Program-made: the position numbers and the translations under genes
DNA from: Legionella jamestowniensis
Lineage (GTDB): Bacteria > Pseudomonadota > Gammaproteobacteria > Legionellales > Legionellaceae
NCBI RefSeq assembly: GCF_001467745.1
Contig: NZ_LNYG01000013.1
Span: 289,751-353,750, forward strand
Length of the DNA stretch: 64,000 nt
Reading direction: 5' to 3'
Notes under the pieces: model-generated
Told to the model about the DNA's origin: nothing
Seen by the model: only the letters and a program-made list of their open reading frames with translations
The model's database searches: none
In this document: in pieces, positions 1 to 64,000 of the stretch
Numbering within the stretch: the stretch's first letter is position 1
Layout of the letters: every line of letters begins with the position of its first letter

Positions 1-1
1 T

Positions 2-556
2 GAAAAGGCTATTCATAAGCTACATTTACTTACTCGTATTAATTACATTGAAAAAGGAAAATCCAAAAAATTTCGCGATATCGAAAAATTAGTTGCAGCC
101 TTTGGTGAATCTGGAGAAACCAAATTAGGCAGCCGCCAAGAGTTGGAATCACTACTCGAACGGTTATTAGCCAAAGATTTAAAGACCCTGGAATTCGTCA
201 ACCAAAAACTGGACATGACGCTTTCTTTCTCCCCTGAAAACCTCAGTAAGTTTTCTAAACTGCATGAATTGGTTTTCCAGCAATCCACCTTAAAGAAAGT
301 GCTTCGCGGATTAGAGTTTCAGTTTACGATACAGGGTAAGATTCGATACCTTAGCAGTCTTAAGCAAAATGAAGACAACCTAAGTCAAAAAGCCTGGGAA
401 CAAATTGCATTGTTAAAAGACAGTCTTAAGTCCGGCAGCCCTCTATTAAAGCAAACTGTCTCCTACAAAAAAATATGTTATGAAGACGGATTTTTTCATT
501 GTGCCTTGAAACCGGAAGCAGCTACTTCCTACCATATTTCCCCACGCGTGAGTTAA
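2..556 (+). CDS. Partial hypothetical protein (C-terminal part)
   Basis: The reading frame is open from the left edge, so the start lies outside the window; the internal TTG at 143 is not a convincing start because the open frame continues upstream of it. About 184 residues are visible. They are charged and mostly helical, with heptad-like Leu spacing (LLERLLAKDLKTLEFVNQKL) suggesting a coiled coil, and there is no membrane segment. No family is recognised. The tail (YHISPRVS) is not acidic. The next gene is convergent. Confidence 0.6.
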   Translation, partial: EKAIHKLHLLTRINYIEKGKSKKFRDIEKLVAAFGESGETKLGSRQELESLLERLLAKDLKTLEFVNQKLDMTLSFSPENLSKFSKLHELVFQQSTLKKVLRGLEFQFTIQGKIRYLSSLKQNEDNLSQKAWEQIALLKDSLKSGSPLLKQTVSYKKICYEDGFFHCALKPEAATSYHISPRVS

Positions 557-603
557 AGCTACTATTAGGCATTTTATAAGTGACAGCCAGACCACTCTGA
601 CTG

Positions 604-1047
604 TCACCTGCCACGCTTATAAAATGAACCTAATTGATTAATAACCGCGGCTTTCTTGGAAACCTCCAAAACATCCATCCAGGGCATATAGTTGTTACTT
701 GTATCTATATAAGAGACTGGTCTTTGTCCCATAAAAGTTTTTAATTCTTTTAATAAATTTGAGCCGATCCCTTTAAAACGATGAATAGGAGTTACACAGA
801 GATGATTAATAAATACTTCCGATTCAAAATCCGTGAATAAGACAATGCCAACAATGCTATTCTTTATTCTCGCAATAAAGGCATATTTATAATTTTCGGG
901 TTTTATAATGTAAGTGGCTAACTCGGTATTCGTTATTAAAATTCGATTAGCTTTAATAAAAGCAGCTGTTTCATTAAAATCTTTTGAGCAAAACAAAGAG
1001 TAACTAATTCTCGCTTTATAATCCAAATAAGTGTCATCAAAAAACAT
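604..1047 (-). CDS. GNAT family N-acetyltransferase
   Basis: 147 residues from the ATG at 1047; an upstream in-frame start at 1077 would add a Cys-rich, non-homologous extension, so the shorter form is preferred. The GNAT motif A signature HRFKGIGSNLLKEL sits near residues 89-102 and follows a strand VFINHLCVTP, the usual beta4-alpha3 acetyl-CoA pyrophosphate loop. The C-terminal strand/helix (FYKRG) fits the family. Substrate unknown. It stands alone, convergent with the partial gene at the left edge; a 7-bp inverted repeat (580-607) overlaps its stop codon. Confidence 0.75.
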   Translation of the reverse strand: MFFDDTYLDYKARISYSLFCSKDFNETAAFIKANRILITNTELATYIIKPENYKYAFIARIKNSIVGIVLFTDFESEVFINHLCVTPIHRFKGIGSNLLKELKTFMGQRPVSYIDTSNNYMPWMDVLEVSKKAAVINQLGSFYKRGR

Positions 1048-1213
1048 AACATAACAACATAACAACCCGAATGGCAACTATTTAATCATAAACCTCGTTA
1101 AATGTACAATCAGGTGATTAAGAATATCCGCATTATTCAAGTATTGAATCTTTATAAAGTGTATTACCATTTGTTTTTGCTTTGCAGGTAGAACGTTTAA
1201 CTCACCATTTAGC

Positions 1214-1242
1214 TTAAGCTTACGCTAAGCCTTTGGTATAAT
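1214..1242 (+). promoter_or_regulatory. Putative promoter of the mscS-like gene
   Basis: A perfect TATAAT lies at 1237-1242, with TTAAGC 17 bp upstream as a weak -35. The -35 region overlaps a small palindrome (AGCTTAAGCT, 1211-1220). The expected leader to the GTG at 1296 is about 47 nt. Confidence 0.45.
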
Positions 1243-1295
1243 CGGCAATTTTTATTATTTAAGTTTTCGCAAAACCCAGCAGGAGAAGCCATTCA

Positions 1296-2417
1296 GTGCA
1301 AGCGTATATTAAAGCGAATATGTGGATTTTATCTATTGTTGCTACCTTATTAACTACGGGTTTTTTTCATTTGGTCGTAACTCAGGCGCTTCGTCATTTA
1401 ACTAATAAAATAGGGCATACCAATTTAATCATAGCCCAGGCTTTCTTCGAAGCCTTGAAATTGCCACTAATTTTTTTAATTTGGTTAGTGGGTTTATCTT
1501 TTTCTTTTTCCTTGCTTTGTCTTCATTTTAAAAATTTATTGTTACTTTCCAGTTTTTCTGAAATCAGGAAGACAGGAATAATTTTCATGTTGTGCTGGAC
1601 TTTGGTTCGTTTTATTCGAGGCGTTGAAATACGATATATAGAGGCCTGCACAAAGCGTGACAAAGAAGTAGATAAAACACTCGTTCATGCTGCAGCACAA
1701 TTACTAACGATTGCTGTCTGCATCATTGGCATGTTACTCATCATGCAAATGATGAATATCCCAATAGGTGGTGTGCTAGCATTTGGTGGAATTGGTGGTG
1801 CTGCAGTAGCGCTTGCTGCTAAGGAACTTTTCGCAAATTTTTTTGGCAGCTTGGTAATCTATATGGACAGGCCTTTCAAAGTAGGTGATTGGATTCGTTC
1901 ACCTGATAAGAATATTGAAGGTACAGTAGAGTTTATTGGATGGCGTATGACTCGAATCAGAACCTTTGATAAAAGACCTTTATACGTACCCAATGGTGTA
2001 TTTTTGACAATTAGTGTAGAAAATCCCTCCCGCATGCTGCATCGTAGAATTAAAACAATAATAGGTGTTCGTTACCAAGATGCTGATAAAATTGATACCA
2101 TCACTGAAGAAATCCGACAAATGCTCATCAACCAGGAAGAAATCGATGCTTCTCAATTGTTAACCGTAAGCTTGGTTGAGTTTGGTCCCTCTTCCCTTAA
2201 TATTATGGTTTCCGCCTATTCAAATGTAACGAAATGGGCTGAATTTCAAAGCGTACAGCATCAAGTTTTAATGAAAATATTAACTATTATTTCAAGAAAT
2301 GGCGCGGAATGTGCATTTCCATCACAAACCGTTTATTTAGAAACTTTTCCTACAAATAATCACACACCTCAAAAGCAAATGAAGGCTTTTAATGATGTTT
2401 TATTGCAACCGGGTTAA
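1296..2417 (+). CDS. MscS family mechanosensitive channel
   Basis: 373 residues. The GTG at 1296 has an AGGAG ten bases upstream; an ATG at 1320 is the alternative start. It is predicted to be an inner-membrane channel that opens under hypo-osmotic stress. Hydrophobic helices occur near residues 10-30, 52-75, 93-108 and 135-152. The MscS pore helix and beta-domain entry are clear: GGVLAFGGIGGAAVALAAKE near 158-177, then FFGSLVIYMDRPFKVGDWI to residue 200. The C-terminal alpha/beta domain follows. It has more N-terminal membrane helices than three-helix E. coli MscS. Monocistronic. Confidence 0.9.
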   Translation: MQAYIKANMWILSIVATLLTTGFFHLVVTQALRHLTNKIGHTNLIIAQAFFEALKLPLIFLIWLVGLSFSFSLLCLHFKNLLLLSSFSEIRKTGIIFMLCWTLVRFIRGVEIRYIEACTKRDKEVDKTLVHAAAQLLTIAVCIIGMLLIMQMMNIPIGGVLAFGGIGGAAVALAAKELFANFFGSLVIYMDRPFKVGDWIRSPDKNIEGTVEFIGWRMTRIRTFDKRPLYVPNGVFLTISVENPSRMLHRRIKTIIGVRYQDADKIDTITEEIRQMLINQEEIDASQLLTVSLVEFGPSSLNIMVSAYSNVTKWAEFQSVQHQVLMKILTIISRNGAECAFPSQTVYLETFPTNNHTPQKQMKAFNDVLLQPG

Positions 2418-2507
2418 TTTTTTTATTAATAAAGACAATTACATCTTAATTACAATGCTTATGGATTTTTATGCTTAAGCCGCCTTAGAACAGTCGTCCA
2501 AGTTAAT

Positions 2508-2540
2508 GATAATATTCTGCTAATATTTATAAAGTAAAAT
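2508..2540 (+). promoter_or_regulatory. PmrA-box-like direct repeat and -10
   Basis: Two 9-mers with starts 11 bp apart, GATAATATT (2508-2516) and GCTAATATT (2519-2527), match the reported Legionella PmrA consensus (cTTAATATT, 2-bp gap, cTTAATATT) at 14 of 18 positions. A TAAAAT -10 follows after 7 bp (2535-2540). The same geometry recurs at 7.4, 9.7, 10.9 and 30.9 kb. Function is inferred from the pattern. Confidence 0.5.
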
Positions 2541-2574
2541 AGGCATCCTAAGTTATAAATTTAAGAAATTTCTA

Positions 2575-3867
2575 ATGACGCGCACTCAATTTACTCAAGT
2601 ACCACCCTATTATTTACCGCAATCACTCTTAAGCAATGAAGAACATGAGCATTATGAAAACGCTGTAGAGGACGTTAGAAAAGCAGAAAAAGCATATGAT
2701 AATCAATTAAACGTAGTTCAAAAACAGTTAAGAAAAATTGTTGAAAAGTTCACAGCGGACTTTTGGGACTTCGATGATCCACCCATCTTTCTTTTAAGTA
2801 GTTTCAGTAGTGATAGTGAACAACGGCATCCACTACGTCAACTTTGTAATCAACTTGTTTCCTCGTTATCCAATGAAGAAAGACTTGACCCACTGACGAT
2901 TATTCGACTATTTAATACCTGCATTGAAGCCTATACACAAAATATGCTGCCACCAGATTTTGATAGGAATTGGGATCTTAGGCTACAGTATGGAAGTATA
3001 GTGAACACAGCCAACAGCTTTGGTGAAACTCTTCGTAGTCATTTAAAACCCTTTATTGAGCAACTAGATACTATTTATAATGAAGAATTGTCACCTTATG
3101 AAAAGGAACTCGAAGAATATAAAAAAGTTGTCGAATCCATAAATCCTGAAAAAAGAATCAGTAAAAACTTGAAAACTATTTTTCACGATGCGTTAGTCTC
3201 CATTAAAACAGAAGCAGAGAACAAAGCCCAAAGAAACGATCAAGAATGTAATCAAGCACGTGGAATAAAAAGCTTATGCACTGAGCTCATAATCTGTCAC
3301 GAGAAAAGGAGGTTAAATATAGACTCTGTGGAACATTTTTTAAAAGATTATACGACGCTTGAAAATCTTCCTCCAAGAAGTTTTGCTGCCCGGTGTTTGG
3401 AAAGTATAAGGCAAATAGTTAAAGCTCACATTGAAAATCTAAATTTATGCTCCAAACCTGAGTTTATAGACTCCTTTTTATCTCAACAAAATCATTCTGG
3501 TGTTTCTAACTACCAACCTCATTATATAAGTTCACAAACACGAGCTGCTTATGAAAAAGTTTTTCAAGGAAAAGATTCGTTGGAATCAGCAAGAAATTTA
3601 TTGAACGATTATACGAAAGGTAATCATTTATTTTCAGGAGTAATACGTCTTCTGCATGGTCATGCAAATCGTCATTATGTTACTGAGATCGCTCAACTCG
3701 TGCGTAAAATTGATCATGGGGATATAAAGGATATCAAGGAATTAGTAGAGAAAATTAAGCAAATTGAAATAAAAAACCCCATCGGTTCATTAGCTCGCCG
3801 CTTAGCATTTATTGAAGAAAAAATTGAAGTCGAAGAGAATAACACGAGCCAACCTTCTCTTCATTAG
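2575..3867 (+). CDS. Effector candidate with shared C-terminal GHxNRH module
   Basis: 430 residues, no signal peptide or membrane segment, largely helical with a coiled coil near 25-65. Residues from about 330 to the end (DYTKGN..., GHANRHYVTEIAQLVRKI, GSLARRLAF) align by eye with the C-terminus of the LRR protein at 26025-28547. A mobile C-terminal domain is therefore shared by otherwise unrelated proteins. The tail EEKIEVEEN resembles the acidic E-block of Dot/Icm substrates. A PmrA-box-like promoter lies upstream and there is no obvious Shine-Dalgarno. Enzymatic function unknown. The C-terminal module may correspond to a named Legionella DUF, but this is recalled only weakly. Confidence 0.7.
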   Translation: MTRTQFTQVPPYYLPQSLLSNEEHEHYENAVEDVRKAEKAYDNQLNVVQKQLRKIVEKFTADFWDFDDPPIFLLSSFSSDSEQRHPLRQLCNQLVSSLSNEERLDPLTIIRLFNTCIEAYTQNMLPPDFDRNWDLRLQYGSIVNTANSFGETLRSHLKPFIEQLDTIYNEELSPYEKELEEYKKVVESINPEKRISKNLKTIFHDALVSIKTEAENKAQRNDQECNQARGIKSLCTELIICHEKRRLNIDSVEHFLKDYTTLENLPPRSFAARCLESIRQIVKAHIENLNLCSKPEFIDSFLSQQNHSGVSNYQPHYISSQTRAAYEKVFQGKDSLESARNLLNDYTKGNHLFSGVIRLLHGHANRHYVTEIAQLVRKIDHGDIKDIKELVEKIKQIEIKNPIGSLARRLAFIEEKIEVEENNTSQPSLH

Positions 3868-3923
3868 TGATGTAATAATCATCCGCAAATAATGGTTGGC
3901 CTGTTTTGTAGGAACTACTGGTT

Positions 3924-4547
3924 CTAATCGTAAAATTCAACCGAACCAGTTTCAAGGTGATACAATCCACCAATCATTGCTATTTGCTTCTTTTTTAATA
4001 AATTTCGCACAATTTCACTCTGCTGGGTGATTTGCTGCAGAGTATGCTTTATATTTTGACGTGAAACCTCATACAAGAACTCATTATTTTCGGCATTTTG
4101 ATCGGAATCTGGCATTTCGACGTGTTGAATAACTGGTCTTATTTTCTCCAATAGAGAAGTAAGATGCCCGAGACGAACATCTTCGCACGCCCCTTTAATA
4201 GCGCCGCATTGGGTATGCCCAATTACAGCTATTAATTTTACTCCGACAACATGACATGCAAACTCTATGCTTGCCAATATATCATCATTTAAAATATTTC
4301 CTGCAATTCGAATGCTAAAAATATCACCAAGCCCCTGATCAAAAATTAACTCAGCAGGTGTTCTGGAGTCCATGCAACTTAAGACTACCGCAAAAGGATA
4401 CTGTCCTTGAGATGTCTCGTTAACTTGCTGCAACAAATTACGATTGATCTTAAGATTATTAACAAAACGTTTATTTCCTTCCTTTAGTAATTCGATTGCT
4501 TGTGCTGGGGTAATAATTTGTTGTTGTTCTTTCGTCAATGTCCACAC
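3924..4547 (-). CDS. Beta-class carbonic anhydrase
   Basis: 207 residues, normal length for the family. It interconverts CO2 and bicarbonate. Zinc ligands and the catalytic dyad are visible: C58, D60 and R62 in SCMDSRTPAE, and H111 and C114 in GHTQCGAIKG. The gene starts 3 bp after the SulP transporter stop and is co-transcribed with it. That pairing is typical of bicarbonate uptake or interconversion units, so the transporter substrate is probably bicarbonate rather than sulfate. Cytoplasmic. Confidence 0.93.
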   Translation of the reverse strand: MWTLTKEQQQIITPAQAIELLKEGNKRFVNNLKINRNLLQQVNETSQGQYPFAVVLSCMDSRTPAELIFDQGLGDIFSIRIAGNILNDDILASIEFACHVVGVKLIAVIGHTQCGAIKGACEDVRLGHLTSLLEKIRPVIQHVEMPDSDQNAENNEFLYEVSRQNIKHTLQQITQQSEIVRNLLKKKQIAMIGGLYHLETGSVEFYD

Positions 4548-4550
4548 TGA

Positions 4551-6071
4551 TTACACTCCTATTAATTCCACATTGATATTTCGTGTTTTTGCACCTAAAA
4601 CAAAATGATGAATAACTTCCTTGACATCTGGATCGATGATTTTTGAACCAGAACCATCGATGACTACAGTAGCCCCCTTGGGAAGCTGTTTCAATTCATG
4701 GATAATACTTCCTTTATTTAAGAAAGAAACTTGTTCGGCCAAATGCAGGTAATATTTTGTATCTTTTTGGGTACGAATTTTAAAAAAATCATGAGAGTTT
4801 AGATAATGGTGTCGCAAGATGATAAAGAGAGCTAGGGCAAAGCCAATTGTAACGCCAAAGAGCAGATCGCGTATTATAATACCTACCACTGTCACCAGAA
4901 AGGGTAAAAATTGCTCCCAACCTAGACGATACATTTGTTTAAACACTTTCGGGGTTGCAAGTTTGTAGCCGATTATTGCAAGAATGCTAGCAAGGGAAGC
5001 AAGAGGGATTTTGTTTAATAAGGCCGGTATAGTAACAACGCTTAGCAGAAGAAAAAAGCCATGTAATATCGCTGATAATTTGGTTTTTGCACCAAAAGTT
5101 ATATTCGCAGTACTACGCACAATGACCTGGGTAATAGGTAGCCCACCCATCAAAGAAGATAAAATGTTTCCCAACCCTTGTGCTTTTAACTCACGATCGG
5201 TGGGGGTAACGCGTTTATGAGGATCAAGTTTATCGGTAGCTTCCACACATAACAAGGTCTCCAGACTAGCAATTAAAGCAATAACGATTGCCACTTTATA
5301 CACATCCCAATTAGTCCATTGGGAGAAATCGGGTAAAGTCACATGATTAAACCACTCTCCAGGTCCAGAGAATTGAGGTAATCGAACAAGCTCAGAAGGT
5401 TCGAGCACAAAAGGGAGTATTTTATAACCATACAATGTACTAAATAAAATACCAATAATGACTACCACTAGAGGTGCCTGAATGATTTCAAAAATTTTAT
5501 ATCTTTTCATTAGCACCTTTTCCCAGAGAATCATAAGGAATAAAGATACTACACTGATTAAAATCACACCTGGATTAATAGACTCTACGGTATCCTTAAG
5601 ACGAGTGATATCGAATTCACCATCAGGCTCCATCAAAAGGCTTGAAGTCACATCATGACCTAGTAAATGAGGTATTTGTTTTAAAATGATAATAATACCT
5701 ATACCTGAGAGCATCCCCTTAATGACTGATGAAGGGAAATAGTAAGCAATAATCCCTCCCCTTAGATAACCGGCAAATAATTGAAGAACACCTGCAATAA
5801 CACCGGCCAGTAAAAAAGCTTCCCAGCTACCTAACAATTCAAGAGAGCTTACCACAATGGCAACCAACCCAGCAGCTGGACCACTTACACCCAGTGCTGA
5901 GCCACTTACGAGACCGACAACAATTCCCCCAATAACCCCTGCAATAACTCCTGAAAATAAGGGTGCATTGGAGGCCAGGGCTATCCCCAAACATAATGGC
6001 AATGCAACTAAAAAAACCACCAGGGAAGCAAACAAATCGTTTTTGAAATGAGCAAATACATCATGTTTCAT
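4551..6071 (-). CDS. SulP family anion (probably bicarbonate) transporter
   Basis: 506 residues from the ATG at 6071, which has AGGAAGG six bases upstream; the longer frame from 6110 lacks this. Ten or more membrane helices are visible, with the SulP signature near the start (FASLVVFLVALPLCLGIALA) and a VSGPAAGLVAIV segment. The last ~65 residues form a short STAS domain (GATVVIDGSGSKIIDPDV). It lies directly upstream of a beta carbonic anhydrase with a 3-bp gap, which suggests bicarbonate transport. Inner membrane. Confidence 0.92.
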   Translation of the reverse strand: MKHDVFAHFKNDLFASLVVFLVALPLCLGIALASNAPLFSGVIAGVIGGIVVGLVSGSALGVSGPAAGLVAIVVSSLELLGSWEAFLLAGVIAGVLQLFAGYLRGGIIAYYFPSSVIKGMLSGIGIIIILKQIPHLLGHDVTSSLLMEPDGEFDITRLKDTVESINPGVILISVVSLFLMILWEKVLMKRYKIFEIIQAPLVVVIIGILFSTLYGYKILPFVLEPSELVRLPQFSGPGEWFNHVTLPDFSQWTNWDVYKVAIVIALIASLETLLCVEATDKLDPHKRVTPTDRELKAQGLGNILSSLMGGLPITQVIVRSTANITFGAKTKLSAILHGFFLLLSVVTIPALLNKIPLASLASILAIIGYKLATPKVFKQMYRLGWEQFLPFLVTVVGIIIRDLLFGVTIGFALALFIILRHHYLNSHDFFKIRTQKDTKYYLHLAEQVSFLNKGSIIHELKQLPKGATVVIDGSGSKIIDPDVKEVIHHFVLGAKTRNINVELIGV

Positions 6072-6371
6072 AGAATTCCTTCCTAGGAACATGTTAAAAG
6101 ACAAAAGCATAACATAATCGGAAAGGATTGTTTAAACCCTGGGAATCAAATTAGCTTATACGGACAGTTTTTCTTTTTAAAGAAAAAATAATGGTTTAAA
6201 TTCAACCTGTAACTACCTTACTCACTTTTATAAAGCATGATACACACGCCAACGAATAGTAAAAGGACATTTCTCATAAGCTGTCTATTGTAACTAAACC
6301 TTTTTAGAAATATCTTTATTACCTCAATAGCTATACTTAATCATATTGGCGAACAAACAGCAGCAAGACCA

Positions 6372-7223
6372 ATGGATGAAAATGTTTTAGAAAATTTTTT
6401 GAGACAATCCCACCTTACCAATGACTTATGTGAACCTTTGTTATTGAAGTATGGCGTGACTTTTTTCAAGTACATGGAAATTCACGGGAATGGGGATTTC
6501 ATATGCTTAATGAATAATCTTGATTATTACGACTACTCAGCTACCCAGTTGCAAAAAAATGAGCTCTTACTTTCTTCACCCCTATGGGTGATAAAACAAT
6601 ATCCCCAAAGTGGCAACTACTTATCTTATCTTGGCGAACCCAATGAATTTAATGTTTTAGAGAATTTTCGTAAACAATTTGTTTTTGGCAATTTTTTTAC
6701 AATTATTGACAAGGAAGTAACCAGGCAAGGGGTTGTAATTAAAATTTTTACTTATGGAGCAAATATCAATAATACAAAGATTAATCAATATTACTTAAGA
6801 GATCTTAAATTATTTCAGGAATTTAGCCATTATTTCCATAAACGAATGTTACCTTTGTTAAGTACAATGGATAAGGCTTCACCAGGTCAGCGTGTAAGAG
6901 CTTACATTAATAAAGAGGTATGTAATTTTGACTTTGACAAAGCTACACTCGAGACAATAAACGTCAAAGATAAAATTATAAAGATTAAACAAAATGTAAA
7001 GGATTTAAATTTAACACCGCGAGAGCTGCAGATTATCGCTGAATATATGAAAGGATTAAATCATAGAGAAACTGCAGGCAAATTATTTATCTCTAAAAAA
7101 ACAGTTGAGAGACATTTTGAGAATATTAGAGCTAAGTTAAGTTGTAGTACTAAAGATGAAATTGTATGTAAACTGCTGGAAAAGGGATTTTTTTATATAG
7201 AAGAGTTTTATAACCCCCTTTAA
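6372..7223 (+). CDS. LuxR-type HTH transcriptional regulator
   Basis: 283 residues. The C-terminal 65 residues are a GerE/LuxR helix-turn-helix: LTPRELQIIAEYMKG, then GKLFISKKTVERHFENIRAK. The N-terminal ~200 residues match no autoinducer-binding or receiver domain that I recognise; this design (long unassigned N-terminus plus LuxR HTH) is frequent in Legionella and recurs at 42641-43471. Divergent from sulP across about 300 bp that holds only AT-rich sequence, including a TTTTTCTTT/AAAGAAAAA repeat near 6169-6187. Its position beside the effector island may be coincidental. Confidence 0.85.
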   Translation: MDENVLENFLRQSHLTNDLCEPLLLKYGVTFFKYMEIHGNGDFICLMNNLDYYDYSATQLQKNELLLSSPLWVIKQYPQSGNYLSYLGEPNEFNVLENFRKQFVFGNFFTIIDKEVTRQGVVIKIFTYGANINNTKINQYYLRDLKLFQEFSHYFHKRMLPLLSTMDKASPGQRVRAYINKEVCNFDFDKATLETINVKDKIIKIKQNVKDLNLTPRELQIIAEYMKGLNHRETAGKLFISKKTVERHFENIRAKLSCSTKDEIVCKLLEKGFFYIEEFYNPL

Positions 7224-7343
7224 TCTCATAGTTATTTCAATATTTAATCCCGCTAAAAAACGGTCATTCAAATAAATGCTAGTCGAGAGTACAGTGAGCC
7301 AATATAAGCGCAGTCACTCGTAACTAATTTCTTATCCCCCAAA

Positions 7344-7361
7344 TTGGGTAGGTCTACCCAA
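7344..7361. promoter_or_regulatory. 18-bp palindromic operator candidate (copy 1)
   Basis: TTGGGTAG-GT-CTACCCAA, a perfect 8-2-8 palindrome. The same arms occur upstream of the Ulp1-like gene at 10830-10847, with the same distance to the downstream promoter elements. It is centred about 54 bp upstream of the inferred start site if TACAAT (7395-7400) is the -10. A TATAAT also lies 8 bp downstream of the palindrome (7370-7375). Confidence 0.6.
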
Positions 7362-7367
7362 ACACTA

Positions 7368-7400
7368 TTTATAATTAATTTAATAATCACTAAGTACAAT
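7368..7400 (+). promoter_or_regulatory. PmrA-box-like repeat and -10 of the F-box gene
   Basis: TTTATAATT (7368-7376) and TTTAATAAT (7379-7387) have starts 11 bp apart and match the PmrA consensus at 13 of 18 positions. TACAAT (7395-7400) follows after 7 bp. The whole block is nearly identical to 10854-10886. Confidence 0.5.
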
Positions 7401-7444
7401 TAAATCTCAACAATGTTTTTTTTGATTATTTTAGGAGTCGGTGT

Positions 7445-8416
7445 ATGAAAACTCATCATGATATTGAGCATACATTGCATGAAGATAAATTTGAGTTCTT
7501 TGATGAGTTACCTCTGGAGATACAACATGAAACAGCAAAGAATTTATCATCCCAAGATCTGCTAAATCTTTCTTTGATATCCAGGGGACACTGGGCATTC
7601 TTTAAACATGAAATTGCTGTTCGCAAACTATTACACCATGTTGTGCATGGCGAATATGAAGCCGTGCAATCGATACTAAGAAACGATATCCATTTAATTT
7701 TTAAAAGAAGCAAAGTGACTGATTGCTCTGGACGAGTTTTTGAGATGGTTAGTGCTTTTGAATATGCACTTTGGGCTTTAGATAAACACATGTGGGATGC
7801 AATGCTTGATTGCCTACCTCAAAACGAAGAAACCTATACCATACTAGAACTCTTAAATAAACAATATAACAAGGTAAACGAGGAGGGAGTCACTTACAAC
7901 CTTAATGGAAAAAATACCACTGAAAAACATTTTGATTTTAAAAATACCATTATTAAAGAACTGCGAAGGCAAGTAAACCTAGCATCCTTGTACCGCTGGG
8001 GTCTAAATTTAGGCACCATTGAAAGGCAATGGATTGAAGATGTGGGTAGTGCACAAAAGCTTTTTCCTATGCATGTAGTCTATGAATACTGCTCTAATGA
8101 GCCCTTTTGTCCAGTGCCAAATTTTACCTTAAGGCCACCCTCATCAACACAATTTTATAATTGGATACCGGATAAAAAGGAAAACTGGTTCGGGTCAACC
8201 TCTAAATTAGGCCTTGATTTTTCTGTACTTAAAGGCGTGCTCACGGAAGGCAGAGCAGCAATAGTACCGTTTATTACACCCAACCTAGTTATGCAGGATT
8301 TAGCCGCCATGATGGCATTACATGAAATAAGAACAATGGACTTTATCCATCTAAAACTGCAACTTGAAACACAGTTAATTGCAAATAACCCCAAATTTTT
8401 AAAGTCGCTTGATTAG
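7445..8416 (+). CDS. F-box protein with ankyrin-like region, effector candidate
   Basis: 323 residues; ATG with TTTAGGAGTCGGTGT upstream. An F-box fits residues ~18-55 (FFDELPLEIQHETAKNLSSQ, then DLLNLSLISRGHW), the module that binds Skp1 of host SCF ubiquitin ligases. Residues ~60-125 (LLHHVVHGEYEAVQSILR..., SAFEYALWALDKHMWDAM) resemble divergent ankyrin-type helices used in Legionella F-box effectors. The rest is unassigned. No signal peptide. By family logic it would recruit host or bacterial targets for ubiquitination, but the target is unknown. Shares its promoter architecture with the Ulp1-like protease gene 3.5 kb downstream. Confidence 0.75.
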   Translation: MKTHHDIEHTLHEDKFEFFDELPLEIQHETAKNLSSQDLLNLSLISRGHWAFFKHEIAVRKLLHHVVHGEYEAVQSILRNDIHLIFKRSKVTDCSGRVFEMVSAFEYALWALDKHMWDAMLDCLPQNEETYTILELLNKQYNKVNEEGVTYNLNGKNTTEKHFDFKNTIIKELRRQVNLASLYRWGLNLGTIERQWIEDVGSAQKLFPMHVVYEYCSNEPFCPVPNFTLRPPSSTQFYNWIPDKKENWFGSTSKLGLDFSVLKGVLTEGRAAIVPFITPNLVMQDLAAMMALHEIRTMDFIHLKLQLETQLIANNPKFLKSLD

Positions 8417-8449
8417 TAGGTGATATAAAGCCGAGTAGTATAGGCCATC

Positions 8450-8482
8450 GTCAATGTGGGTTTAATTTTATTTAACTATACT
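8450..8482 (+). promoter_or_regulatory. Weak PmrA-box-like promoter
   Basis: GTCAATGTG (8450-8458) and TTTAATTTT (8461-8469) match the consensus at 12 of 18 positions, with TATACT (8477-8482) 7 bp downstream. This is the weakest of the island's promoters, and only the second half-site is convincing. Confidence 0.3.
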
Positions 8483-8504
8483 TTATTTATATTAGGAGAT
8501 TACG

Positions 8505-9512
8505 ATGCCAAACTTAAATTTTTTAAAGACAAATCGTCCAGATTTATACCTACGGCATATAGGTCTTACCAAAGAAGAATATCAGCAGGCTGAAGACCTT
8601 ACCCAGGAAGAAAAAGCAGAACTTATAAACAAAATCATTGAAAAAGCCTCGGCTAATGAAATCATAGAGATTATAAACAAATTAGCCCCTTTAGAATTGG
8701 GTGCGGCGCCCAAAAACCCTTTTGGCCTTAGCGATCGTCTTGCCCCTGCACTATTGAGCGCCTTTATCGCCAAGGTAGAAAAAGATAATTTTAATGACTT
8801 TTTCTTCCAATTACTCAAGACTAATACTTATGAAACAAAGGGTGCAAAACGAATGCATTTAAAGGATTACCCTTTTTCAACCGCTACCTTAGCGATTTGG
8901 TATTGTTTAAACAGGTTTCCCGGTTTAGATGATTCCAATAAATTATTTGAACTACCTTTCTGTTACTTCCAACAATTATTGGAGACACACTCTGAAAGGG
9001 AAGAGCAAGAAACCAGAAAATTTCTCGGGAAACAAATTAATGAATTCAACACTGAGCTGTGTAGAAAGAGTGATCATCTTCCATTTTCATCAGAGGAGGA
9101 GGACTACAACTTAGGTGAATCAGAACCCGCTCTCCTAAAAGAAAGATTCACTAAAATTAAGGAGCAAATTGAAACAATTGATTGGGATATTCCAGGTAAT
9201 AGGTTTTTTCAAGGCGGCAGAGATTACAACGGTAAACGCGTTCCTCATCGAATATATGAAATTATTAAAATAATTGAGAACGTGGAAAAAAATGAATATC
9301 AAATAACTGCAGAAGAAGCCTATAGAGAAATTATTAAGCTAGCCCAGGAAGCCATTGCTAATCCAAGAACAGGCAGAAGGCCTAGTACGACTGAAGTTTA
9401 CCGGCGAATCATTAATCATTGCATCTTAGATAAAGATCCTACTTTACTAGATGAGACTCAAAGAGCTCAAAAAAAAGAAGAGAGTATGGATCAGCATAAG
9501 TTAACTTATTGA
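8505..9512 (+). CDS. Hypothetical protein, effector candidate
   Basis: 335 residues; good AGGAG Shine-Dalgarno eight bases before the ATG. Not recognised. It is hydrophilic and helical, with no signal peptide or transmembrane segment. An acidic linker (SEEEDYNLGESEPA) near residues 198-211 separates two halves. The C-terminal ~100 residues (NRFFQGGRDYNGKRVPHRIYE, EEAYREIIKLAQEA, GRRPSTTEVYRRI) look like a compact helical module. It lies between the F-box gene and the nitrilase-like gene and is followed by an intrinsic terminator. Effector status is inferred only from location and composition. Confidence 0.6.
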   Translation: MPNLNFLKTNRPDLYLRHIGLTKEEYQQAEDLTQEEKAELINKIIEKASANEIIEIINKLAPLELGAAPKNPFGLSDRLAPALLSAFIAKVEKDNFNDFFFQLLKTNTYETKGAKRMHLKDYPFSTATLAIWYCLNRFPGLDDSNKLFELPFCYFQQLLETHSEREEQETRKFLGKQINEFNTELCRKSDHLPFSSEEEDYNLGESEPALLKERFTKIKEQIETIDWDIPGNRFFQGGRDYNGKRVPHRIYEIIKIIENVEKNEYQITAEEAYREIIKLAQEAIANPRTGRRPSTTEVYRRIINHCILDKDPTLLDETQRAQKKEESMDQHKLTY

Positions 9513-9547
9513 GTAATGATTTCAATAACAATTCCCTCAGACTAAAT

Positions 9548-9576
9548 AAGGTAGTTTCTAAACTACCTTGTTTTTA
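9548..9576 (+). terminator. Rho-independent terminator
   Basis: A 9-bp stem AAGGTAGTT/AACTACCTT with a TCTA loop, followed by G and TTTTTATT. It lies 36 bp after the stop of the 8505-9512 gene and separates it from the next promoter. Confidence 0.85.
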
Positions 9577-9683
9577 TTGTCCTAGATAAATGTCCAAAAT
9601 CGTTTTTATCATAAAAGAATATTCGTTCGGAGAGTTTGGCTACAAAAAACATCCAATTCAAAAAACAATCAATTTGATTATTT

Positions 9684-9716
9684 ATTAATCATTTCTTAAT
9701 GTTGGTTTGATATAAT
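9684..9716 (+). promoter_or_regulatory. PmrA-box-like repeat and -10
   Basis: ATTAATCAT (9684-9692) and CTTAATGTT (9695-9703) match the PmrA consensus at 14 of 18 positions, and both contain the TTAAT core. A perfect TATAAT (9711-9716) follows after 7 bp. The leader to the ATG at 9747 is about 24 nt. Confidence 0.6.
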
Positions 9717-9746
9717 TTTTTACAAATTCATTGCTTAAATTGAATT

Positions 9747-10814
9747 ATGAAAGTTAAAGTTCAAAACATTATTGGGATAGGTTATAAAGGAGAATTTGAT
9801 TCAATTCCTGCATTAGAAACAGGTGACTCACTTTCTCGTTTAATTTCTCACATTAAAAACTTAATTGATTATACCAAAATCAAGCACCTAGAGATCATAG
9901 ACCAAGGAGACCGTTACGAGCTTATTACCCGACTTACCTTAAACGAGTTCAGTCTTTATACACATGAGCGTCCTCTTACTTTATTGGAGTATAAAACTAT
10001 CATTTCGGAAATTTCAGCCTATTCGAAAACACTGCCTTCCAATATTCATTTGATCCTGTCTTCCTTGCCTATTTTATGGCCAGATGGGGAAATTCATAAT
10101 ACGGTTTTGCATGTACAATCCTCAAGAAAATGTGGTAGAAATCCAATTCTTCATCACCTCGATAAAAAAGTACCAGATTTAGGTGATGCTAGATATAAAA
10201 AAGAGGGACAACCATCCCCTCTCTATCGCGATAGCCTAATGGATGATGAGGCTTTTTTAGATATCTTTTTGACCGCAGATAAATTATATCAACTATTAGA
10301 GGGTAATGATTATTACCATACAGAGTATTCGCCTAATTTACTCCTAAAAGACACGGAGGTCAGAGTCGATGATATTAATCAACATCGAGGAGCATTAAGA
10401 ATAAAAACGGCATCTGGGGAAATTATTTTAGTGACGATTGAAATTTGCGTTGAACATAGTGAAACAAACCGAATAGGAATTTCTGATACGAAATATTTAA
10501 TACAGCAACTTGCCCAAGCTGGAAAAAAATTACCCTCCATAGGGAATCATGTCCTTACCTCTAATAGCATTGACATTGTCAAAGAAAATTTGGTTGCCAG
10601 GGTTATCCACGCCGATCCTAAAAACCCTCCCTTGAAATACAAAGAATCAGCCCGAGAAACTCTCTCTAACTCTACCTTTGGTAATCAATGGACCTTGTTT
10701 ACTTACCAGCCTAAAAAACTTAAAGCAATTAAACAAAAAAACCTAGAGAGAGTCCCCGAAATTGTTGATACTGGGGACGATGAGATTGAAAATTCTCCTT
10801 ATGTGAATCCCTAA
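9747..10814 (+). CDS. Hypothetical protein, possible nitrilase-fold effector candidate
   Basis: 355 residues, no signal peptide. Not firmly recognised. The order of motifs recalls the carbon-nitrogen hydrolase superfamily with its Glu-Lys-Cys triad. E67 lies in a hydrophobic run (TRLTLNEFSLY). A strand-rich SNIHLILSSLPILW, DGEIHNTVLHVQ follows at 98-124, then K140/K141, and then C234 in ILVTIEICVEHSE. The spacing between Lys and Cys is longer than usual, so this is a fold hypothesis, not an assignment. The C-terminus is acidic (DTGDDEIENS). Strong PmrA-box-like promoter upstream. The palindrome of the next gene begins 16 bp after its stop. Confidence 0.6.
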   Translation: MKVKVQNIIGIGYKGEFDSIPALETGDSLSRLISHIKNLIDYTKIKHLEIIDQGDRYELITRLTLNEFSLYTHERPLTLLEYKTIISEISAYSKTLPSNIHLILSSLPILWPDGEIHNTVLHVQSSRKCGRNPILHHLDKKVPDLGDARYKKEGQPSPLYRDSLMDDEAFLDIFLTADKLYQLLEGNDYYHTEYSPNLLLKDTEVRVDDINQHRGALRIKTASGEIILVTIEICVEHSETNRIGISDTKYLIQQLAQAGKKLPSIGNHVLTSNSIDIVKENLVARVIHADPKNPPLKYKESARETLSNSTFGNQWTLFTYQPKKLKAIKQKNLERVPEIVDTGDDEIENSPYVNP

Positions 10815-10829
10815 TCCAGACAGATAAAA

Positions 10830-10847
10830 TTGGGTAGTCCTACCCAA
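10830..10847. promoter_or_regulatory. 18-bp palindromic operator candidate (copy 2)
   Basis: TTGGGTAG-TC-CTACCCAA, with the same 8-bp arms as 7344-7361 and only the 2-bp centre differing. The next ~40 bp are also conserved between the two copies (CTATTTATAATT, TTTAATAAT, TAAGTA) while the surrounding sequence is not. Confidence 0.6.
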
Positions 10848-10853
10848 CTGCTA

Positions 10854-10886
10854 TTTATAATTCCTTTAATAATACGTAAGTAAAAT
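10854..10886 (+). promoter_or_regulatory. PmrA-box-like repeat and -10 of the Ulp1-like gene
   Basis: TTTATAATT (10854-10862) and TTTAATAAT (10865-10873) with starts 11 bp apart; TAAAAT at 10881-10886 after 7 bp. The leader to the ATG at 10919 is about 26 nt. Confidence 0.5.
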
Positions 10887-10918
10887 AAGAACCCATAAAA
10901 TATTTTTTTGGGTAATTT

Positions 10919-13900
10919 ATGTTTTCTATATTAAACAATTCTGATAAAAATATTCCTCAACTAACTGCTGAAGACGAAGTAGAACTGCAGTTAATCAAGA
11001 ATAACAACCAAGGGGGGTTCTTTCCACAACAAATCCAGCTCGCTTTGCAACGGCTCTTTCGGGATCATCCTAGTATATATATTCCACGACTACACTTTCT
11101 GCTTGACAGGAATATTAATTTACCACTTTATAGTTTAAGAAATGATTATAAGTATGTCGGATTTACTTATCCAAAAAATGACGAACATCAGGTTGCTATC
11201 TGGATAGAGCTTAGCGACCCCATTAAATTTACCTTATATGATTCCTACGATTCTAATCAAACACGATGGGATGACGCACACTATTCACGTTTGCGACGAT
11301 TTTTTGATTTATATCCCAATTGTGTCATTGAGGAAGCTACTTCACCCTTTAAGCATCAAGAGGATGATTGGTCCTGTGGCGTATTTGTAATTTCTCACTT
11401 ACTTTACGCCTTTGAAAATAATCATTTAAAGAACCAAGAATTAATAACGTTAAATTTGGAACGGCTGCTGAAGCACTTTTACGTTGCCTTTAAAGACCAA
11501 TATAACCAAAAAGAAGAAGAAGATTACCACCAAGCTATTGAACGGCTTGATCAAATGAAAAGAGAATTACTAGGGATAATCAAAGAGTCAAATATCTCTA
11601 CACTTCATCCTCTGGAAGGATTTCTCGAAGAAGAATTAAAAACTGAATGCAATAGGACTCGATCTATACTGGATTCAATACACGAATACAAACAATTTTT
11701 TAACTCTACACGCCGTGATTCACAACGAATAATGCCTCAGCATGTAACAATTTTATTGTTACAAATGATTAAAATATCGTTCGAACATGAGCTCAATATC
11801 GAATCAGATAAAGTTAAACATATCATAAATTTAAGTAAACATAATCCAGATAATATCCAACATCCACCAAAGGGTTTAAAACAGTTAATGGAAGCATTTA
11901 TTCCTCAGCTTAATATGGCTCTTCCTGAGCATAATATGGATAAAAAAGCATATATTAAAAACTTGATATATACATTGTTAAACGAAAACAATCCTAATGA
12001 AGTTATTAATGAAACATTATCTATTTTAGAATGTTCCTATTTCAATGATTACGATTTAAATAGAGCACTTTTTCAGGAATACCCTAACGAAATATTATAT
12101 TTTCTTATTGGACTTATTATTAATTGGACATTTGAACTGGAAAAAGATCTCGCCAGTGAAAAAATTTATCTGGCAAAGGAAACAGAATCGCGACTAATAA
12201 GTTTAAAAACCTTGTTTAATGCTTATGATTTTGACGTGTCTGAAGAATTATATTTTAGATTATGCAAAAATCCTTTAGCGCAAGTTATCTTACAGCACTA
12301 TGGCAACTCTATTTTGGAAATGGCTTGTAGCAACGCGGATAAACTACTTTGTTTTGAAGCAATCAGTAGATGCCAACCTGACCAATTAAATAAATTTGAT
12401 TGTAAGCATGTACAATTAATTTTACCCAACCAAGAATTGCAATACCAGTTCTTTCTTAGAGCATTTAAATCCAAAAATAAAACTGACTTATTTAATCAAT
12501 TAGCACAAATTCGACCAGAAGACAGGCTATTTTTCTTACAAAATCATTTGAAAGACACAATGGAAATTTCGCTTTTAAGTGCTAATTTATTAAATTTAAT
12601 CATAGCCTCAGATAATTATGGACCTAAGGTACTTTCATTATTAAATTTCCTTAGTGCAAATCATTTGCATACTCAAGAAATTTTAGAATTGATAGAACAA
12701 AAATTTGAAAAAATTCCAAGAATTCTAATATTGTGCAAAGAAGCTAGATATTTCATGAGATTAGATGAATTACAATTTAAACTTTTGGTTGATATAGCCT
12801 GTAATAATAACTGTATTAACGAGTTCGAAAGATTACGCTCTTTAATGGGCACTTTTTCGAATTTTTTAACCCATAATGCCATCGAATGCTTGTCAGGGCA
12901 AACGGGATCTTTGCTATGTCCAAATTACAATTTATTATTATTCTCCTTCAGCTATCCTCATTTAAAAAATGTATTTAAACCCGTATTAAGCCCCTATTAC
13001 GGAATAACTAATCAGCTGTATTATTTGTTGGTTGATTTAAAAGAGAATAATTTACTTTCCGAAAGAAATTTGTGCTTTGTACTCCAACATTTTACAAGAG
13101 AAGCAACTTACACTGGTCGGCATTCTTATCATAGGAGTGCACTAGACAAAACGGACAGTATCTTAAAATTAGTGAGCCCTAAAACCATAGCATTAATGCA
13201 AGCACATGAAGACAATGCATTACTGTTTCTTAAAATCATGTTAGCAGGTCCCGCCTGGACATATTCTTCTGAAGCCTTGTTTTTAAAACTACATAAAAAG
13301 GGGTTGCTCACTGGTAAATTTAGACAAATGTTAATGGAACATCCCGCTCATTTTGATGGGAATGCTATAAGGTTACTGGACTTACAATTTACTAAAATTA
13401 GTTCTTCACCCTATTTCGATTGGCTGAAAAATGTTTCTGGGGATAACAGTGAATTATTTTTTAATTTAGCGGAGGTGCTTGTAAGATTGTACTATGAAGA
13501 CTTATTAAATGAAGAAATTTTAGAACTTATTCAAGCCAATAGAAAAGAGGCTAAATCATTGAGTACAGGCCTGATTAAATTAAAAGAAAATGAATTAAGC
13601 CAGTTTAATCCCCTACTGGTTAAGCACCCAGGGATTGCAAGCGATTTAAGTTCTTGTATAGTCTCGCTCAGTAAAAATAACTTACTGACAGATGTCAATG
13701 TGGAGATATTAATTGCCGCTGAAAGTTATTTATCATCCATTGATTTTCTCTTATTCATTTTAAATGGGCGTCATTTATTAAACGAAGCTAACTTTGGGTT
13801 ATTAATGCAACATGTAGAACACGCTAATAACTACCAGTTTTTTGTTGAGCGTTTACTTATACTTGATGAGACAATGCTGACTGATGAAGTATTGATAAAT

Positions 13901-14071
13901 ATTATTCAAAGCGGAAAAAAGGCCAACAAAATAGATAGGCAGATCAGAAAACAAAATAATTATTCTTATGGCCGTTTTTTTGAAAGTAGTAGCGACGAAG
14001 AATCAGAAAATGAAGAGAATTATGTATCACGTTACAGGCGAGAGGTAGCAATAAATCGAAATATTTTTTAA
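10919..14071 (+). CDS. Ulp1-like (CE clan) cysteine protease, effector candidate
   Basis: 1050 residues. The N-terminal domain carries a Ulp1/C48-type active site: H90 (DEHQVAIWIEL), D108 (FTLYDSYDS), oxyanion Q147 and nucleophile C153 (HQEDDWSCGVFVISHL). H-D spacing of 18, D-C of 45 and Q-C of 6 agree with yeast Ulp1 (17, 49, 6). CE-clan bacterial effectors remove ubiquitin or ubiquitin-like proteins. Residues ~200-1000 are helical; the last third contains repeats of about 33 residues (LLNEANFGLLMQHVEHA) also seen in the J-domain protein at 28560. Acidic tail SSSDEESENEEN near 1020-1035. No membrane segment. Likely counterpart to the co-promoted F-box protein. Confidence 0.82.
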   Translation: MFSILNNSDKNIPQLTAEDEVELQLIKNNNQGGFFPQQIQLALQRLFRDHPSIYIPRLHFLLDRNINLPLYSLRNDYKYVGFTYPKNDEHQVAIWIELSDPIKFTLYDSYDSNQTRWDDAHYSRLRRFFDLYPNCVIEEATSPFKHQEDDWSCGVFVISHLLYAFENNHLKNQELITLNLERLLKHFYVAFKDQYNQKEEEDYHQAIERLDQMKRELLGIIKESNISTLHPLEGFLEEELKTECNRTRSILDSIHEYKQFFNSTRRDSQRIMPQHVTILLLQMIKISFEHELNIESDKVKHIINLSKHNPDNIQHPPKGLKQLMEAFIPQLNMALPEHNMDKKAYIKNLIYTLLNENNPNEVINETLSILECSYFNDYDLNRALFQEYPNEILYFLIGLIINWTFELEKDLASEKIYLAKETESRLISLKTLFNAYDFDVSEELYFRLCKNPLAQVILQHYGNSILEMACSNADKLLCFEAISRCQPDQLNKFDCKHVQLILPNQELQYQFFLRAFKSKNKTDLFNQLAQIRPEDRLFFLQNHLKDTMEISLLSANLLNLIIASDNYGPKVLSLLNFLSANHLHTQEILELIEQKFEKIPRILILCKEARYFMRLDELQFKLLVDIACNNNCINEFERLRSLMGTFSNFLTHNAIECLSGQTGSLLCPNYNLLLFSFSYPHLKNVFKPVLSPYYGITNQLYYLLVDLKENNLLSERNLCFVLQHFTREATYTGRHSYHRSALDKTDSILKLVSPKTIALMQAHEDNALLFLKIMLAGPAWTYSSEALFLKLHKKGLLTGKFRQMLMEHPAHFDGNAIRLLDLQFTKISSSPYFDWLKNVSGDNSELFFNLAEVLVRLYYEDLLNEEILELIQANRKEAKSLSTGLIKLKENELSQFNPLLVKHPGIASDLSSCIVSLSKNNLLTDVNVEILIAAESYLSSIDFLLFILNGRHLLNEANFGLLMQHVEHANNYQFFVERLLILDETMLTDEVLINIIQSGKKANKIDRQIRKQNNYSYGRFFESSSDEESENEENYVSRYRREVAINRNIF

Positions 14072-14203
14072 TGTCCCGCTGCAGTCATAGACATTATTGA
14101 CACTGAAGAGCAAGCGTAGATACGTTACAATAGGCCATATAACCGATTCACCTATTTGACAGACGTTACCAACATACTATTTGTGCTCAATAGCTTTTGC
14201 CAT

Positions 14204-15412
14204 TTAGTAAAAAGCGGGATGTGTTATCTTTTGCAGTAAGAAAATCTTTTTTATATTTCGCACTGCTTCAGCAATATATTCAAGTTGCAATGCAGAGATA
14301 CTACTGTTAACCGTCATTCGTAACAGGGTTTCTTTGGGAGGGGTAGCGGGTTGGAAAAAAGGCGACAAATAAATATGTTTGCTGTCAAAAGCCAGTCGTA
14401 AGCAACGACAATCTTCTTCTTCCCCGCAAAAAATACTTACGATGGGGGAGCAATTATCCTTTGTGTATAGTTTATATTTCTCCTCAATTAAGTATTGTCT
14501 TAATGTCGCACTTAATAAAAACAGTCGAGTTCTCAATGCATCACCTTCTTCTGCTGTAAGAATTTGCATCATCGCTTCAATTCTCGCAATATCATAATTT
14601 GGCACGGCGGAGCTAAAGATCATTGACGTTGATTGTTCTTTCATGAAAAGAATAAAATCTTCGCTTCCACAAACCAGTCCAGCCCGGGTACAAAAGGTTT
14701 TTGACAAGCTTGCTGTAATACAGTCAACTTCCGACGTCAGATTTAATTGCGCTACCAGGCCTGAGCCTTTATTTCCAAATAATCCCAAACTGTGGGACTC
14801 ATCTACTACCAGAAAACAATGATGGGCTTTTTTTATTCGAACTATCTGTACAAGAGGGGCTATAGTTCCATGGGCACTGTAAACCGAATCAACAAAAATA
14901 GGCCCTGCCCCATATTTTAAAATTTTCTTTTCAAGATCATCTAAATCATTATGGCGAAAGGGAATTATTTTTGCTCTGGCGAAGCGCAACCCAAACCAAA
15001 ATGAAGCATGGGCTCTTTGATCAATGTAGACAGGTGTATCAACATTGGTAATTGTCTCAGTAACACTGACATTGGCGCAAAGCCCCGACTGAAATATACA
15101 TGCCTTTGCTTTTCCAAGGTAATTAGCCAATTGCTGCTCTATATCAAATTGATAGCTTCCAGCGCTTAGGAAAACGCCAGACATCATAATTGTGATTTTT
15201 TCGTTACTGAGTGAATTTATCTGTGCTTCTAAAACGTTAGGATGGGAGGCAAGCCCTAAATAATCATTATGGTTTAACAGAATGGTATTCTCACTCGGGG
15301 CAGGTTGGGTTAGTAGATAATGGAAGACGCCTTTCTTTTCTTTTGTGCGGGTATTTCGGTAGTGGTCAAATGATGCTTTCAGCTGCTTCAAATAGGACTT
15401 TTTATCTGACAT
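14204..15412 (-). CDS. lqsA: LqsA/CqsA-like alpha-hydroxyketone autoinducer synthase
   Basis: 402 residues. PLP-dependent alpha-oxoamine synthase that would condense an acyl-CoA with an amino acid to make the alpha-hydroxyketone signal (CAI-1/LAI-1 type). PLP lysine K238 lies in ASLSKTF, and the cofactor motif VVDESHSLG covers 202-210. CqsA-specific stretches are present: VDSVYSAHGTIAPL, GNKGSGLV, and YIDQRAHASFWFG in place of the BioF/KBL equivalents, so it is closer to CqsA than to 8-amino-7-oxononanoate synthase. A GGAATTAAT precedes the ATG. The lqsR-hdeD-lqsS genes that follow lqsA in L. pneumophila are absent here, so this copy is an orphan or a CqsA-type paralogue. Confidence 0.8.
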   Translation of the reverse strand: MSDKKSYLKQLKASFDHYRNTRTKEKKGVFHYLLTQPAPSENTILLNHNDYLGLASHPNVLEAQINSLSNEKITIMMSGVFLSAGSYQFDIEQQLANYLGKAKACIFQSGLCANVSVTETITNVDTPVYIDQRAHASFWFGLRFARAKIIPFRHNDLDDLEKKILKYGAGPIFVDSVYSAHGTIAPLVQIVRIKKAHHCFLVVDESHSLGLFGNKGSGLVAQLNLTSEVDCITASLSKTFCTRAGLVCGSEDFILFMKEQSTSMIFSSAVPNYDIARIEAMMQILTAEEGDALRTRLFLLSATLRQYLIEEKYKLYTKDNCSPIVSIFCGEEEDCRCLRLAFDSKHIYLSPFFQPATPPKETLLRMTVNSSISALQLEYIAEAVRNIKKIFLLQKITHPAFY

Positions 15413-15553
15413 ATTAATTCCACTGCTGGTAGAACAACCTAGAAATAAGTATAGACAAATTGTTCAACAAATATACTGCATGTGTTTTGTAGGGTTTTAT
15501 AATTTACTGATTTGGTTTATGGATGCCTCATCTGCGCCGCAAGATATTTGAAC

Positions 15554-16462
15554 TTAGTGTTGGTTCGGATTGAATACTGCTTGATTGGTGGGTGCAGGCT
15601 CTTCTTCTTTTTGCTCTTGTTGTAATTGAGAAAAAAATAACTGAGGTGCCTGCTGCTTAAAAGTGGCATTTTTGGCCAGAATGGACTGCAATTTTTCCTT
15701 TTGTGCGTTATCCATATAAGGGTGCAATTGTTCAAATTGTTTAAATGTTTTAAATTCGCTTTCATTATCTAAAGCTTTTTTCCAACGTTTCTTCCCTTCA
15801 TCCGATAAAACCATCATTACAGCGTTTAAGGATGAAGTATTTGTCTCGACACTTTTTTTTCCGATATTTTTTTCTAAGATGTGTAACAAACTGGGAATAA
15901 ATTGATCATGTAAGTAAGAGCTTGTAGCATAAGAGATTTCTGAGAGAAATTCACGGTTCTTCAGAAGATCATCGATATTAGCAGATTGTTTGCGCTCAAT
16001 TTTGCCTTCTTTTTGTAGAATGACTGCTATCTCATCAAGTAAGTAGTCGTTATCCTCCAATAATTCCTGCAAAGCAGATTTTAATTCCTCCCCATTCTCA
16101 CCCTCATGCTTTTCAAAAAAATCTACTACAATGGCTAGTGAATCATCTGCCGGGATTCCATATTTATTTTGAACATACGGGACCTGCCTCTCTTCAGGGA
16201 TTAATCCTAAAGCTAAATAAAATAAATGAGAGTCCCATGAGGAGTCAGTTTTGAGGTTCCCTTCATAGCCTCTAGCAAAGCTTTCGTTAATAATATAGCG
16301 CATTGCTGCCGTTCCAAAGCCTGTGCCTTTTACTGTTGTTTCAATTCTATCGAGATAGATGCAATTATCCTGAAGATCATTGGGATTTAATTTACTAGAG
16401 CGATAAATTAAATCTCCAGTTTGCCTTAAATCCTGAAGAGAGCGAAGGGCTACTTTAGGCAT
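15554..16462 (-). CDS. GNAT-like protein with acidic C-terminus, effector candidate
   Basis: 302 residues. Residues ~38-95 look like an acetyltransferase core: a strand YLDRIETTV, the acetyl-CoA loop KGTGFGTAAMRYI, then NLKTDSSWDSHLFYLALGL, which matches the GNAT beta5-alpha4 FYxxLGF pattern. Residues ~120-280 are helical and unassigned. The end QQEQKEEEPAPTN is a Glu-rich stretch close to the C-terminus, as in Dot/Icm E-block signals. No signal peptide. It is transcribed in the direction of the lqsA-like gene, with 141 bp between them, so co-transcription is possible. Confidence 0.65.
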   Translation of the reverse strand: MPKVALRSLQDLRQTGDLIYRSSKLNPNDLQDNCIYLDRIETTVKGTGFGTAAMRYIINESFARGYEGNLKTDSSWDSHLFYLALGLIPEERQVPYVQNKYGIPADDSLAIVVDFFEKHEGENGEELKSALQELLEDNDYLLDEIAVILQKEGKIERKQSANIDDLLKNREFLSEISYATSSYLHDQFIPSLLHILEKNIGKKSVETNTSSLNAVMMVLSDEGKKRWKKALDNESEFKTFKQFEQLHPYMDNAQKEKLQSILAKNATFKQQAPQLFFSQLQQEQKEEEPAPTNQAVFNPNQH

Positions 16463-16636
16463 TAGAATTCCTGTAGCAAAATTTTAATATAACAAGTGTA
16501 GTATAGAGGTCCCCCTTGTCAAAGCAGGGTACAGCTTAAGTATAGGCTATTTATCTTCTTATTAAGCAATTGTCCTTTCGTGTCGAAAACACTCAAAAGC
16601 TGTGCTATACAAACTCAAAACGACGGGAGGTTTGTG

Positions 16637-16873
16637 ATGCCAAATCGCCATTTATCAGAACGTTTGAATAAAGAGCTTGATTCCATAGGAGTTCCGCTCG
16701 TTTTGCCGGAGCGAATTTCTGCATGTGCCAAAATATTTAAACTTCCTAAGTTTAAAACGGAAGCTGTCTTGCATGGCATTGAAATTGATAAACATTCATT
16801 ACAATCCATTGCCGATGAATTAGAGGTGAATGTGGATTGGCTTTTGGGAAAAAAAACTCAAAAAAACCACTAG
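16637..16873 (+). CDS. Small HTH DNA-binding protein
   Basis: 78 residues from the ATG at 16637, chosen for the GGGAGG ten bases upstream; the longer frame from 16580 has no ribosome site. The sequence (ISACAKIFKLPKFKTEAVLHG, EIDKHSLQSIADELEVNVDWLLG) reads as a short XRE/Cro-like domain, with the typical VNVDWLLG end. It may act as a small repressor. Its stop codon lies inside the terminator hairpin. Confidence 0.65.
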   Translation: MPNRHLSERLNKELDSIGVPLVLPERISACAKIFKLPKFKTEAVLHGIEIDKHSLQSIADELEVNVDWLLGKKTQKNH

Positions 16874-16893
16874 AAGAACTCTTCTAGTGGTTT
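16864..16893. terminator. Strong hairpin terminator, probably bidirectional
   Basis: A perfect 13-bp stem AAACCACTAGAAG / CTTCTAGTGGTTT with an AACT loop. On the minus strand it is followed by TTT, GAG and further T-runs, which suits termination of the small Gly/Gln-rich gene. On the plus strand it overlaps the HTH gene stop and is followed by AAGAAA, so plus-strand termination is less certain. Confidence 0.75.
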
Positions 16894-16899
16894 AAGAAA

Positions 16900-17073
16900 T
16901 TAACGTTGGTATCGACCTGGTTGGTCTTTCTTTTCACCTTGTCCAGGTTGATGACCTTGTTTTTGACCACCTTGGCCAGGGGCTTGTTTCCGTTCATCGG
17001 GATTTTGTCCCATATTGCGGCCGCCTTGACCTTGCTGGTTTTGATTCATGCGTTCTTTATCATCCCTGTTCAT
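16900..17073 (-). CDS. Small Gly/Gln-rich hydrophilic protein (57 aa)
   Basis: 57 residues starting MNRDDKERMNQNQQGQGG and ending GRYQR. GGAGATAATC immediately precedes the ATG, a strong ribosome site. More than half of the residues are G, Q, N, K, R, P or D, with five GQ-type steps, and there is no hydrophobic core, so it is probably disordered. Composition recalls KGG-type stress proteins but lacks their KGG motif. A strong terminator sits 7 bp past its stop, which supports a real short transcription unit. No function is proposed. Confidence 0.65.
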   Translation of the reverse strand: MNRDDKERMNQNQQGQGGRNMGQNPDERKQAPGQGGQKQGHQPGQGEKKDQPGRYQR

Positions 17074-17436
17074 GATTATCTCCTTTTATTGATAGGGTGA
17101 ATCAAGTATAGAACAGAAAAAATAGGCTGCTTTAACAAAATAGGACAATTTCTCTCGTATTTAAAAAAGAAATGAAGACATTCAAAGAGATAGCAAAGCT
17201 GGAAGAGATGAAAAAAAATTTACACCTGTCTTTTCTATTTGTGTACAAAGATGGCTTCTAAGGGGTTAAAACCATCTTTCACGGAAAACATAAAGGCAAA
17301 GGATCAAAAGAAAGTATGGTGAGCATGCTGTTCAATGTAAAAAAAGCCTAAAATATTTTTCGTGAACCCTACCTTAAGCGATGAACCGTTACATGTTCAT
17401 AATTAAACTCATATAACTGGGATAACCCCTTGATAC
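17074..17436. other. Intergenic region without a gene
   Basis: 363 bp, AT-rich. It contains an 8-bp inverted repeat AAAGATGG/CCATCTTT with a 17-nt loop (17247-17279) without a T-tract. The left part would hold the promoter of the small Gly/Gln-rich gene. Nothing else is supported. Confidence 0.6.
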
Positions 17437-18315
17437 TTATAGCGCGTTTATTTTAATCGCATCGTAATCCGTATAAATTTCATGCAAAATCTCTTTTACA
17501 TTAGCACCTTTAATTGGCCAACATAAGGTTTTCCAAAATGCCCATCCTAAAGCTCGCGTCCAAGTTTCATTATCCAGCTGAATTGCATTTTTAAATACTT
17601 CTCGTTCTTTGCCAGAAAAAAAATTCCACGCGATTACTAAATCACATGCAGGATCACCTATGGCAAGTTGTCCGAAATCGATAATAGCACACAGCCTTCC
17701 GTGACGAATTAAAATATTTCCAACAGCTATGTCTCCGTGAACCCACACAGGCTTTAAGCGCCATTCAGAAGAGAGCGCTCGTCGCCATAGTGATACTGCA
17801 AGTCTTTGTTCATGGACGTTTTTAATTTTAGGAATTGCAACCTGCATTTCATGATCATAGGCCTTTAATGAACTGCCCCGATAAAAATTATGTGCGCCAG
17901 CCAAAGGTCCATCCGTAGCATCTAAAGATTGAAATTCTTTTAAGCACTTACCCAATGCTTTCGCAAACCCTTTTTTATCATGAATATTCTGCCTTGAAGC
18001 AGTTTTCCCTTCAATCCAACGATTGATACTCCAATGCAATGGATAATCTGATGATGGTTTTCCAAGTGCAATCGGTTGCGTAATTTGAAATGAGAGCTGT
18101 TTAGAGAGCCACGGCAACCATTGATATTCTTTCTCTATCTGTGGCTCATACTTCTTATCACTAGGCAAACGAATTACCATTTCTTCACCTAAATGAAACG
18201 TTCGATTATCCCAACCACTTTGAGCAACTGGATGTATGGGCAATGATTGCCACTGTGGAAATTGCTCGGCAATCAGTTTTTGGACTAAACTATTGTCAAT
18301 TTTTACTATATCCAT
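17437..18315 (-). CDS. Aminoglycoside phosphotransferase family protein
   Basis: 292 residues. APH/choline-kinase fold. The Brenner motif VWVHGDIAVGNIL holds the catalytic HGD and the metal-binding Asn, and CAIIDFGQLAIGDPACDL supplies the second metal Asp and the typical GDPxxDL. The nucleotide lobe is near residues 30-75 (MVIRLPSDKKYEPQIEKEYQWLP). Real substrate unknown; many chromosomal members are not antibiotic-modifying enzymes. The start at 18315 (MDIVKIDNSLVQKL) is plausible. Monocistronic. Confidence 0.88.
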   Translation of the reverse strand: MDIVKIDNSLVQKLIAEQFPQWQSLPIHPVAQSGWDNRTFHLGEEMVIRLPSDKKYEPQIEKEYQWLPWLSKQLSFQITQPIALGKPSSDYPLHWSINRWIEGKTASRQNIHDKKGFAKALGKCLKEFQSLDATDGPLAGAHNFYRGSSLKAYDHEMQVAIPKIKNVHEQRLAVSLWRRALSSEWRLKPVWVHGDIAVGNILIRHGRLCAIIDFGQLAIGDPACDLVIAWNFFSGKEREVFKNAIQLDNETWTRALGWAFWKTLCWPIKGANVKEILHEIYTDYDAIKINAL

Positions 18316-18322
18316 AAGACCT

Positions 18323-18545
18323 CTATAGTTTCTTTATTGTAGGTTTTCTATGAAACTTGTGAACAATCCCTGCATGCTCAAAATCGAACTCAAATTTAAA
18401 ACCTAATTTTTCATAACGCGCAATGATGGATAATTATGGTATACGGTAAAAATATCTTTCTGATAGCCTTGCGGCGTCTTCACGGGCGCACCACGAAGTT
18501 TGAACCATTCATGATAATCCCCCACGATTTTTTAAGGTCAGGATG
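18323..18545 (-). pseudogene. Decayed acetyltransferase-like remnant
   Basis: No intact frame remains, but two overlapping minus-strand frames read as protein. One gives DYHEWFKLRGAPVKTPQGYQ, KDIFTVYHNYPSLRVMKN; the other gives SIIARYEKLGFKFEFDFEHA, GIVHKFHRKPTIKKL and then a stop at 18323. ARYEKLGF is the standard GNAT C-terminal motif. A small frameshift near 18425-18435 would join them. No credible start is visible, so the 5' part is deleted or degenerate. Confidence 0.4.
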
Positions 18546-18984
18546 AAAAATTCTCCAATATTCAGATCGCGGCTTCTGCTGCCTAATTTTATAATTTCTT
18601 TTATTTTAAATAATAAATTTCGAAAAATCATAGTACAAATACAAATAATTGATAATTTTAATTTTTCTGTTAAATAATTTTAAAATTTTTCTATATTTAA
18701 AATATTTTTAACCTTTTCAGAGGAGAAGCATGTAGTCATCCTGTATTCTTTTTTTGGGTCTTGTGGCATTCGAAATTCGACCAACAACTTAATAATAAAT
18801 ACATTAATGCACAATCTAAATACGCTTACCCTCTAATTTAGTCTAACTGATTTAATTAATTGCTTCATGCTATAATAATGACGTCAAAAAATGAAAAAAA
18901 CTTGAAAACTTAAGAAAGCATTAAAAATCAGAAGATAAATGATGAATGTGTAGCTGATAATAACAATTGAGAAGGCGAAAAATT
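18546..18984. other. AT-rich intergenic region with the NRPS promoter
   Basis: About 440 bp of very AT-rich sequence. A perfect TATAAT at 18871-18876 lies 114 bp upstream of the NRPS start and is the best promoter candidate; the -35 is weak. No reading frame or RNA gene could be supported. Confidence 0.45.
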
Positions 18985-21900
18985 GTGCAAGCTAAAAAGG
19001 CATTTAGTTGTTATCTCATAGGAGATGATAATATAACCCTACAATGTGCTTCGATTATCTTAGCAAAAAATCATCAATTATTAGGTTTGATATCTTCATC
19101 AAAAAGCATCCAAAAATGGTGTCAAACAAATGCCATACCTTACATCAAAAATCTAAAAGAATTTGCAGAACATCATATGCATAACTCATGTGATTTCTTA
19201 TTTAGTGTTGCCAATGGTTTCATTCTTCCCCCCTCCATACTTACCTACCCACGTTTTTACGCTATCAATTACCATAACAGCCCCTTGCCCAAATACGCAG
19301 GCTTATATGCCACATCCTGGGCGATTCTTAATAATGAAAAGGAGCATGCGATTAGTTGGCATATCATGGATGAGAAAGTCGACGCTGGGGATATCTTAAA
19401 ACAACCCTATTTTTCAATCGAAGAAGATGAGACAGCGCTTAGTTTAAATTTAAAATGCTATGAACATGCAGTACGGGCATTTGAGGAACTTGTGGACGAA
19501 CTCAGTATAAACTCTGTAAACCTGGCTAAACAAAATTTATCCTTTAGGTCTTATTATGGCTTGAGACATAAGCCAGATAATTTTGGTTTTATTTCATGGA
19601 ATAAATCATCCAATGAGATTGACCGACTGTGTAGAGCTCTTACTTTTGGTCATTATAAAAATGAACTGGCCACCCCTAAAATAATTGTTAATGACGAGGT
19701 ATATGTTATCAACTCCTATCGAAAGCTAGGTATATCTACAGGAGAACCGCCAGGAACAATAGTACACATCTCGTCAACTGATATACAAATCACCACACAA
19801 ACCACTGACATTGTTCTTTATGAACTCATGAATCTTGCAGGTGTTATGGTTCCTATCGACCGATTGATTGAATTACATAAACTTGCCCGTGGCCAAAAAC
19901 TTCCTGAAATTGATAAGGGTTACATTGAATGTTTAATGGCCCACCCTGCTATAACCAATCCTAAATATGAACAATTCTGGGTGAAAGAATACTTACAATG
20001 TATTCATGGCGGTGTTTCATTTTTATCCCCCCTCATAAAATTAGATGATGAACATTCATTGTCCTGTCAAACACACAAAAGGATAAAAATACCTGAAGAG
20101 TTACAAAAAAAGGTAACGTTGTACTCCCAAAAGAAAAATTCACAAGTGAAAACTATTATTTTCACACTTCTTTTAACTTACTTATACCGCCTCAATAATT
20201 ATGTAAACTTTTCCTGGATCTATAGCTCTTCATCACTCAAAGAAAAGGTTGGCTTTTTAGGTAAAATTCTCGAAAACTATCTTCCCTTAACCTCACATTT
20301 GACCGCTGAGATGGTTTTTAGTGACGTTTTATCGTTTATTGAGAAGGAAAACGAACGACTTATATCACATGAAACTTACTGTAAGGACATTTTTTGTCGT
20401 TATCCAGAATTAAACGGATTAACTAATGAAATAGATATCAGTATTTCCTTTTTTAAGCCAAAGGATAGTCCTACCTTTCTTTCTAATAAAAAATTAAATT
20501 TCTACCTCTCAGAAGATGCCTCCTGGATTCTTGTCCATAATCAAACCAATTATAAAGTCCATGAAGAGTCGTTCGCTTTTTTTAATAACATGGAACAGCA
20601 TCTTTGTTATTTATTAAAAGATGTACTGAATCATCCTGATAAAAAGCTTTTTGAATTATCGTTCCTCAGTGAAAATGAAGAAAATTGCCTTTTAAAGGTG
20701 TGGAATGATACCAAATGGCCCTATGATACCAGCAAATTGTTGCACCAATACATTGAAGCGCAAGTCGTTAAAACGCCTCATTCTTTAGCGGCTATTTTTA
20801 ATGAGGAGACGATTACTTATGAAGAATTAAACAAAAAATCCAATCAAGTAGCCCATTGTTTGATTTCTAATGCAATAAAACCTAATGACATCATTGGAAT
20901 TTATCTCCATCGAAGCATGAATATGTTAATTAGTATTCTTGGAGTTTTAAAATCAGGCGCAGCTTATCTGCCCTTGGATCCTCATTATCCTCATAAACGA
21001 ATTAATTACATGCTGGAAAACAGCCAATCCAAAATTCTACTGACTGATGAGAAATCCGTTTCTAAACACATTCATGACTACAAAGGATTAATCATCGATG
21101 TGGAAAAGATTTTAAAAAATGAAGAGTACCCCTCAACTACTCCGCTCATTTCGACCAAATCTTCTGATTTGGCTTATGTCATTTATACCTCAGGAACGAC
21201 AGGCACTCCCAAAGGTGTAGCGATTCCACAAAAAGCCACCTGCAATCATATGGTATGGATGAAAAATGCTTATGATTTCAATGAACAAGATGTTTTTTTG
21301 CAAAAAACTCCTTTTTCGTTCGATGCCTCCGTATGGGAATTCTTTATGCCGCTTTTGGTAGGCGGAAGATTAGTTCTAGCACCCGATGATTCGCATGCAA
21401 GCCCTAAGGAATTAATTAATCTAGTTATCAAACACAAAGTGAACATACTTCAGCTTGTTCCTTCAATGCTTCGTGAGATGACGCTGACAGAAGGATTTGA
21501 TAAATGCACCTCATTACGACATATCTTTTGTGGTGGCGAGGTCTTGTTACCAGAAACCATCCATACCTTTTTTGAACACAATTGGTTTGGTTGTTTACTT
21601 CATAACCTTTATGGCCCCTCAGAAGCAACCATAGATTCAGTCACTCAAACCTGCTCACCTAACGATGCACTTCTACCTGTCAGTCGTATTGGAAAACCAA
21701 TATCGAATGCGAAAGTCTTTGTCTTAGATGAAAAAATGCAATTGGTTCCTATGGGAATTTTAGGCGAACTTTACATCTCTGGTGATGGGTTAGCAAAGGG
21801 CTATCTCAATAATGAAGCACTCACCCAACAAAAATTCTTACCCAACCCATTTGGTACTCAACAGGATGAATTGGTTTATAAAACGGGGGATTTAGTCAAA

Positions 21901-23268
21901 TGGCAGAGCCATGGGATTCTAGAATACCATGAGCGTCGAGACAGTCAGATAAAAATTCGTGGTTTTAGAATTGAGATTAGTGAGATTGAATCTTGTCTTG
22001 ATAAAATACCTTGTATTTATCAATGTCTAGTTAAACCTGAATCAGCACCTAATGGTGCACTGACCTTATCTGCATACCTCGTTCTCATTGATAATGAACA
22101 AATAACAGCTGCCGAAATTCGTTCTTTTTTAAAAAGTGAACTTCCTGATTATATGATTCCAACGCGGTTTTTTGTTGTAGAAAAATTATTAACAACACCC
22201 AGTGGTAAACTTGATAGAAAACACCCCCCTACCCCTTTAAGACAACTCAACCTTGCTCAAGAACATCTAGCCCCTCAAAACGAACTAGAGAAAGGGCTAC
22301 AAGAGATTTGGTGTTCTGTTTTAAAAACAAACGACTTAGGTATTTATGATGATTTCTTTGAAATGGGCGGCCACTCTTTAGCGGCGATGAATATTATCTC
22401 GCAGATTAAAGAGAAATTTTCCATTCACTTAAGTATGAGAAAATTATTTGATTTTTCAACCATTCATTCCCTGGCTATTGAAATAGAACAATTACTGCAA
22501 GTTAATGAGAATTGTAATAGTGAATTATCGCTTTCTGAACGTATTATCATCCCAATTAAAGAATCAGGGAATCAAACGCCTTTGTTTTTAATTCATCCTA
22601 TTGGGGGAAGCATATTTTGGTATAAATCCCTTGGCAAATATCTTCATGAAGATGTGCCCTTATACGGTTTACAAGATCCTGGCCTTGAAACTCAAGACTT
22701 CTTTTTTCAAGATTTGGAGCAAATGGCAAATACTTATATCAAAGCAATCCAAACGATTCAACCTAAAGGGCCCTATCTTATTGGAGGAGCTTCCTTTGGA
22801 AGCACTGTTGCTGTTGAAATTGCCAAACAACTTCAAGACAAAAATGAGAAAATACTCGCAATCCTATCCTTGGATGGCTGGGCTGAATACCCTGCGTTAC
22901 AAAGGAATGAGGAGCACTTTAAAGTGCTCATGCAAGAACAAAATAAACGAATATTAGAACAACATCTACAAAATAAAATTCAGCATCCTGAAAATTTATT
23001 AGAACTTCAATGGCAACGAGAAAAAATGCTGATGCATTATAAATTGCCTAGAATTAGGTCAAAATTCATTTTATGCAAAGCCGAAACACTGACTGATTTA
23101 TTTAACTACGATGCACCTTTAAACTGGTGGGAAAATTATTCGGAAGAAAAAATCACCTGTTATTTGGTGCCAGGTGATCATGAAACTATGTTTTCTGAAC
23201 CTCATATTAAAGTTTTGGCCAATAAACTGAATGAATTGTTAAACTCGATACATAATACTATGTTATAG
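18985..23268 (+). CDS. Single-module NRPS: formyltransferase-C*-A-PCP-thioesterase
   Basis: 1427 residues from the GTG at 18985, chosen because AGAAGG lies nine bases upstream; a TTG at 18967 would add six residues. Domains in order: Fmt-like formyltransferase (~5-285; NYHNSPLPKYAG and VDAGDIL keep the N-H-D catalytic set); degenerate condensation-like region (~320-570) with no HHxxxDG; adenylation domain (~580-1085; YTSGTTGTPKG, FDASVWE, NLYGPSEATIDS, KIRGFRIE, PSGKLDRK); carrier (GGHSL, Ser 1131); type I thioesterase (GGASFGS, Ser 1270; LSLDGW; PGDHE). Specificity residues by eye read DAWQFGLID plus K, recalled as a glutamine code. Predicted product: a formylated amino acid derivative, released or transferred by the TE. 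A hybrid kinase gene follows closely. Confidence 0.88.
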   Translation: MQAKKAFSCYLIGDDNITLQCASIILAKNHQLLGLISSSKSIQKWCQTNAIPYIKNLKEFAEHHMHNSCDFLFSVANGFILPPSILTYPRFYAINYHNSPLPKYAGLYATSWAILNNEKEHAISWHIMDEKVDAGDILKQPYFSIEEDETALSLNLKCYEHAVRAFEELVDELSINSVNLAKQNLSFRSYYGLRHKPDNFGFISWNKSSNEIDRLCRALTFGHYKNELATPKIIVNDEVYVINSYRKLGISTGEPPGTIVHISSTDIQITTQTTDIVLYELMNLAGVMVPIDRLIELHKLARGQKLPEIDKGYIECLMAHPAITNPKYEQFWVKEYLQCIHGGVSFLSPLIKLDDEHSLSCQTHKRIKIPEELQKKVTLYSQKKNSQVKTIIFTLLLTYLYRLNNYVNFSWIYSSSSLKEKVGFLGKILENYLPLTSHLTAEMVFSDVLSFIEKENERLISHETYCKDIFCRYPELNGLTNEIDISISFFKPKDSPTFLSNKKLNFYLSEDASWILVHNQTNYKVHEESFAFFNNMEQHLCYLLKDVLNHPDKKLFELSFLSENEENCLLKVWNDTKWPYDTSKLLHQYIEAQVVKTPHSLAAIFNEETITYEELNKKSNQVAHCLISNAIKPNDIIGIYLHRSMNMLISILGVLKSGAAYLPLDPHYPHKRINYMLENSQSKILLTDEKSVSKHIHDYKGLIIDVEKILKNEEYPSTTPLISTKSSDLAYVIYTSGTTGTPKGVAIPQKATCNHMVWMKNAYDFNEQDVFLQKTPFSFDASVWEFFMPLLVGGRLVLAPDDSHASPKELINLVIKHKVNILQLVPSMLREMTLTEGFDKCTSLRHIFCGGEVLLPETIHTFFEHNWFGCLLHNLYGPSEATIDSVTQTCSPNDALLPVSRIGKPISNAKVFVLDEKMQLVPMGILGELYISGDGLAKGYLNNEALTQQKFLPNPFGTQQDELVYKTGDLVKWQSHGILEYHERRDSQIKIRGFRIEISEIESCLDKIPCIYQCLVKPESAPNGALTLSAYLVLIDNEQITAAEIRSFLKSELPDYMIPTRFFVVEKLLTTPSGKLDRKHPPTPLRQLNLAQEHLAPQNELEKGLQEIWCSVLKTNDLGIYDDFFEMGGHSLAAMNIISQIKEKFSIHLSMRKLFDFSTIHSLAIEIEQLLQVNENCNSELSLSERIIIPIKESGNQTPLFLIHPIGGSIFWYKSLGKYLHEDVPLYGLQDPGLETQDFFFQDLEQMANTYIKAIQTIQPKGPYLIGGASFGSTVAVEIAKQLQDKNEKILAILSLDGWAEYPALQRNEEHFKVLMQEQNKRILEQHLQNKIQHPENLLELQWQREKMLMHYKLPRIRSKFILCKAETLTDLFNYDAPLNWWENYSEEKITCYLVPGDHETMFSEPHIKVLANKLNELLNSIHNTML

Positions 23269-23313
23269 AATAAGAATTTATTGATAATTCTTTCACGAAT
23301 ATTTACCTATTTC

Positions 23314-25668
23314 ATGGAATTGATGCCTATGACTACTGTGGATGGACAAGCACTATCAACGCTTCTTCAAATGGCTCAAGAACCCATTCTTTTAGTATCA
23401 GAAGAGTATATTATTCTTGATGTAAATCACGCTCTGGAAGATAAATTAATCCTTAAAAAGAACCTTCTTATTGGAGCTTCGCTCACTAATTTCTGCTCGA
23501 AGGAGGATTTAAAGAAAATAAGTAAATCTAATCTTAAAAAAATTACCTTAAAGACAAAGAAAAATAAGTGTATTTGTTATGCCTTAATCATCGAATCACT
23601 CACCCAAGATAAAAAAGAAACTGTTGCTAGACCTCACGAGGGCAATTCTCAGGCGACACCAATTGAAAAGAAAATAGAAGATTACAGCAACACCAATTAT
23701 CAATACCTTGAAGCAATCATTTCTGAAATTCCTGTGAGCGTGTACTGGATGAATAAAGATTATATCTATCTTGGCTGTAGTAATAGCATGGCAAAGCTAC
23801 TTAATCTGCAATCACGGCATGATATTGTAGGTAAAACCTATGCTGATTTATATGATAAAAAATCGGCTGACTTTTATAAAAAATCCGATAAGTCAGTCAT
23901 TGAGAAAGGAATTTCATTAAGCTTAGAAGAGCCGCTTTATCAACCAGATGGCACAAAACTTATTTATTTATCCAAGAAAGTACCCTTGCATGATAATAAT
24001 AGGAAAATCATAGGTATGCTAGGAATTTCAACCGATATTACCGAAAGAAAACAAATGGAAATTGATTTAAAGTTGGCTAAAGAAGCCGCTGAAGCAGCAG
24101 ATCGCGCTAAAACAGAATTTATTGCCAACATGAGCCATGACCTGCGCACACCGATTTCTGGGGTAATTGGTATGGCAGAAATTTTAGAAGACGCCTTAGA
24201 TGACAACGAACACAAAACAGAAGCTCATATGATCCACGACAGTGGTGAAGAGCTACTGTCTATGTTTAATGATATTATTGATGATATAAAAGCTGGCAAC
24301 ATTAATTACGAAGAATTACAAGAAGAAGCATTTGATTTGTACGAAAGCATTAATGATTTAATCAAACTAGAGCTCCCTACTGCCATTGCTAAGCAGTTAG
24401 GGCTGCATTTAAAAATCGATGAAACAGTCCCACGAAATATTATAAGCGACCGTAAAAAAATTCAACGCATTCTTTTAAATTTATTAGGAAATGCCATTAA
24501 ATTTACCAAAACAGGGAGTATAACTGTTGAAGTAAAATGTGTCGAACACAATAATGACCGGGCTAGGGTTCAATTTAGCGTGTCTGACACAGGTATTGGG
24601 ATCCCGAAAGAATGGCACAGCAAAATATTTGAACGTTTTTTTCGTTCCACCCCTTCTTATAAAGGAATTTATAAAGGCTATGGCTTAGGGTTACACATAG
24701 CGAGCAGCTACGTTAAATTGCTAGGTGGACGCATAACACTAACCAGTATAGAAGGAAAGGGCAGTACGTTTCAATTTGAAATACCATGTCAAATAGCCAA
24801 CATCTCTGATAAAAAAAGCAAACCTTCTCTACCTAGTACACAACGCTCCTCAAACTCTCTTCTTTGTTTACTGATAGAAGATAATGTAGCAGCTTTAAAA
24901 GTTTTGGAAGCACTAGTCACAAAAGCAGGTTTTAGCTATAAATCAGCTACAAGTGGTGAAGAAGCACTGAATTTAATTAAATTGATATCATTTGACCTAA
25001 TCGTAACTGACATCGGATTACCTGGTATTTCAGGTACTGAATTTTGCTCACTAACCCGGCAATGGGAACATGATAACAAGAAAGCACCTCAACCTATTAT
25101 TGGATTAACTGGTCATGCTCGTGAAACAGCCTATGAGGAATGCATTGCCTCGGGTATGAACGATGTTTTTACAAAACCAGCCAACTTAGAACTCATCCAC
25201 AGTTTAATTAAACGATTCTCATTAGGAGATTCTTCGATAGAACAGGAAAAAATGGATACTACTCCTGATATTGTGTTGCATGACCTTCCCGCAACAGAAG
25301 ATGAATTATTTCAATTAGAAAAATACGCATTGCTTGATGTCGAGGAAGCACTAATCAACTGCGGAAATAACAAGGCATTGTTAACTGAATTACTTACTTT
25401 AATGACTCATAAAGAAGTACCAGAAGATTTAGAAAAAATGAAGAATGCTTATGCTATCCACGACTTTTCTATGGTGGAAAAACTAGCTCATAAGATAAAG
25501 AGTGGTGCTGTTTATGTTGGCGCCACACGGATGAAATATGCTTGCCAATTTCTCGAGCGTTATTGGAAATCTGGACAACGCGATTTATTTGAAAAATTGT
25601 ATCAACAAGCACTCTTGGTTATTGATGAGAGCATTCATGAAATTAGCCATTGGTTAGATAACCAATAA
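23314..25668 (+). CDS. ArcB-like hybrid histidine kinase (PAS-HisKA-HATPase-REC-HPt)
   Basis: About 784 residues from the ATG at 23314; ATGs at 23323 and 23329 are alternatives. Two N-terminal sensor segments are visible, the second a clear PAS (YWMNKDYIYLGCSNSMAKLL) ending in ITERK. Then HisKA with H275 (NMSHDLRTPISG), HATPase (NLLGNAIKFT, DTGIGIP, GYGLGLHIA), receiver with phospho-Asp D566 (LIVTDIGLPG), and an HPt domain with H726 (AHKIKSGAVYVGA). No transmembrane segment, so a cytoplasmic sensor. It begins 45 bp after the NRPS stop, so co-transcription and sensing of, or control over, the NRPS product are plausible but unproven. Confidence 0.9.
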   Translation: MELMPMTTVDGQALSTLLQMAQEPILLVSEEYIILDVNHALEDKLILKKNLLIGASLTNFCSKEDLKKISKSNLKKITLKTKKNKCICYALIIESLTQDKKETVARPHEGNSQATPIEKKIEDYSNTNYQYLEAIISEIPVSVYWMNKDYIYLGCSNSMAKLLNLQSRHDIVGKTYADLYDKKSADFYKKSDKSVIEKGISLSLEEPLYQPDGTKLIYLSKKVPLHDNNRKIIGMLGISTDITERKQMEIDLKLAKEAAEAADRAKTEFIANMSHDLRTPISGVIGMAEILEDALDDNEHKTEAHMIHDSGEELLSMFNDIIDDIKAGNINYEELQEEAFDLYESINDLIKLELPTAIAKQLGLHLKIDETVPRNIISDRKKIQRILLNLLGNAIKFTKTGSITVEVKCVEHNNDRARVQFSVSDTGIGIPKEWHSKIFERFFRSTPSYKGIYKGYGLGLHIASSYVKLLGGRITLTSIEGKGSTFQFEIPCQIANISDKKSKPSLPSTQRSSNSLLCLLIEDNVAALKVLEALVTKAGFSYKSATSGEEALNLIKLISFDLIVTDIGLPGISGTEFCSLTRQWEHDNKKAPQPIIGLTGHARETAYEECIASGMNDVFTKPANLELIHSLIKRFSLGDSSIEQEKMDTTPDIVLHDLPATEDELFQLEKYALLDVEEALINCGNNKALLTELLTLMTHKEVPEDLEKMKNAYAIHDFSMVEKLAHKIKSGAVYVGATRMKYACQFLERYWKSGQRDLFEKLYQQALLVIDESIHEISHWLDNQ

Positions 25669-26024
25669 TTTATTTGTAGTTAATAAAAGCTAATTAAAAC
25701 ACCATCTATTTGAAAGAGTAAAGATCTAGTTAGGTGGAACGAGGTTATCGTTAGTAGTATGCAGATTCTAGTTCTTTAAAAACGTAGATAGCAAACTATC
25801 TAATGTTGAAATCTTTTAGTGACTTCATTTTAAATAAATCCCATCTCTCCAATTGGAACCTATTAATTTATAGTTTATAAATTTTATGGAAAAATTATCG
25901 CTAAAAATTTATTAAAATCTTCCTTTCACTAAATTTTGACCAAATCTGTTTTAAACGTTAAAATGTGGCATTTATATGGGCACCTCGATCGCAAAATGTC
26001 TTTATTTCATGTTAAAGGATTGTA
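25669..26024. other. Intergenic region without a gene
   Basis: 356 bp. It contains a perfect 7-bp inverted repeat TAGATAG-CAAA-CTATCTA (25785-25802) with no T-tract. A possible -10 (TAAAAT, 25959-25964) lies upstream of the LRR gene. No convincing PmrA-like repeat was found here. Confidence 0.5.
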
Positions 26025-28547
26025 ATGCGTATTAAGATTTCCGAACTAGAAACCCTGCAAGCTCCTGTTATTGCTAAAAAATACTCTCAGCCACTTTCTT
26101 CAACATTGACACTTATTGGAAATTTTGAGAATGCTACGGTTGCACAGAGCTTAGCAAGTCTTCCAAGAACTATAGCAAATGTTGCTTTCATCTATGAAGC
26201 GATTTACAAAGAGGAAACAGGTCGCATACAAGCGGGGCCTGACACTGATGTTGAGATACCCACGGGCTTTTACCTGGTTCATGTTAGCAATAACTTGCCC
26301 CTTTATACCGCCAATCTCCCTTTCACTGTCAAAAGCCTTACCATTAAATTAAATCACAATAACGGCAATTACCCTTTACATGAATTTGAAATTGATAATT
26401 TAGTGAAAGCAATTCAATCACTTCGTCCTACTATTCAATCCCTTGATTTATCAAATGTTTATTTAGATTTTAATCCTGGCAATAGCTCACACTCCTACTA
26501 TGCAGAACTTTACAGACAATACCTGTTAAAAAGAAAGCAACTTTTCAAGGGCATCCCTGAAACGGTTCTTTCTGTAGCCCTTTCCTGGCCTGAAGGATTA
26601 AAATTTTTACACAAAAAAATAGAATTACTAACCCTGGTACAAGCTAATCTATTCAGCTTGCCTCAAAAAAAGCTAATCGAATTATTTGATTGTATAAGCC
26701 CGAACTTAAAATCCCTTAGTCTTAAAGGTAATCAACTCTATCGTTTGCAAAGAGAGCTCCTTTCTGTTCTTTTTCCTAAACTGCCACAAAATCTGCAACA
26801 GCTTGATTTAAGTGAAAACCAGTTATGGCAAACCACTCCAGACTTTGTGGTGACCTTATTTAAAAATCTACCCCCTGGTGTGCAAGTTTTGGATTTAAGC
26901 TTTAATGGTCCTTATGCTCCTGGTTTTAGACAGAATGAATTAATACGTTGTCTTAAAGAGATTCCAGAATCAGTGGAAGAGTTGGATATTAGCGGTAATG
27001 GCATTCTACAATTAGAGCAAGAGAAGGTTAAAATCATTTTTAACGCTCTTCCTAACACCTTAAAACGGCTACGATTTTCCGAACAAGGCCTTCCCGGTTT
27101 AAATCCAACACAATTAAAAGTCAGGTTTAGCCTTCTGCCAGCCCATATTGATACTTTAATTTTTAGTGGGAGCAATCTTTTTGGGCTTACCATAAAAGAT
27201 TTCCTCATTTTATTATCGGAAGTTCCGAAAACAATCACTACCCTCGATTTAAGCAATACGAATTTAGGGGAAAAAACTCAAGAGGAGCTAACAGAATTAT
27301 TGTCTAACCTTCCTCCTCATGTTAACAAAGTTAAATTGAATAACAACCAACTGATAAAGTTAGGGAACAGTCGCTTTCAGGCTGCTTTAAGTGCTTTAAC
27401 TAAAACAGTCACTGACGTTGATTTTTCTGACAATGGATTTGATGCGTTATACCCTGAACAATTCGCACGTTTATCCAACGTTATCCCTCAAAACATTAAA
27501 AAAGTCACTTTCGATGCACACAAATTTGGGTTTAGGCTTGACGGCAGTTTAGTACCTTACTCCAACAACCGTTATACCCGCCTTTTTAAACCAACCAGTG
27601 AAGTAGTTCATCAAAAAGAATTTGCGCGACTTCGGATCGTATTAATGCAGTGGATGGAATTAGTCTTGGCCCATCAGCTCGATAATGACATTCTTTTCAT
27701 CATATTTAAGCATCTTTTTAATGCATCAACGAAAGAGTTTTTACATATGACTAGTCAATTGTCAATAAAACTTATTTCGACCATTCCACCGGATAATATT
27801 AATGATGAAAAACAGCAAGAAGTAGTCAATGCAGCTCTTCAACGAATTCAGCTCCTGGAGGAAGAAGCCTATCATTTGGACTTGGGCCGTTGTGGGCTTA
27901 ATAGGCTTGAGGAAACTGACCTTATTAAAACTGTGTATGATAAAATTCCTCAGCGAGTTTACTCAGTTAGTTTGAGAAGCAATGGCTTTCAATTTAATAA
28001 AAAAACAATGAAGCGGTTATTTGAAATTTTAGTACATCTTCCCAAAAAAATTAATATTTTAGACTTAAGCAACCACGGATTTGAAAAATTTCATGCTGCC
28101 CAATTAACCCTTCTTTTTTCTCATTTACCACCATGGATAAAACGGGTCTCTTTAACTGATGAAAAACCACTTAGCCCCAAATCTCAAGTCGCTCGAAGAG
28201 TTTGGCCGCAATCGTATCGCAAGTTAATCACTCAAATTGACGATGATTTATTGAAAGCTTATTGTATTCTTAAAGATTATACCAAAGACGACTCTCCTTT
28301 TTGGCGTTTCTTATATGGTCACTGGAATCGACATTTTTCGGCTGAAATCACAAATTTAGTAAAGAAAATTGAGTATGGTAACATTACCTCCCTGCCTCAA
28401 TTGCTGTTTGAACTGGAACAAATTCCTTTACAAAATTTCGCAGGCTCATTAAGCAGAAGATTAGCTTTCTTAAGCTATGCATCTAAAGAGACATTTTCCT
28501 TTAGTGATGATCCAACGCATTTGGAGATGGAAACACTGGCCTTATGA
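26025..28547 (+). CDS. Leucine-rich repeat effector candidate with GHxNRH C-terminal module
   Basis: 840 residues; AAAGGA upstream of the ATG. Leucine-rich repeats run from ~120 to ~500 and again ~620-710, as LPxxLxxLDLSxNxL units of ~28-34 residues (LPQNLQQLDLSENQLWQ, PPGVQVLDLSFNGPY, TITTLDLSNTNLGE), the pattern of Legionella LRR effectors. They are interrupted by a helical insert (~520-600). Residues ~745-815 (ILKDYTKDDSPFWRFLYGHW, NRHFSAEITNLVKKI, GSLSRRLAFLS) match the C-terminus of the 2575-3867 protein. No signal peptide. LRRs usually bind host proteins; the C-terminal module may bind or modify. Twelve bases upstream of the J-domain gene, likely an operon. Confidence 0.8.
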   Translation: MRIKISELETLQAPVIAKKYSQPLSSTLTLIGNFENATVAQSLASLPRTIANVAFIYEAIYKEETGRIQAGPDTDVEIPTGFYLVHVSNNLPLYTANLPFTVKSLTIKLNHNNGNYPLHEFEIDNLVKAIQSLRPTIQSLDLSNVYLDFNPGNSSHSYYAELYRQYLLKRKQLFKGIPETVLSVALSWPEGLKFLHKKIELLTLVQANLFSLPQKKLIELFDCISPNLKSLSLKGNQLYRLQRELLSVLFPKLPQNLQQLDLSENQLWQTTPDFVVTLFKNLPPGVQVLDLSFNGPYAPGFRQNELIRCLKEIPESVEELDISGNGILQLEQEKVKIIFNALPNTLKRLRFSEQGLPGLNPTQLKVRFSLLPAHIDTLIFSGSNLFGLTIKDFLILLSEVPKTITTLDLSNTNLGEKTQEELTELLSNLPPHVNKVKLNNNQLIKLGNSRFQAALSALTKTVTDVDFSDNGFDALYPEQFARLSNVIPQNIKKVTFDAHKFGFRLDGSLVPYSNNRYTRLFKPTSEVVHQKEFARLRIVLMQWMELVLAHQLDNDILFIIFKHLFNASTKEFLHMTSQLSIKLISTIPPDNINDEKQQEVVNAALQRIQLLEEEAYHLDLGRCGLNRLEETDLIKTVYDKIPQRVYSVSLRSNGFQFNKKTMKRLFEILVHLPKKINILDLSNHGFEKFHAAQLTLLFSHLPPWIKRVSLTDEKPLSPKSQVARRVWPQSYRKLITQIDDDLLKAYCILKDYTKDDSPFWRFLYGHWNRHFSAEITNLVKKIEYGNITSLPQLLFELEQIPLQNFAGSLSRRLAFLSYASKETFSFSDDPTHLEMETLAL

Positions 28548-28559
28548 GGATTCTAACTG

Positions 28560-29630
28560 ATGACTAATTTCTATATTTGCCTCGATGTGACATCCGATGC
28601 TTCTCAGGCTACCATTAAAAATGCTTACCAGCGTCTACTCCTGCGCCACCAGCAAAACGAAGATACCGGCTGTGAATTTGAGTTAATCCAGGAAGCCTAT
28701 GACACCTTAAGGGATCCCAAAAAGCGAAGACTTTATGATATTTCTTTGTGGGGCCCAGACGCTGCCCATTATTTGCGATTTGAACGCGAGGGGCTTCGTT
28801 TTGCGTTAATCACCAATCCTCAAAAATGTAATTACTATGCCTATATTTCTGCTGTATTTCGATTGCCAGAAGAGGAACACCTAATTCCAGGAACAAATCC
28901 TCCCTACATTTTTGACCAAAAGCTAGACTATGTCGCTTTTCGCATGTATGAAAGAGAAAATTATTTAAAACGCTTTCCCAAGTTAAATGCCAAGCAAAAA
29001 AATGAACTCGAAATTATTCGCCTTAATACTGAGTTAAACATTGCAGTCTCAACTGTTCTTTTTGGAATTAAAGAAACAAAGCAACTTTACGATTTATCAC
29101 TTGGGATTGTTAGCAACTCGGAAATGGCTGAAATTGAAAAACTCGTTGGTGGACAGGATAAATTAGTTAAACACGTTAAAAAGGATCCTAAACTTGATAT
29201 AACCCTGGGCGTTTTGGCGCTTAAAAAAGCCAACCTATTAAACCCTGAAAATTTTTTAAAACTCAGCCAGGCAAACGGTGAATTGGCATCAATTTCCATA
29301 GTTCTTGAAGACTTATATCAAGCAGGACTATTAACCCAAGCCAATTTTCAACTCTTGTTACAGCATGAAAAACATGCTCTTGCCTATGAAAACGGATTAA
29401 GCCGGATGGGACGAGTTGGGCTTGTCAATCAGAAATTTTATGAAGTATTAGTTCATACAAATCAATTCGCCGGGGAAGTAGGCACTGCCTTAGAGGATTT
29501 ATCCATCCTAAGTATTTTTAATGAACTCACCTGGCAAGTCATTGCTTATAACATTCCAGGAGCGGGTATCTGGGAACCTCTTCGCCAGATGAAATATGAA
29601 GCAACAATTAAAGTCGCCTCACTACACTAA
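28560..29630 (+). CDS. Protein with degenerate J-domain and helical repeats
   Basis: 356 residues. Residues 3-65 are a J-domain by sequence (FYICLDVTSDASQATIKNAY, FELIQEAYDTLRDPKKRRLYD), but the Hsp70-stimulating HPD is replaced by HQQ in LLLRHQQNED, so it probably cannot activate an Hsp70 ATPase. Residues ~200-350 contain helical repeats of ~33 residues (KANLLNPENFLKLSQA, AGLLTQANFQLLLQHEKHA) like those in the Ulp1-like protein at 10919. No signal peptide. It follows the LRR gene by 12 bp. Likely an effector that uses a J-fold as a binding scaffold. Confidence 0.78.
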   Translation: MTNFYICLDVTSDASQATIKNAYQRLLLRHQQNEDTGCEFELIQEAYDTLRDPKKRRLYDISLWGPDAAHYLRFEREGLRFALITNPQKCNYYAYISAVFRLPEEEHLIPGTNPPYIFDQKLDYVAFRMYERENYLKRFPKLNAKQKNELEIIRLNTELNIAVSTVLFGIKETKQLYDLSLGIVSNSEMAEIEKLVGGQDKLVKHVKKDPKLDITLGVLALKKANLLNPENFLKLSQANGELASISIVLEDLYQAGLLTQANFQLLLQHEKHALAYENGLSRMGRVGLVNQKFYEVLVHTNQFAGEVGTALEDLSILSIFNELTWQVIAYNIPGAGIWEPLRQMKYEATIKVASLH

Positions 29631-29657
29631 AAGATATGCCCTTCAAGGTTATCGATT

Positions 29658-29798
29658 TTATTTATTTTTTTCAGCGATCGGATTACCTCCAATAGCAGTA
29701 TTAGGACGTTCATTATGGTAGCTTTTCGACGCTCTTCCGCGTAAATTTTTTAAACGGCTATTCTCTGCCCCACTGTCACTAAATCTTGATTTTTTCAT
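29658..29798 (-). CDS. Small basic protein (46 aa), hypothetical
   Basis: 46 residues starting MKKSRFSDSGAENSRLKNLR. AGGAGATTTTGC directly precedes the ATG. Basic, hydrophilic, no membrane segment. The first residues recall IS3-family OrfA (MKKSRFS) and the end (NERPNTAIGGNP) recalls the C-terminus of IS3-type transposases, so it could be an internal-deletion remnant of a transposase rather than a functional gene. The strong ribosome site argues the other way. Function unknown. Confidence 0.45.
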   Translation of the reverse strand: MKKSRFSDSGAENSRLKNLRGRASKSYHNERPNTAIGGNPIAEKNK

Positions 29799-29832
29799 GC
29801 AAAATCTCCTGCGTATAGATTACGAGAAAACT

Positions 29833-30816
29833 CTACTTTTGACAGCTGCTATTTTTCGGAAGGATTACCATATCTTCATCTGCGTCATCAGAAAAAAACC
29901 AATCTTTCAGGGAACTTTTTTCATTTAAATGTTTTTTCGAAATAGAGTATTGAACAGGAGTATTGTTTTCCTGATTATTCTTAATTAGTTTAGCAGCAAT
30001 CAAAATTGTTTCGTTGTCTGTTAATAAATATTCTATGGTTTTAAGAAAATTTGTACGTTGTTCTTCAGCAAACATCCATTCGCCAATATTGCTTACATAG
30101 AGCGTATCAACTTGAAAGAAGTTAGTTATTAATATACTACGTATAGTAAAGAAAACGCTGTTATTGCATATGTCTTCTGTAATAATAGCGATTTTATCTT
30201 GTAAAGCTAGTTTTCTAATATGGGCATAACGCTCTTTTGTATATAACCAACTGGTTTCTCTTTTTTCTTCAAGGGCAATCTCTTCCAAGATAGAAGTATG
30301 ATCAGAATAGGGATATTCATCGCTAACATTAAAGCTGAATTTAATACTCTTTGGACCTATAGTGCCCAGATAAGATTCTCTATCAACGTTAGTTCGGGAA
30401 CCCTCATATTTATATTTTCTAACAAATTCTGTCATTTTAACAATGAACATTGATTTGTCTTCATATAACCTGATGTATTTTAATGCAGTAGAAAGGAAAA
30501 GCGTATTTTCTGGATTAACATCACAAATAAAAGCACGAGATGAAAGGCGCTTTGCCATAATGTCAAAATTGTGCCACCCAGAAAAACCGACGTGTACTGG
30601 CTCGGTAATAAAAGGAAAAAAAGTTAAAGCTTTGGACGTATTGACTACGCCACTTTCATTGGTATTGATATATATACCAGACGCATTAGGAAATGGGAAT
30701 TTTATTGCAGGATTATCAAATTGGCGTAATTTTTTGGAGAGAGCATCTTCTTTTTTGATACCACTTATAGGTCTACGTAGAACAGGAATTTGGCTTTCAA
30801 TTTTTTCTTTTGACAT
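29833..30816 (-). CDS. Putative Rossmann-like (methyltransferase-like) effector candidate
   Basis: 327 residues from the ATG at 30816, chosen because it leaves a ~26-nt leader behind the inferred promoter; frames from 30831 or 30828 would leave almost none. GFSGWHNFDIMAKRLSSRAF followed by ICDVNPENTLFL (~70-105) and TLYVSNIGEWM (~235-245) look like the GxG strand, acidic strand 2 and strand 4 of a SAM-binding Rossmann fold, as in LIC_10091-type proteins; this is by-eye resemblance. The C-terminus is acidic (WFFSDDADEDMVILP). No signal peptide. Monocistronic with a PmrA-box-like promoter. Confidence 0.6.
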   Translation of the reverse strand: MSKEKIESQIPVLRRPISGIKKEDALSKKLRQFDNPAIKFPFPNASGIYINTNESGVVNTSKALTFFPFITEPVHVGFSGWHNFDIMAKRLSSRAFICDVNPENTLFLSTALKYIRLYEDKSMFIVKMTEFVRKYKYEGSRTNVDRESYLGTIGPKSIKFSFNVSDEYPYSDHTSILEEIALEEKRETSWLYTKERYAHIRKLALQDKIAIITEDICNNSVFFTIRSILITNFFQVDTLYVSNIGEWMFAEEQRTNFLKTIEYLLTDNETILIAAKLIKNNQENNTPVQYSISKKHLNEKSSLKDWFFSDDADEDMVILPKNSSCQK

Positions 30817-30848
30817 AAATAAAATCATCATTAAATTAAAATGTGTAA

Positions 30849-30881
30849 ATTTTAACCTATGATGCTTAAGGAAATATTAGA
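30849..30881 (-). promoter_or_regulatory. PmrA-box-like repeat and -10 (minus strand)
   Basis: Read on the minus strand: TCTAATATT, 2 bp, CTTAAGCAT (30862-30881), 13 of 18 consensus matches, then 7 bp and TAAAAT (30849-30854). Identical geometry to the promoters at 2.5, 7.4, 9.7 and 10.9 kb. Confidence 0.45.
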
Positions 30882-30883
30882 TC

Positions 30884-30941
30884 CAGTAAGCAAGATTAGG
30901 GATTAAGGGATACAAATAAATCCCTTAACACCAACTTACTG
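30884..30941. repeat. Nested inverted repeat
   Basis: Outer arms CAGTAAG/CTTACTG (30884-30890, 30935-30941) enclose inner arms TTAAGGGA/TCCCTTAA (30903-30910, 30921-30928). No T-tract on either strand. It lies between the 3' end of the SDR gene and the promoter of the methyltransferase-like gene; it may be a weak terminator or mRNA stabiliser for the minus-strand SDR transcript. Confidence 0.45.
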
Positions 30942-30982
30942 ACGCCTTGCCCACCTATACACCATAAATAACTGCAGGCAGA

Positions 30983-31702
30983 TTAAAAAGCACAATCTGT
31001 GGGCATTACTACTAAATCTCTAATACATATCCTCTGTGGTAACTTCCAACAAAACATAATTATCTCCGCTAACTCTTCTGGCATAATAAATGTCGGGTTA
31101 CCTAACATTTCACAGTATGTTTCGAAACTAATTCCCATGGTGGAGTGAATATTGGTTTTAACTAACCCAGGAGCGATATTCATAATTCTGACATTATTTT
31201 TAGCTTCTGCCATTTGTAAGCTTTCGCTAATACAACGAACAGCATGTTTACTTGCATGATAAGTAACGCCCAAAGGGCTTGGCTTGCGATCGCCTATAGA
31301 ACTAATATTGATAATGGTACCTGATTTTCGAGCGGACATATCAGGTAAAACGATTTTAATACCGTTAACAACTCCTTTTATCAATACTTCTATTTCATAA
31401 TGAATTTTATCAATGGGAAGTTCTTTGAATTCTCCCACATTAATGAGACCAGCATTATTAATCAAGCATCCTGTTTTCCCGTATTTTTGCTCTGCCTTGC
31501 CTATTTCTGCTTCAAACCGCTCATAATCCGTTACATCCAATGCTGCATAAATAACGTCATGGCCCTTGAACTCAGCTATAGCTTCCATATGGCGACTTAT
31601 TAAAAGACAAGGATGACCAGCTAACACAAATTGTTTCGCAAGGGCTAAACCAATACCTGCACTCGCACCCGTGATAACTATAAGAGATTTTTTAGAACTC
31701 AT
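30983..31702 (-). CDS. Short-chain dehydrogenase/reductase
   Basis: 239 residues from the ATG at 31702, preceded by GGGAAGAA; the frame from 31765 adds a non-homologous leader. Classical SDR: cofactor loop TGASAGIGLA near residues 10-20, LINNAG near 84, catalytic Ser in INISSIGDRK and YHASK (Tyr/Lys). NAD(P)-dependent oxidoreductase of unknown substrate. Distinct from the SDR at 45931. Confidence 0.9.
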   Translation of the reverse strand: MSSKKSLIVITGASAGIGLALAKQFVLAGHPCLLISRHMEAIAEFKGHDVIYAALDVTDYERFEAEIGKAEQKYGKTGCLINNAGLINVGEFKELPIDKIHYEIEVLIKGVVNGIKIVLPDMSARKSGTIINISSIGDRKPSPLGVTYHASKHAVRCISESLQMAEAKNNVRIMNIAPGLVKTNIHSTMGISFETYCEMLGNPTFIMPEELAEIIMFCWKLPQRICIRDLVVMPTDCAF

Positions 31703-31894
31703 TTCTTCCCTTTTTTTACATGAATTCAAAGCTGAATATACACTATGTATAGGATCATTACCCAAATGGAAGCGAAATAAAAGGTGCTTAAATTATTTAT
31801 TACATAACTATTCCCGGTTGCTGCAAGCGTCAACTAGGCTACGTATGCTACCTTGTCCTTGAGATAGAACCAACATGAGTAAATATTAAATCGG

Positions 31895-32218
31895 TCAAAT
31901 TTCTCTTGTATTAAGTATGCTTTGCACTTCATTATCGATTACTAAAGCAGGGCTTAATTGAGACAATTGATATTTCTTACCTATCTTCTCAAACAAATCC
32001 TTTTGGTTCTTAAAAAATGCATTTAGTCCGGAAATTGAAGTACTATTTAAGGAGAGCTCATTGTTGCGTTCTGAAAGTTCTGCGATGGCATTTTCTACTG
32101 TTTTATGAAAAGAAATTTTTATATCTGTGTCAGATATAGATTCTCTAAAAAGATTTGCTGCATCGTTAAAATTCCAATAACGTAAAAATTTTACCACCAA
32201 ATGATCTTCTGGATTCAT
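31895..32218 (-). CDS. Hypothetical protein (107 aa)
   Basis: 107 residues from the ATG at 32218, which has a weak TAGGTGATATTT upstream. Hydrophilic and helical; no signal peptide or known motif. It lies 58 bp downstream of the kinase-like gene on the same strand and may be co-transcribed with it, for example as a partner or chaperone-like protein; this is only context. Confidence 0.55.
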   Translation of the reverse strand: MNPEDHLVVKFLRYWNFNDAANLFRESISDTDIKISFHKTVENAIAELSERNNELSLNSTSISGLNAFFKNQKDLFEKIGKKYQLSQLSPALVIDNEVQSILNTREI

Positions 32219-32276
32219 AAATATCACCTAACTCATCAGTTATAAACATCGCCGTCACTGTATCATATAAATACAT

Positions 32277-33641
32277 TTAATTTAAATTAAAAGCATCTTG
32301 TCCATGGTTCTCAATGTGGGAGAAAGACATTTGTCCATTATCGGGTATTTCCACTCGGTGTTCATCACGTTTAAGCATCGTTCGTATCTGTTTGCAAAAT
32401 AAAGCTTCTTTGTAACTGTCATTGCTCGGATTAAGAAATGTATAAATGCTCAGAATATAATTGATACTTGTATCATCAAGCTCACTTAATTTAAACCCTG
32501 TATCTAATTTTATGAAACATCGATTAATAAACTCAACAGCAATATACTCCTTATTATCTTTAAATTGATTATACAAATGTTCAATAATGAGTTTTTTATC
32601 TTGCAACACGGCTTCTTTGTAGCTAGGGAACTCTTTGAAATTATCATTCGCCATTTTCACAATCGCTGAAAAAGGTGTGGTATAAAGCTGGTGAATGGTT
32701 TCAAAAATTTCGCATTTTATATGCTGTGATTGTAGGAACTGCCTAGGAAGAGGTGGTTCAACATATCGTTGCTGAGATTGATGATAAAGAGTCGAGTTAC
32801 CTAAATTACTATATTGTTGAAATACCGCGTTAATAATATCGAAGGGATTTGTAAAATTTAACCAATCACTGTCTTCTTTAATTCTGGCGTTTGTTTGCTC
32901 TGTAAGTGTTGGAACTTGGACATCTATATACTCGACGCTCTCAGTATCCTCTATGCATTCCTCAACACAGTCTATCTCTTCTTTTGATCTCTTCAGTACT
33001 TCTTGATCCTGTTTATCTAAGTGAGTTGAACTAGTTTCGCTTGAAAAAAGAGTAAATTTAACAAGGCATTGCCCAAAATCAATTAAAGTAACTTGAAGGT
33101 GTGTGTCATATTCCACTATTCCCCAATTAGTATCTCCCCTATCCACTCTACCAAGAACTGTTAATAAAACAGCACATGTACCAAGTCCGCGTACAGGTTT
33201 TGTTTTTCCTGTTTGAAATTCAACATTACCTTCAGAATGAATTTTGTAGCCAAGGATTGTCTGCGCACTATGGTTATAGGAGGCCTTCCAGGTTTTAAAA
33301 TGATCTATAAAATCTGATCCTAAGAACAATTCGTTTAAATCTTTTCCATAATACCGTTTATATTTAGGGGTGCAATACGGATTAATAGCACGTATTAAAT
33401 CCCCACAAAATATCTCGCGTGAGATCGCAAATAGTTCTTCATTGGCTTCAATTTCATCAGCATATGAGCTGTCATAGAATGATTCATTACCACCAAGATC
33501 ACCTACCTTTATCAAGGTTTTTTTTGCACTATTTTCCTTTTGAGCAAGACAAACAACGGAATTACCTTTAGGTCCATCTGAAAAACGAGTAAGGCGAGTT
33601 GTCTTTTGTGGATTTTTTTTAGATAGTTTAAAAAATTGCAA
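32277..33641 (-). CDS. Kinase-fold-like effector candidate
   Basis: 454 residues. The N-terminal ~210 residues suggest a divergent protein/lipid-kinase fold: a glycine- and Lys-bearing strand (KKTLIKVGDLGG, ~40-51), a catalytic-loop-like DRGDTNWGIVEY (~167-178) and a metal-binding-like VTLIDFGQCLVKF. The D...N...DFG order matches kinase active sites. Residues ~210-250 are acidic (KRSKEEIDCVEECIEDTESV). The rest is helical and unassigned. No signal peptide. A related signature (GDPNIENFGF ... KIDFDHC) is in the 39759 gene. Substrate unknown. Confidence 0.6.
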   Translation of the reverse strand: MQFFKLSKKNPQKTTRLTRFSDGPKGNSVVCLAQKENSAKKTLIKVGDLGGNESFYDSSYADEIEANEELFAISREIFCGDLIRAINPYCTPKYKRYYGKDLNELFLGSDFIDHFKTWKASYNHSAQTILGYKIHSEGNVEFQTGKTKPVRGLGTCAVLLTVLGRVDRGDTNWGIVEYDTHLQVTLIDFGQCLVKFTLFSSETSSTHLDKQDQEVLKRSKEEIDCVEECIEDTESVEYIDVQVPTLTEQTNARIKEDSDWLNFTNPFDIINAVFQQYSNLGNSTLYHQSQQRYVEPPLPRQFLQSQHIKCEIFETIHQLYTTPFSAIVKMANDNFKEFPSYKEAVLQDKKLIIEHLYNQFKDNKEYIAVEFINRCFIKLDTGFKLSELDDTSINYILSIYTFLNPSNDSYKEALFCKQIRTMLKRDEHRVEIPDNGQMSFSHIENHGQDAFNLN

Positions 33642-33750
33642 GATACACCTCTATACGTTAGCAATCTAATGACCCACTTTAAGTAGTGTTGCTAGTCAAA
33701 TGCTTAGAGATGCGCAGCATAACAAAATTTTTTATATCGTCAAGGCTTCT

Positions 33751-33779
33751 ACATTCCGCGCCGTCAAGGAGCGGAATGT
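33751..33779. repeat. 9-bp inverted repeat
   Basis: ACATTCCGC/GCGGAATGT with an 11-nt loop; the octamer CGTCAAGG is also duplicated (33739-33746, 33762-33769). No T-tract. It lies between the end of the endoglucanase gene and the promoter side of the kinase-like gene; role unknown. Confidence 0.45.
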
Positions 33780-33807
33780 GTAAATATTGGCTTTAAAACC
33801 CCATATA

Positions 33808-36036
33808 CTAAGGGTTCAGAATCTTATTCTTAATATATACACCCGCTTCTTTTAAATTACTGTCTATCCATGCACCACTGGCACAGGTATTCGTTTTCCA
33901 AATTGCCCCTGAACGAAAGTCATCCGAATAATTCCAGTTTGTCCAGCCGATCTGCTTATTGGCCATAAGCTGCATGTAGCGATCAGACATGGCAAAATCA
34001 TTCGCCCCATCCCCGCTAAAGGTTTGGGTGCCAAATTCGGTGACAAAGATGGGTAATACTTGGGAGGCATTATCCAATGCACCCAGATAGTTATCTCTGT
34101 GGGAAGCAGCATAAAAATGAAAGGTATACATCACATTAGGAAATTGTACGGGATTATTCACTATTTCTTGGTAAGTTTGCCCCTCTGATACCCCTAGAGA
34201 GCTCCATCCTCGAGTACCTATAAGAATGGGCGCTTTGGTGTCGATTGCCCTAATAACAGGAATAATTTGGTCGGCATAACTCTTAATGGTTGCCCAACTT
34301 ACACCATTCGGTTCATTGGCAATTTCATAGAGAATATTATTTTTATCTTTATGAATAGTGGCTATCTCAGTAAAAAACTGCTTCGCTCTTGTGAGATTGT
34401 AATTCGGATCACCGGGGTTTAATATATGCCAATCCACTATTACATATATACCTCGGTTATAAGCCTCATTGATCAAAGCACTTACTTCCTGGGTGAATTT
34501 TGTTGGATTTGTTTCATAACCTCCTTCCTGGACGTACAAAGCGACTCGAAATACATTTGCTTTGAAGTTTTCAACCAGCACATCCAAGGATTGCGGAGTA
34601 ATGCATTTACCTTGGCCATACCATTGCAAACCATGGGAACTCATTCCTTTTAGCTGAATAGGATTGCCATGCTTATTGCACAACTTGGTACCACAAACGG
34701 TCAATTGCCCATTTACTGCGACAGGAGTACCCGTGCTATCCGGACTAAGCGTTATGGTTTCTTGCGCATTAGCGACAACCGTTAATGGTTGAGGAGAAAA
34801 CTCTATCGTATAACCTGCAACCGTTTCTGCGGATATTGTATAAATTAATCCCTCAGTAAGTAAGATTGAATTTGAGCCAGCTCCGTTATTTAAATTAATC
34901 GTTTCGATTACAGGAGCTGAGTTGTCGTTAGGTGTGAGGGTGATTTTCAAAGAGGCCAGCGTTGACGGTGCACCGGTTACATTGAAGGGAACAAGATGCT
35001 GATTAACCTGGATACATTGGTAGGTTAGCTGACTTGCCGGAGCGGTATTGGCATTGGCAGTTAGACTATCAGGCGTAAACGTTGGGCTACATGTATAACC
35101 ATTGTAACTTATTGCCTCAGTGGAAAGATTATAGACACTTCCCTCTTTTAATTGAGAAACAGTGGTAGAAGAATTCCAGACTACTGGTTGGGAAATAGAA
35201 TGACCTGTCTGATTTTGAGTCAACAAGACAGTAGGATTTTGCGTATAACCAGTAAGTTCAGAAGAAAGTTCTTGTACGTTAATTACTACTTTCCCCAACT
35301 GTTCGACAAGCGTGTAGCTCACTGTAGCGTTGACTGTTTGCTGGTTTTCTATATTGACATTACTGGGTTGTACTGTTCCCTGGTAATTATTGCCATTGGT
35401 AGTGGATACCGTTTCGGCGGATAAATGATAGTTTCCAGCAGCTACCCCTGGCAAAGTAGTGCTTGATGCCCAAGGTAGTTGAATAGTATTAACAACTTGT
35501 CCGTTCATGGATAAATGGACAAGCGCATAATTTTGCGCCACATCAGCCGGTTTATTCGAAGTATTGTTTAATACCAGTGTCCCTGCCTCTACTGTTGTAC
35601 CTAAATACACATGAGCACTACCATCCACGTGGTTATCCGTACTAACACCGTATTTAATATGAATGGAGCTACCGGCTGGTAATTTGGAATTAGCCCCAGG
35701 ATAAGAAGGAAAATGCAAATTGAATGTGGCTAAAAAAGTGCCATCACCTTGGTTTTGCGAGCTGATGTTTAATGCATTATCAGGATACGATAAAGGTGAA
35801 AATTCACCCCAAAATGAGGTGTTAATCGCTGTTGTACTTTTAAAAGTGACCGTTGTATTTTGAAAATCAACCGTTTGGCTGCAGTTATTGGTTAATTTTA
35901 AAGTAACGGTTTTCCAATACTGATCACCTATTGCTGTAAATTGTGAGGTAACACAGGGCGTGGGTTGAGCTATAGGGTGAGCGGAAGTCACTTGACTAAG
36001 CGCTAAAAAGCTTAAACCGAGTAAATAGTTTCTCAA
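33808..36036 (-). CDS. celA: Secreted GH5 endoglucanase with N-terminal CBM-like domain
   Basis: 742 residues from the TTG at 36036, chosen because AAAGGAAG lies seven bases upstream and the protein then starts with a clean signal peptide (RNYLLGLSFLALSQVTSA). Residues ~25-140 resemble a cellulose-binding beta-sandwich, followed by several Ig-like/Thr-rich segments to ~430. The GH5 domain carries acid/base E575 (IANEPNG) and nucleophile E667 (FVTEFGTQ). It hydrolyses beta-1,4-glucans, probably after type II secretion, as reported for L. pneumophila CelA. The N-terminal modules are much longer than in a minimal GH5 enzyme. The symbol is by family resemblance. Confidence 0.85.
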   Translation of the reverse strand: MRNYLLGLSFLALSQVTSAHPIAQPTPCVTSQFTAIGDQYWKTVTLKLTNNCSQTVDFQNTTVTFKSTTAINTSFWGEFSPLSYPDNALNISSQNQGDGTFLATFNLHFPSYPGANSKLPAGSSIHIKYGVSTDNHVDGSAHVYLGTTVEAGTLVLNNTSNKPADVAQNYALVHLSMNGQVVNTIQLPWASSTTLPGVAAGNYHLSAETVSTTNGNNYQGTVQPSNVNIENQQTVNATVSYTLVEQLGKVVINVQELSSELTGYTQNPTVLLTQNQTGHSISQPVVWNSSTTVSQLKEGSVYNLSTEAISYNGYTCSPTFTPDSLTANANTAPASQLTYQCIQVNQHLVPFNVTGAPSTLASLKITLTPNDNSAPVIETINLNNGAGSNSILLTEGLIYTISAETVAGYTIEFSPQPLTVVANAQETITLSPDSTGTPVAVNGQLTVCGTKLCNKHGNPIQLKGMSSHGLQWYGQGKCITPQSLDVLVENFKANVFRVALYVQEGGYETNPTKFTQEVSALINEAYNRGIYVIVDWHILNPGDPNYNLTRAKQFFTEIATIHKDKNNILYEIANEPNGVSWATIKSYADQIIPVIRAIDTKAPILIGTRGWSSLGVSEGQTYQEIVNNPVQFPNVMYTFHFYAASHRDNYLGALDNASQVLPIFVTEFGTQTFSGDGANDFAMSDRYMQLMANKQIGWTNWNYSDDFRSGAIWKTNTCASGAWIDSNLKEAGVYIKNKILNP

Positions 36037-36246
36037 GATATTGCTTCCTTTCAATAAATTGATAATCAATAATTCAGAATTTTAAAAGAATCTGAATTAC
36101 CTGACATCGAAGTAAACTTTAAAAAGTATCCCAATTTTTACTTAAAGTAAATTCATAAGGATACAATTGTTAATATATAGTGGATTATTTTATCCCTTTA
36201 TGGTTAAATATTGCTCATTCATTTAGAGCCATAGATAGATAGAATT

Positions 36247-38745
36247 ATGCCAAACAACATACGAACTCCTCTCACTGCCCAGGACTTATTGAATTTTCAT
36301 GGATGTTTAATTGATTTGCAGTCTAGGCAATTAGCGCAGCATTTTGCAAATTATCTAGAACGAAAGGCAACCCATCAGAATGACAATATTGATGATGCGG
36401 CTATGTTTGCCCCTTTTGAACATACAATTAACCATGTTTACCGAAAACTTGGTAATGATGTTGTAAGACAAATTATTGAAGACATTAAAGACAATAACGG
36501 TTTACTCATTGAAGAAATAGTAAAAAATAGCGACTTTCAACTACTAAAGAAAATACTAGAAGGTCAAATACAATTAAATACCCCTCTACCATTTAGTCCT
36601 TCAGTGACTACTGGTGAATCTTCAGATTCAACAAAACAATTACTAGCTCAATTAAACCAAAACTCTAATGCATTCTCTGAAGAGATTACAGATCTTGATA
36701 GTTTTAACCACAATTCTAATACACTCTCTCAAAATTTTTATGAAGAAATTACAGGTCTTGCTGATTTTAATCCCAGCTCTAATACATTCTCTCAAAATTT
36801 TTATGAAGAAATTACAGATCTTGATGATTTTAACCACCATTCTATCGATGGAATATCGAAATACCAAACCGTTAAGTTAATTGTTTGGTGTATCAATATG
36901 GGTGCAAGTGAACAGGCTATTATCGACAAAATACACACTAAGTTATCTGAACTATGTTTAGATAAAAACATTACGATTGAGATTGAAGCCAGATTCTTTT
37001 ACGGTAGTTCCTTATTGGATGATAAAGGTCCTCATAAACCAATTATTGAAGATAATAAAATTTTTAAAGAGTATGGCATCACCATTGAGCAATTAAAAGA
37101 CGCAGTTGCCTATGAATCTCAGAAAAACGATAATGTATTAGAAATAAAAATACTTTTTTCTCAAACTGCCTCATGCGGTGGTTATTCTTCTGCGAGCCGT
37201 GGTGCAAAAGATACCAAAAACGACGTCATTTTTATGCAAGATTTTAAAACCGCCTACGCACTCTTGTTGCCCGATATTGTAATTGCTGAAAATTTACCAC
37301 AGGCAGCAACCCAAGCAAAAGTACATGAGCAGATCAGCGAATTATTTAAAGTCCGCGGCGAAAATTGGTTCTCCCAAAGCACTTCTTTCAAACACGCTGA
37401 TTTTACTGCAACGGACCGTGAACGTAATTACGTTATTGCAACTAATTTTCTAATGAATAAGATAGAATTACATCCAAAACCGCGTCAACCCGAACAATAT
37501 TTATTTTCGCAAAATGAAATTAAAAAATATGAACCATTACGTCAAATTATGACAGAAAAAACAAAAGTAACAGGGTTACGTTTACCAATTAATGATACAG
37601 AATCATTCCTTAAATTATTACGTACATTTCTTCTCTGTAAGCATAGAAATGATGATTTTAAAAAGCATTATCTGATTATTTCAGGCAGAAAATGTCTTGA
37701 AGTTTTTCCAAAGTTAAATGGTGAGAAGAGAAAAGATTCTAAACTACAAAAAGGCTTATCTGTTAAATTGAAACCAAAAACTGGACGTATTACCTTTACA
37801 GGTTATTTAAATGGAAAAAACAAAAAGACAGATATTTTTGAAAAACACCGATTGATGCACTCCAAATACAAGACTCCTACACTCTACGGTCATGTTTTAA
37901 ATTTTAGTTTTTGGGACAAACTTCGTGCACCTTATATTCCTGAACTGTGTTTAATGCAAGGCATGTCAAAACGGTTCACTGAAAAATTGATGCTCTCGAT
38001 AGAACAAGATGACAATTTTGAGAGTCCAAGCAATTTAATTGCAATGCTTAGTCATAGTTTATCACCTAAAGTTGTTACCCCATTATTATTACATTGCATT
38101 TTGCAAAAACTGGTATCCGAGAACATTTTACCGCCTGAAATAACGGAATTTAAAAAGCTCAATGATCAAAATCAAAACTATTCTGAAAACAATAACAATA
38201 ATAACAACAACTCAAATAATAAACTACCAGAAAAAATTGAACCCTCAATTCTTTCTTTAAGTGAGGATATTGATCTCGATCAATATGACTTGGTTGAAGC
38301 TAATCTTTATGCCCAGGATCAACATGGAAATATTTTAAAAAATATAGAGGCAGAAACCATTTATTTATTACGTGATAAACGCAGTGGTAACCTTTTATCG
38401 AAAGATATATTTTTCTCGTCTAAACCATTACATGCTTTATTTCAGAAAGGATATTTAGGACACTATTCAGAAGAAACAGGAAGAAAAAGAAAAGCATCAA
38501 AAGTCATACCTCAGCTAATGATATCTCTTAAAGAGGATCAAAACGAATCTACCTTGTATAGTGAGACTCATCTCGCAAACGTGGAGCTTTTAGATGACGC
38601 GGAAAGAGATACTACGAGCATCGAAATGCGAAGTAGCCTTGAAACTGATCTTGGTTTTTTTAATAAACGTAATAGAACTGAAGCGAATAACAACAATTAT
38701 CATTTGCAGGGGGACGATTTGAATAATCCCCCGATGTTCACGTAA
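36247..38745 (+). CDS. Large hypothetical protein with 21-residue tandem repeats
   Basis: 832 residues, not recognised, no signal peptide. Residues ~140-198 hold 2.8 copies of a 21-residue repeat (NFYEEITDLDDFN core). Residues ~205-410 and ~430-620 look like two folded domains. A low-complexity Asn run (~645-656) and an acidic linker (SLSEDIDLDQYD) follow. A basic GRKRKASK near 746 could act as a nuclear localisation-like patch. Composition and domain layout suggest a translocated effector, but no catalytic motif is evident. No PmrA-like repeat was found upstream. Confidence 0.65.
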   Translation: MPNNIRTPLTAQDLLNFHGCLIDLQSRQLAQHFANYLERKATHQNDNIDDAAMFAPFEHTINHVYRKLGNDVVRQIIEDIKDNNGLLIEEIVKNSDFQLLKKILEGQIQLNTPLPFSPSVTTGESSDSTKQLLAQLNQNSNAFSEEITDLDSFNHNSNTLSQNFYEEITGLADFNPSSNTFSQNFYEEITDLDDFNHHSIDGISKYQTVKLIVWCINMGASEQAIIDKIHTKLSELCLDKNITIEIEARFFYGSSLLDDKGPHKPIIEDNKIFKEYGITIEQLKDAVAYESQKNDNVLEIKILFSQTASCGGYSSASRGAKDTKNDVIFMQDFKTAYALLLPDIVIAENLPQAATQAKVHEQISELFKVRGENWFSQSTSFKHADFTATDRERNYVIATNFLMNKIELHPKPRQPEQYLFSQNEIKKYEPLRQIMTEKTKVTGLRLPINDTESFLKLLRTFLLCKHRNDDFKKHYLIISGRKCLEVFPKLNGEKRKDSKLQKGLSVKLKPKTGRITFTGYLNGKNKKTDIFEKHRLMHSKYKTPTLYGHVLNFSFWDKLRAPYIPELCLMQGMSKRFTEKLMLSIEQDDNFESPSNLIAMLSHSLSPKVVTPLLLHCILQKLVSENILPPEITEFKKLNDQNQNYSENNNNNNNNSNNKLPEKIEPSILSLSEDIDLDQYDLVEANLYAQDQHGNILKNIEAETIYLLRDKRSGNLLSKDIFFSSKPLHALFQKGYLGHYSEETGRKRKASKVIPQLMISLKEDQNESTLYSETHLANVELLDDAERDTTSIEMRSSLETDLGFFNKRNRTEANNNNYHLQGDDLNNPPMFT
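36664..36840 (+). repeat. 63-bp in-frame tandem repeats
   Basis: Units at 36664-36714 (shortened, 17 codons), 36715-36777 and 36778-36840 (21 codons each). The last two are almost identical at the DNA level, which suggests recent duplication or length variability; the first lacks the QNFY codons. Confidence 0.8.
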
Positions 38746-38807
38746 TTATGAGCTTTGGAGTGGGGTCTCTGCGTATTTGAGTTTATCGCAAAACCTTATT
38801 AGAAGCT

Positions 38808-38848
38808 GGCAAATACAGGCTCCAACTCCATTATAAGAAACCTTATTT
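38808..38848 (+). repeat. Flanking direct repeat, left copy
   Basis: A segment starting GGCAAATACAGGCTCCAACT resembles 39673-39713 (GGGCAAATACAGGTTTCAAC...), roughly three quarters identical over ~40 bp. The two copies flank the IS remnants, so the target region appears duplicated around the insertion. Confidence 0.5.
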
Positions 38849-39026
38849 CAGGCTGTCATTAAGTATGGGATGTTTACAATTATATGTTATTCCCTATAAA
38901 GCCTCTGCCTGATGCCTCAATAGAAACTGTTGCCGAAGAGTAAAAAATAAACTGAGTCGTTGCCTCAAAATAAGTGTTGCTTTTTAGAGGATTTACTTTA
39001 GTAAAAAATAATTGCTGTTGAGCCTG

Positions 39027-39157
39027 GTGGATATGTGGGCGAGAAGCCTGTGAGTGTGGGCAATAACTGAGAATAACGTTTTTTTGTTATTCATAGTTTT
39101 GCCCACACGTTCCGTAGGGCACAGGCTGGTACGAAGGACTCGTCCCATCATATCCAC
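39027..39157. repeat. 131-bp imperfect palindrome
   Basis: Five arm pairs nest in order: GTGGATATG/CATATCCAC (39027-39035, 39149-39157), TGGGCGAG/CTCGTCCCA, AGCCTGT/ACAGGCT (39045-39051, 39121-39127), GTGTGGGCAA/TTGCCCACAC (39054-39063, 39099-39108) and GAATAAC/GTTATTC around a T-rich loop (GTTTTTTT). It lies inside the IS remnant and could be a MITE, a folded RNA or an IS end structure. Confidence 0.75.
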
Positions 39158-39339
39158 AGGCTATATTGTTAATTCCTAAGGTCTTCACTGCCGTTACAGA
39201 GCCTCTTTGTTTTATATTCTGAACATTCACCAATCTAAATAATAATTTTAGCTTTTTTTGAATCTTCTTTTGTAAAATAAACAGGTCGAGTGTATTAAAT
39301 TTATCTTACAATTGCTTTTTCTGAATAGGATTAAGGCAA

Positions 39340-39573
39340 TTAGAAGCCATCAATCGCTGATAAGGTGTTTGAGACGGGTCGTACTTTTTTCTCACATGAG
39401 ATTGAATCCGTATCAGGTATGGGCAACTGTCTTAGCAAACGTGCTGCCGCTTTGCGATGATAATGATGAGTTTCGCAAAATTCATCCAAAATGCGTTTCT
39501 TTAACGCTCTATTGCCACCCTGGTACCGTATACGCTGTATTTTTAGATATAAATCCATGTTCCCTTGCCCCAT
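39340..39573 (-). pseudogene. Truncated transposase N-terminus
   Basis: From the ATG at 39573 the frame reads MGQGNMDLYLKIQRIRYQGG, NRALKKRILDEFCETHHYHR, KAAARLLRQ and then loses the family pattern (LPIPDTDS...). This is the helical DNA-binding N-terminus of an integrase-core transposase. It starts 15 bp inside the right inner terminal repeat. No DDE domain remains. Confidence 0.65.
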
Positions 39574-39695
39574 TTCTGTCCCTCTCCTTCGGCAACAGCA
39601 ATTTTGAGGCAACGAAGCAATTTATGCGCTTATTTAAGAGAGCATTCGGCAACAGATAATTTGAGGCAATTCGGGCAAATACAGGTTTCAACCCT

Positions 39696-39728
39696 ATTAA
39701 GAAAACTTTAATTATTGGTTGCTATAAT
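39696..39728 (+). promoter_or_regulatory. Weak PmrA-box-like promoter
   Basis: ATTAAGAAA (39696-39704) and TTTAATTAT (39707-39715) give 11 of 18 consensus matches; a perfect TATAAT (39723-39728) follows after 7 bp. The spacing fits the island promoters, but the half-sites are poor. It overlaps the right flanking direct repeat. Confidence 0.3.
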
Positions 39729-39758
39729 CTTTATTATCGAATTAAAGAGTATAATGAC

Positions 39759-41876
39759 ATGAAACTGAGTGAGTTAATTAGTAAGTATTTAAATAATTCC
39801 TATAGTAAGTCTGAAGCGCAGTCCTACATTAGAGGGTTAAGGATAGATACTCCAATTCCTGTAGAAATTACTACTTTTATAGAAAAATTTGCAAGCAAAG
39901 AATTGATTAGTGAAAAAGAAGCCCGTAATTTTTCCATGCAATTAACAACACTTAATAAAGAAATACAAAATTGCATTATTCATCTACTTTATAATATGAG
40001 CTTAAATATTTACAAGGAATACGAGCAAGAAATTAGGGAAATAGTTGAGAATGAAATTGATGGTAATTTGAAGAAAGGTAAAGAAATTCCAATCAGTTCC
40101 GAAAAACATGCTAAGAGCTATATAGGACTATTAAACTGTTATCAACTTTTTTCTTGTCCCCTCCCTAGAGGGGATTTTACTTTCTCCTATCCGGGAGTTT
40201 ATGACCCACAAAGAAATATTATTAATTATGATGTTCCATTTGCAATTAATGCACTCCGGCTAGTTGGGAAATTGCCGACTACTGACAATTTTATGGGTAT
40301 GGATTTAAGCAAACCGTTTTACCCTTTAAAATTGGAAGTCGTTAAACAGGAGAAAGTTCCTTTAAAAAAAGGTGTTAAAGAAGGTGACACTTTTTACCCT
40401 TACAAAGCGGTAAGTAAAATTGCCAAGGGAGATACTGGAGATAATACTTTTTTGGCCACTAATGGCAAAAAAATTCTTTTCATTCGCGGGGTAGAACGTT
40501 ATTCTCCAAATGCTATTTTAGCCTCCAAAATTGCAACCTTAGTTAGCCCAGCTCACTTTTCTTCAGAACGCTTATTAGATAATCGTTTAGTTGGCTCTAA
40601 AGCAATTCCAAATTACGCAATTTCTGTCGCTGATCGTCGAACTCGGGATGCCCGAAAAGAGTATATAGAGACAAAAAAACAAGTATTTCCCGGCTCAGGG
40701 ATTATTGACGAAGTGACTAATTACATTGTTGAAGGGGACCCTAATATTGAAAATTTTGGGTTTTCTTCTGAAGATGTAGCTAAAAGCCATCTATCAAAAA
40801 TTGATTTCGACCACTGTGCTATTGCTTCGGAAACGTTACACGAAACTTATGAACGTGACGTATTAACAAAGCCCTGGGGAGGAATTTATCACGGAGCCGA
40901 ACATGTGCAAATTGACCCCGACTACATCAAGGAGAAATTATTTGCCCGCTTAAAAGTGTCTATGCTTACCCCACCCTTGCTCAGTATGCTTGCAGACAAA
41001 GCCTATACACCTGAAGATGAAAAAGCTAAAAACAAGGCCGTTACACAATGTATTAATAGAAGCAATATTGCCTTGGACTTATTTTTTGAGCACCCATCAG
41101 TAAGAACGTTTCTTACTGAAAATCCTACGGTTCTTAATCAATGTTATCAAGAAATTGCCGTCTATATATCAACCCATTTTGAAGAAAAAGATCAAAACTT
41201 TTTATTAGAGTCACTAAGAAACCGCTTAGAAATTATTAAGAATAAAGTGAATGATAGATTAAATATAGATCTACCGATATCTGACTATTCCCCAGATACT
41301 CCCGTCGTTGAAGAGACACTATTTACCGTAGCACAAAAGCAGCAACCCAAGTCTTTGAAGGTAGAACCTTCTTTCGAAGTGAAGTCCCTAAACTTAAATC
41401 AAGACCATAATGTCGAAGTTAAAAAGCCAGAAACTACTTTTTTATCGCGCAATTGGCTAAAATTACTTGGTATAGCCACCCTCACATTAATCGGAGTGGG
41501 AGTTGGTGTAGCACTAACCGCTACAGGCGTTTTTGCACCGCTTGGGATTGGGATAACCGGATTTACAGTTGCTGCCGCAGTTGGTTTGGGTAGCGGGTTA
41601 GTCGTTGGAGGTGCTACTTTTGGTGCAAAAATAGCCTATGATGAATATCAATTCCAATCATCCAACCCTGTTGAGATTGTCGATGAAAAGAAAGGAGAAT
41701 TGAGACCTTCACCCAGTGTTCAATCTTTGATAGAGCAAGTCCAAATAAGCCATCAAGCGATTGAAAAAGGAGCGGTTAAAGTAGAACAAACCCTTGATAG
41801 AGTCTTGGAAAAAACGCAACCTAAAAAGCCTGATGCAGAACAAACCCATGAATTATCTAAGTTTGAAATTAAATAG
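39759..41876 (+). CDS. Kinase-fold-like effector candidate with C-terminal membrane hairpin
   Basis: 705 residues. The middle region (~210-420) resembles an atypical kinase: KGDTGDNTFLATNGKKILFI as a nucleotide-lobe strand, then YIVEGDPNIENFGF (~325-338) and SKIDFDHCAIA (~347-357), the GDxxxxN...DFD order seen in PI3K-like and related effector kinases. Residues ~566-625 form two hydrophobic, Gly/Ala-rich helices (LLGIATLTLIGVGVGVALTA; GFTVAAAVGLGSGLVVGGAT) joined by a short turn, a hairpin typical of effectors targeting host membranes. No N-terminal signal peptide. A coiled-coil gene follows by 8 bp. Confidence 0.68.
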   Translation: MKLSELISKYLNNSYSKSEAQSYIRGLRIDTPIPVEITTFIEKFASKELISEKEARNFSMQLTTLNKEIQNCIIHLLYNMSLNIYKEYEQEIREIVENEIDGNLKKGKEIPISSEKHAKSYIGLLNCYQLFSCPLPRGDFTFSYPGVYDPQRNIINYDVPFAINALRLVGKLPTTDNFMGMDLSKPFYPLKLEVVKQEKVPLKKGVKEGDTFYPYKAVSKIAKGDTGDNTFLATNGKKILFIRGVERYSPNAILASKIATLVSPAHFSSERLLDNRLVGSKAIPNYAISVADRRTRDARKEYIETKKQVFPGSGIIDEVTNYIVEGDPNIENFGFSSEDVAKSHLSKIDFDHCAIASETLHETYERDVLTKPWGGIYHGAEHVQIDPDYIKEKLFARLKVSMLTPPLLSMLADKAYTPEDEKAKNKAVTQCINRSNIALDLFFEHPSVRTFLTENPTVLNQCYQEIAVYISTHFEEKDQNFLLESLRNRLEIIKNKVNDRLNIDLPISDYSPDTPVVEETLFTVAQKQQPKSLKVEPSFEVKSLNLNQDHNVEVKKPETTFLSRNWLKLLGIATLTLIGVGVGVALTATGVFAPLGIGITGFTVAAAVGLGSGLVVGGATFGAKIAYDEYQFQSSNPVEIVDEKKGELRPSPSVQSLIEQVQISHQAIEKGAVKVEQTLDRVLEKTQPKKPDAEQTHELSKFEIK

Positions 41877-41884
41877 GATTTAGT

Positions 41885-42301
41885 ATGAGTAAGTTAACAT
41901 TTTTTAACAATTTTAAGCAAAAACTTCATGTCCTGGAACAACAAGCGACGTCTTTGGTTAATGTTGAGGATATTGCTCATTTACGCCAAATTAGCAATCA
42001 ATTGCAAAGTGAGCTGGATAAATATAAGCAGTTAATGATGAATAGCTTTGATTTATTGTGGGAAAAGCGAAATCAATATAATCAATTATTAGCCGATAAC
42101 CTTAATTCAAATCCTCTTAGTTCTGAAGAATACAAACAGGTGGCTAAAAAATTTAAACAATTTGATTGTGATATCGAAGCGTTAAGCAAACTCATCAAGA
42201 CAGAAAAACCTCAAGAAACAATTGAGCTCTACGAGGCTAAACTAAGCACTATCAATGATCGAATTCATGAACTTGAACGAGGACTATCTCTCACAAGGTA
42301 A
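41885..42301 (+). CDS. Coiled-coil hypothetical protein (138 aa)
   Basis: 138 residues; AGGATTTAGT precedes the ATG. Almost entirely heptad-patterned helices (LHVLEQQATSLVNVEDIAHL, IETYEAKL-type end), no Cys clusters, no membrane segment. The 8-bp spacing to the kinase-like gene indicates an operon. It may bind or chaperone the upstream protein; unproven. Confidence 0.65.
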   Translation: MSKLTFFNNFKQKLHVLEQQATSLVNVEDIAHLRQISNQLQSELDKYKQLMMNSFDLLWEKRNQYNQLLADNLNSNPLSSEEYKQVAKKFKQFDCDIEALSKLIKTEKPQETIELYEAKLSTINDRIHELERGLSLTR

Positions 42302-42640
42302 ATTCCTGCGCACGCGAGTCAAATATTATCCTAAAATTGATAGAAAAATCAATTTATATGGAAGCGAAGCTATCATTGATGAATGAGGATCGGATCAAAC
42401 CATCCCTTGATTAGAGCTGATAGTTTTAAGCAATAAATTATCCATATTTAATAAAATGAATTTAGTTTCGACTTAATCTGAACCATAAAGCTAGCTGGGC
42501 GCTTAGTCTCTTTGGAAGAAGCTCAAATTCATAGATTTCGGATAACTTATTGCTTTTGAGTTATTTCCAAATATGTTCAACAAAGGATTAAACAAAAACA
42601 ATTTTAAGATTACTTTTTTGGGCAGAACAACTGATACCAT
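42302..42640. other. Intergenic region between convergent genes
   Basis: 339 bp, AT-rich. No reading frame, clear terminator or repeat was identified. Confidence 0.5.
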
Positions 42641-43471
42641 TCAAGTAGGTACAGTAATAATTGGTCTTGCGAAACTAACTTTTCTGTCTAGAGAGCCCTC
42701 TATTCTTCTATTTAAATTAACTTTACCAATCATACCTCTATGTATACCTTCAACTACTGCTTCAATAAGTGTACTACAATCGAAAACCTCGCGAACATGT
42801 TTTAAATATTTTTCAACAGTGTAGGGACTAATTTTAAGAACTTGAGCAATTTGTTTCGCGGAGTTACCTTGTGCAGCCAGCCATAAGCATTCTTGTTCAC
42901 GAACGGGTATTGATGCTTTTTCAGAGTAACCGCCTCTTATTACTGCATGCCGATGTGCTTTATTAGTCAAAATAAAAGAAAATTTGTACTTCGCATTGCA
43001 GTAAGTAATTAATTCAAGAAAAGTATCAACAAAATTAATACAGAAATTTTCAAAAGATCGAATTGTTTTCTTATAAAATTGTTCTGAATCTGTCAGAGTA
43101 TTCCGTATGGCACTGAACACAAAAGTACATTCTGCGCAGCGTCTAATAATGTTATAAACTGGATAAATATTATATTGTTCAGTTAATATAGTTTTTAATC
43201 GAGGAGAAATAAATTGGACTTTATCACATAAATAAAAATCACCTTGCGTAAAAGTAATCATTCCAGGCGTGTACGTATAATCCTCTTTATACAAAGCTTC
43301 CTGATAATAGGATAAAATAATCGGATAGACATTTGATAGAATTAGCAAATCCCCATCATTGAAAATCAGATACATTACAAAATGTTTAAGCCCCATACTT
43401 CTTAAAGGTCTACACGCCTCATCAATTTGCTTTCTATAAGCTAGACTTAAAATGTAGGGTACATCCTTCAT
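42641..43471 (-). CDS. LuxR-type HTH transcriptional regulator
   Basis: 276 residues. LuxR/GerE helix-turn-helix near 188-245 (PVREQECLWLAAQGNSAKQI, AQVLKISPYTVEKYLKHVRE). The N-terminal ~185 residues are unassigned; Cys residues occur in RRCAECTF. It continues ~30 residues past the HTH (LNRRIEGSLDRKVSF), which is unusual because the HTH normally ends the protein. Divergent from the signalling operon (43683-49447) across 211 bp, so it is a candidate regulator or output of it. Confidence 0.85.
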   Translation of the reverse strand: MKDVPYILSLAYRKQIDEACRPLRSMGLKHFVMYLIFNDGDLLILSNVYPIILSYYQEALYKEDYTYTPGMITFTQGDFYLCDKVQFISPRLKTILTEQYNIYPVYNIIRRCAECTFVFSAIRNTLTDSEQFYKKTIRSFENFCINFVDTFLELITYCNAKYKFSFILTNKAHRHAVIRGGYSEKASIPVREQECLWLAAQGNSAKQIAQVLKISPYTVEKYLKHVREVFDCSTLIEAVVEGIHRGMIGKVNLNRRIEGSLDRKVSFARPIITVPT

Positions 43472-43682
43472 AATTCCATTTCCTTTTTAAATTTATGACC
43501 TCAAAATTAATACAAGCATCGCCATATAATTAATAGTGATATGTCAGCAATTATAATTACACTTTTTATCAAGTCAATGGTGTATTTACACTTTATGCGC
43601 ACTTTTTTTGTTAATTAGTTCTACTAGGAATTATTTCATATATAATGGCTCAATTTGAATGTAAGATTTTTAGAGAGACTAA

Positions 43683-44402
43683 ATGTTAGCAATTGCAAAA
43701 CCTAAAATAGTCTTATTAGATGACGATCAATCCTTATTAGAAGTTATCTGTTATTATTTCCATGAAAAATTTAAAGAAACCGTTTTGGTGGAGATCTTTT
43801 CGAAAAGCCAGGACTTTTTTCTTTATATTCAAGAAAATTGTTATTTATCAGAGTCACCCTCCGATATATTAAATTCATTTTATGCTAACACTAAAAGCAA
43901 AGAACAAATTAAGAAAACGTTGAAAGATTTATCAGAGCTATCAGCAATACTTGTGATAGACCAAGAGCTCAGAGAGGAAAATGTTACAGGAATAGAATTA
44001 AGCAACCAAATTAGGCAATACTTCCCATCGGCTTATATTAGTATGCTGACGAGCAATATTCCTACCGATAAGGCGGTCGAGTTACATAATAACCACAGTA
44101 TAGACTTGTTTATAGATAAAAAAGACATTAATGCCATACATAATCTATATGTATATCTATCAAAACAAATAGATGAAATCAAAAATGAATACATGATAGA
44201 CCCAATAGATATTTTTGAGTATGCAGATATCTTTGAGAATGACGAATACCTAAACAATAAAAATATACTACTAGAAAGAAATAACCCTATATCATTTTTA
44301 ACCCTTAATAATGATGGCGATATTGCGTTTATGAAAAAAAATAAACAAATATCTTTCTGGAAATATAATTCTCAATCGAAACAATTTACTGAATATGAAT
44401 AG
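43683..44402 (+). CDS. Atypical response regulator (receiver plus unassigned C-terminus)
   Basis: 239 residues. Receiver core residues are conserved: acidic triad D13-D15 (IVLLDDDQ), phospho-acceptor D93 (AILVIDQEL), T123 (SMLTSN) and K146 or K147 (LFIDKKD). About 40 extra residues separate strands 2 and 3, so the phospho-Asp is displaced from its usual position near 55. The C-terminal ~85 residues carry no recognised DNA-binding domain. The pattern IDxxLxxxxxTGxxL is shared with the C-terminal receiver of the kinase at 47750. The next gene overlaps its 3' end by 8 nt. Confidence 0.8.
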   Translation: MLAIAKPKIVLLDDDQSLLEVICYYFHEKFKETVLVEIFSKSQDFFLYIQENCYLSESPSDILNSFYANTKSKEQIKKTLKDLSELSAILVIDQELREENVTGIELSNQIRQYFPSAYISMLTSNIPTDKAVELHNNHSIDLFIDKKDINAIHNLYVYLSKQIDEIKNEYMIDPIDIFEYADIFENDEYLNNKNILLERNNPISFLTLNNDGDIAFMKKNKQISFWKYNSQSKQFTEYE

Positions 44403-45027
44403 TCAAGAAATCTCAAATATCTTAATAAATCTTTCACCTGCGAAAAGAATTAAATTTATTAGGCAAAAACTTCTTAAGCAGAATCAACAAACGTTTTGTG
44501 AAGACGGCATTATTAGATCTGGAACTTTAAAATCAATCGAAATAGAAAGAATCAAAGTTGGTCCTAAAATCGCCGAAAGACTTGTGCATAAATTAAATCT
44601 TGAGGGTATTATATGTGATGTCAGTCTCTTTTTAGAGCAGAATTCCCCTTGTACGATAAAAATCGACTCATCCAAAAAAGAACTTGCAGGTAGCTCAATG
44701 AGCTACTTAGAAGAAATTAGACAAAAAATAACCCAGCTTACTCCGATAAAAATTTCTACTAGTGAATACGCACCACAGTTTCCAGCCCAATCTACATTAC
44801 TAGCATATGAAGCAACAAAAGAACATTTAAAGGACTTTGACAAAACTTTATGTTTTATTCAAGGTAATAAATCTTCCTTATATTATTTGACTTATCTTAA
44901 TGAACATGAGCTAGAAGGAGAAATAAATAACAAAAAAATTAAAATCTCTACTAACATTATTGAGTTCTGTACAATATTTATTGTTGAAATAATTTATTTG
45001 ATAAGCAATAAAAAATCAAATTTATAG
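44395..45027 (+). CDS. Putative HTH regulator (210 aa)
   Basis: 210 residues; its ATG overlaps the response-regulator stop by 8 nt, indicating translational coupling. The N-terminal ~70 residues (RIKFIRQKLLKQNQQTFCED, GIIRSGTLKSIEIERIKVGP, KIAERLVHKL) follow an XRE-like helix pattern, and the rest resembles the sensor part of phage-repressor-like proteins without a protease motif. Assignment is by pattern only. It may be the DNA-binding output that the receiver protein lacks. Confidence 0.55.
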   Translation: MNSQEISNILINLSPAKRIKFIRQKLLKQNQQTFCEDGIIRSGTLKSIEIERIKVGPKIAERLVHKLNLEGIICDVSLFLEQNSPCTIKIDSSKKELAGSSMSYLEEIRQKITQLTPIKISTSEYAPQFPAQSTLLAYEATKEHLKDFDKTLCFIQGNKSSLYYLTYLNEHELEGEINNKKIKISTNIIEFCTIFIVEIIYLISNKKSNL

Positions 45028-45347
45028 ATTTTTAATAACCTTTTATACGGATTATACTAATTGAAAATATCTTAAGATTAGAGAAAATTCAAATAAATCG
45101 ACTTTTAGGTTCTCAACAAATCAAGGACTAGAAATCATATCGAATAAAGTAATGATACTCCTTCCAAATAATCTTGATTTTAAGTATTTCATTTACTACC
45201 ATCCCGGCAACACAAAATGTCTAATTTTTGGTTTTCTCATGATATTAAGGTATTTCCTTTATAGTATTATAATTTTTTTTTAAGCAACCCGCATATGGAG
45301 AAGCATTACTAATAGTTCCTTTTGACTCGAAAAAAGGCCAGCAATAT
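45028..45347. other. Intergenic region with a detached signal-peptide-like frame
   Basis: 320 bp. From an ATG at 45239 a frame reads MILRYFLYSIIIFF and stops at a T9 run (45273-45281). The adjacent frame after the run continues KQPAYGEALLIVPFDSKKGQ into the phytochelatin-synthase-like gene. The 5' end of that gene therefore appears to be separated by a one-base change in the T-run. Confidence 0.55.
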
Positions 45348-45941
45348 TTGCTAACTAGCAATCTAAATACTAATTTTTTTAAACTTATTGAAAACTACAC
45401 TAGTCAAAAAAATCAAGTATATTGTGGTATAGCCAGTGCTGTTATAATTCTTAATTCACTTGAGACTATCCCGGATTCGTTATTGTTTGATAAATATTAT
45501 TTTTTTACTCAAGAAAATGTTTTTCTTTCTGACTTTAAAAACAAAAAATTTATGGATGAAATTTATAAGCATGGAATAACATTAGATAAATTAGGAGAAA
45601 TGCTAAAAGAAAAAAAAGTTGATGTCATAATCAAACATGCTAGTAGTAAAGGATATTTTAACTTTATTCATGATATTGAAAATACTTTACATCATCAAAA
45701 TTTTATTATAGTGAATTTTTTTAGGCCAAAAATAAATCAAGAAGGAGGAGGACACTTTTCTCCTATAGCCGCATACAATAAAAATAAAAACTCTGTTTTG
45801 ATTTTAGATGTGGCGAGATATAAACAAAAACCTTTTTGGATTAATGCAGATAGATTATGGAAATCTATGAATACTTTAGATAAAAGAGCTCATAAAAGCA
45901 GAGGTTATTTAATTATAAAAGGTGTTCCGCATGAAAAATAA
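45348..45941 (+). CDS. Phytochelatin synthase-like transpeptidase (C58)
   Basis: 197 residues from the TTG at 45348; homology clearly continues upstream to ~45312 (LLIVPFDSKKGQQ), so the natural N-terminus, probably with a signal peptide, lies before the T9 run. Catalytic triad: C26 (QVYCGIASAVIILNSL), H136 (GGGHFSPIAAY), D154 (LILDVARY); H-D spacing of 18 equals plant enzymes. Bacterial members cleave glutathione or gamma-glutamyl peptides rather than polymerise them. Its ORF overlaps the SDR start by 11 nt. In this operon it could process a thiol peptide. Confidence 0.82.
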   Translation: MLTSNLNTNFFKLIENYTSQKNQVYCGIASAVIILNSLETIPDSLLFDKYYFFTQENVFLSDFKNKKFMDEIYKHGITLDKLGEMLKEKKVDVIIKHASSKGYFNFIHDIENTLHHQNFIIVNFFRPKINQEGGGHFSPIAAYNKNKNSVLILDVARYKQKPFWINADRLWKSMNTLDKRAHKSRGYLIIKGVPHEK

Positions 45942-46647
45942 AACAGTTATTATTACGGGGGCAAGTAAAGGTATTGGGGAAGAATTAGCAAAATATTTTG
46001 CTCAGAAAAAATATAATCTTTTTTTATTGGCAAGAAATGCTTTATTGTTACGAAACTTAAAATATAGCTTAGAAGAACAATATGCTGGTGCTTGTGTTGA
46101 ATATCGAGAATTGGATATCACTGATACAGATGAATTAAATTTTGTTTTAAAAACATACTGCAAAACACATGAATCTATTGACGTTCTAATTAATAACGCT
46201 GGTTTTGTAAAAAGAGGAACCTCTGAAATTGATAATTCTGATTTAAATGAAATGGTTGAGGTTAACCTAAAAGGACTTATGAATACAACAAATATTGTTG
46301 TTCCGTTCATGAAAAAGCAAGGATATGGGCAAATTATTAATATGTCCTCTAGAAACGCTAAAATATCACGCGTTTTTTTAGGTGTTTATGCTGCAACTAA
46401 AGCTGGTGTACTAGCTTATAATGAAGCCTTATACAAGGAATTGATGGAGTATGGCATTAAAGTCACTGCCCTTGTCCCTGGATTTGTAAATACTCAAATG
46501 ACATCGGATGTTCCTTTAGATAAAAAATTGCTAATTCAACCAGAAGATATCTCATATTTTGTAGATTTTATTCTGGGTTTACCTGATAGAGTCGCGTTAA
46601 AAGAAATATGCTTTGAAGCAAAACCTCAGGTTGGCAAGTATGCGTAA
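45931..46647 (+). CDS. Short-chain dehydrogenase/reductase
   Basis: 238 residues from the ATG at 45931, which overlaps the previous gene by 11 nt. Classical SDR: TGASKGIGEE, LINNAGF, INMSSRNAK, and YAATK with the Tyr/Lys pair. It overlaps the binding-protein gene by 8 nt at its 3' end. Placement directly before a receptor and kinase suggests it modifies the ligand, as 3-keto/hydroxy signal enzymes do; this is inference. Confidence 0.88.
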   Translation: MKNKTVIITGASKGIGEELAKYFAQKKYNLFLLARNALLLRNLKYSLEEQYAGACVEYRELDITDTDELNFVLKTYCKTHESIDVLINNAGFVKRGTSEIDNSDLNEMVEVNLKGLMNTTNIVVPFMKKQGYGQIINMSSRNAKISRVFLGVYAATKAGVLAYNEALYKELMEYGIKVTALVPGFVNTQMTSDVPLDKKLLIQPEDISYFVDFILGLPDRVALKEICFEAKPQVGKYA

Positions 46648-47778
46648 GTTATTATTGCTTATAACTATTTCTTTGGTAGTTATTAGTCACTATGGTTTCT
46701 CCCAGCATCTTCGAATAGGAATCTTAGATAGTTTCTCATATCAAAAATATGTTTCCGTAAATTATGAAAAATATTATATGGATGGCTTTAACCTTGCCAG
46801 AGTAAATGCTTTAAAAAAAGGAGTTGAAATAGAATATAAAATTTTTCGATATCGATACGATGGACTTTCAATAGTTAATGCTATAAAAAACTGCAAAAGT
46901 GGAAGCCAGATGCCATTATTGGCCCTCGAGACTCTAAAAGTTTTCTTACTTTGGCTGGATATTTAAAAAATACATTATGTGTATCCCCATTCGCAACCTC
47001 CCTTAAAATTAAATCATTACCATCTAATTTTCACAGCATGACCTATCTTGATGATTATACTTCTCAAATATTCATTTATTTCTTTGAAAAAGAATTCAAA
47101 TCAAAACCGATTTATTCTTTAGTTGAATTAGATTGTCGAAGTTGTAAAGATTTAGCAGACGAAGTTGAAAGGAATTATCATGGTGCTTTTAGAAAAAATT
47201 ATTTTCTAAAAGCAGATATTGAAGATGACGATCTGGAAAAATTATTGACGAATTATAACGGAGAAGATTACATATTTCTTCCCGATACAGCACACTCTAC
47301 AGCCGTTTTAATGATAAGGCTATCTAATTATCTGAAAAAGAATTTAATTTTTATAGGTGGTGATGGTTGGGGTACATGGGGAGACTCAGAGGTGGGGCGC
47401 ACAAGTTTAAAGTATCCTATGAAGGCATTCCATATTACTCCTTGGTCTCTAGAAATTGAAACGAAAAGAACAACGCATTTTAAAAAGAATTATTCTAAAT
47501 TTTACGGAAAGAAGCCAGAAAATAAATTGTCATTTATTATATATGAAACAACTAACTCTCTTGTTGAATCATTTTTACTTATTCCTTCGAACTGCAATCA
47601 AAAACTTAATACCCAAGAACAAATAAAGTGCTCATATAATTCCAAGCTCATTCATAAACCTGCTTGGCGCAAACCTGATGGATATGCGGTTTTCAAAATA
47701 GAAAACAATATTAATCAATTATTTGCTGTAATCAATAAGGATGTTTCATATGGAAGTATCTTTAAAAAAGAAAATTAA
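46640..47778 (+). pseudogene. ABC-type periplasmic binding protein, interrupted by a -1 frameshift
   Basis: ATG at 46640 with a signal peptide (RKLLLLITISLVVISHYGFS). Frame 2 reads to DGLSIVNAIKN at 46891, then diverges. The protein continues in frame 1 (LQKWKPDAIIGPRDSKSFLT, LAGYLKNTLCVSPFA) to 47778. The switch falls on A AAA AAC (46885-46891), in the reading phase required for -1 slippage. With the shift, a single ~378-residue branched-chain-amino-acid-type (Peripla_BP_6) protein results. No ABC permease is adjacent; a hybrid kinase overlaps its end, so it is likely a sensory receptor. It may be a true pseudogene, a sequencing error, or a recoded gene. Confidence 0.7.
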
Positions 47779-49447
47779 ACAGAAAATTAGCTCACGAATA
47801 GGATTTAGTCTTTTTTTGTCAGCTTTGCTGATGATGTCGTTAACTATCTCTGATATACACAATGTCTTAATTAGTAAAGAACATGATTTAAAAAGATTTT
47901 CTAGAAACTTAGATAATTATATTGTCAGTCAGTTAATTATAGGAAATAAAGAAGCTATTCTTTATAAATTGAAAAAAGAGGAAGATAAAAGCCACATATT
48001 TATTCATTGGAAAGAAAACTCTCAAGAGAATAATAATAAAATCTCATTTGTGTGGCCATACAATTGGAAAATAATTCATCATATTGAATCAATAGTTGAT
48101 GGTAATTTTGGAGAATACATAATTCGGGGATCGCTTTTAGATGATAAAGAATTGATTAGAAGTATTTTTACCCGATTTTCTGTATTTGTATTTTTTCTAA
48201 TATTGGTTGTATGGATTTTATGGCCATTATATTACCGAATTCCTCATAATATCATTTTAAAACCAATAGCAGAGTTGTTAGCAACCATTGATGAAACTGA
48301 AAAAAATAATGCTCCTTATGGAAAGAGTGAGCCGAATATAATAGAAATAAATTTGCTTAAAAATAAAATTATTTCAATGGTAAATGAAATAAGATACAGA
48401 ACACGTGAAAGTGTAGCTTTAAATATTGCTCAACAGGTAGCGCATGATATTCGTTCACCTATATTGGCTTTAGAGTCATTACACTCTATTTCATTTGAGT
48501 TATCCTTAGAAAAACGCAATATGATACGCACGATTGTGAAGAGAATGAATTCAATTATAAACAATTTATCTGACATCACCCATCATAGCGATTTATGTAT
48601 TGATCCTCAGAACAATAATGATTGTTTTATTTATAATCTATTAAGTAATATTCTGGAGGAAAAAAAATTAGAATACTATAGTCGAGATATTATTTTTTCA
48701 ATTAATATTTCTCGTGATTTGATTGGTGTATCCTCTAACATTGACGAAGAAAAATTTGAACGCTGTATTTCAAATATTTTGAATAATTCAATTGAAGCCT
48801 TAAATCCTGGCGGCGTAGTTATCTTGGCAGCAGACCTTCACAATGAATGTATACATATATCTATATCTGATAATGGAAAAGGTATTCCTGCTGATCAAAT
48901 AGATAATATTTTTTTAAAAGGTTTCAGTTTTAATAAAAAAAATGGCAAAGGGCTAGGTTTAACATTTGCTAAAGAATGTATTGAGAGTTTTGGAGGAAAA
49001 TTACAGATAAAATCTTGCTTTGAGCAGGGAACTGTTGTTGATATTTTTTTAAATGCCCGTCCCTCTCCTGATTGGTTGTGTAAAAGAATTGATCTCTCAA
49101 AATACAATCACATATGCGTTCTAGATGATGAGGAAGAAATACATGAAATATGGTACAAAAAGTTGGTAGGTTCTATTAATAAAGAAAAAATTATGTCTTT
49201 TTATGATAGTTCAAAATTTATTAGGTATTTAAATAAAATAAATAAACATGAGACTTTATTTTTAATTGATTATCAAATAGCGAAGAATGAATTGACTGGT
49301 TTGCAGATTATTACTGATTTTAATCTACAAGATGATGCTTTTTTGGTAACAAGTTATTATGCTGATAAACGCATAATCAGTGAATGCGTTAAAAACAATA
49401 TTAAGATAATTCCTAAAATTTTATTAAGTTATATTACAATTAATTGA
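47750..49447 (+). CDS. Membrane hybrid histidine kinase with C-terminal receiver
   Basis: 565 residues from the ATG at 47750; the upstream in-frame ATG at 47741 adds three residues. Two membrane helices (~19-35 and ~142-163) flank a ~105-residue periplasmic domain. HisKA H232 (QQVAHDIRSPILALE), HATPase motifs NILNNSIEAL, SDNGKGIP and GKGLGLTFAKE, then a receiver with D507 (LFLIDYQIA) and LVTSYYAD. It overlaps the binding-protein gene by 29 nt. The layout of periplasmic receptor plus hybrid kinase is like LuxP-LuxQ. The H-to-D path may continue to the RR at 43683, but no HPt protein is encoded nearby. Confidence 0.88.
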   Translation: MEVSLKKKIKQKISSRIGFSLFLSALLMMSLTISDIHNVLISKEHDLKRFSRNLDNYIVSQLIIGNKEAILYKLKKEEDKSHIFIHWKENSQENNNKISFVWPYNWKIIHHIESIVDGNFGEYIIRGSLLDDKELIRSIFTRFSVFVFFLILVVWILWPLYYRIPHNIILKPIAELLATIDETEKNNAPYGKSEPNIIEINLLKNKIISMVNEIRYRTRESVALNIAQQVAHDIRSPILALESLHSISFELSLEKRNMIRTIVKRMNSIINNLSDITHHSDLCIDPQNNNDCFIYNLLSNILEEKKLEYYSRDIIFSINISRDLIGVSSNIDEEKFERCISNILNNSIEALNPGGVVILAADLHNECIHISISDNGKGIPADQIDNIFLKGFSFNKKNGKGLGLTFAKECIESFGGKLQIKSCFEQGTVVDIFLNARPSPDWLCKRIDLSKYNHICVLDDEEEIHEIWYKKLVGSINKEKIMSFYDSSKFIRYLNKINKHETLFLIDYQIAKNELTGLQIITDFNLQDDAFLVTSYYADKRIISECVKNNIKIIPKILLSYITIN

Positions 49448-49629
49448 ATTAGGTACTGAGGTGGACTAATAGATTTATTTCTTATATAGAGAGGTTCTTT
49501 TATAAAAACTTCATGTATTCCAAAATGGAATTTCATACCCCCCTTTATTCGTTTGCCCTTTCAAAAATAGAGCGATTAAAATGTAAGCTATTAGATAAAT
49601 ATTAGATCTATTTTGAGTGAGGTATCGCC

Positions 49630-49962
49630 ATGAAAATTGAAGTATATAATGAATTAATCCGGTTACATCGAGTAGCCAATGATGCCAATCAAACCGCTGA
49701 CGTTCGAAGGCAAGCAACAGAAGATTTTGAGAGACTTTTTCAAGCTAGCGATGAGACGATGAAACAAATCGTCCAAGATGCCATTGCTCCCGCTTCCTCT
49801 ACACAAGGTTCACTACTATATACCTATCGCGCTGCCCTAACAGATTATTCAAGAAGTCATTCCATATTTTCAGCGGCGGATACTTTTTTTCGTGTAGGTG
49901 GTACAAGATTGACAAATCCCGAAGAACCCACTCCCGGAAGCTCCTTTTCTCCTAATAATTAA
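49630..49962 (+). CDS. Small helical hypothetical protein (110 aa)
   Basis: 110 residues. The N-terminal ~80 are helical and charged; the tail (NPEEPTPGSSFSPNN) is disordered. GAGTGAGG upstream of the ATG is an acceptable ribosome site. No signal peptide. Not recognised; could be a small effector or a structural protein. Confidence 0.6.
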   Translation: MKIEVYNELIRLHRVANDANQTADVRRQATEDFERLFQASDETMKQIVQDAIAPASSTQGSLLYTYRAALTDYSRSHSIFSAADTFFRVGGTRLTNPEEPTPGSSFSPNN

Positions 49963-50098
49963 TAATTCTCTCCTTATAAATTAGTGAGTTTACAAAAAAT
50001 CAGATAGTAGATTTAATTTAATAAGCGCCTGATTTAGTTAAGAATAGAGTATCCTTGCTATAATAACTTTTAAACTCTCTCATAATTTGGAGACTGAA

Positions 50099-50323
50099 GT
50101 GAAGGAACTTGTAAGGAAATTTGAGGCTAAAAGTGATGAAGGTAAATCTGTACTCATTTTAGAATATCGAGGAATTAAAGATATCCTCATTCCGCCAGAT
50201 AAGGAAGAGATGCCTATGTATGGTCTACCTACTTATACAACGGCTAATGGACAAGAAGTCATTAAAGTAAATGGAGGGTATCAAATCCTTGGTCTTGATA
50301 CGCTTTTTTATGAAAATGATTAA
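50099..50323 (+). CDS. Small hypothetical protein (74 aa)
   Basis: 74 residues from the GTG at 50099, preferred over the TTG at 50087 because GGAG lies six bases upstream of it and would otherwise sit inside the coding region. TATAAT at 50060-50065 is a likely -10. The sequence alternates short strands and charged helices (SVLILEYRGIKDILIPPDKE). Not recognised. Confidence 0.55.
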   Translation: MKELVRKFEAKSDEGKSVLILEYRGIKDILIPPDKEEMPMYGLPTYTTANGQEVIKVNGGYQILGLDTLFYEND

Positions 50324-50450
50324 TTTGCATGGTTCTCTACTGCATGCAACAACAGCCTTCAACTGATGTCAATAACCTACATTAATCTATGCATTTAAAT
50401 CTGTTATAATTAAGTCCTTTTTGTATCAATACTAACATAGGATCTTTCCA

Positions 50451-51638
50451 TTGAACGCCATTCGCTGGACAGAAAAGCAAAGTCTTGTTCGCTTGTTCCC
50501 GTTAATTATCAGCATTTCTTTTGCGATGGATGTTTTTGTGCCTGCTATTCCGGAAATGAGTCATTTTTTTAATACCACAAATAGAACCATGCAAGCTAGT
50601 CTTTATATGTTTATGCTCACAGTCGCGATCGGTCAGTTGCTAGTAGGTCCGTTAGCAGATCGTTTTGGTCGCAGACGTGTTGCCCTTGGCACCGCAATTC
50701 TTTTTTTTGCAGGTTCCCTTCTTTCATCGCTGGCTCCTTCTGTCCCAACATTGATCATCGCACGAGTCATTCAGGCCGCTGGAGCCTGCGGTACTTATTT
50801 GTTGTCTTTCATTATAGTCAGGGATAATTTTTCAACCACGGCCTGTGCTCGACTGTTTAGCATGCTAAATGGCACTAATTCGATAATAGCGAGCGCTGCT
50901 CCCATAATAGGTGGATTATTGCTTGATTTAACCCAGGATTGGCATAGTGAATTTTATTTTTTAACCTTGCTCGGATTTTTGATGAGTATTGTCGTATTTC
51001 GCTATATCCCTGACTACAATTATCCTAAGGCCAATCAATCAAAAGCAAATTTATACAAAACTATCAGAAAAATGATAGTTAATCCTGATTTTCGCAAGTA
51101 TACGCTTATTGCTGCTTCCTCTTTATTGGGTTTGTATTTATTCTGTGCTTTATCACCGGAAATTCTAATCACAAAACTTCACCTGTCACCAACAACATAC
51201 GGCCTTTTTTTTGGTCTGAACGCAGTGACGGTTTGTTTTTCCAACATGATTGCAGCACGTCTCACTTATTCTTATCCATTGGAAAAAATTGTCTTTTGGG
51301 GGTTAGTATTGATGCTACTTGCCTGTTTTTTCATGATAATTTTTAACTTGCATCAATCCAGTGTTTTAACATTTATGCTCCCCATGCTTTGCCTAACGGT
51401 AGGGATTGGTACGTGTATGGGTTCGGCAGCAGCGCTTGCATTAAAGGATTTTGAACAGCAAGCCGGGATTGCTACTGCTTTATTAGGTTCCTGTCAATTT
51501 GGTTTGGCAGGTTTAATTGGCATTCTGGTCGCTCAACTAATACCAGGACCATTGAGCCTTGCGATTCCTGTCTTTTGCTTCAGTGCAATAGGATTTGTCA
51601 GTCTCACCAAATTTAACCTAAAACTCTTGCGGGCATAA
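50451..51638 (+). CDS. Bcr/CflA family multidrug MFS exporter
   Basis: 395 residues; TTG start with AGGAT upstream. TTATAAT near 50403-50409 is a likely -10. Twelve membrane helices. The Bcr/CflA signature is present: DVFVPAIPEMSHFF in helix 1 and the motif A loop LADRFGRRRVALG. Drug:H+ antiporter of the inner membrane with unknown substrate. Confidence 0.9.
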   Translation: MNAIRWTEKQSLVRLFPLIISISFAMDVFVPAIPEMSHFFNTTNRTMQASLYMFMLTVAIGQLLVGPLADRFGRRRVALGTAILFFAGSLLSSLAPSVPTLIIARVIQAAGACGTYLLSFIIVRDNFSTTACARLFSMLNGTNSIIASAAPIIGGLLLDLTQDWHSEFYFLTLLGFLMSIVVFRYIPDYNYPKANQSKANLYKTIRKMIVNPDFRKYTLIAASSLLGLYLFCALSPEILITKLHLSPTTYGLFFGLNAVTVCFSNMIAARLTYSYPLEKIVFWGLVLMLLACFFMIIFNLHQSSVLTFMLPMLCLTVGIGTCMGSAAALALKDFEQQAGIATALLGSCQFGLAGLIGILVAQLIPGPLSLAIPVFCFSAIGFVSLTKFNLKLLRA

Positions 51639-51736
51639 TCAATATCAATTGAAAAAGAGCTTCTTGAATCAAGAGAAAAAATAAACCGAGTATCGCAAAG
51701 CTTTTGTTGTTAATGAGGGAAGTTACCCAGGTCATC

Positions 51737-51937
51737 ATGGGGAATCATCGCATACCAGTAAAGCCTCTCTTAGCAAATATAGCAATATCTGCAACAGGAA
51801 TAGGGTTACTCTTTGTCATTGGTAAATTACTGGCCACCGGAACCGGCGTTTTCTCTGAAACAAAGAGGCAGGCAAAAATTAACTCTATTAAAGATGCCTT
51901 GCAAGAAACTGAAGCGTTTTCCAAAAAGCATCGATGA
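51737..51937 (+). CDS. Small single-span membrane protein
   Basis: 66 residues from the ATG at 51737; an ATG at 51713 is an alternative and neither has a strong ribosome site. One hydrophobic helix (ANIAISATGIGLLFVIGKLL) followed by a charged cytoplasmic-type tail (ETKRQAKINSIKDALQETEA). Lies between the MFS gene and nhaA. Function unknown. Confidence 0.45.
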   Translation: MGNHRIPVKPLLANIAISATGIGLLFVIGKLLATGTGVFSETKRQAKINSIKDALQETEAFSKKHR

Positions 51938-52085
51938 ATTATGCACTATGTTTAAATGACGGCGCGACACTCAAAAACCCAGTATCACTAACGTCGCTTA
52001 TAATCTTCCCGTTGCATGGAATATTAAAGTTGAGAATACATCCCCTTAGAGTGTACACTGAATTTTTTATTAAACATTAAAGTTA

Positions 52086-53234
52086 ATGAATAAATCCGAT
52101 TCTTTTTATAACCTTGAAACGATTGGAGGTCTTCTTTTATTTCTTGCTGCCGTGTTAGCAATTATCGTAGCTAACTCACCCTATCGCACTGTATATGACC
52201 ATTTTTTAACCATTCCTGCCAGTGTTACGATCGGTAATTTCAACATTAAAAAGCCCTTACTTTTGTGGATTAACGATGGATTAATGGCTATTTATTTCCT
52301 GTTAATCGGTCTTGAAATTAAACGCGAGATCAAACGCGGTATTCTAAGCAGCAAAACCAATCTTTTAGTACCGGCTATTACAGCCTTAAGTGGTTTGGTT
52401 TTTCCTGCCTTGATTTTTGTCGCGTTTAACAGACACGATACAGTATTTTTACACGGTTGGGCGATACCCACTGCCACAGATATTGCTTTTACACTAGGTA
52501 TTATCTCACTTTTGGGTTCCCGTGTGCCCCTTTCTTTAAAAATTCTGCTGACTGCCATTGCTATTTTTGATGACATTGCCGCTATTGTGATCATTGCCCT
52601 TTTCTATACGCAAAAGCTTTCGCTCTTTTCTTTGTCATTAGCACTATTATTCGCCTTCATTTTGGGGGCGTTAAACTATTTTAACTGCCGTCGTGTGTCT
52701 GTCTTTATGTTTTTTGGCATTGCCTTATGGATTGCGGTGCTTAAATCCGGAGTTCATGCTACCCTGACAGGAATCATCCTGGCCCTGGCTATTCCTGATA
52801 TAGAAAAGAAATCCATGCTTAGCCGTCTTGAAGACAGTCTTCACCCGTGGGTTGTCTTTTTTATTCTACCCCTTTTTGCTTTTGCCAATGCAGGCGTTAC
52901 TTTTATTGGTCTTAATCCCTCTATGTTTGTTCATCCCATTGTCTTAGGGACAGCCTTGGGTTTATTTATTGGCAAACAAGTTGGGGTATTTTTACCGCTA
53001 GCCTATTTTGTTAAATTTAAACAACTTTTACGACGGGATAAAATTAATTTCACACACCTCTACGGTATAGCCTTAATTTGTGGTGTGGGCTTTACCATGA
53101 GTTTATTCATCGGCTCACTCGCTTATTACAATAATTTAAACTTAATTCCCATGGTAAAAATCGGGGTGGTTTGCGGCTCTTTAATTTCCGGGATAGCAGG
53201 TTTTTTTGTTCTAAAACGAGCAGTTACAGGATAA
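52086..53234 (+). CDS. nhaA: Na+/H+ antiporter NhaA
   Basis: 382 residues, usual length. Inner-membrane sodium/proton exchanger. Key residues are present: ATDIAFTLG (unwound helix 4 region) and IFDDIAAI (the paired Asp equivalent to D163/D164 of E. coli). Start motif GGLLLFLAAVLAIIVANSPY and DGLMAIYFLLIGLEIKREI are standard. Monocistronic. Confidence 0.96.
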   Translation: MNKSDSFYNLETIGGLLLFLAAVLAIIVANSPYRTVYDHFLTIPASVTIGNFNIKKPLLLWINDGLMAIYFLLIGLEIKREIKRGILSSKTNLLVPAITALSGLVFPALIFVAFNRHDTVFLHGWAIPTATDIAFTLGIISLLGSRVPLSLKILLTAIAIFDDIAAIVIIALFYTQKLSLFSLSLALLFAFILGALNYFNCRRVSVFMFFGIALWIAVLKSGVHATLTGIILALAIPDIEKKSMLSRLEDSLHPWVVFFILPLFAFANAGVTFIGLNPSMFVHPIVLGTALGLFIGKQVGVFLPLAYFVKFKQLLRRDKINFTHLYGIALICGVGFTMSLFIGSLAYYNNLNLIPMVKIGVVCGSLISGIAGFFVLKRAVTG

Positions 53235-53331
53235 TTACTTATTAAATTTTTTAAGTTTTAACCCATCCAGGGTATAAAAGTGAATATATCCTTTATAAGG
53301 TATATCTATAAAAATTCAGTTCATCTCTAAA

Positions 53332-55398
53332 CTACAAATCATCTCGCAATATTGCCAATCGTTTTAATGTCTTTAAATAGCTTAGAAAGTTGATTGCTTG
53401 TCGGGAGGTACGTTGCTGCTCAAAACGTTCAAGGTTTGTTTCTTCATAAAAAGTAGTAATTTTTTGTTGAATTTCTATTCGCTTACTCTGTTGTTCTTCT
53501 TTATAAAGTTTTAGTAATGCTTGTTCAATCAAAGAAACATCAATGCTTGCCGTTTCAGCTAGGTGATGAACCTTTTCTAAATTGATACCACGAGAGATGT
53601 AACTTAATGTCGCTTGAATCAACGTTAACTGAATGAAATGTTTTTTCGCATCTTGAAAACGTTTTTGTTTTCTTAAACTGAAATGCTCTCCTTCTAATGA
53701 CTCCATTAACCCACGAGTTAGCCAAAAAAAATGAGTTAAATCATAAGGATTTCCTTGGCCTGAAAGAAAGACTCTCATGTTATGAATTAGATATCCATAA
53801 ATTTTTTTAATATTTCGCTCAAGCAACGACAGTGGATGGGCACGCCATAAAAGATTGCCTACAATAAAACTGGCAGCTATACCAATAAGAATACCTCCAA
53901 ATCGTTCGAGTGGAGGCCACAACTCAGTAGGTGGACCCCCAGCTTGAGCCAAGCAAATTACTAAAGCAATATTGGCTTGCAAACCGATATAAGCATAAGA
54001 GGTGTATTTAAAGGAAAAATAGCTAAACGCCCAAACAGCAAAAAAAACAAGAAGAATAAATGCATACAAATTTAGGAAAAAAAAGCCTAAGGGAAATAAC
54101 GCGACACTCCCGCCTAAAAGACATCCCAAAAACCGATGGAAACTGATATTTTTCATTTCAAACAAGTCTTTGCGGATTGAAATAACAACACTGCTAATAA
54201 TGCCATTTAAACCACCTGGCCAATTGCTTACCAGCCAAAACCCTAAAGCAAGTACCGCTGCCAACCCCGCCTTAATGCTGTGTTTAATCACATCGGGATC
54301 ACTACTTAATTGTTGTTGTTTATTGATAACTGCTTTTTGGTGAACTGGAGGTTGGTGATTAATTAAAATATCATCCAAGCTGATAAGTATCGTATTGATT
54401 TGATGGAGCAAAGTCATTAAATCAATACAAACCCTTGTAGACGTCTCCAAAGACTCCTTTTCAATCATTCCATTCAGAATCTCTATGGCATTCTCTGTAT
54501 GCAGCATTTTTTTTGCGACTACTTTTTCTGTAAAAAACGCCTTTTTTAAACATTCCAAGTCCTGACAAATGGCAGTAAAAACATTATCAATCGCTGTTAA
54601 AAAAGTGCTTAATTCTTCTTGCCTTTTTATTTCACAGGACGTTGCAAAATAAGTAATAGCCCGTGTTAAGTCATAAAATAGATCCAATAATACACGAAGT
54701 TGATCAATTTTTTCTTTGGTGATACCCAACTCGCGCCGCATAAAACCCAACATTTCTGTGGTTTTTTTTAATTTTTTTTTAAGAGCCAAATTACTCTCGG
54801 CAATTCCAGCAAAAGAGATGTCTTGTTGTGCCAAAAGCGAATGTTTTAACTGTTCAAAAAGCTGCTCTAGAGAATCAAAAATTTCCGATACATTTTTTTG
54901 AATGTTGTCGTGAATATTATTTGGAAACAAGCATAAAGCGGCAGCTGCAGAAACCAAAACGCCAAGGCCAATCTCAATCGGCCGCCAAATGGCTACATTA
55001 AAAACTTCTTCAGGACTTATCGCTAGTTGAGCAATAACAATGAATGCCCCTAATGCCCCCAAAAGATAGGCATAAGCATAGGTACTGAAATTATAATAAT
55101 AAACAGCGACTGTAATTAGTAATAAATTAACCAGTAAATAGAGAAAAAGGCTGTCTGCGACCATGCGCGCCAAAATAAATCCCAGCCATACACCAATGAT
55201 TGTACCCACAATACGCAATATTGCTTTATCAATGATACTACCCACATAAAGATTGGCGACAATAACTACGGTCATGCCAGACCAATAAGGCTTCTCCAAA
55301 TGAAGTGCAAATGCAATCAGTATCGCACTAACCGCTGCAATAGCTGTGCGTAATGCCGCTCTATTTTCGATGGTATTGGATGTGATTGCAGTGAAAAT
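53332..55398 (-). CDS. FUSC family aromatic acid exporter-like protein, apparent ATT start
   Basis: About 688 residues. Family homology extends upstream of the TTG at 55299 (TIENRAALRTAIAAVSAILI, AFALHLEKPYW), through an open frame without ATG, GTG or TTG. An ATT at 55398, seven bases after the GGAG in the upstream gene's last codons, is the most plausible start. Two sets of ~5 membrane helices (N-terminal, and ~375-520) separated by a helical cytoplasmic domain, as in YccS/AaeB. With the HlyD-type partner directly upstream it forms an efflux pair for organic acids or similar compounds. Confidence 0.8.
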   Translation of the reverse strand: MFTAITSNTIENRAALRTAIAAVSAILIAFALHLEKPYWSGMTVVIVANLYVGSIIDKAILRIVGTIIGVWLGFILARMVADSLFLYLLVNLLLITVAVYYYNFSTYAYAYLLGALGAFIVIAQLAISPEEVFNVAIWRPIEIGLGVLVSAAAALCLFPNNIHDNIQKNVSEIFDSLEQLFEQLKHSLLAQQDISFAGIAESNLALKKKLKKTTEMLGFMRRELGITKEKIDQLRVLLDLFYDLTRAITYFATSCEIKRQEELSTFLTAIDNVFTAICQDLECLKKAFFTEKVVAKKMLHTENAIEILNGMIEKESLETSTRVCIDLMTLLHQINTILISLDDILINHQPPVHQKAVINKQQQLSSDPDVIKHSIKAGLAAVLALGFWLVSNWPGGLNGIISSVVISIRKDLFEMKNISFHRFLGCLLGGSVALFPLGFFFLNLYAFILLVFFAVWAFSYFSFKYTSYAYIGLQANIALVICLAQAGGPPTELWPPLERFGGILIGIAASFIVGNLLWRAHPLSLLERNIKKIYGYLIHNMRVFLSGQGNPYDLTHFFWLTRGLMESLEGEHFSLRKQKRFQDAKKHFIQLTLIQATLSYISRGINLEKVHHLAETASIDVSLIEQALLKLYKEEQQSKRIEIQQKITTFYEETNLERFEQQRTSRQAINFLSYLKTLKRLAILRDDL

Positions 55399-55399
55399 C

Positions 55400-56404
55400 T
55401 TACTTCTCCGTTGGATAAGTTATTGTGGTCGCACTCGCACCAATTCTTAAAGGGTATTGTGGGGTTACATCGTCTATGTAGATTCTTACGGGAAAGCGTT
55501 GTGCAATTTTAATCCAATCTTCGGTTGCTTCCATGTACAGCAATGTTGATGGTGCAACAGCCCCTGACTGAACACGATTAATTCCCCAGCCAATACTTTT
55601 CACATGACCGTGAAAAACTTTGCCTGGATACATGTCAATTTTAATTTTTGCCTTATCCCCAGGTTTAATTAAGCGAATAGCCGTTTCTCGATAACGGGTC
55701 TCAACCCACCAGCGTTTTGTTTCAACCAATGCAAACAAACCTTCACCCACTTTGATATATTGGCCTCGCCGTAAATTAAAGTTGGTAATATAACCATCTG
55801 CAGGAGCTAACACAGTCGTATGCTCATATAAATAGCGGGCTTTATCATACTTTGCCTTGGCGGCTAAAACGGCATTGTTATCGAAGTTTTGCTCAGCAAT
55901 GCGCAGTTGCTGCGCCCCAGCCAAGACCATTGCTTCTTGCTCTTTAATTTTGGCTTCAACATTAATGACCTGAATCTCCGGTAAAGCACTTTCTTTTAAC
56001 AGTTTCCGATATCGTTGGAAATGATCCTGACTTAACGCCAGAAACGATTTGCTCTGTTGTAGCTTCTCTTGGGCAATGATAATAGCCAATTTGTTATTTT
56101 CGTAATTGATTTTGGCAATATTCCATTCTGCCAATGCCTTTTCCATAGCATATTTATAGGGTCTCGGGTCTATCTCTATTAATTTTTGCCCCTTCTTGAC
56201 GCTCTGGTTCTCAATGACATAAATATCGCTGATAGGCCCATCCACCAAAGATGCCATGTTCACCACATGTGCTGAAACATAAGCATCGTCTGACCAGGTA
56301 AAATAATAGGCAAAATAACGATAGCCAGCGTATGCCAGAACAATAATCATTATGGTTACCACATGAGGCCAATATTGAAACGCTGCTAAACGTTCTCGAA
56401 TCAT
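55400..56404 (-). CDS. HlyD family membrane fusion protein (EmrA/AaeA-like)
   Basis: 334 residues. One N-terminal membrane anchor (HVVTIMIIVLAYAGYRYFAY), a lipoyl/barrel-sandwich half (VDGPISDIYVIENQSVKKGQ, LIEIDPRPY), a coiled-coil hairpin (~85-170), the second lipoyl half (APADGYITNFNLRRGQYIKV) and a beta-barrel (WVETRYRETAIRLIKPGDKA). It bridges the inner-membrane FUSC exporter and an outer-membrane channel encoded elsewhere. Its stop is one base before the FUSC start. Confidence 0.93.
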   Translation of the reverse strand: MIRERLAAFQYWPHVVTIMIIVLAYAGYRYFAYYFTWSDDAYVSAHVVNMASLVDGPISDIYVIENQSVKKGQKLIEIDPRPYKYAMEKALAEWNIAKINYENNKLAIIIAQEKLQQSKSFLALSQDHFQRYRKLLKESALPEIQVINVEAKIKEQEAMVLAGAQQLRIAEQNFDNNAVLAAKAKYDKARYLYEHTTVLAPADGYITNFNLRRGQYIKVGEGLFALVETKRWWVETRYRETAIRLIKPGDKAKIKIDMYPGKVFHGHVKSIGWGINRVQSGAVAPSTLLYMEATEDWIKIAQRFPVRIYIDDVTPQYPLRIGASATTITYPTEK

Positions 56405-56565
56405 TACCTACAATCCTGGGCTAAAAAGCTTTTTACATCACTATAGCTAATCTGACGGCTTAGAGCTATCCCATTACTGGCTAGACTCTATAAAAATGCT
56501 TTATATTTCTGAATCATACTATACTGTAGTAAATCAAGACTGCAGTATATCAAGGAGAGAAAACG

Positions 56566-58278
56566 ATGGATTACACGCGCAAACTGGATGAAAACGGCCA
56601 AGCTTATCTTGAAGTAAATGTTAAAGACTACTCTTTGATTTCCAATCCCATTCTTAATAAAGGCACTAGTTTTACCAACGAAGAACGAGCAGAATTCAGA
56701 CTATTTGGGCTACTTCCTCCAGAGGAAAGTAATATTGTCGAGCAAAGAAACCGCTCTTATGCTGCTTTTAAAAATAAAGCAACGGACTTGGAAAAATACA
56801 TCTATTTGCGTGACTTACAAGACTCCAATGAAACCTTGTACTACAGCTTACTTTGTGAACATATTACTGAAATTATGCCTATTGTCTACACACCAGTAGT
56901 AGGAGATGCCTGTTTAAATTTCAGTCACATTTATCGTCGTCCACGAGGAGTCTTCATTGCTTACCCCTACCGTGATCGTATTGATAAAATTCTTGAGAAC
57001 CCCCGTTTTGATCAAGTAAAAGCCATCGTTGTTTCTGATGGAGAGCGTATTTTAGGCTTAGGCGATCAGGGAGCGGGGGGAATGGGCATACCTATTGGTA
57101 AGCTTGCCTTATATTGTGCGTGTTCCGGAATCCATCCTTCCGCCACCTTGCCCATTTTACTGGACACAGGAACCAATAATGATGAACTTAGAAAAGATCC
57201 TTTATATATCGGCTGGAGACATGAACGTATACGCGGCCAAGAATACGACGATTTTATTGAGGCGTTTATCAAAGCATTAAAAAAACGTTTTCCGCACGTT
57301 TTATTACAATGGGAAGATTTTGCATTACAAAATGCAACACGCTTATTAGAGCGTTATCGAGGGGAGCTTTGTACTTTCAACGATGATGTGCAAGGTACTG
57401 CCGCCATTGCCACAGGCACCCTCTTTTCAGCAGTACAAGTGACTGGTATTCAGTTAAAAGATCAACATATTGTTATTGTTGGAGCTGGTTCAGCCGGTTG
57501 CGGCATCGCCGAACTTATCATCCATGCAATGATGGAAGATGGCCTTTCAGAGAAAGAGGCTCGCGACAGAATTTATATGGTTGATCGCAATGGTTTATTG
57601 GTTGAAGGCATGAAAAACCTATTACCATTTCAACAAAAATTGTTAAAACCCAAACCGCTTGTTGCTAATTGGCAATGCGAACACGAAGGGATTATTAGTC
57701 TGAAAGATGTGATTAAAAACCTGCATCCGAATGCTTTAGTTGGCGTTTCTGGCCAAGCGGGTTTATTTACCGAAGACTTGATCCGAGAAATGGCCTCTCA
57801 TGTGGAAAAACCAATTATCATGCCTTTGTCAAATCCAATTACCCACAGTGAAGCAATTCCCACTGACTTAATGTTATGGACTAATAATCGTGCGGTGATT
57901 GGAACAGGAAGTCCATTTGGAACAATTGTAAAAGATGGAAAAATGTTTCGCGTTGATCAGACCAATAACGTCTACATTTTCCCAGGGATGGGACTTGGTC
58001 TTGTCTCTGTAAAAGCAAAGCAAGTCACCGATAAAATGTTTATGGCTGCCGCAAAAGCGCTAGCTGCCTGTTCACCAGCCCGACATGATCCTCATGGGAA
58101 TTTGTTACCACCGTTGACTGAAGTGCGTGAAGTCTCCTATCAGGTTGCCTTTGCAGTGGCTAAGGAAGCTGTTAATTCCAATTTAGCAGAGGGTTTAACT
58201 GACGAAGACATTGAAAAATGTATTCGAAAACATATCTGGACTCCGAGCTACATTCCTTATAGATATAAGTCACGGTAG
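56566..58278 (+). CDS. maeA: NAD-dependent malic enzyme
   Basis: 570 residues, typical for the large-type enzyme. Oxidatively decarboxylates malate to pyruvate. Motifs: catalytic Tyr in IVYTPVVGDACL, VVSDGERILGLGDQGAGG, metal-binding EDF (QWEDFALQNA), and the nucleotide loop IVGAGSAGCGIAE. CAAGGAGAG upstream of the ATG is a strong ribosome site. Confidence 0.96.
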   Translation: MDYTRKLDENGQAYLEVNVKDYSLISNPILNKGTSFTNEERAEFRLFGLLPPEESNIVEQRNRSYAAFKNKATDLEKYIYLRDLQDSNETLYYSLLCEHITEIMPIVYTPVVGDACLNFSHIYRRPRGVFIAYPYRDRIDKILENPRFDQVKAIVVSDGERILGLGDQGAGGMGIPIGKLALYCACSGIHPSATLPILLDTGTNNDELRKDPLYIGWRHERIRGQEYDDFIEAFIKALKKRFPHVLLQWEDFALQNATRLLERYRGELCTFNDDVQGTAAIATGTLFSAVQVTGIQLKDQHIVIVGAGSAGCGIAELIIHAMMEDGLSEKEARDRIYMVDRNGLLVEGMKNLLPFQQKLLKPKPLVANWQCEHEGIISLKDVIKNLHPNALVGVSGQAGLFTEDLIREMASHVEKPIIMPLSNPITHSEAIPTDLMLWTNNRAVIGTGSPFGTIVKDGKMFRVDQTNNVYIFPGMGLGLVSVKAKQVTDKMFMAAAKALAACSPARHDPHGNLLPPLTEVREVSYQVAFAVAKEAVNSNLAEGLTDEDIEKCIRKHIWTPSYIPYRYKSR

Positions 58279-58312
58279 TTTTGAGCCCTGCATAGGACAA
58301 AATTTAGACTCA

Positions 58313-58397
58313 TGTCGTTGCGAGCGTCAGCGAAGCAATCCAGTTCGAGCTTTGACCAAAAATCTGCCTGGATTGCTTCACTTTGTCCGCAATGACA
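58313..58397. repeat. Hairpin-forming intergenic repeat (REP/MITE-like)
   Basis: Arms GAAGCAATCCAG (58332-58343) and CTGGATTGCTTC (58368-58379) pair perfectly; outer arms TGTCGTTGCG and CGCAATGACA pair with one mismatch. The pattern CATTGCGAGC...GAAGCAATCC...GGATTGCTTC is a dispersed element known in several proteobacterial genomes. It lies just downstream of maeA and may stabilise its mRNA or end transcription. Confidence 0.75.
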
Positions 58398-58519
58398 TAT
58401 AAAAATTTCGTCCTGCGCGCTAAGAGTTTTGAAGCTCCGTAAAACTGGCGTAAGCATTAATGAGAGATTATACTACTAGTTGCTTATGCCCCTGCACCAT
58501 ATTATCCAAGGAAAGGAAC

Positions 58520-59221
58520 ATGCTTACTTCATATCGGCTTATTTTTCTTGTTGTTTTGTTCATTTTTAATTTTAGTGCTTTTGCAAACACCGCAAAAATA
58601 GAGAAGATAGACTGTAAAAAAATAGAGGACAGTGAGCAGTGTTCGTATAAAACAGGTTCCACAACCTCTTATGTCATTACTAGTATGCCTTATGCTTTAT
58701 GTGCTCAGGCGCGTTGTAAGCTAGAAGGGTCAAATGATAAAATGGCGGTATGTCAGTGCCCAATCTACGGGGTAGACTCTAAAAATTGGCAGTCTATCTC
58801 GCTTTCTGCCCAACCTTATACCGATGTAAAGCCGGCTTATGCGGATGAAACACTCAAACAAGTCACCTCCAATTTTTCACTTGCAATGGCCCCTTCCAGC
58901 AATGATTTAGCAGTTCCACATACTCAATGCACTAATAAAAAACCCACGCCCTGGGCAAATTGCTTTGGGGTGCGATGTGATGTTGCAACGAAAATCGTCA
59001 ATGGTAGCAAAACAATAGAAGCTACTTGTTTATGTCCTGTTGAAACCAGTTTAAGTTATATTTCCTCCGGACCTCAAACGAGTAGCGATTGCGATTTGGG
59101 CAAACATGAAATTTGGTCTGCAGCAAAAAATGAGACAGGGATGGAACAATTTGAGTTAATTCGTCAAGCGTATAAAAACTACCAAAATTCATCCACGCAA
59201 GCGGAATTATTACATGACTAA
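58520..59221 (+). CDS. Secreted Cys-rich hypothetical protein
   Basis: 233 residues from the ATG at 58520, chosen for AAGGAAAGGAAC upstream and the signal peptide that follows (SYRLIFLVVLFIFNFSAFA). At least ten Cys in two similar halves: CAQARCKLEG...CQCPIYG and CFGVRCDVAT...CLCPVET. This suggests an internal duplication stabilised by disulfides. Periplasmic or secreted. Overlaps the hydrolase gene by 8 nt and starts a four-gene operon. Confidence 0.7.
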   Translation: MLTSYRLIFLVVLFIFNFSAFANTAKIEKIDCKKIEDSEQCSYKTGSTTSYVITSMPYALCAQARCKLEGSNDKMAVCQCPIYGVDSKNWQSISLSAQPYTDVKPAYADETLKQVTSNFSLAMAPSSNDLAVPHTQCTNKKPTPWANCFGVRCDVATKIVNGSKTIEATCLCPVETSLSYISSGPQTSSDCDLGKHEIWSAAKNETGMEQFELIRQAYKNYQNSSTQAELLHD

Positions 59222-60104
59222 GGGCTCCTTCACGCCAGTTGATTCCGGGATTATTCCGCGTGAAGAGGGACACTTATTTTACTCCGTTAGTGGTCAGGGC
59301 ACACAAAATGTCCTTTGGATCCATGGTTTACCATTGCAGTCAGAATCCTGGTTACCCCAGTTACAGTATTTTGACAAGGACTGTCGAAATATTGTTTTTG
59401 ATTTACGTGGTTACGGACGCTCATCGAAACTTCCCAAACCTTGTGACAATGTTACCGACTTATACTTGGCAGACATTTTGGCAGTGCTGGACCATTTACA
59501 GTTAAATCAACCTGTTATCGTAGGTTTTGCATCGGCTGGCCATGGGGTATTACGGTTTGCGGCCCAACACCCAGATAAACTTAGCCAGCTAATAGTAATT
59601 AATGGTTCCCCATGCTTTATGAAGCGTGAAGATTGGAATGGGGCTTTTGATGAAGTAATCCTTCACGAATGTATTCGCCAAATTGATGCCGCAAATTCAC
59701 TGGAGGATATATGGGCTATTTTAAGTCAATCCGCACTGAATGAAGCATGTGGGCAGCACCTTGATCAATTAAAAGCCTGGTATGGCAGTATGGCGGCGCA
59801 GGCCGGCAAAGAGACGATTAAAGCTTTTTTCAATCATATTGCCTATGACGATGATCGTTCGCTAATGGCTAATATTTCCGTACCAACACTCATAATAAGC
59901 AGCACAATGGATCATGAAGTGCCTTCTGACACAGCTTTATTTTTGCGAAAAACGATTCCAAATGCCCAATTATGCGAAATAAATGATATTGGACATTTTG
60001 TATTTGCTACACAGTCCGGACTTGTTAACCACGTGATTAAACAATTTATCCAGCCCTCTTGCGACATTGTATTACCCAAGGATGGTGGAGCAGTCGGAGA
60101 ATAA
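59214..60104 (+). CDS. Alpha/beta hydrolase
   Basis: 296 residues. HGLPLQSESW (oxyanion loop), DLRGYGRSS, nucleophile elbow VGFASAGHG, acid near STMDHEVP, and His in NDIGHFVF. The elbow reads GFASAG, so the first Gly of GxSxG is Phe in register with the Ser, an unusual but possibly tolerated form. No signal peptide. Overlaps the preceding gene; the next gene starts 1 nt after its stop. Confidence 0.85.
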   Translation: MTKGSFTPVDSGIIPREEGHLFYSVSGQGTQNVLWIHGLPLQSESWLPQLQYFDKDCRNIVFDLRGYGRSSKLPKPCDNVTDLYLADILAVLDHLQLNQPVIVGFASAGHGVLRFAAQHPDKLSQLIVINGSPCFMKREDWNGAFDEVILHECIRQIDAANSLEDIWAILSQSALNEACGQHLDQLKAWYGSMAAQAGKETIKAFFNHIAYDDDRSLMANISVPTLIISSTMDHEVPSDTALFLRKTIPNAQLCEINDIGHFVFATQSGLVNHVIKQFIQPSCDIVLPKDGGAVGE

Positions 60105-60105
60105 G

Positions 60106-61335
60106 ATGTCAGGTTACATCACACCCAAGCCGTTTAATGATTTATTTTTTGATTTTACAGGCCATGCCCATGCGAATTATCCTGCCGGGCATCGCTCTAT
60201 CGCTGAAGATTTAGCAAAAAAACTTGCGCAAAGTTCTGATTCGCAGAAAAAAGGACCTTTAGTCATTGCCAATTCGTTAGGCATCTATGTCTACAGTGGT
60301 GAAAAAGGACATGAACTTATTAGTTCTGCTGAATATCGAGCAGCCCCCAATAGTGGATTTTATGAAATGACCAGCCTCTCCCATGTGGGCCCAGCAATTG
60401 CTTATCTTGGTGCGCTACAGAAATGTAATGACCCTTGCTGGGAAACTCATATTGACCCCATGATTGAACATCTTCGTGCTGTTAAGGAAGTAAACTCAGC
60501 TCCCATAGAAAATCATTGGCTAACCCAATTAGCTTGTCCTGTTTGGGCAGGCAAAGAAGTCATCATAAAAAATATGTTCGATTATGCTTGTTCTTTGGCA
60601 GGAAATTACTTGTTGGGCGTTCGTAAAAAAAAACACGATTTTTGTCCACAACATCTAATAAACCATTTTTTAGAAATTAACTCCGAGCACTATCCCATTT
60701 CCTTTAACACAATTATGATTGCCACCTTTGCCCTGATTGGACAAAAGAGTCTAAGCGATGTTTATGCGGCTCTAAATCACCGCGAAATTCATTGGGAGTC
60801 GGCTAAAATCTTGTTACATAATCTAGCAGGAACAAATTATGGAGCCGGTATGACCGCAGGTTCAAACTGGCTTTACCAAGCTGTTCAATTGATTACATGT
60901 GCCAAGATGGATTCAAGGCGAATTATTATTGTCCCCTATGCACCGCTACCAGAAGAGGTTGGAAGCACATCACTTTCTGAAGATTCTTTTGATTTTCTTG
61001 CCAATCGAGTGTGGGGTAGCATTTATGCGCGGCCTATTGTAACAGAGGCTGCTTTTTCGCATATTCAGGATATCGATATTCCTTATCGCCCCCCCATCCC
61101 AGGGGATTATGAATGCACACGGGCTTCTCAAATCGATCATTTTATTAGACGACTTAAGTTTTCGACGGGAAATACGAAGGAAATGCTGTCAAATACCGTA
61201 GGGTTCTGGTTAGCTGGAGAAGCAATGGCAAAGAAATGGCAATTTCAACAGATGGATATTCCTGGTGTCACCCACGGTTTTCCAACCGGGATTTCTACCT
61301 ATCCTGCACATTCACCAGAAATTAGGAACTCCTGA
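60106..61335 (+). CDS. Hypothetical protein, Legionella-type family
   Basis: 409 residues from the ATG at 60106, preceded by GGAGAATAAG; an upstream in-frame start at 60067 lies inside the hydrolase gene. No signal peptide or membrane segment. Soluble alpha/beta protein, His- and Trp-rich (FDFTGHAHANYPAGHRSIAE; GTNYGAGMTAGSNWLYQAVQ). Not recognised with confidence; I weakly recall a Legionella DUF of this kind. TGATG overlap with the next gene shows translational coupling. Confidence 0.65.
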   Translation: MSGYITPKPFNDLFFDFTGHAHANYPAGHRSIAEDLAKKLAQSSDSQKKGPLVIANSLGIYVYSGEKGHELISSAEYRAAPNSGFYEMTSLSHVGPAIAYLGALQKCNDPCWETHIDPMIEHLRAVKEVNSAPIENHWLTQLACPVWAGKEVIIKNMFDYACSLAGNYLLGVRKKKHDFCPQHLINHFLEINSEHYPISFNTIMIATFALIGQKSLSDVYAALNHREIHWESAKILLHNLAGTNYGAGMTAGSNWLYQAVQLITCAKMDSRRIIIVPYAPLPEEVGSTSLSEDSFDFLANRVWGSIYARPIVTEAAFSHIQDIDIPYRPPIPGDYECTRASQIDHFIRRLKFSTGNTKEMLSNTVGFWLAGEAMAKKWQFQQMDIPGVTHGFPTGISTYPAHSPEIRNS

Positions 61336-62420
61336 TGCATCTGGAAGAGTATCAGCGCTTATTTACCTCAGGCGCTAGAGGGATAGAACTTTTTAAAGTG
61401 GACGGAACACTTTACTTGGCTATCCCACAGCTTGCAGAAGATATCCCACACAAACCTGCCAATATGAACGGTGGGAACAGTGATACTCAGGTATTGATTT
61501 ATCGATGGCAAGAAACGCAGTTTAAATTGTTTCAGAGCCTTCCTTCCCATGGCTCAGAAGATGTACATTTTTTCTCTCTTGATGAGAAACCGCTTATTGC
61601 TGTTGCCAATATTCGCTCAGGGCAAGATCCAGATTTTAATATGTATACTGACTCGGCTGTTTATGAATGGGTAGATAATAAGTTTACATTGTTACAAAAA
61701 CTGCCAAGTTTTGCAGCGAAAGGCTGTCATTTTTTTGAAAATGATGAAGAATGCTTCTTACTTCTCTCAGAAGGGGTAAGTTTAAGCCCCTCTAAAATCA
61801 TAGAAGCGAATTCTCATATGTATCGTTGGAATGGCCATGCATTTGAAGCTTATCAAGCCTTGCCAGGTCTATGGGGATATAATATCGACAGCGCTTGTAT
61901 TGATAATCGACTATTTGTCAGTCTGGCTGATAATAGTGTAAATTCTGTCATTTATGAATGGAAAAACAAACAGCTTTTTCCGTTTCAAGCCTTTGCAAAA
62001 AATGGCGGCGGTCGGCAAATAAAATTTTTTATGTTAAATAAAACACCCTGTATTGCGGTGGCAAATCTTTTATACGAAAGTGAAATTTATTTTTGGAATG
62101 GAAAGCGCTATGAGCCTCTTCAAACTCTACCAGGAGCAGGTTGCAGAAATATCCATGTCATGAATGTAGATAGTGAATTCTATTTATTTAGAATTAACTT
62201 TATTACTGGTACCCGTGAACGACCGAAAATCAAACAGAAAGCTAGTGTTTATCGCTGGGCCGGTAACCAGTTCGAAGAAGAAATTCAATTTATGACTTTA
62301 GGAGGTACTGCCTGCCAGAGTTTTCAAGATGGAAAAGATTATTATTTGATTGTCTCCAACAGCTTAAATGAAAAAATACGTTTCCGAGTCGACTCCATAG
62401 TTTTTAAGCTCCATTTCTAA
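61335..62420 (+). CDS. Seven-bladed EPTP-like beta-propeller protein
   Basis: 361 residues, no signal peptide. Seven repeats of ~45 residues fit the epitempin (EPTP) pattern: xxIYxWxxxxFxxxQxLP, then a Gly/aromatic turn and a strand ending in xVAN or similar (LIYRWQETQFKLFQSLPSHG; AVYEWVDNKFTLLQKLPSFA; MYRWNGHAFEAYQALPG; EIYFWNGKRYEPLQTLPG). The C-terminal strand DSIVFKLHF and the N-terminal EEYQRLFTSGARGIELFKV appear to share a blade, closing the ring. EPTP propellers are best known from animal LGI and TSPEAR proteins. Last gene of the operon. Confidence 0.75.
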   Translation: MHLEEYQRLFTSGARGIELFKVDGTLYLAIPQLAEDIPHKPANMNGGNSDTQVLIYRWQETQFKLFQSLPSHGSEDVHFFSLDEKPLIAVANIRSGQDPDFNMYTDSAVYEWVDNKFTLLQKLPSFAAKGCHFFENDEECFLLLSEGVSLSPSKIIEANSHMYRWNGHAFEAYQALPGLWGYNIDSACIDNRLFVSLADNSVNSVIYEWKNKQLFPFQAFAKNGGGRQIKFFMLNKTPCIAVANLLYESEIYFWNGKRYEPLQTLPGAGCRNIHVMNVDSEFYLFRINFITGTRERPKIKQKASVYRWAGNQFEEEIQFMTLGGTACQSFQDGKDYYLIVSNSLNEKIRFRVDSIVFKLHF

Positions 62421-62494
62421 TCATTTAATGGATTGTCACTGAAAAAAATTGATGGTCTAATAGAAAATTTTAGCCCTTAGCTTTCTGGAAAGTC

Positions 62495-63019
62495 ATGAAT
62501 GTAAAAAGTAGACTCAGCTTACTATTCTTAGTGGTTGGTATCGTTAACACCGCTTTGGCACTTACTGTAAATCAATGGAAATTATCACCAGACGGTCTGG
62601 GACCTATAAAAATAGGAATGGAGCTGAAAGAGGTTGCAAAAATTAAAGGATTACAATTGTCTGGAAATAAACCAGATGCCTATGAAAGTGAACGTTGTTA
62701 TACTGAAACGTTAAAAGGGGTAAAACATGTTTTACTTATGATTTCCAATGATAAAGTTGTACGAATCAGTATTAGCTCGCCCAAAATTTACACCTCAAAA
62801 GGGACTCATATCGGTGATTCAGAAGCTAAAGTTCAGGCCTTATACAGTGATAAATTAGCAGTAGAAAAGCATCGCTATGAAGAGAAAGGACATTACTTGA
62901 CATTTGTAGTAAAACAGCCACAGGAAAGAGCAATTCGTTTTGAAACCGATGGCAAAAAAATTACGCGAATCTATGCAGGTCAAGCGCCTGAAGTGTATTA
63001 TGTTGAGGATTGTTTATAA
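62495..63019 (+). CDS. Small secreted protein
   Basis: 174 residues. Signal peptide KSRLSLLFLVVGIVNTALA, then an alpha/beta domain beginning LSPDGLGPIKIGMELKEVAK and containing GDSEAKVQALYSDKLAVEKH, a duplicated 'IGxxxxxV...Y' layout known in small periplasmic proteins. Two Cys (ERCY and the C-terminal EDCL) may pair. Function unknown. 74 bp after the propeller gene; co-transcription possible. Confidence 0.7.
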   Translation: MNVKSRLSLLFLVVGIVNTALALTVNQWKLSPDGLGPIKIGMELKEVAKIKGLQLSGNKPDAYESERCYTETLKGVKHVLLMISNDKVVRISISSPKIYTSKGTHIGDSEAKVQALYSDKLAVEKHRYEEKGHYLTFVVKQPQERAIRFETDGKKITRIYAGQAPEVYYVEDCL

Positions 63020-63035
63020 ACCGCAATCTTTATAC

Positions 63036-64000
63036 CTAAGGGCTTTGTTCTCTAACGAACGTCAATAAAATTCCTCCAACAATAAAAAAAGGAATGAGCA
63101 TAGCCATCCCTGCTCGCTGGCTATTGGCAAATTCAGCCATAACACCTACAGCAAACGGCCCTAAAAAACTGGTTGCCTTACCGGAAAGATTATATAAACC
63201 AAACATTTGTGTAATTTCCTCGGGCTTGGCCAAACGCGCCAAAAGGGTACGGCTTGCTGCTTGTATAGGCCCTACAAAAATACCAATTGCTGGCGCAAAC
63301 ACCCAAAACAAAGCAGCCTTTGTTACAAACAGTAAAAAACAATAAACGCTAAGCAAACATGCTAATGCAATTAAAATTGTTTTCTTTGAACCTATCCAAT
63401 CATCACACCAAGCAAATATTGCGGCACCAATACCCGCCGTAATATTAATAATAATGCCAAAAATCATAACGTCGCTTAAGCTTAGCTTAAAAGTTCCAGC
63501 AGCATAAATTCCACCCAATGCCAGCAAGGCATCAAGGCCATCAATATAAATAATACGGGCAATTAAAAACAATAATAAATCTTTTTGTAACAACAAACCT
63601 CTTAAGGTGCCCTTTAACTCCGTCCCTCCTTTTTTTATGGCCTTTCCAATAGTGAGTTTCTTTCCGGGTTGTTGTTTGACCATTAAAAACAAGGGTAAAC
63701 TAAAAATAACCAGCCACATTGCCACCAATAATGTTACTGAGCGCACATTGGCACTATCCTGGGTACCAAGCCAACGGCCAATAAAACCATCAACGCAAAC
63801 ATACAAGGCAACAATCAAACATAAAAGCCCTCCTAAATAACCACATCCCCAAGCCCAACCTGAAATTCGGCCAAGGTAAGCCACAGGCGCCAACTTTATA
63901 AGGAAAGCGTTATAAAAAACAGCACCGACCTCCAAGGCAAAGCTGCTGAAAAAAATGCCAGTCAACGCAAGTGGAATTGATGTTTCACCGGGGTAGGCAA
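63036..64000 (-). CDS. UMF1-like MFS transporter (partial, N-terminus beyond the edge)
   Basis: The frame is open to the right edge (PGETSIPLALTGIFFSSFAL upstream of the first TTG), so the true start lies outside. About 320 residues are visible with nine or more helices. YLGRISGWAWGCGYLGGLLC and the long cytoplasmic loop (KQQPGKKLTIGKAIKKGGTE) fit the UMF1/Atg22-like MFS group. Substrate unknown. Confidence 0.8.
   Translation of the reverse strand, partial: AYPGETSIPLALTGIFFSSFALEVGAVFYNAFLIKLAPVAYLGRISGWAWGCGYLGGLLCLIVALYVCVDGFIGRWLGTQDSANVRSVTLLVAMWLVIFSLPLFLMVKQQPGKKLTIGKAIKKGGTELKGTLRGLLLQKDLLLFLIARIIYIDGLDALLALGGIYAAGTFKLSLSDVMIFGIIINITAGIGAAIFAWCDDWIGSKKTILIALACLLSVYCFLLFVTKAALFWVFAPAIGIFVGPIQAASRTLLARLAKPEEITQMFGLYNLSGKATSFLGPFAVGVMAEFANSQRAGMAMLIPFFIVGGILLTFVREQSP

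What the first reader, a model, noticed from the sequence alone, without database searches (positions are those of the whole stretch)
42641..49447. Candidate new signalling system: thiol-peptide enzyme, SDR, binding protein and hybrid kinase
Six genes from 43683 to 49447 are tightly packed, several with 8-29 nt overlaps. They encode an atypical response regulator, an HTH protein, a phytochelatin-synthase-like transpeptidase, an SDR, a periplasmic binding protein without any ABC permease, and a membrane hybrid kinase. The last two mirror LuxP-LuxQ, and a LuxR-type regulator is divergent. The enzymes could make or process a ligand, possibly a gamma-glutamyl thiol peptide derivative, that the receptor/kinase senses. 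I know of no described system with this gene set.
Basis: inference. Interest (0 to 1): 0.8.

Follow-up and report, generated by a model that had tools for sequence, protein, structure and literature searches.

The report
Enzyme-receptor-kinase signalling cassette in Legionella
A Legionella gene cluster that looks like a chemical-signal cassette (signal-modifying enzymes, a receptor protein and a sensor kinase) belongs to a family of such cassettes in which the enzymes are swapped while the kinase stays, although two genes of this particular copy are frame-broken.

Summary
The exact set was found only here. The kinase belongs to a large family: 44 of 143 Legionellaceae genomes; 434 stretches in GTDB genomes, the best 80 including Bdellovibrionota and Elusimicrobiota. 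In 39 non-redundant Legionellaceae cases, kinases with one to three TM helices have a binding-protein gene directly upstream in 21 of 22, other topologies in 0 of 17. Beside it stand exchangeable enzymes: hydrolase, SDR, ATP-grasp+MFS, isochorismatase, DPP-IV, NRPS, GNAT; elsewhere YcaO, radical SAM, methyltransferases. Control kinases have an OmpR-type regulator there (5 of 6). An LqsR-type regulator lies within 5 kb in 21 of 42 cases, an LvrR-like repressor in 16, lvrA/B-type mobile-element genes in 7; the window's regulator and HTH gene are short versions of that pair. Best reading: a possibly decaying member of a modular, autoinducer-like synthase-receptor-kinase class that may control a mobile element. 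Ligand, export and output are inferred. The LuxR gene is a frequent but not exclusive neighbour. The papers searched describe no such class.

The parts
43683..44402 (+). short response regulator, distant relative of the LqsR-type regulators found near many kinases of this family
   Evidence: PF00072 E 0.0013, below the curated cut-off; profile-profile match to 9 LqsR-type regulators over 210 columns, E 3.1e-8; D13/D14, D93, T123, K146 invariant. Found in 5 of 143 family genomes, all 5 of which have a family kinase.
44395..45027 (+). HTH repressor-like protein, relative of the LvrR-like genes of Legionella mobile elements
   Evidence: No Pfam or NCBIfam match itself. 74% identical to L047 and aligned with 9 further LvrR-like sequences; one of these has a weak S24 peptidase match (E 0.017, below cut-off). 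The name LvrR rests on position next to CsrA/lvr-type genes and on PMC3864950 passages.
45239..45941 (+). C58 phytochelatin-synthase-like enzyme; ORF 45348-45941, frame open from 45273; signal-peptide-like start at 45239 lies in another frame
   Evidence: PF05023 E 3.9e-56; Nostoc Alr0975 structures E 9.2e-45 with Cys, His and Asp of the triad aligned (which residues form the triad is recalled); frames read apart.
45931..46647 (+). short-chain dehydrogenase/reductase
   Evidence: PF00106 E 8.7e-49; 51% identical to the SDR next to the kinase in L045.
46640..47778 (+). type I periplasmic binding protein (LivJ/LivK-like), broken into two ORFs in different frames: 46613-46966 and 46951-47778
   Evidence: hhalign to the family profile A6: N part E 1.1e-5, C part E 1.6e-11; predicted fold of an intact relative (L125) matches LivK 3td9 E 8.8e-20.
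47741..49447 (+). membrane hybrid histidine kinase: 2 TM, about 100-residue extracytoplasmic PAS-like domain, HisKA-HATPase, C-terminal receiver
42641..43471 (-). divergent LuxR-type regulator; frequent neighbour of such cassettes, membership open
   Evidence: GerE E 1.9e-9; in 18 of 143 genomes, multi-copy; 8 of the 18 have the kinase, and in 5 of these 8 the two lie within 10 kb.

Best explanation
The locus is one member, possibly decaying, of a modular class of signalling cassettes. One or more cassette-specific enzymes (here C58 and SDR) make or tailor a small molecule; a dedicated type I binding protein captures it outside the inner membrane and docks on the PAS-like sensor domain of the hybrid kinase; the kinase passes phosphate through its receiver to a response regulator without a recognised DNA-binding domain (here the short LqsR-like protein), which acts on the LvrR-like repressor encoded in the overlapping next gene and so switches genes of a mobile element. 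Shown by comparison: linkage of kinase, binding protein and enzyme, exchange of enzymes, pairing of kinase topology with the presence of a binding protein, and the RR-repressor gene pair. Inferred: that the enzyme product is the ligand, that it leaves the cell, docking, and the RR-to-repressor step.
For: Kinases with one to three TM helices have a binding-protein gene directly upstream in 21 of 22 non-redundant Legionellaceae rows, other topologies in 0 of 17 (one search printed 1 of 17, p 7e-9; that gene belongs to a small family whose member L046:10760-11071 is a monooxygenase by Pfam). An enzyme gene lies within four genes upstream, on either strand, in 28 of 39. Enzyme identity changes on the kinase tree (34 changes for 19 labels on 60 rows; least 18, shuffles 45). 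In the GTDB set 21 of 40 tested partner genes are enzymes, among them tailoring enzymes of natural-product pathways: YcaO, radical SAM-B12, ATP-grasp, methyltransferases. Control kinases: 5 of 6 have an OmpR-type regulator upstream, 0 an enzyme. GNAT partners go with multi-TM kinases (9 of 10, against 1 of 42), the layout of LuxM-LuxN (recalled). The own genome's second cassette (L055) has ATP-grasp, MFS transporter, hydrolase, binding protein, kinase. An LqsR-type regulator lies within 5 kb in 21 of 42 non-redundant rows (relation to 6sy9). The short RR is followed by the LvrR-like gene in 5 of 5 genomes.
Against: No ligand, export, docking or phosphotransfer shown. Isochorismatase and DPP-IV partners fit catabolism as well as synthesis. 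15 of 40 partner genes of the GTDB set had no Pfam match, 1 was a regulator, 2 binding proteins, 1 MFS; enzymes were 14 of the 20 chosen by hand but 7 of the 20 taken by rule. 29 of 66 kinases with one to three TM helices in the GTDB set had no binding protein recognised by the crude rule. The phylogenetically independent test of GNAT against topology has only 5 pairs (p 0.125). Half of the non-redundant rows have no LqsR-type regulator within 5 kb and only 7 of 42 have lvrA/B-type genes. In this copy two genes are frame-broken. Short RR and kinase are on different contigs in 2 of 5 genomes. No lvrA relative was found in this genome.
Confidence: 0.5

Rival explanations
1. Nutrient or host-compound sensing: the binding protein and kinase detect an environmental compound (for example glutathione or a peptide) and the neighbouring enzymes break it down or modify it.
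For: The nearest solved C58 relatives are Nostoc Alr0975, which mainly hydrolyses glutathione (recalled). DPP-IV stands with a family-5 binding protein and isochorismatase with another binding protein. The binding-protein fold is that of amino-acid receptors.
Against: ATP-grasp + MFS, NRPS, YcaO, radical SAM-B12 and acyltransferase partners are builders rather than degraders. No ABC permease appeared among the neighbours that were annotated, though none was searched for as such.
Confidence: 0.27
2. A dead or dying island remnant: the cluster no longer works in this strain and tells only of past acquisition.
For: C58 and binding-protein genes are frame-broken; in the nearest cassette, L045 (a MAG contig), no N-terminal half of the binding protein was recognised between the SDR and the C-terminal half; low GC; second LvrR-like copy broken.
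Against: RR, HTH, SDR and kinase are open and RR and kinase keep their key residues; the breaks lie in homopolymer-rich stretches where sequence error and slippage are common; a tgt gene of the same assembly is also broken, which points to possible sequence error.
Confidence: 0.3
3. A thiol or metal stress sensor: C58 makes metal-binding thiol peptides and the kinase reports metal or thiol status.
For: C58 family; a [DN]CxxCxD motif in this binding-protein subfamily.
Against: The CxxC motif also occurs in cassettes with nitroreductase (L121), MFS (L123), hydrolase (L155) or shikimate-kinase-like (L141) partners; no other gene of the cluster points to metals.
Confidence: 0.05
4. Chance neighbours without common function.
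For: The exact gene set was found nowhere else.
Against: Overlapping genes; SDR-binding protein-kinase order recurs in L045, L064 and L100, and with two ORFs between SDR and binding protein in L131; the binding-protein-kinase link holds in 21 of 22.
Confidence: 0.03

Closest known systems
Lqs system of Legionella (LqsA, LqsR, LqsS)
   Same: LqsR-type response regulators lie near many of these kinases (full-length match of one to 6sy9, E 3.2e-41; within 5 kb in 21 of 42); synthase, kinase and regulator in one cluster.
   Different: No LqsA-type enzyme in the cluster; the kinase is not LqsS (23% over 112 aa, E 7.6e-5, to the likely LqsS of the same genome) and carries its own receiver; a binding protein is added. 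The own genome has a separate Lqs-like cluster (L235).
LuxP-LuxQ (and LuxM-LuxN) of Vibrio
   Different: Binding protein best matched by LivJ/LivK; a single small PAS-like domain instead of two; different regulator; enzymes encoded with the receptor.
lvrRABC regulatory module of Legionella mobile elements
   Same: LvrR-like repressor gene next to or near the kinase (within 5 kb in 16 of 42 non-redundant rows); lvrA/lvrB-type genes within 5 kb in 7 of 42; CsrA and TraT beside them in L095.
   Different: The window copy has no lvrA/lvrB/CsrA neighbours; the one description searched (PMC3864950, find in the main text, passages read) does not use the words histidine kinase, sensor or response regulator.
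Phytochelatin synthase-like proteins (Alr0975 type)
   Same: Family and catalytic residues.
   Different: Operon-like arrangement with a kinase; only 30-34% identical to the other Legionella C58 genes in the seven near-full-length matches.

Membership tests
LuxP-LuxQ type receptor | binding-protein gene adjacent to a membrane hybrid kinase with extracytoplasmic PAS-like domain | tested here: met
   (binding-protein gene frame-broken here)
LuxP-LuxQ type receptor | two tandem PAS-like domains in the periplasmic part (recalled) | tested here: not met
   about 100 residues between TM1 and TM2, one domain in the model
LuxP-LuxQ type receptor | LuxP-type binding protein that binds AI-2 | tested here: inconclusive
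   best sequence and fold matches are LivJ/LivK; ligand not testable
Lqs system | LqsR-type response regulator (receiver + C-terminal output domain) | tested here: inconclusive
   window RR: profile match E 3.1e-8 to LqsR-type regulators but shorter and no single-sequence match to 6sy9 at E<=1; a 330-aa regulator of a related cassette matches full length
Lqs system | LqsA synthase and LqsS kinase | tested here: not met
   the cluster has no PLP aminotransferase-type gene; kinase is only weakly similar to the likely LqsS
lvr mobile-element module | LvrR-like repressor | tested here: met
   alignment A2; profile A2 finds it as best hit in the genome (the sequence is itself in the profile)
lvr mobile-element module | lvrA/lvrB and lvrC (CsrA) next to it | tested here: not met
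   no such gene recognised beside it; lvrA relative not found in the genome by one protein query, which alone shows little
Phytochelatin synthase family (PF05023) | Pfam match with catalytic Cys, His, Asp | tested here: met
Phytochelatin synthase family (PF05023) | complete open reading frame | tested here: not met
   start region lies in another frame
Quorum-sensing system (self-made, secreted ligand) | product of the cassette is the ligand and accumulates outside | not testable with these tools
   needs biochemistry

The most novel reading that the evidence does not exclude
A large, undescribed class of cell-to-cell signalling cassettes, spread over Legionella mobile elements, Bdellovibrionota and Elusimicrobiota, in which a conserved hybrid kinase is combined with interchangeable signal synthases (YcaO, radical SAM, NRPS, ATP-grasp, GNAT, SDR, C58 and others) and matching receptors, so that each cassette uses its own chemical; in Legionella the cassettes speak through LqsR-type regulators to LvrR-like repressors and so let mobile elements sense neighbours carrying the same element.
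Probability: 0.38. Interest if true: 0.92.

Novelty: new variant of a known kind. Interest (0 to 1): 0.72.

Why it matters
If the enzymes make the ligand, these cassettes would add many chemically distinct autoinducer systems in environmental bacteria, each with its receptor and synthase side by side, which makes ligand discovery direct: express the cassette, find the product, test it on the neighbouring binding protein. It would also join Legionella quorum sensing (LqsR family) to the control of mobile elements.

Tried and rejected
Conserved C58 linkage: C58 relatives exist in 10 of 22 genus genomes and 8 of 369 class genomes at E<=1e-20, own genome counted in both; apart from the window's own, no relative of the window's kinase, binding protein, SDR, RR or HTH showed up in the about 1.5 kb fetched on each side (for the class hits, for the genus hits and the own second copy). 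The LuxR gene as a fixed part: rejected as such, since 10 of 18 genomes with it have no family kinase; but 5 of the 8 with both have the two within 10 kb, so a looser link stays open. Viral contigs: no relative with a single-protein query. A promoter/terminator scan gave no more than shuffles. No tRNA in the window. The CxxC motif of the binding protein as proof of a thiol ligand: rejected, since it occurs with other partners. Foldseek with the sensor model gave no match at E<=0.001; the PAS-like assignment rests on the second look. HTH profile against PDB: one weak match only. Prior-art searches: (listings; passages read only of PMC3864950 and PMC3376566); none listed describes this class by title or abstract start, but the library lacks most subscription papers and all bioRxiv preprints.

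Selection to be known: the first 20 partner genes of the GTDB set were chosen by hand; the next 20 were taken from the list, where 19 further loci had no partner gene, or only a small or odd one, and were not tested. One of the 40 (L121) is a Legionellaceae MAG (same contig as L087). Control kinases: 6 of 11 candidates had a testable upstream gene. Loci are the best 80 of 434, and the 434 are relatives by tblastn E<=1e-3 only. In one search, 42 of 57 rows remained after removing near-copies (85% identity), and 39 had enough sequence; the profiles used for labels were built from the same loci, four GNAT partners (L047, L050, L051, L090) and one counted enzyme (L114) stand on the opposite strand. 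The tree used 60 rows picked by me, quick method, site-homogeneous model, partner labels partly by hand. TM helices and signal peptides are by simple hydropathy.
Full report
WHAT IS THERE. The window lies at G000:C13:289751-353750 of a 3.34 Mb assembly in 13 contigs. The genus is Legionella by the named records found for its relatives. Between 43683 and 49447 stand a response regulator, an HTH protein, a C58 phytochelatin-synthase-like enzyme, an SDR, a binding protein and a hybrid kinase. Overlaps are 8, 11, 8 and 29 nt, but 320 nt lie between the HTH gene and the first in-frame start of C58. Two genes are not open from end to end. The C58 frame has no usual start codon before 45348, and a signal-peptide-like start lies upstream in another frame. 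The binding-protein gene changes frame between 46613-46966 and 46951-47778. Each half matches its own half of the family profile. The same assembly has a frame-broken tgt gene and a frame-broken second LvrR-like gene, so sequence error, decay and phase variation all remain possible.

THE PATTERN. Neighbourhoods of 57 kinase rows in 53 fetched stretches plus the window were read. After removing near-copies, 39 rows had enough sequence. Of the 22 with one to three predicted TM helices, 21 have a binding-protein gene directly upstream; of the 17 with many or none, the script printed one, whose gene belongs to a small family with a monooxygenase match (member L046:10760-11071), so 0 of 17. In the GTDB set a crude rule gave 37 of 66 against 0 of 14, with redundant and Legionella rows included. 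Three different kinds of binding protein take this place in Legionellaceae: type I (Peripla_BP_6/ANF_receptor), family 5 and an SBP_bac_8-like family.

THE ENZYMES. Kinds seen: alpha/beta hydrolase; SDR; C58+SDR (window); ATP-grasp with MFS transporter and hydrolase (L054 and the own genome's second cassette L055, which also has a GDSL hydrolase and a homocysteine S-methyltransferase); isochorismatase; DPP-IV; GNAT; nitroreductase; and a 1454-residue NRPS with condensation, adenylation, carrier and reductase domains directly before a TM-less kinase. Among the GTDB loci, 21 of 40 tested partner genes are enzymes: YcaO in 3, radical SAM-B12 in 2, methyltransferases of several kinds, ATP-grasp, hexapeptide acyltransferases, GNAT, SET, glutamine amidotransferase, CN-hydrolase, SDR and others; 1 MFS, 2 binding proteins, 1 response regulator, 15 without a match. 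Enzymes were 14 of the 20 picked by hand and 7 of the 20 taken by rule. Six non-family Legionella kinases served as control: five have an OmpR-type regulator upstream, one has no match, none an enzyme. GNAT partners go with multi-TM kinases in 9 of 10 rows, other enzymes in 1 of 42; with phylogeny taken into account only five independent pairs remain, about four in favour, none against (p 0.125). On a quick tree of 60 kinase cores the partner label needs 34 changes (least possible 18, shuffled mean 45, as low in 0 of 200): it is clustered, yet swapped often.

THE OUTPUT SIDE. Within 5 kb of the kinase an LqsR-type regulator was found in 21 of 42 non-redundant rows (34 of 57), an LvrR-like gene in 16 of 42 (29 of 57), lvrA- or lvrB-type genes in 7 of 42 (20 of 57) (profiles built from the same loci). 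One 330-residue regulator matches the whole of PDB 6sy9 (E 3.2e-41; profile of twelve regulators E 2.9e-72). The record calls it 'Response regulator'; I recall it as LqsR, and the first residues of the regulator in the own genome's Lqs-like cluster, as shown, are nearly those of 6sy9 (L235). The window regulator is a shorter relative (E 3.1e-8 profile to profile; no single-sequence match to 6sy9 at E<=1). It occurs in 5 of 143 family genomes, all 5 of which have a family kinase, and in all 5 it is followed by the LvrR-like gene; kinase and pair are close together in 3 of the 5 and on different contigs in 2. In L095 and its kin the LvrR-like gene is next to two genes that I name lvrA and lvrB from their position, with CsrA and TraT genes beyond. 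Passages of PMC3864950 say that lvrRABC is a regulatory module of Legionella genomic islands and that these genes regulate excision of one island. Hence the proposed output, switching of a mobile element, is an inference from neighbourhood. The LuxR-type gene is in 18 of 143 genomes; 10 of these lack the kinase, but in 5 of the 8 with both the two lie within 10 kb, so it may be a common mobile-element neighbour.

MECHANISM. Proposed: cassette enzyme(s) produce or finish a ligand; the ligand leaves the cell (MFS genes in some cassettes; unknown here); the binding protein presents it to the kinase; phosphate passes to the regulator; the regulator frees or blocks the LvrR-like repressor. Only the gene linkage, the domain content and the conserved residues are shown.

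KNOWN OR NEW. The architecture is that of known quorum-sensing receptors (LuxPQ, and LuxMN for the GNAT type; recalled), and the regulator family is that of Lqs. The combination with exchangeable enzymes and lvr genes was not found in the listings of the papers searched, a limited library. The exact window combination was found in no other locus examined. I file it as a new variant of a known kind.

Noticed in passing
window 18967-25668: A 1433-residue single-module NRPS (best PDB match linear gramicidin synthase A, E 1e-227) is followed 12 nt later by a 795-residue PAS hybrid kinase: a second synthase-kinase pair in the same window.
   Followed up: partly
G000:C1:500-9000 (L055): The own genome holds a second cassette with open genes: GDSL hydrolase, homocysteine S-methyltransferase, ATP-grasp, MFS, hydrolase, binding protein, kinase; beside it a frame-broken LvrR-like copy 94% identical to the window's over its first 119 residues.
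   Followed up: partly
L109:347-6590: NRPS with terminal reductase overlapping a TM-less family kinase, with an LqsR-type regulator downstream.
   Followed up: no
L235 (G000:C4:69000-83000): Lqs-like cluster (PLP aminotransferase-type enzyme, regulator, kinase); the nearby tgt gene is frame-broken.
   Followed up: no
window 42641-43471 and relatives: LuxR-type regulator present in several copies in some genomes (4 matches in G003, 2 in G000 and G008), up to 84% alike between species, and within 10 kb of a family kinase in 5 of the 8 genomes that have both.
   Followed up: partly
L135:1-6879: A 2292-residue reading frame, open at the start of the fetched stretch, without any Pfam match, stands before a family-5-type binding protein and a family kinase in a Bdellovibrio MAG.
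   Followed up: no
L095:10649-10876 and relatives: A 75-residue protein family follows the kinase in many Legionella cassettes; no Pfam or NCBIfam match for the member tested.
   Followed up: no
L129, L133, L137, L138, L139: Cassettes with the same gene lengths and nearly the same kinase scores in L. bozemanae, L. parisiensis, Fluoribacter gormanii, L. gratiana and L. santicrucis, as after recent transfer.
   Followed up: no
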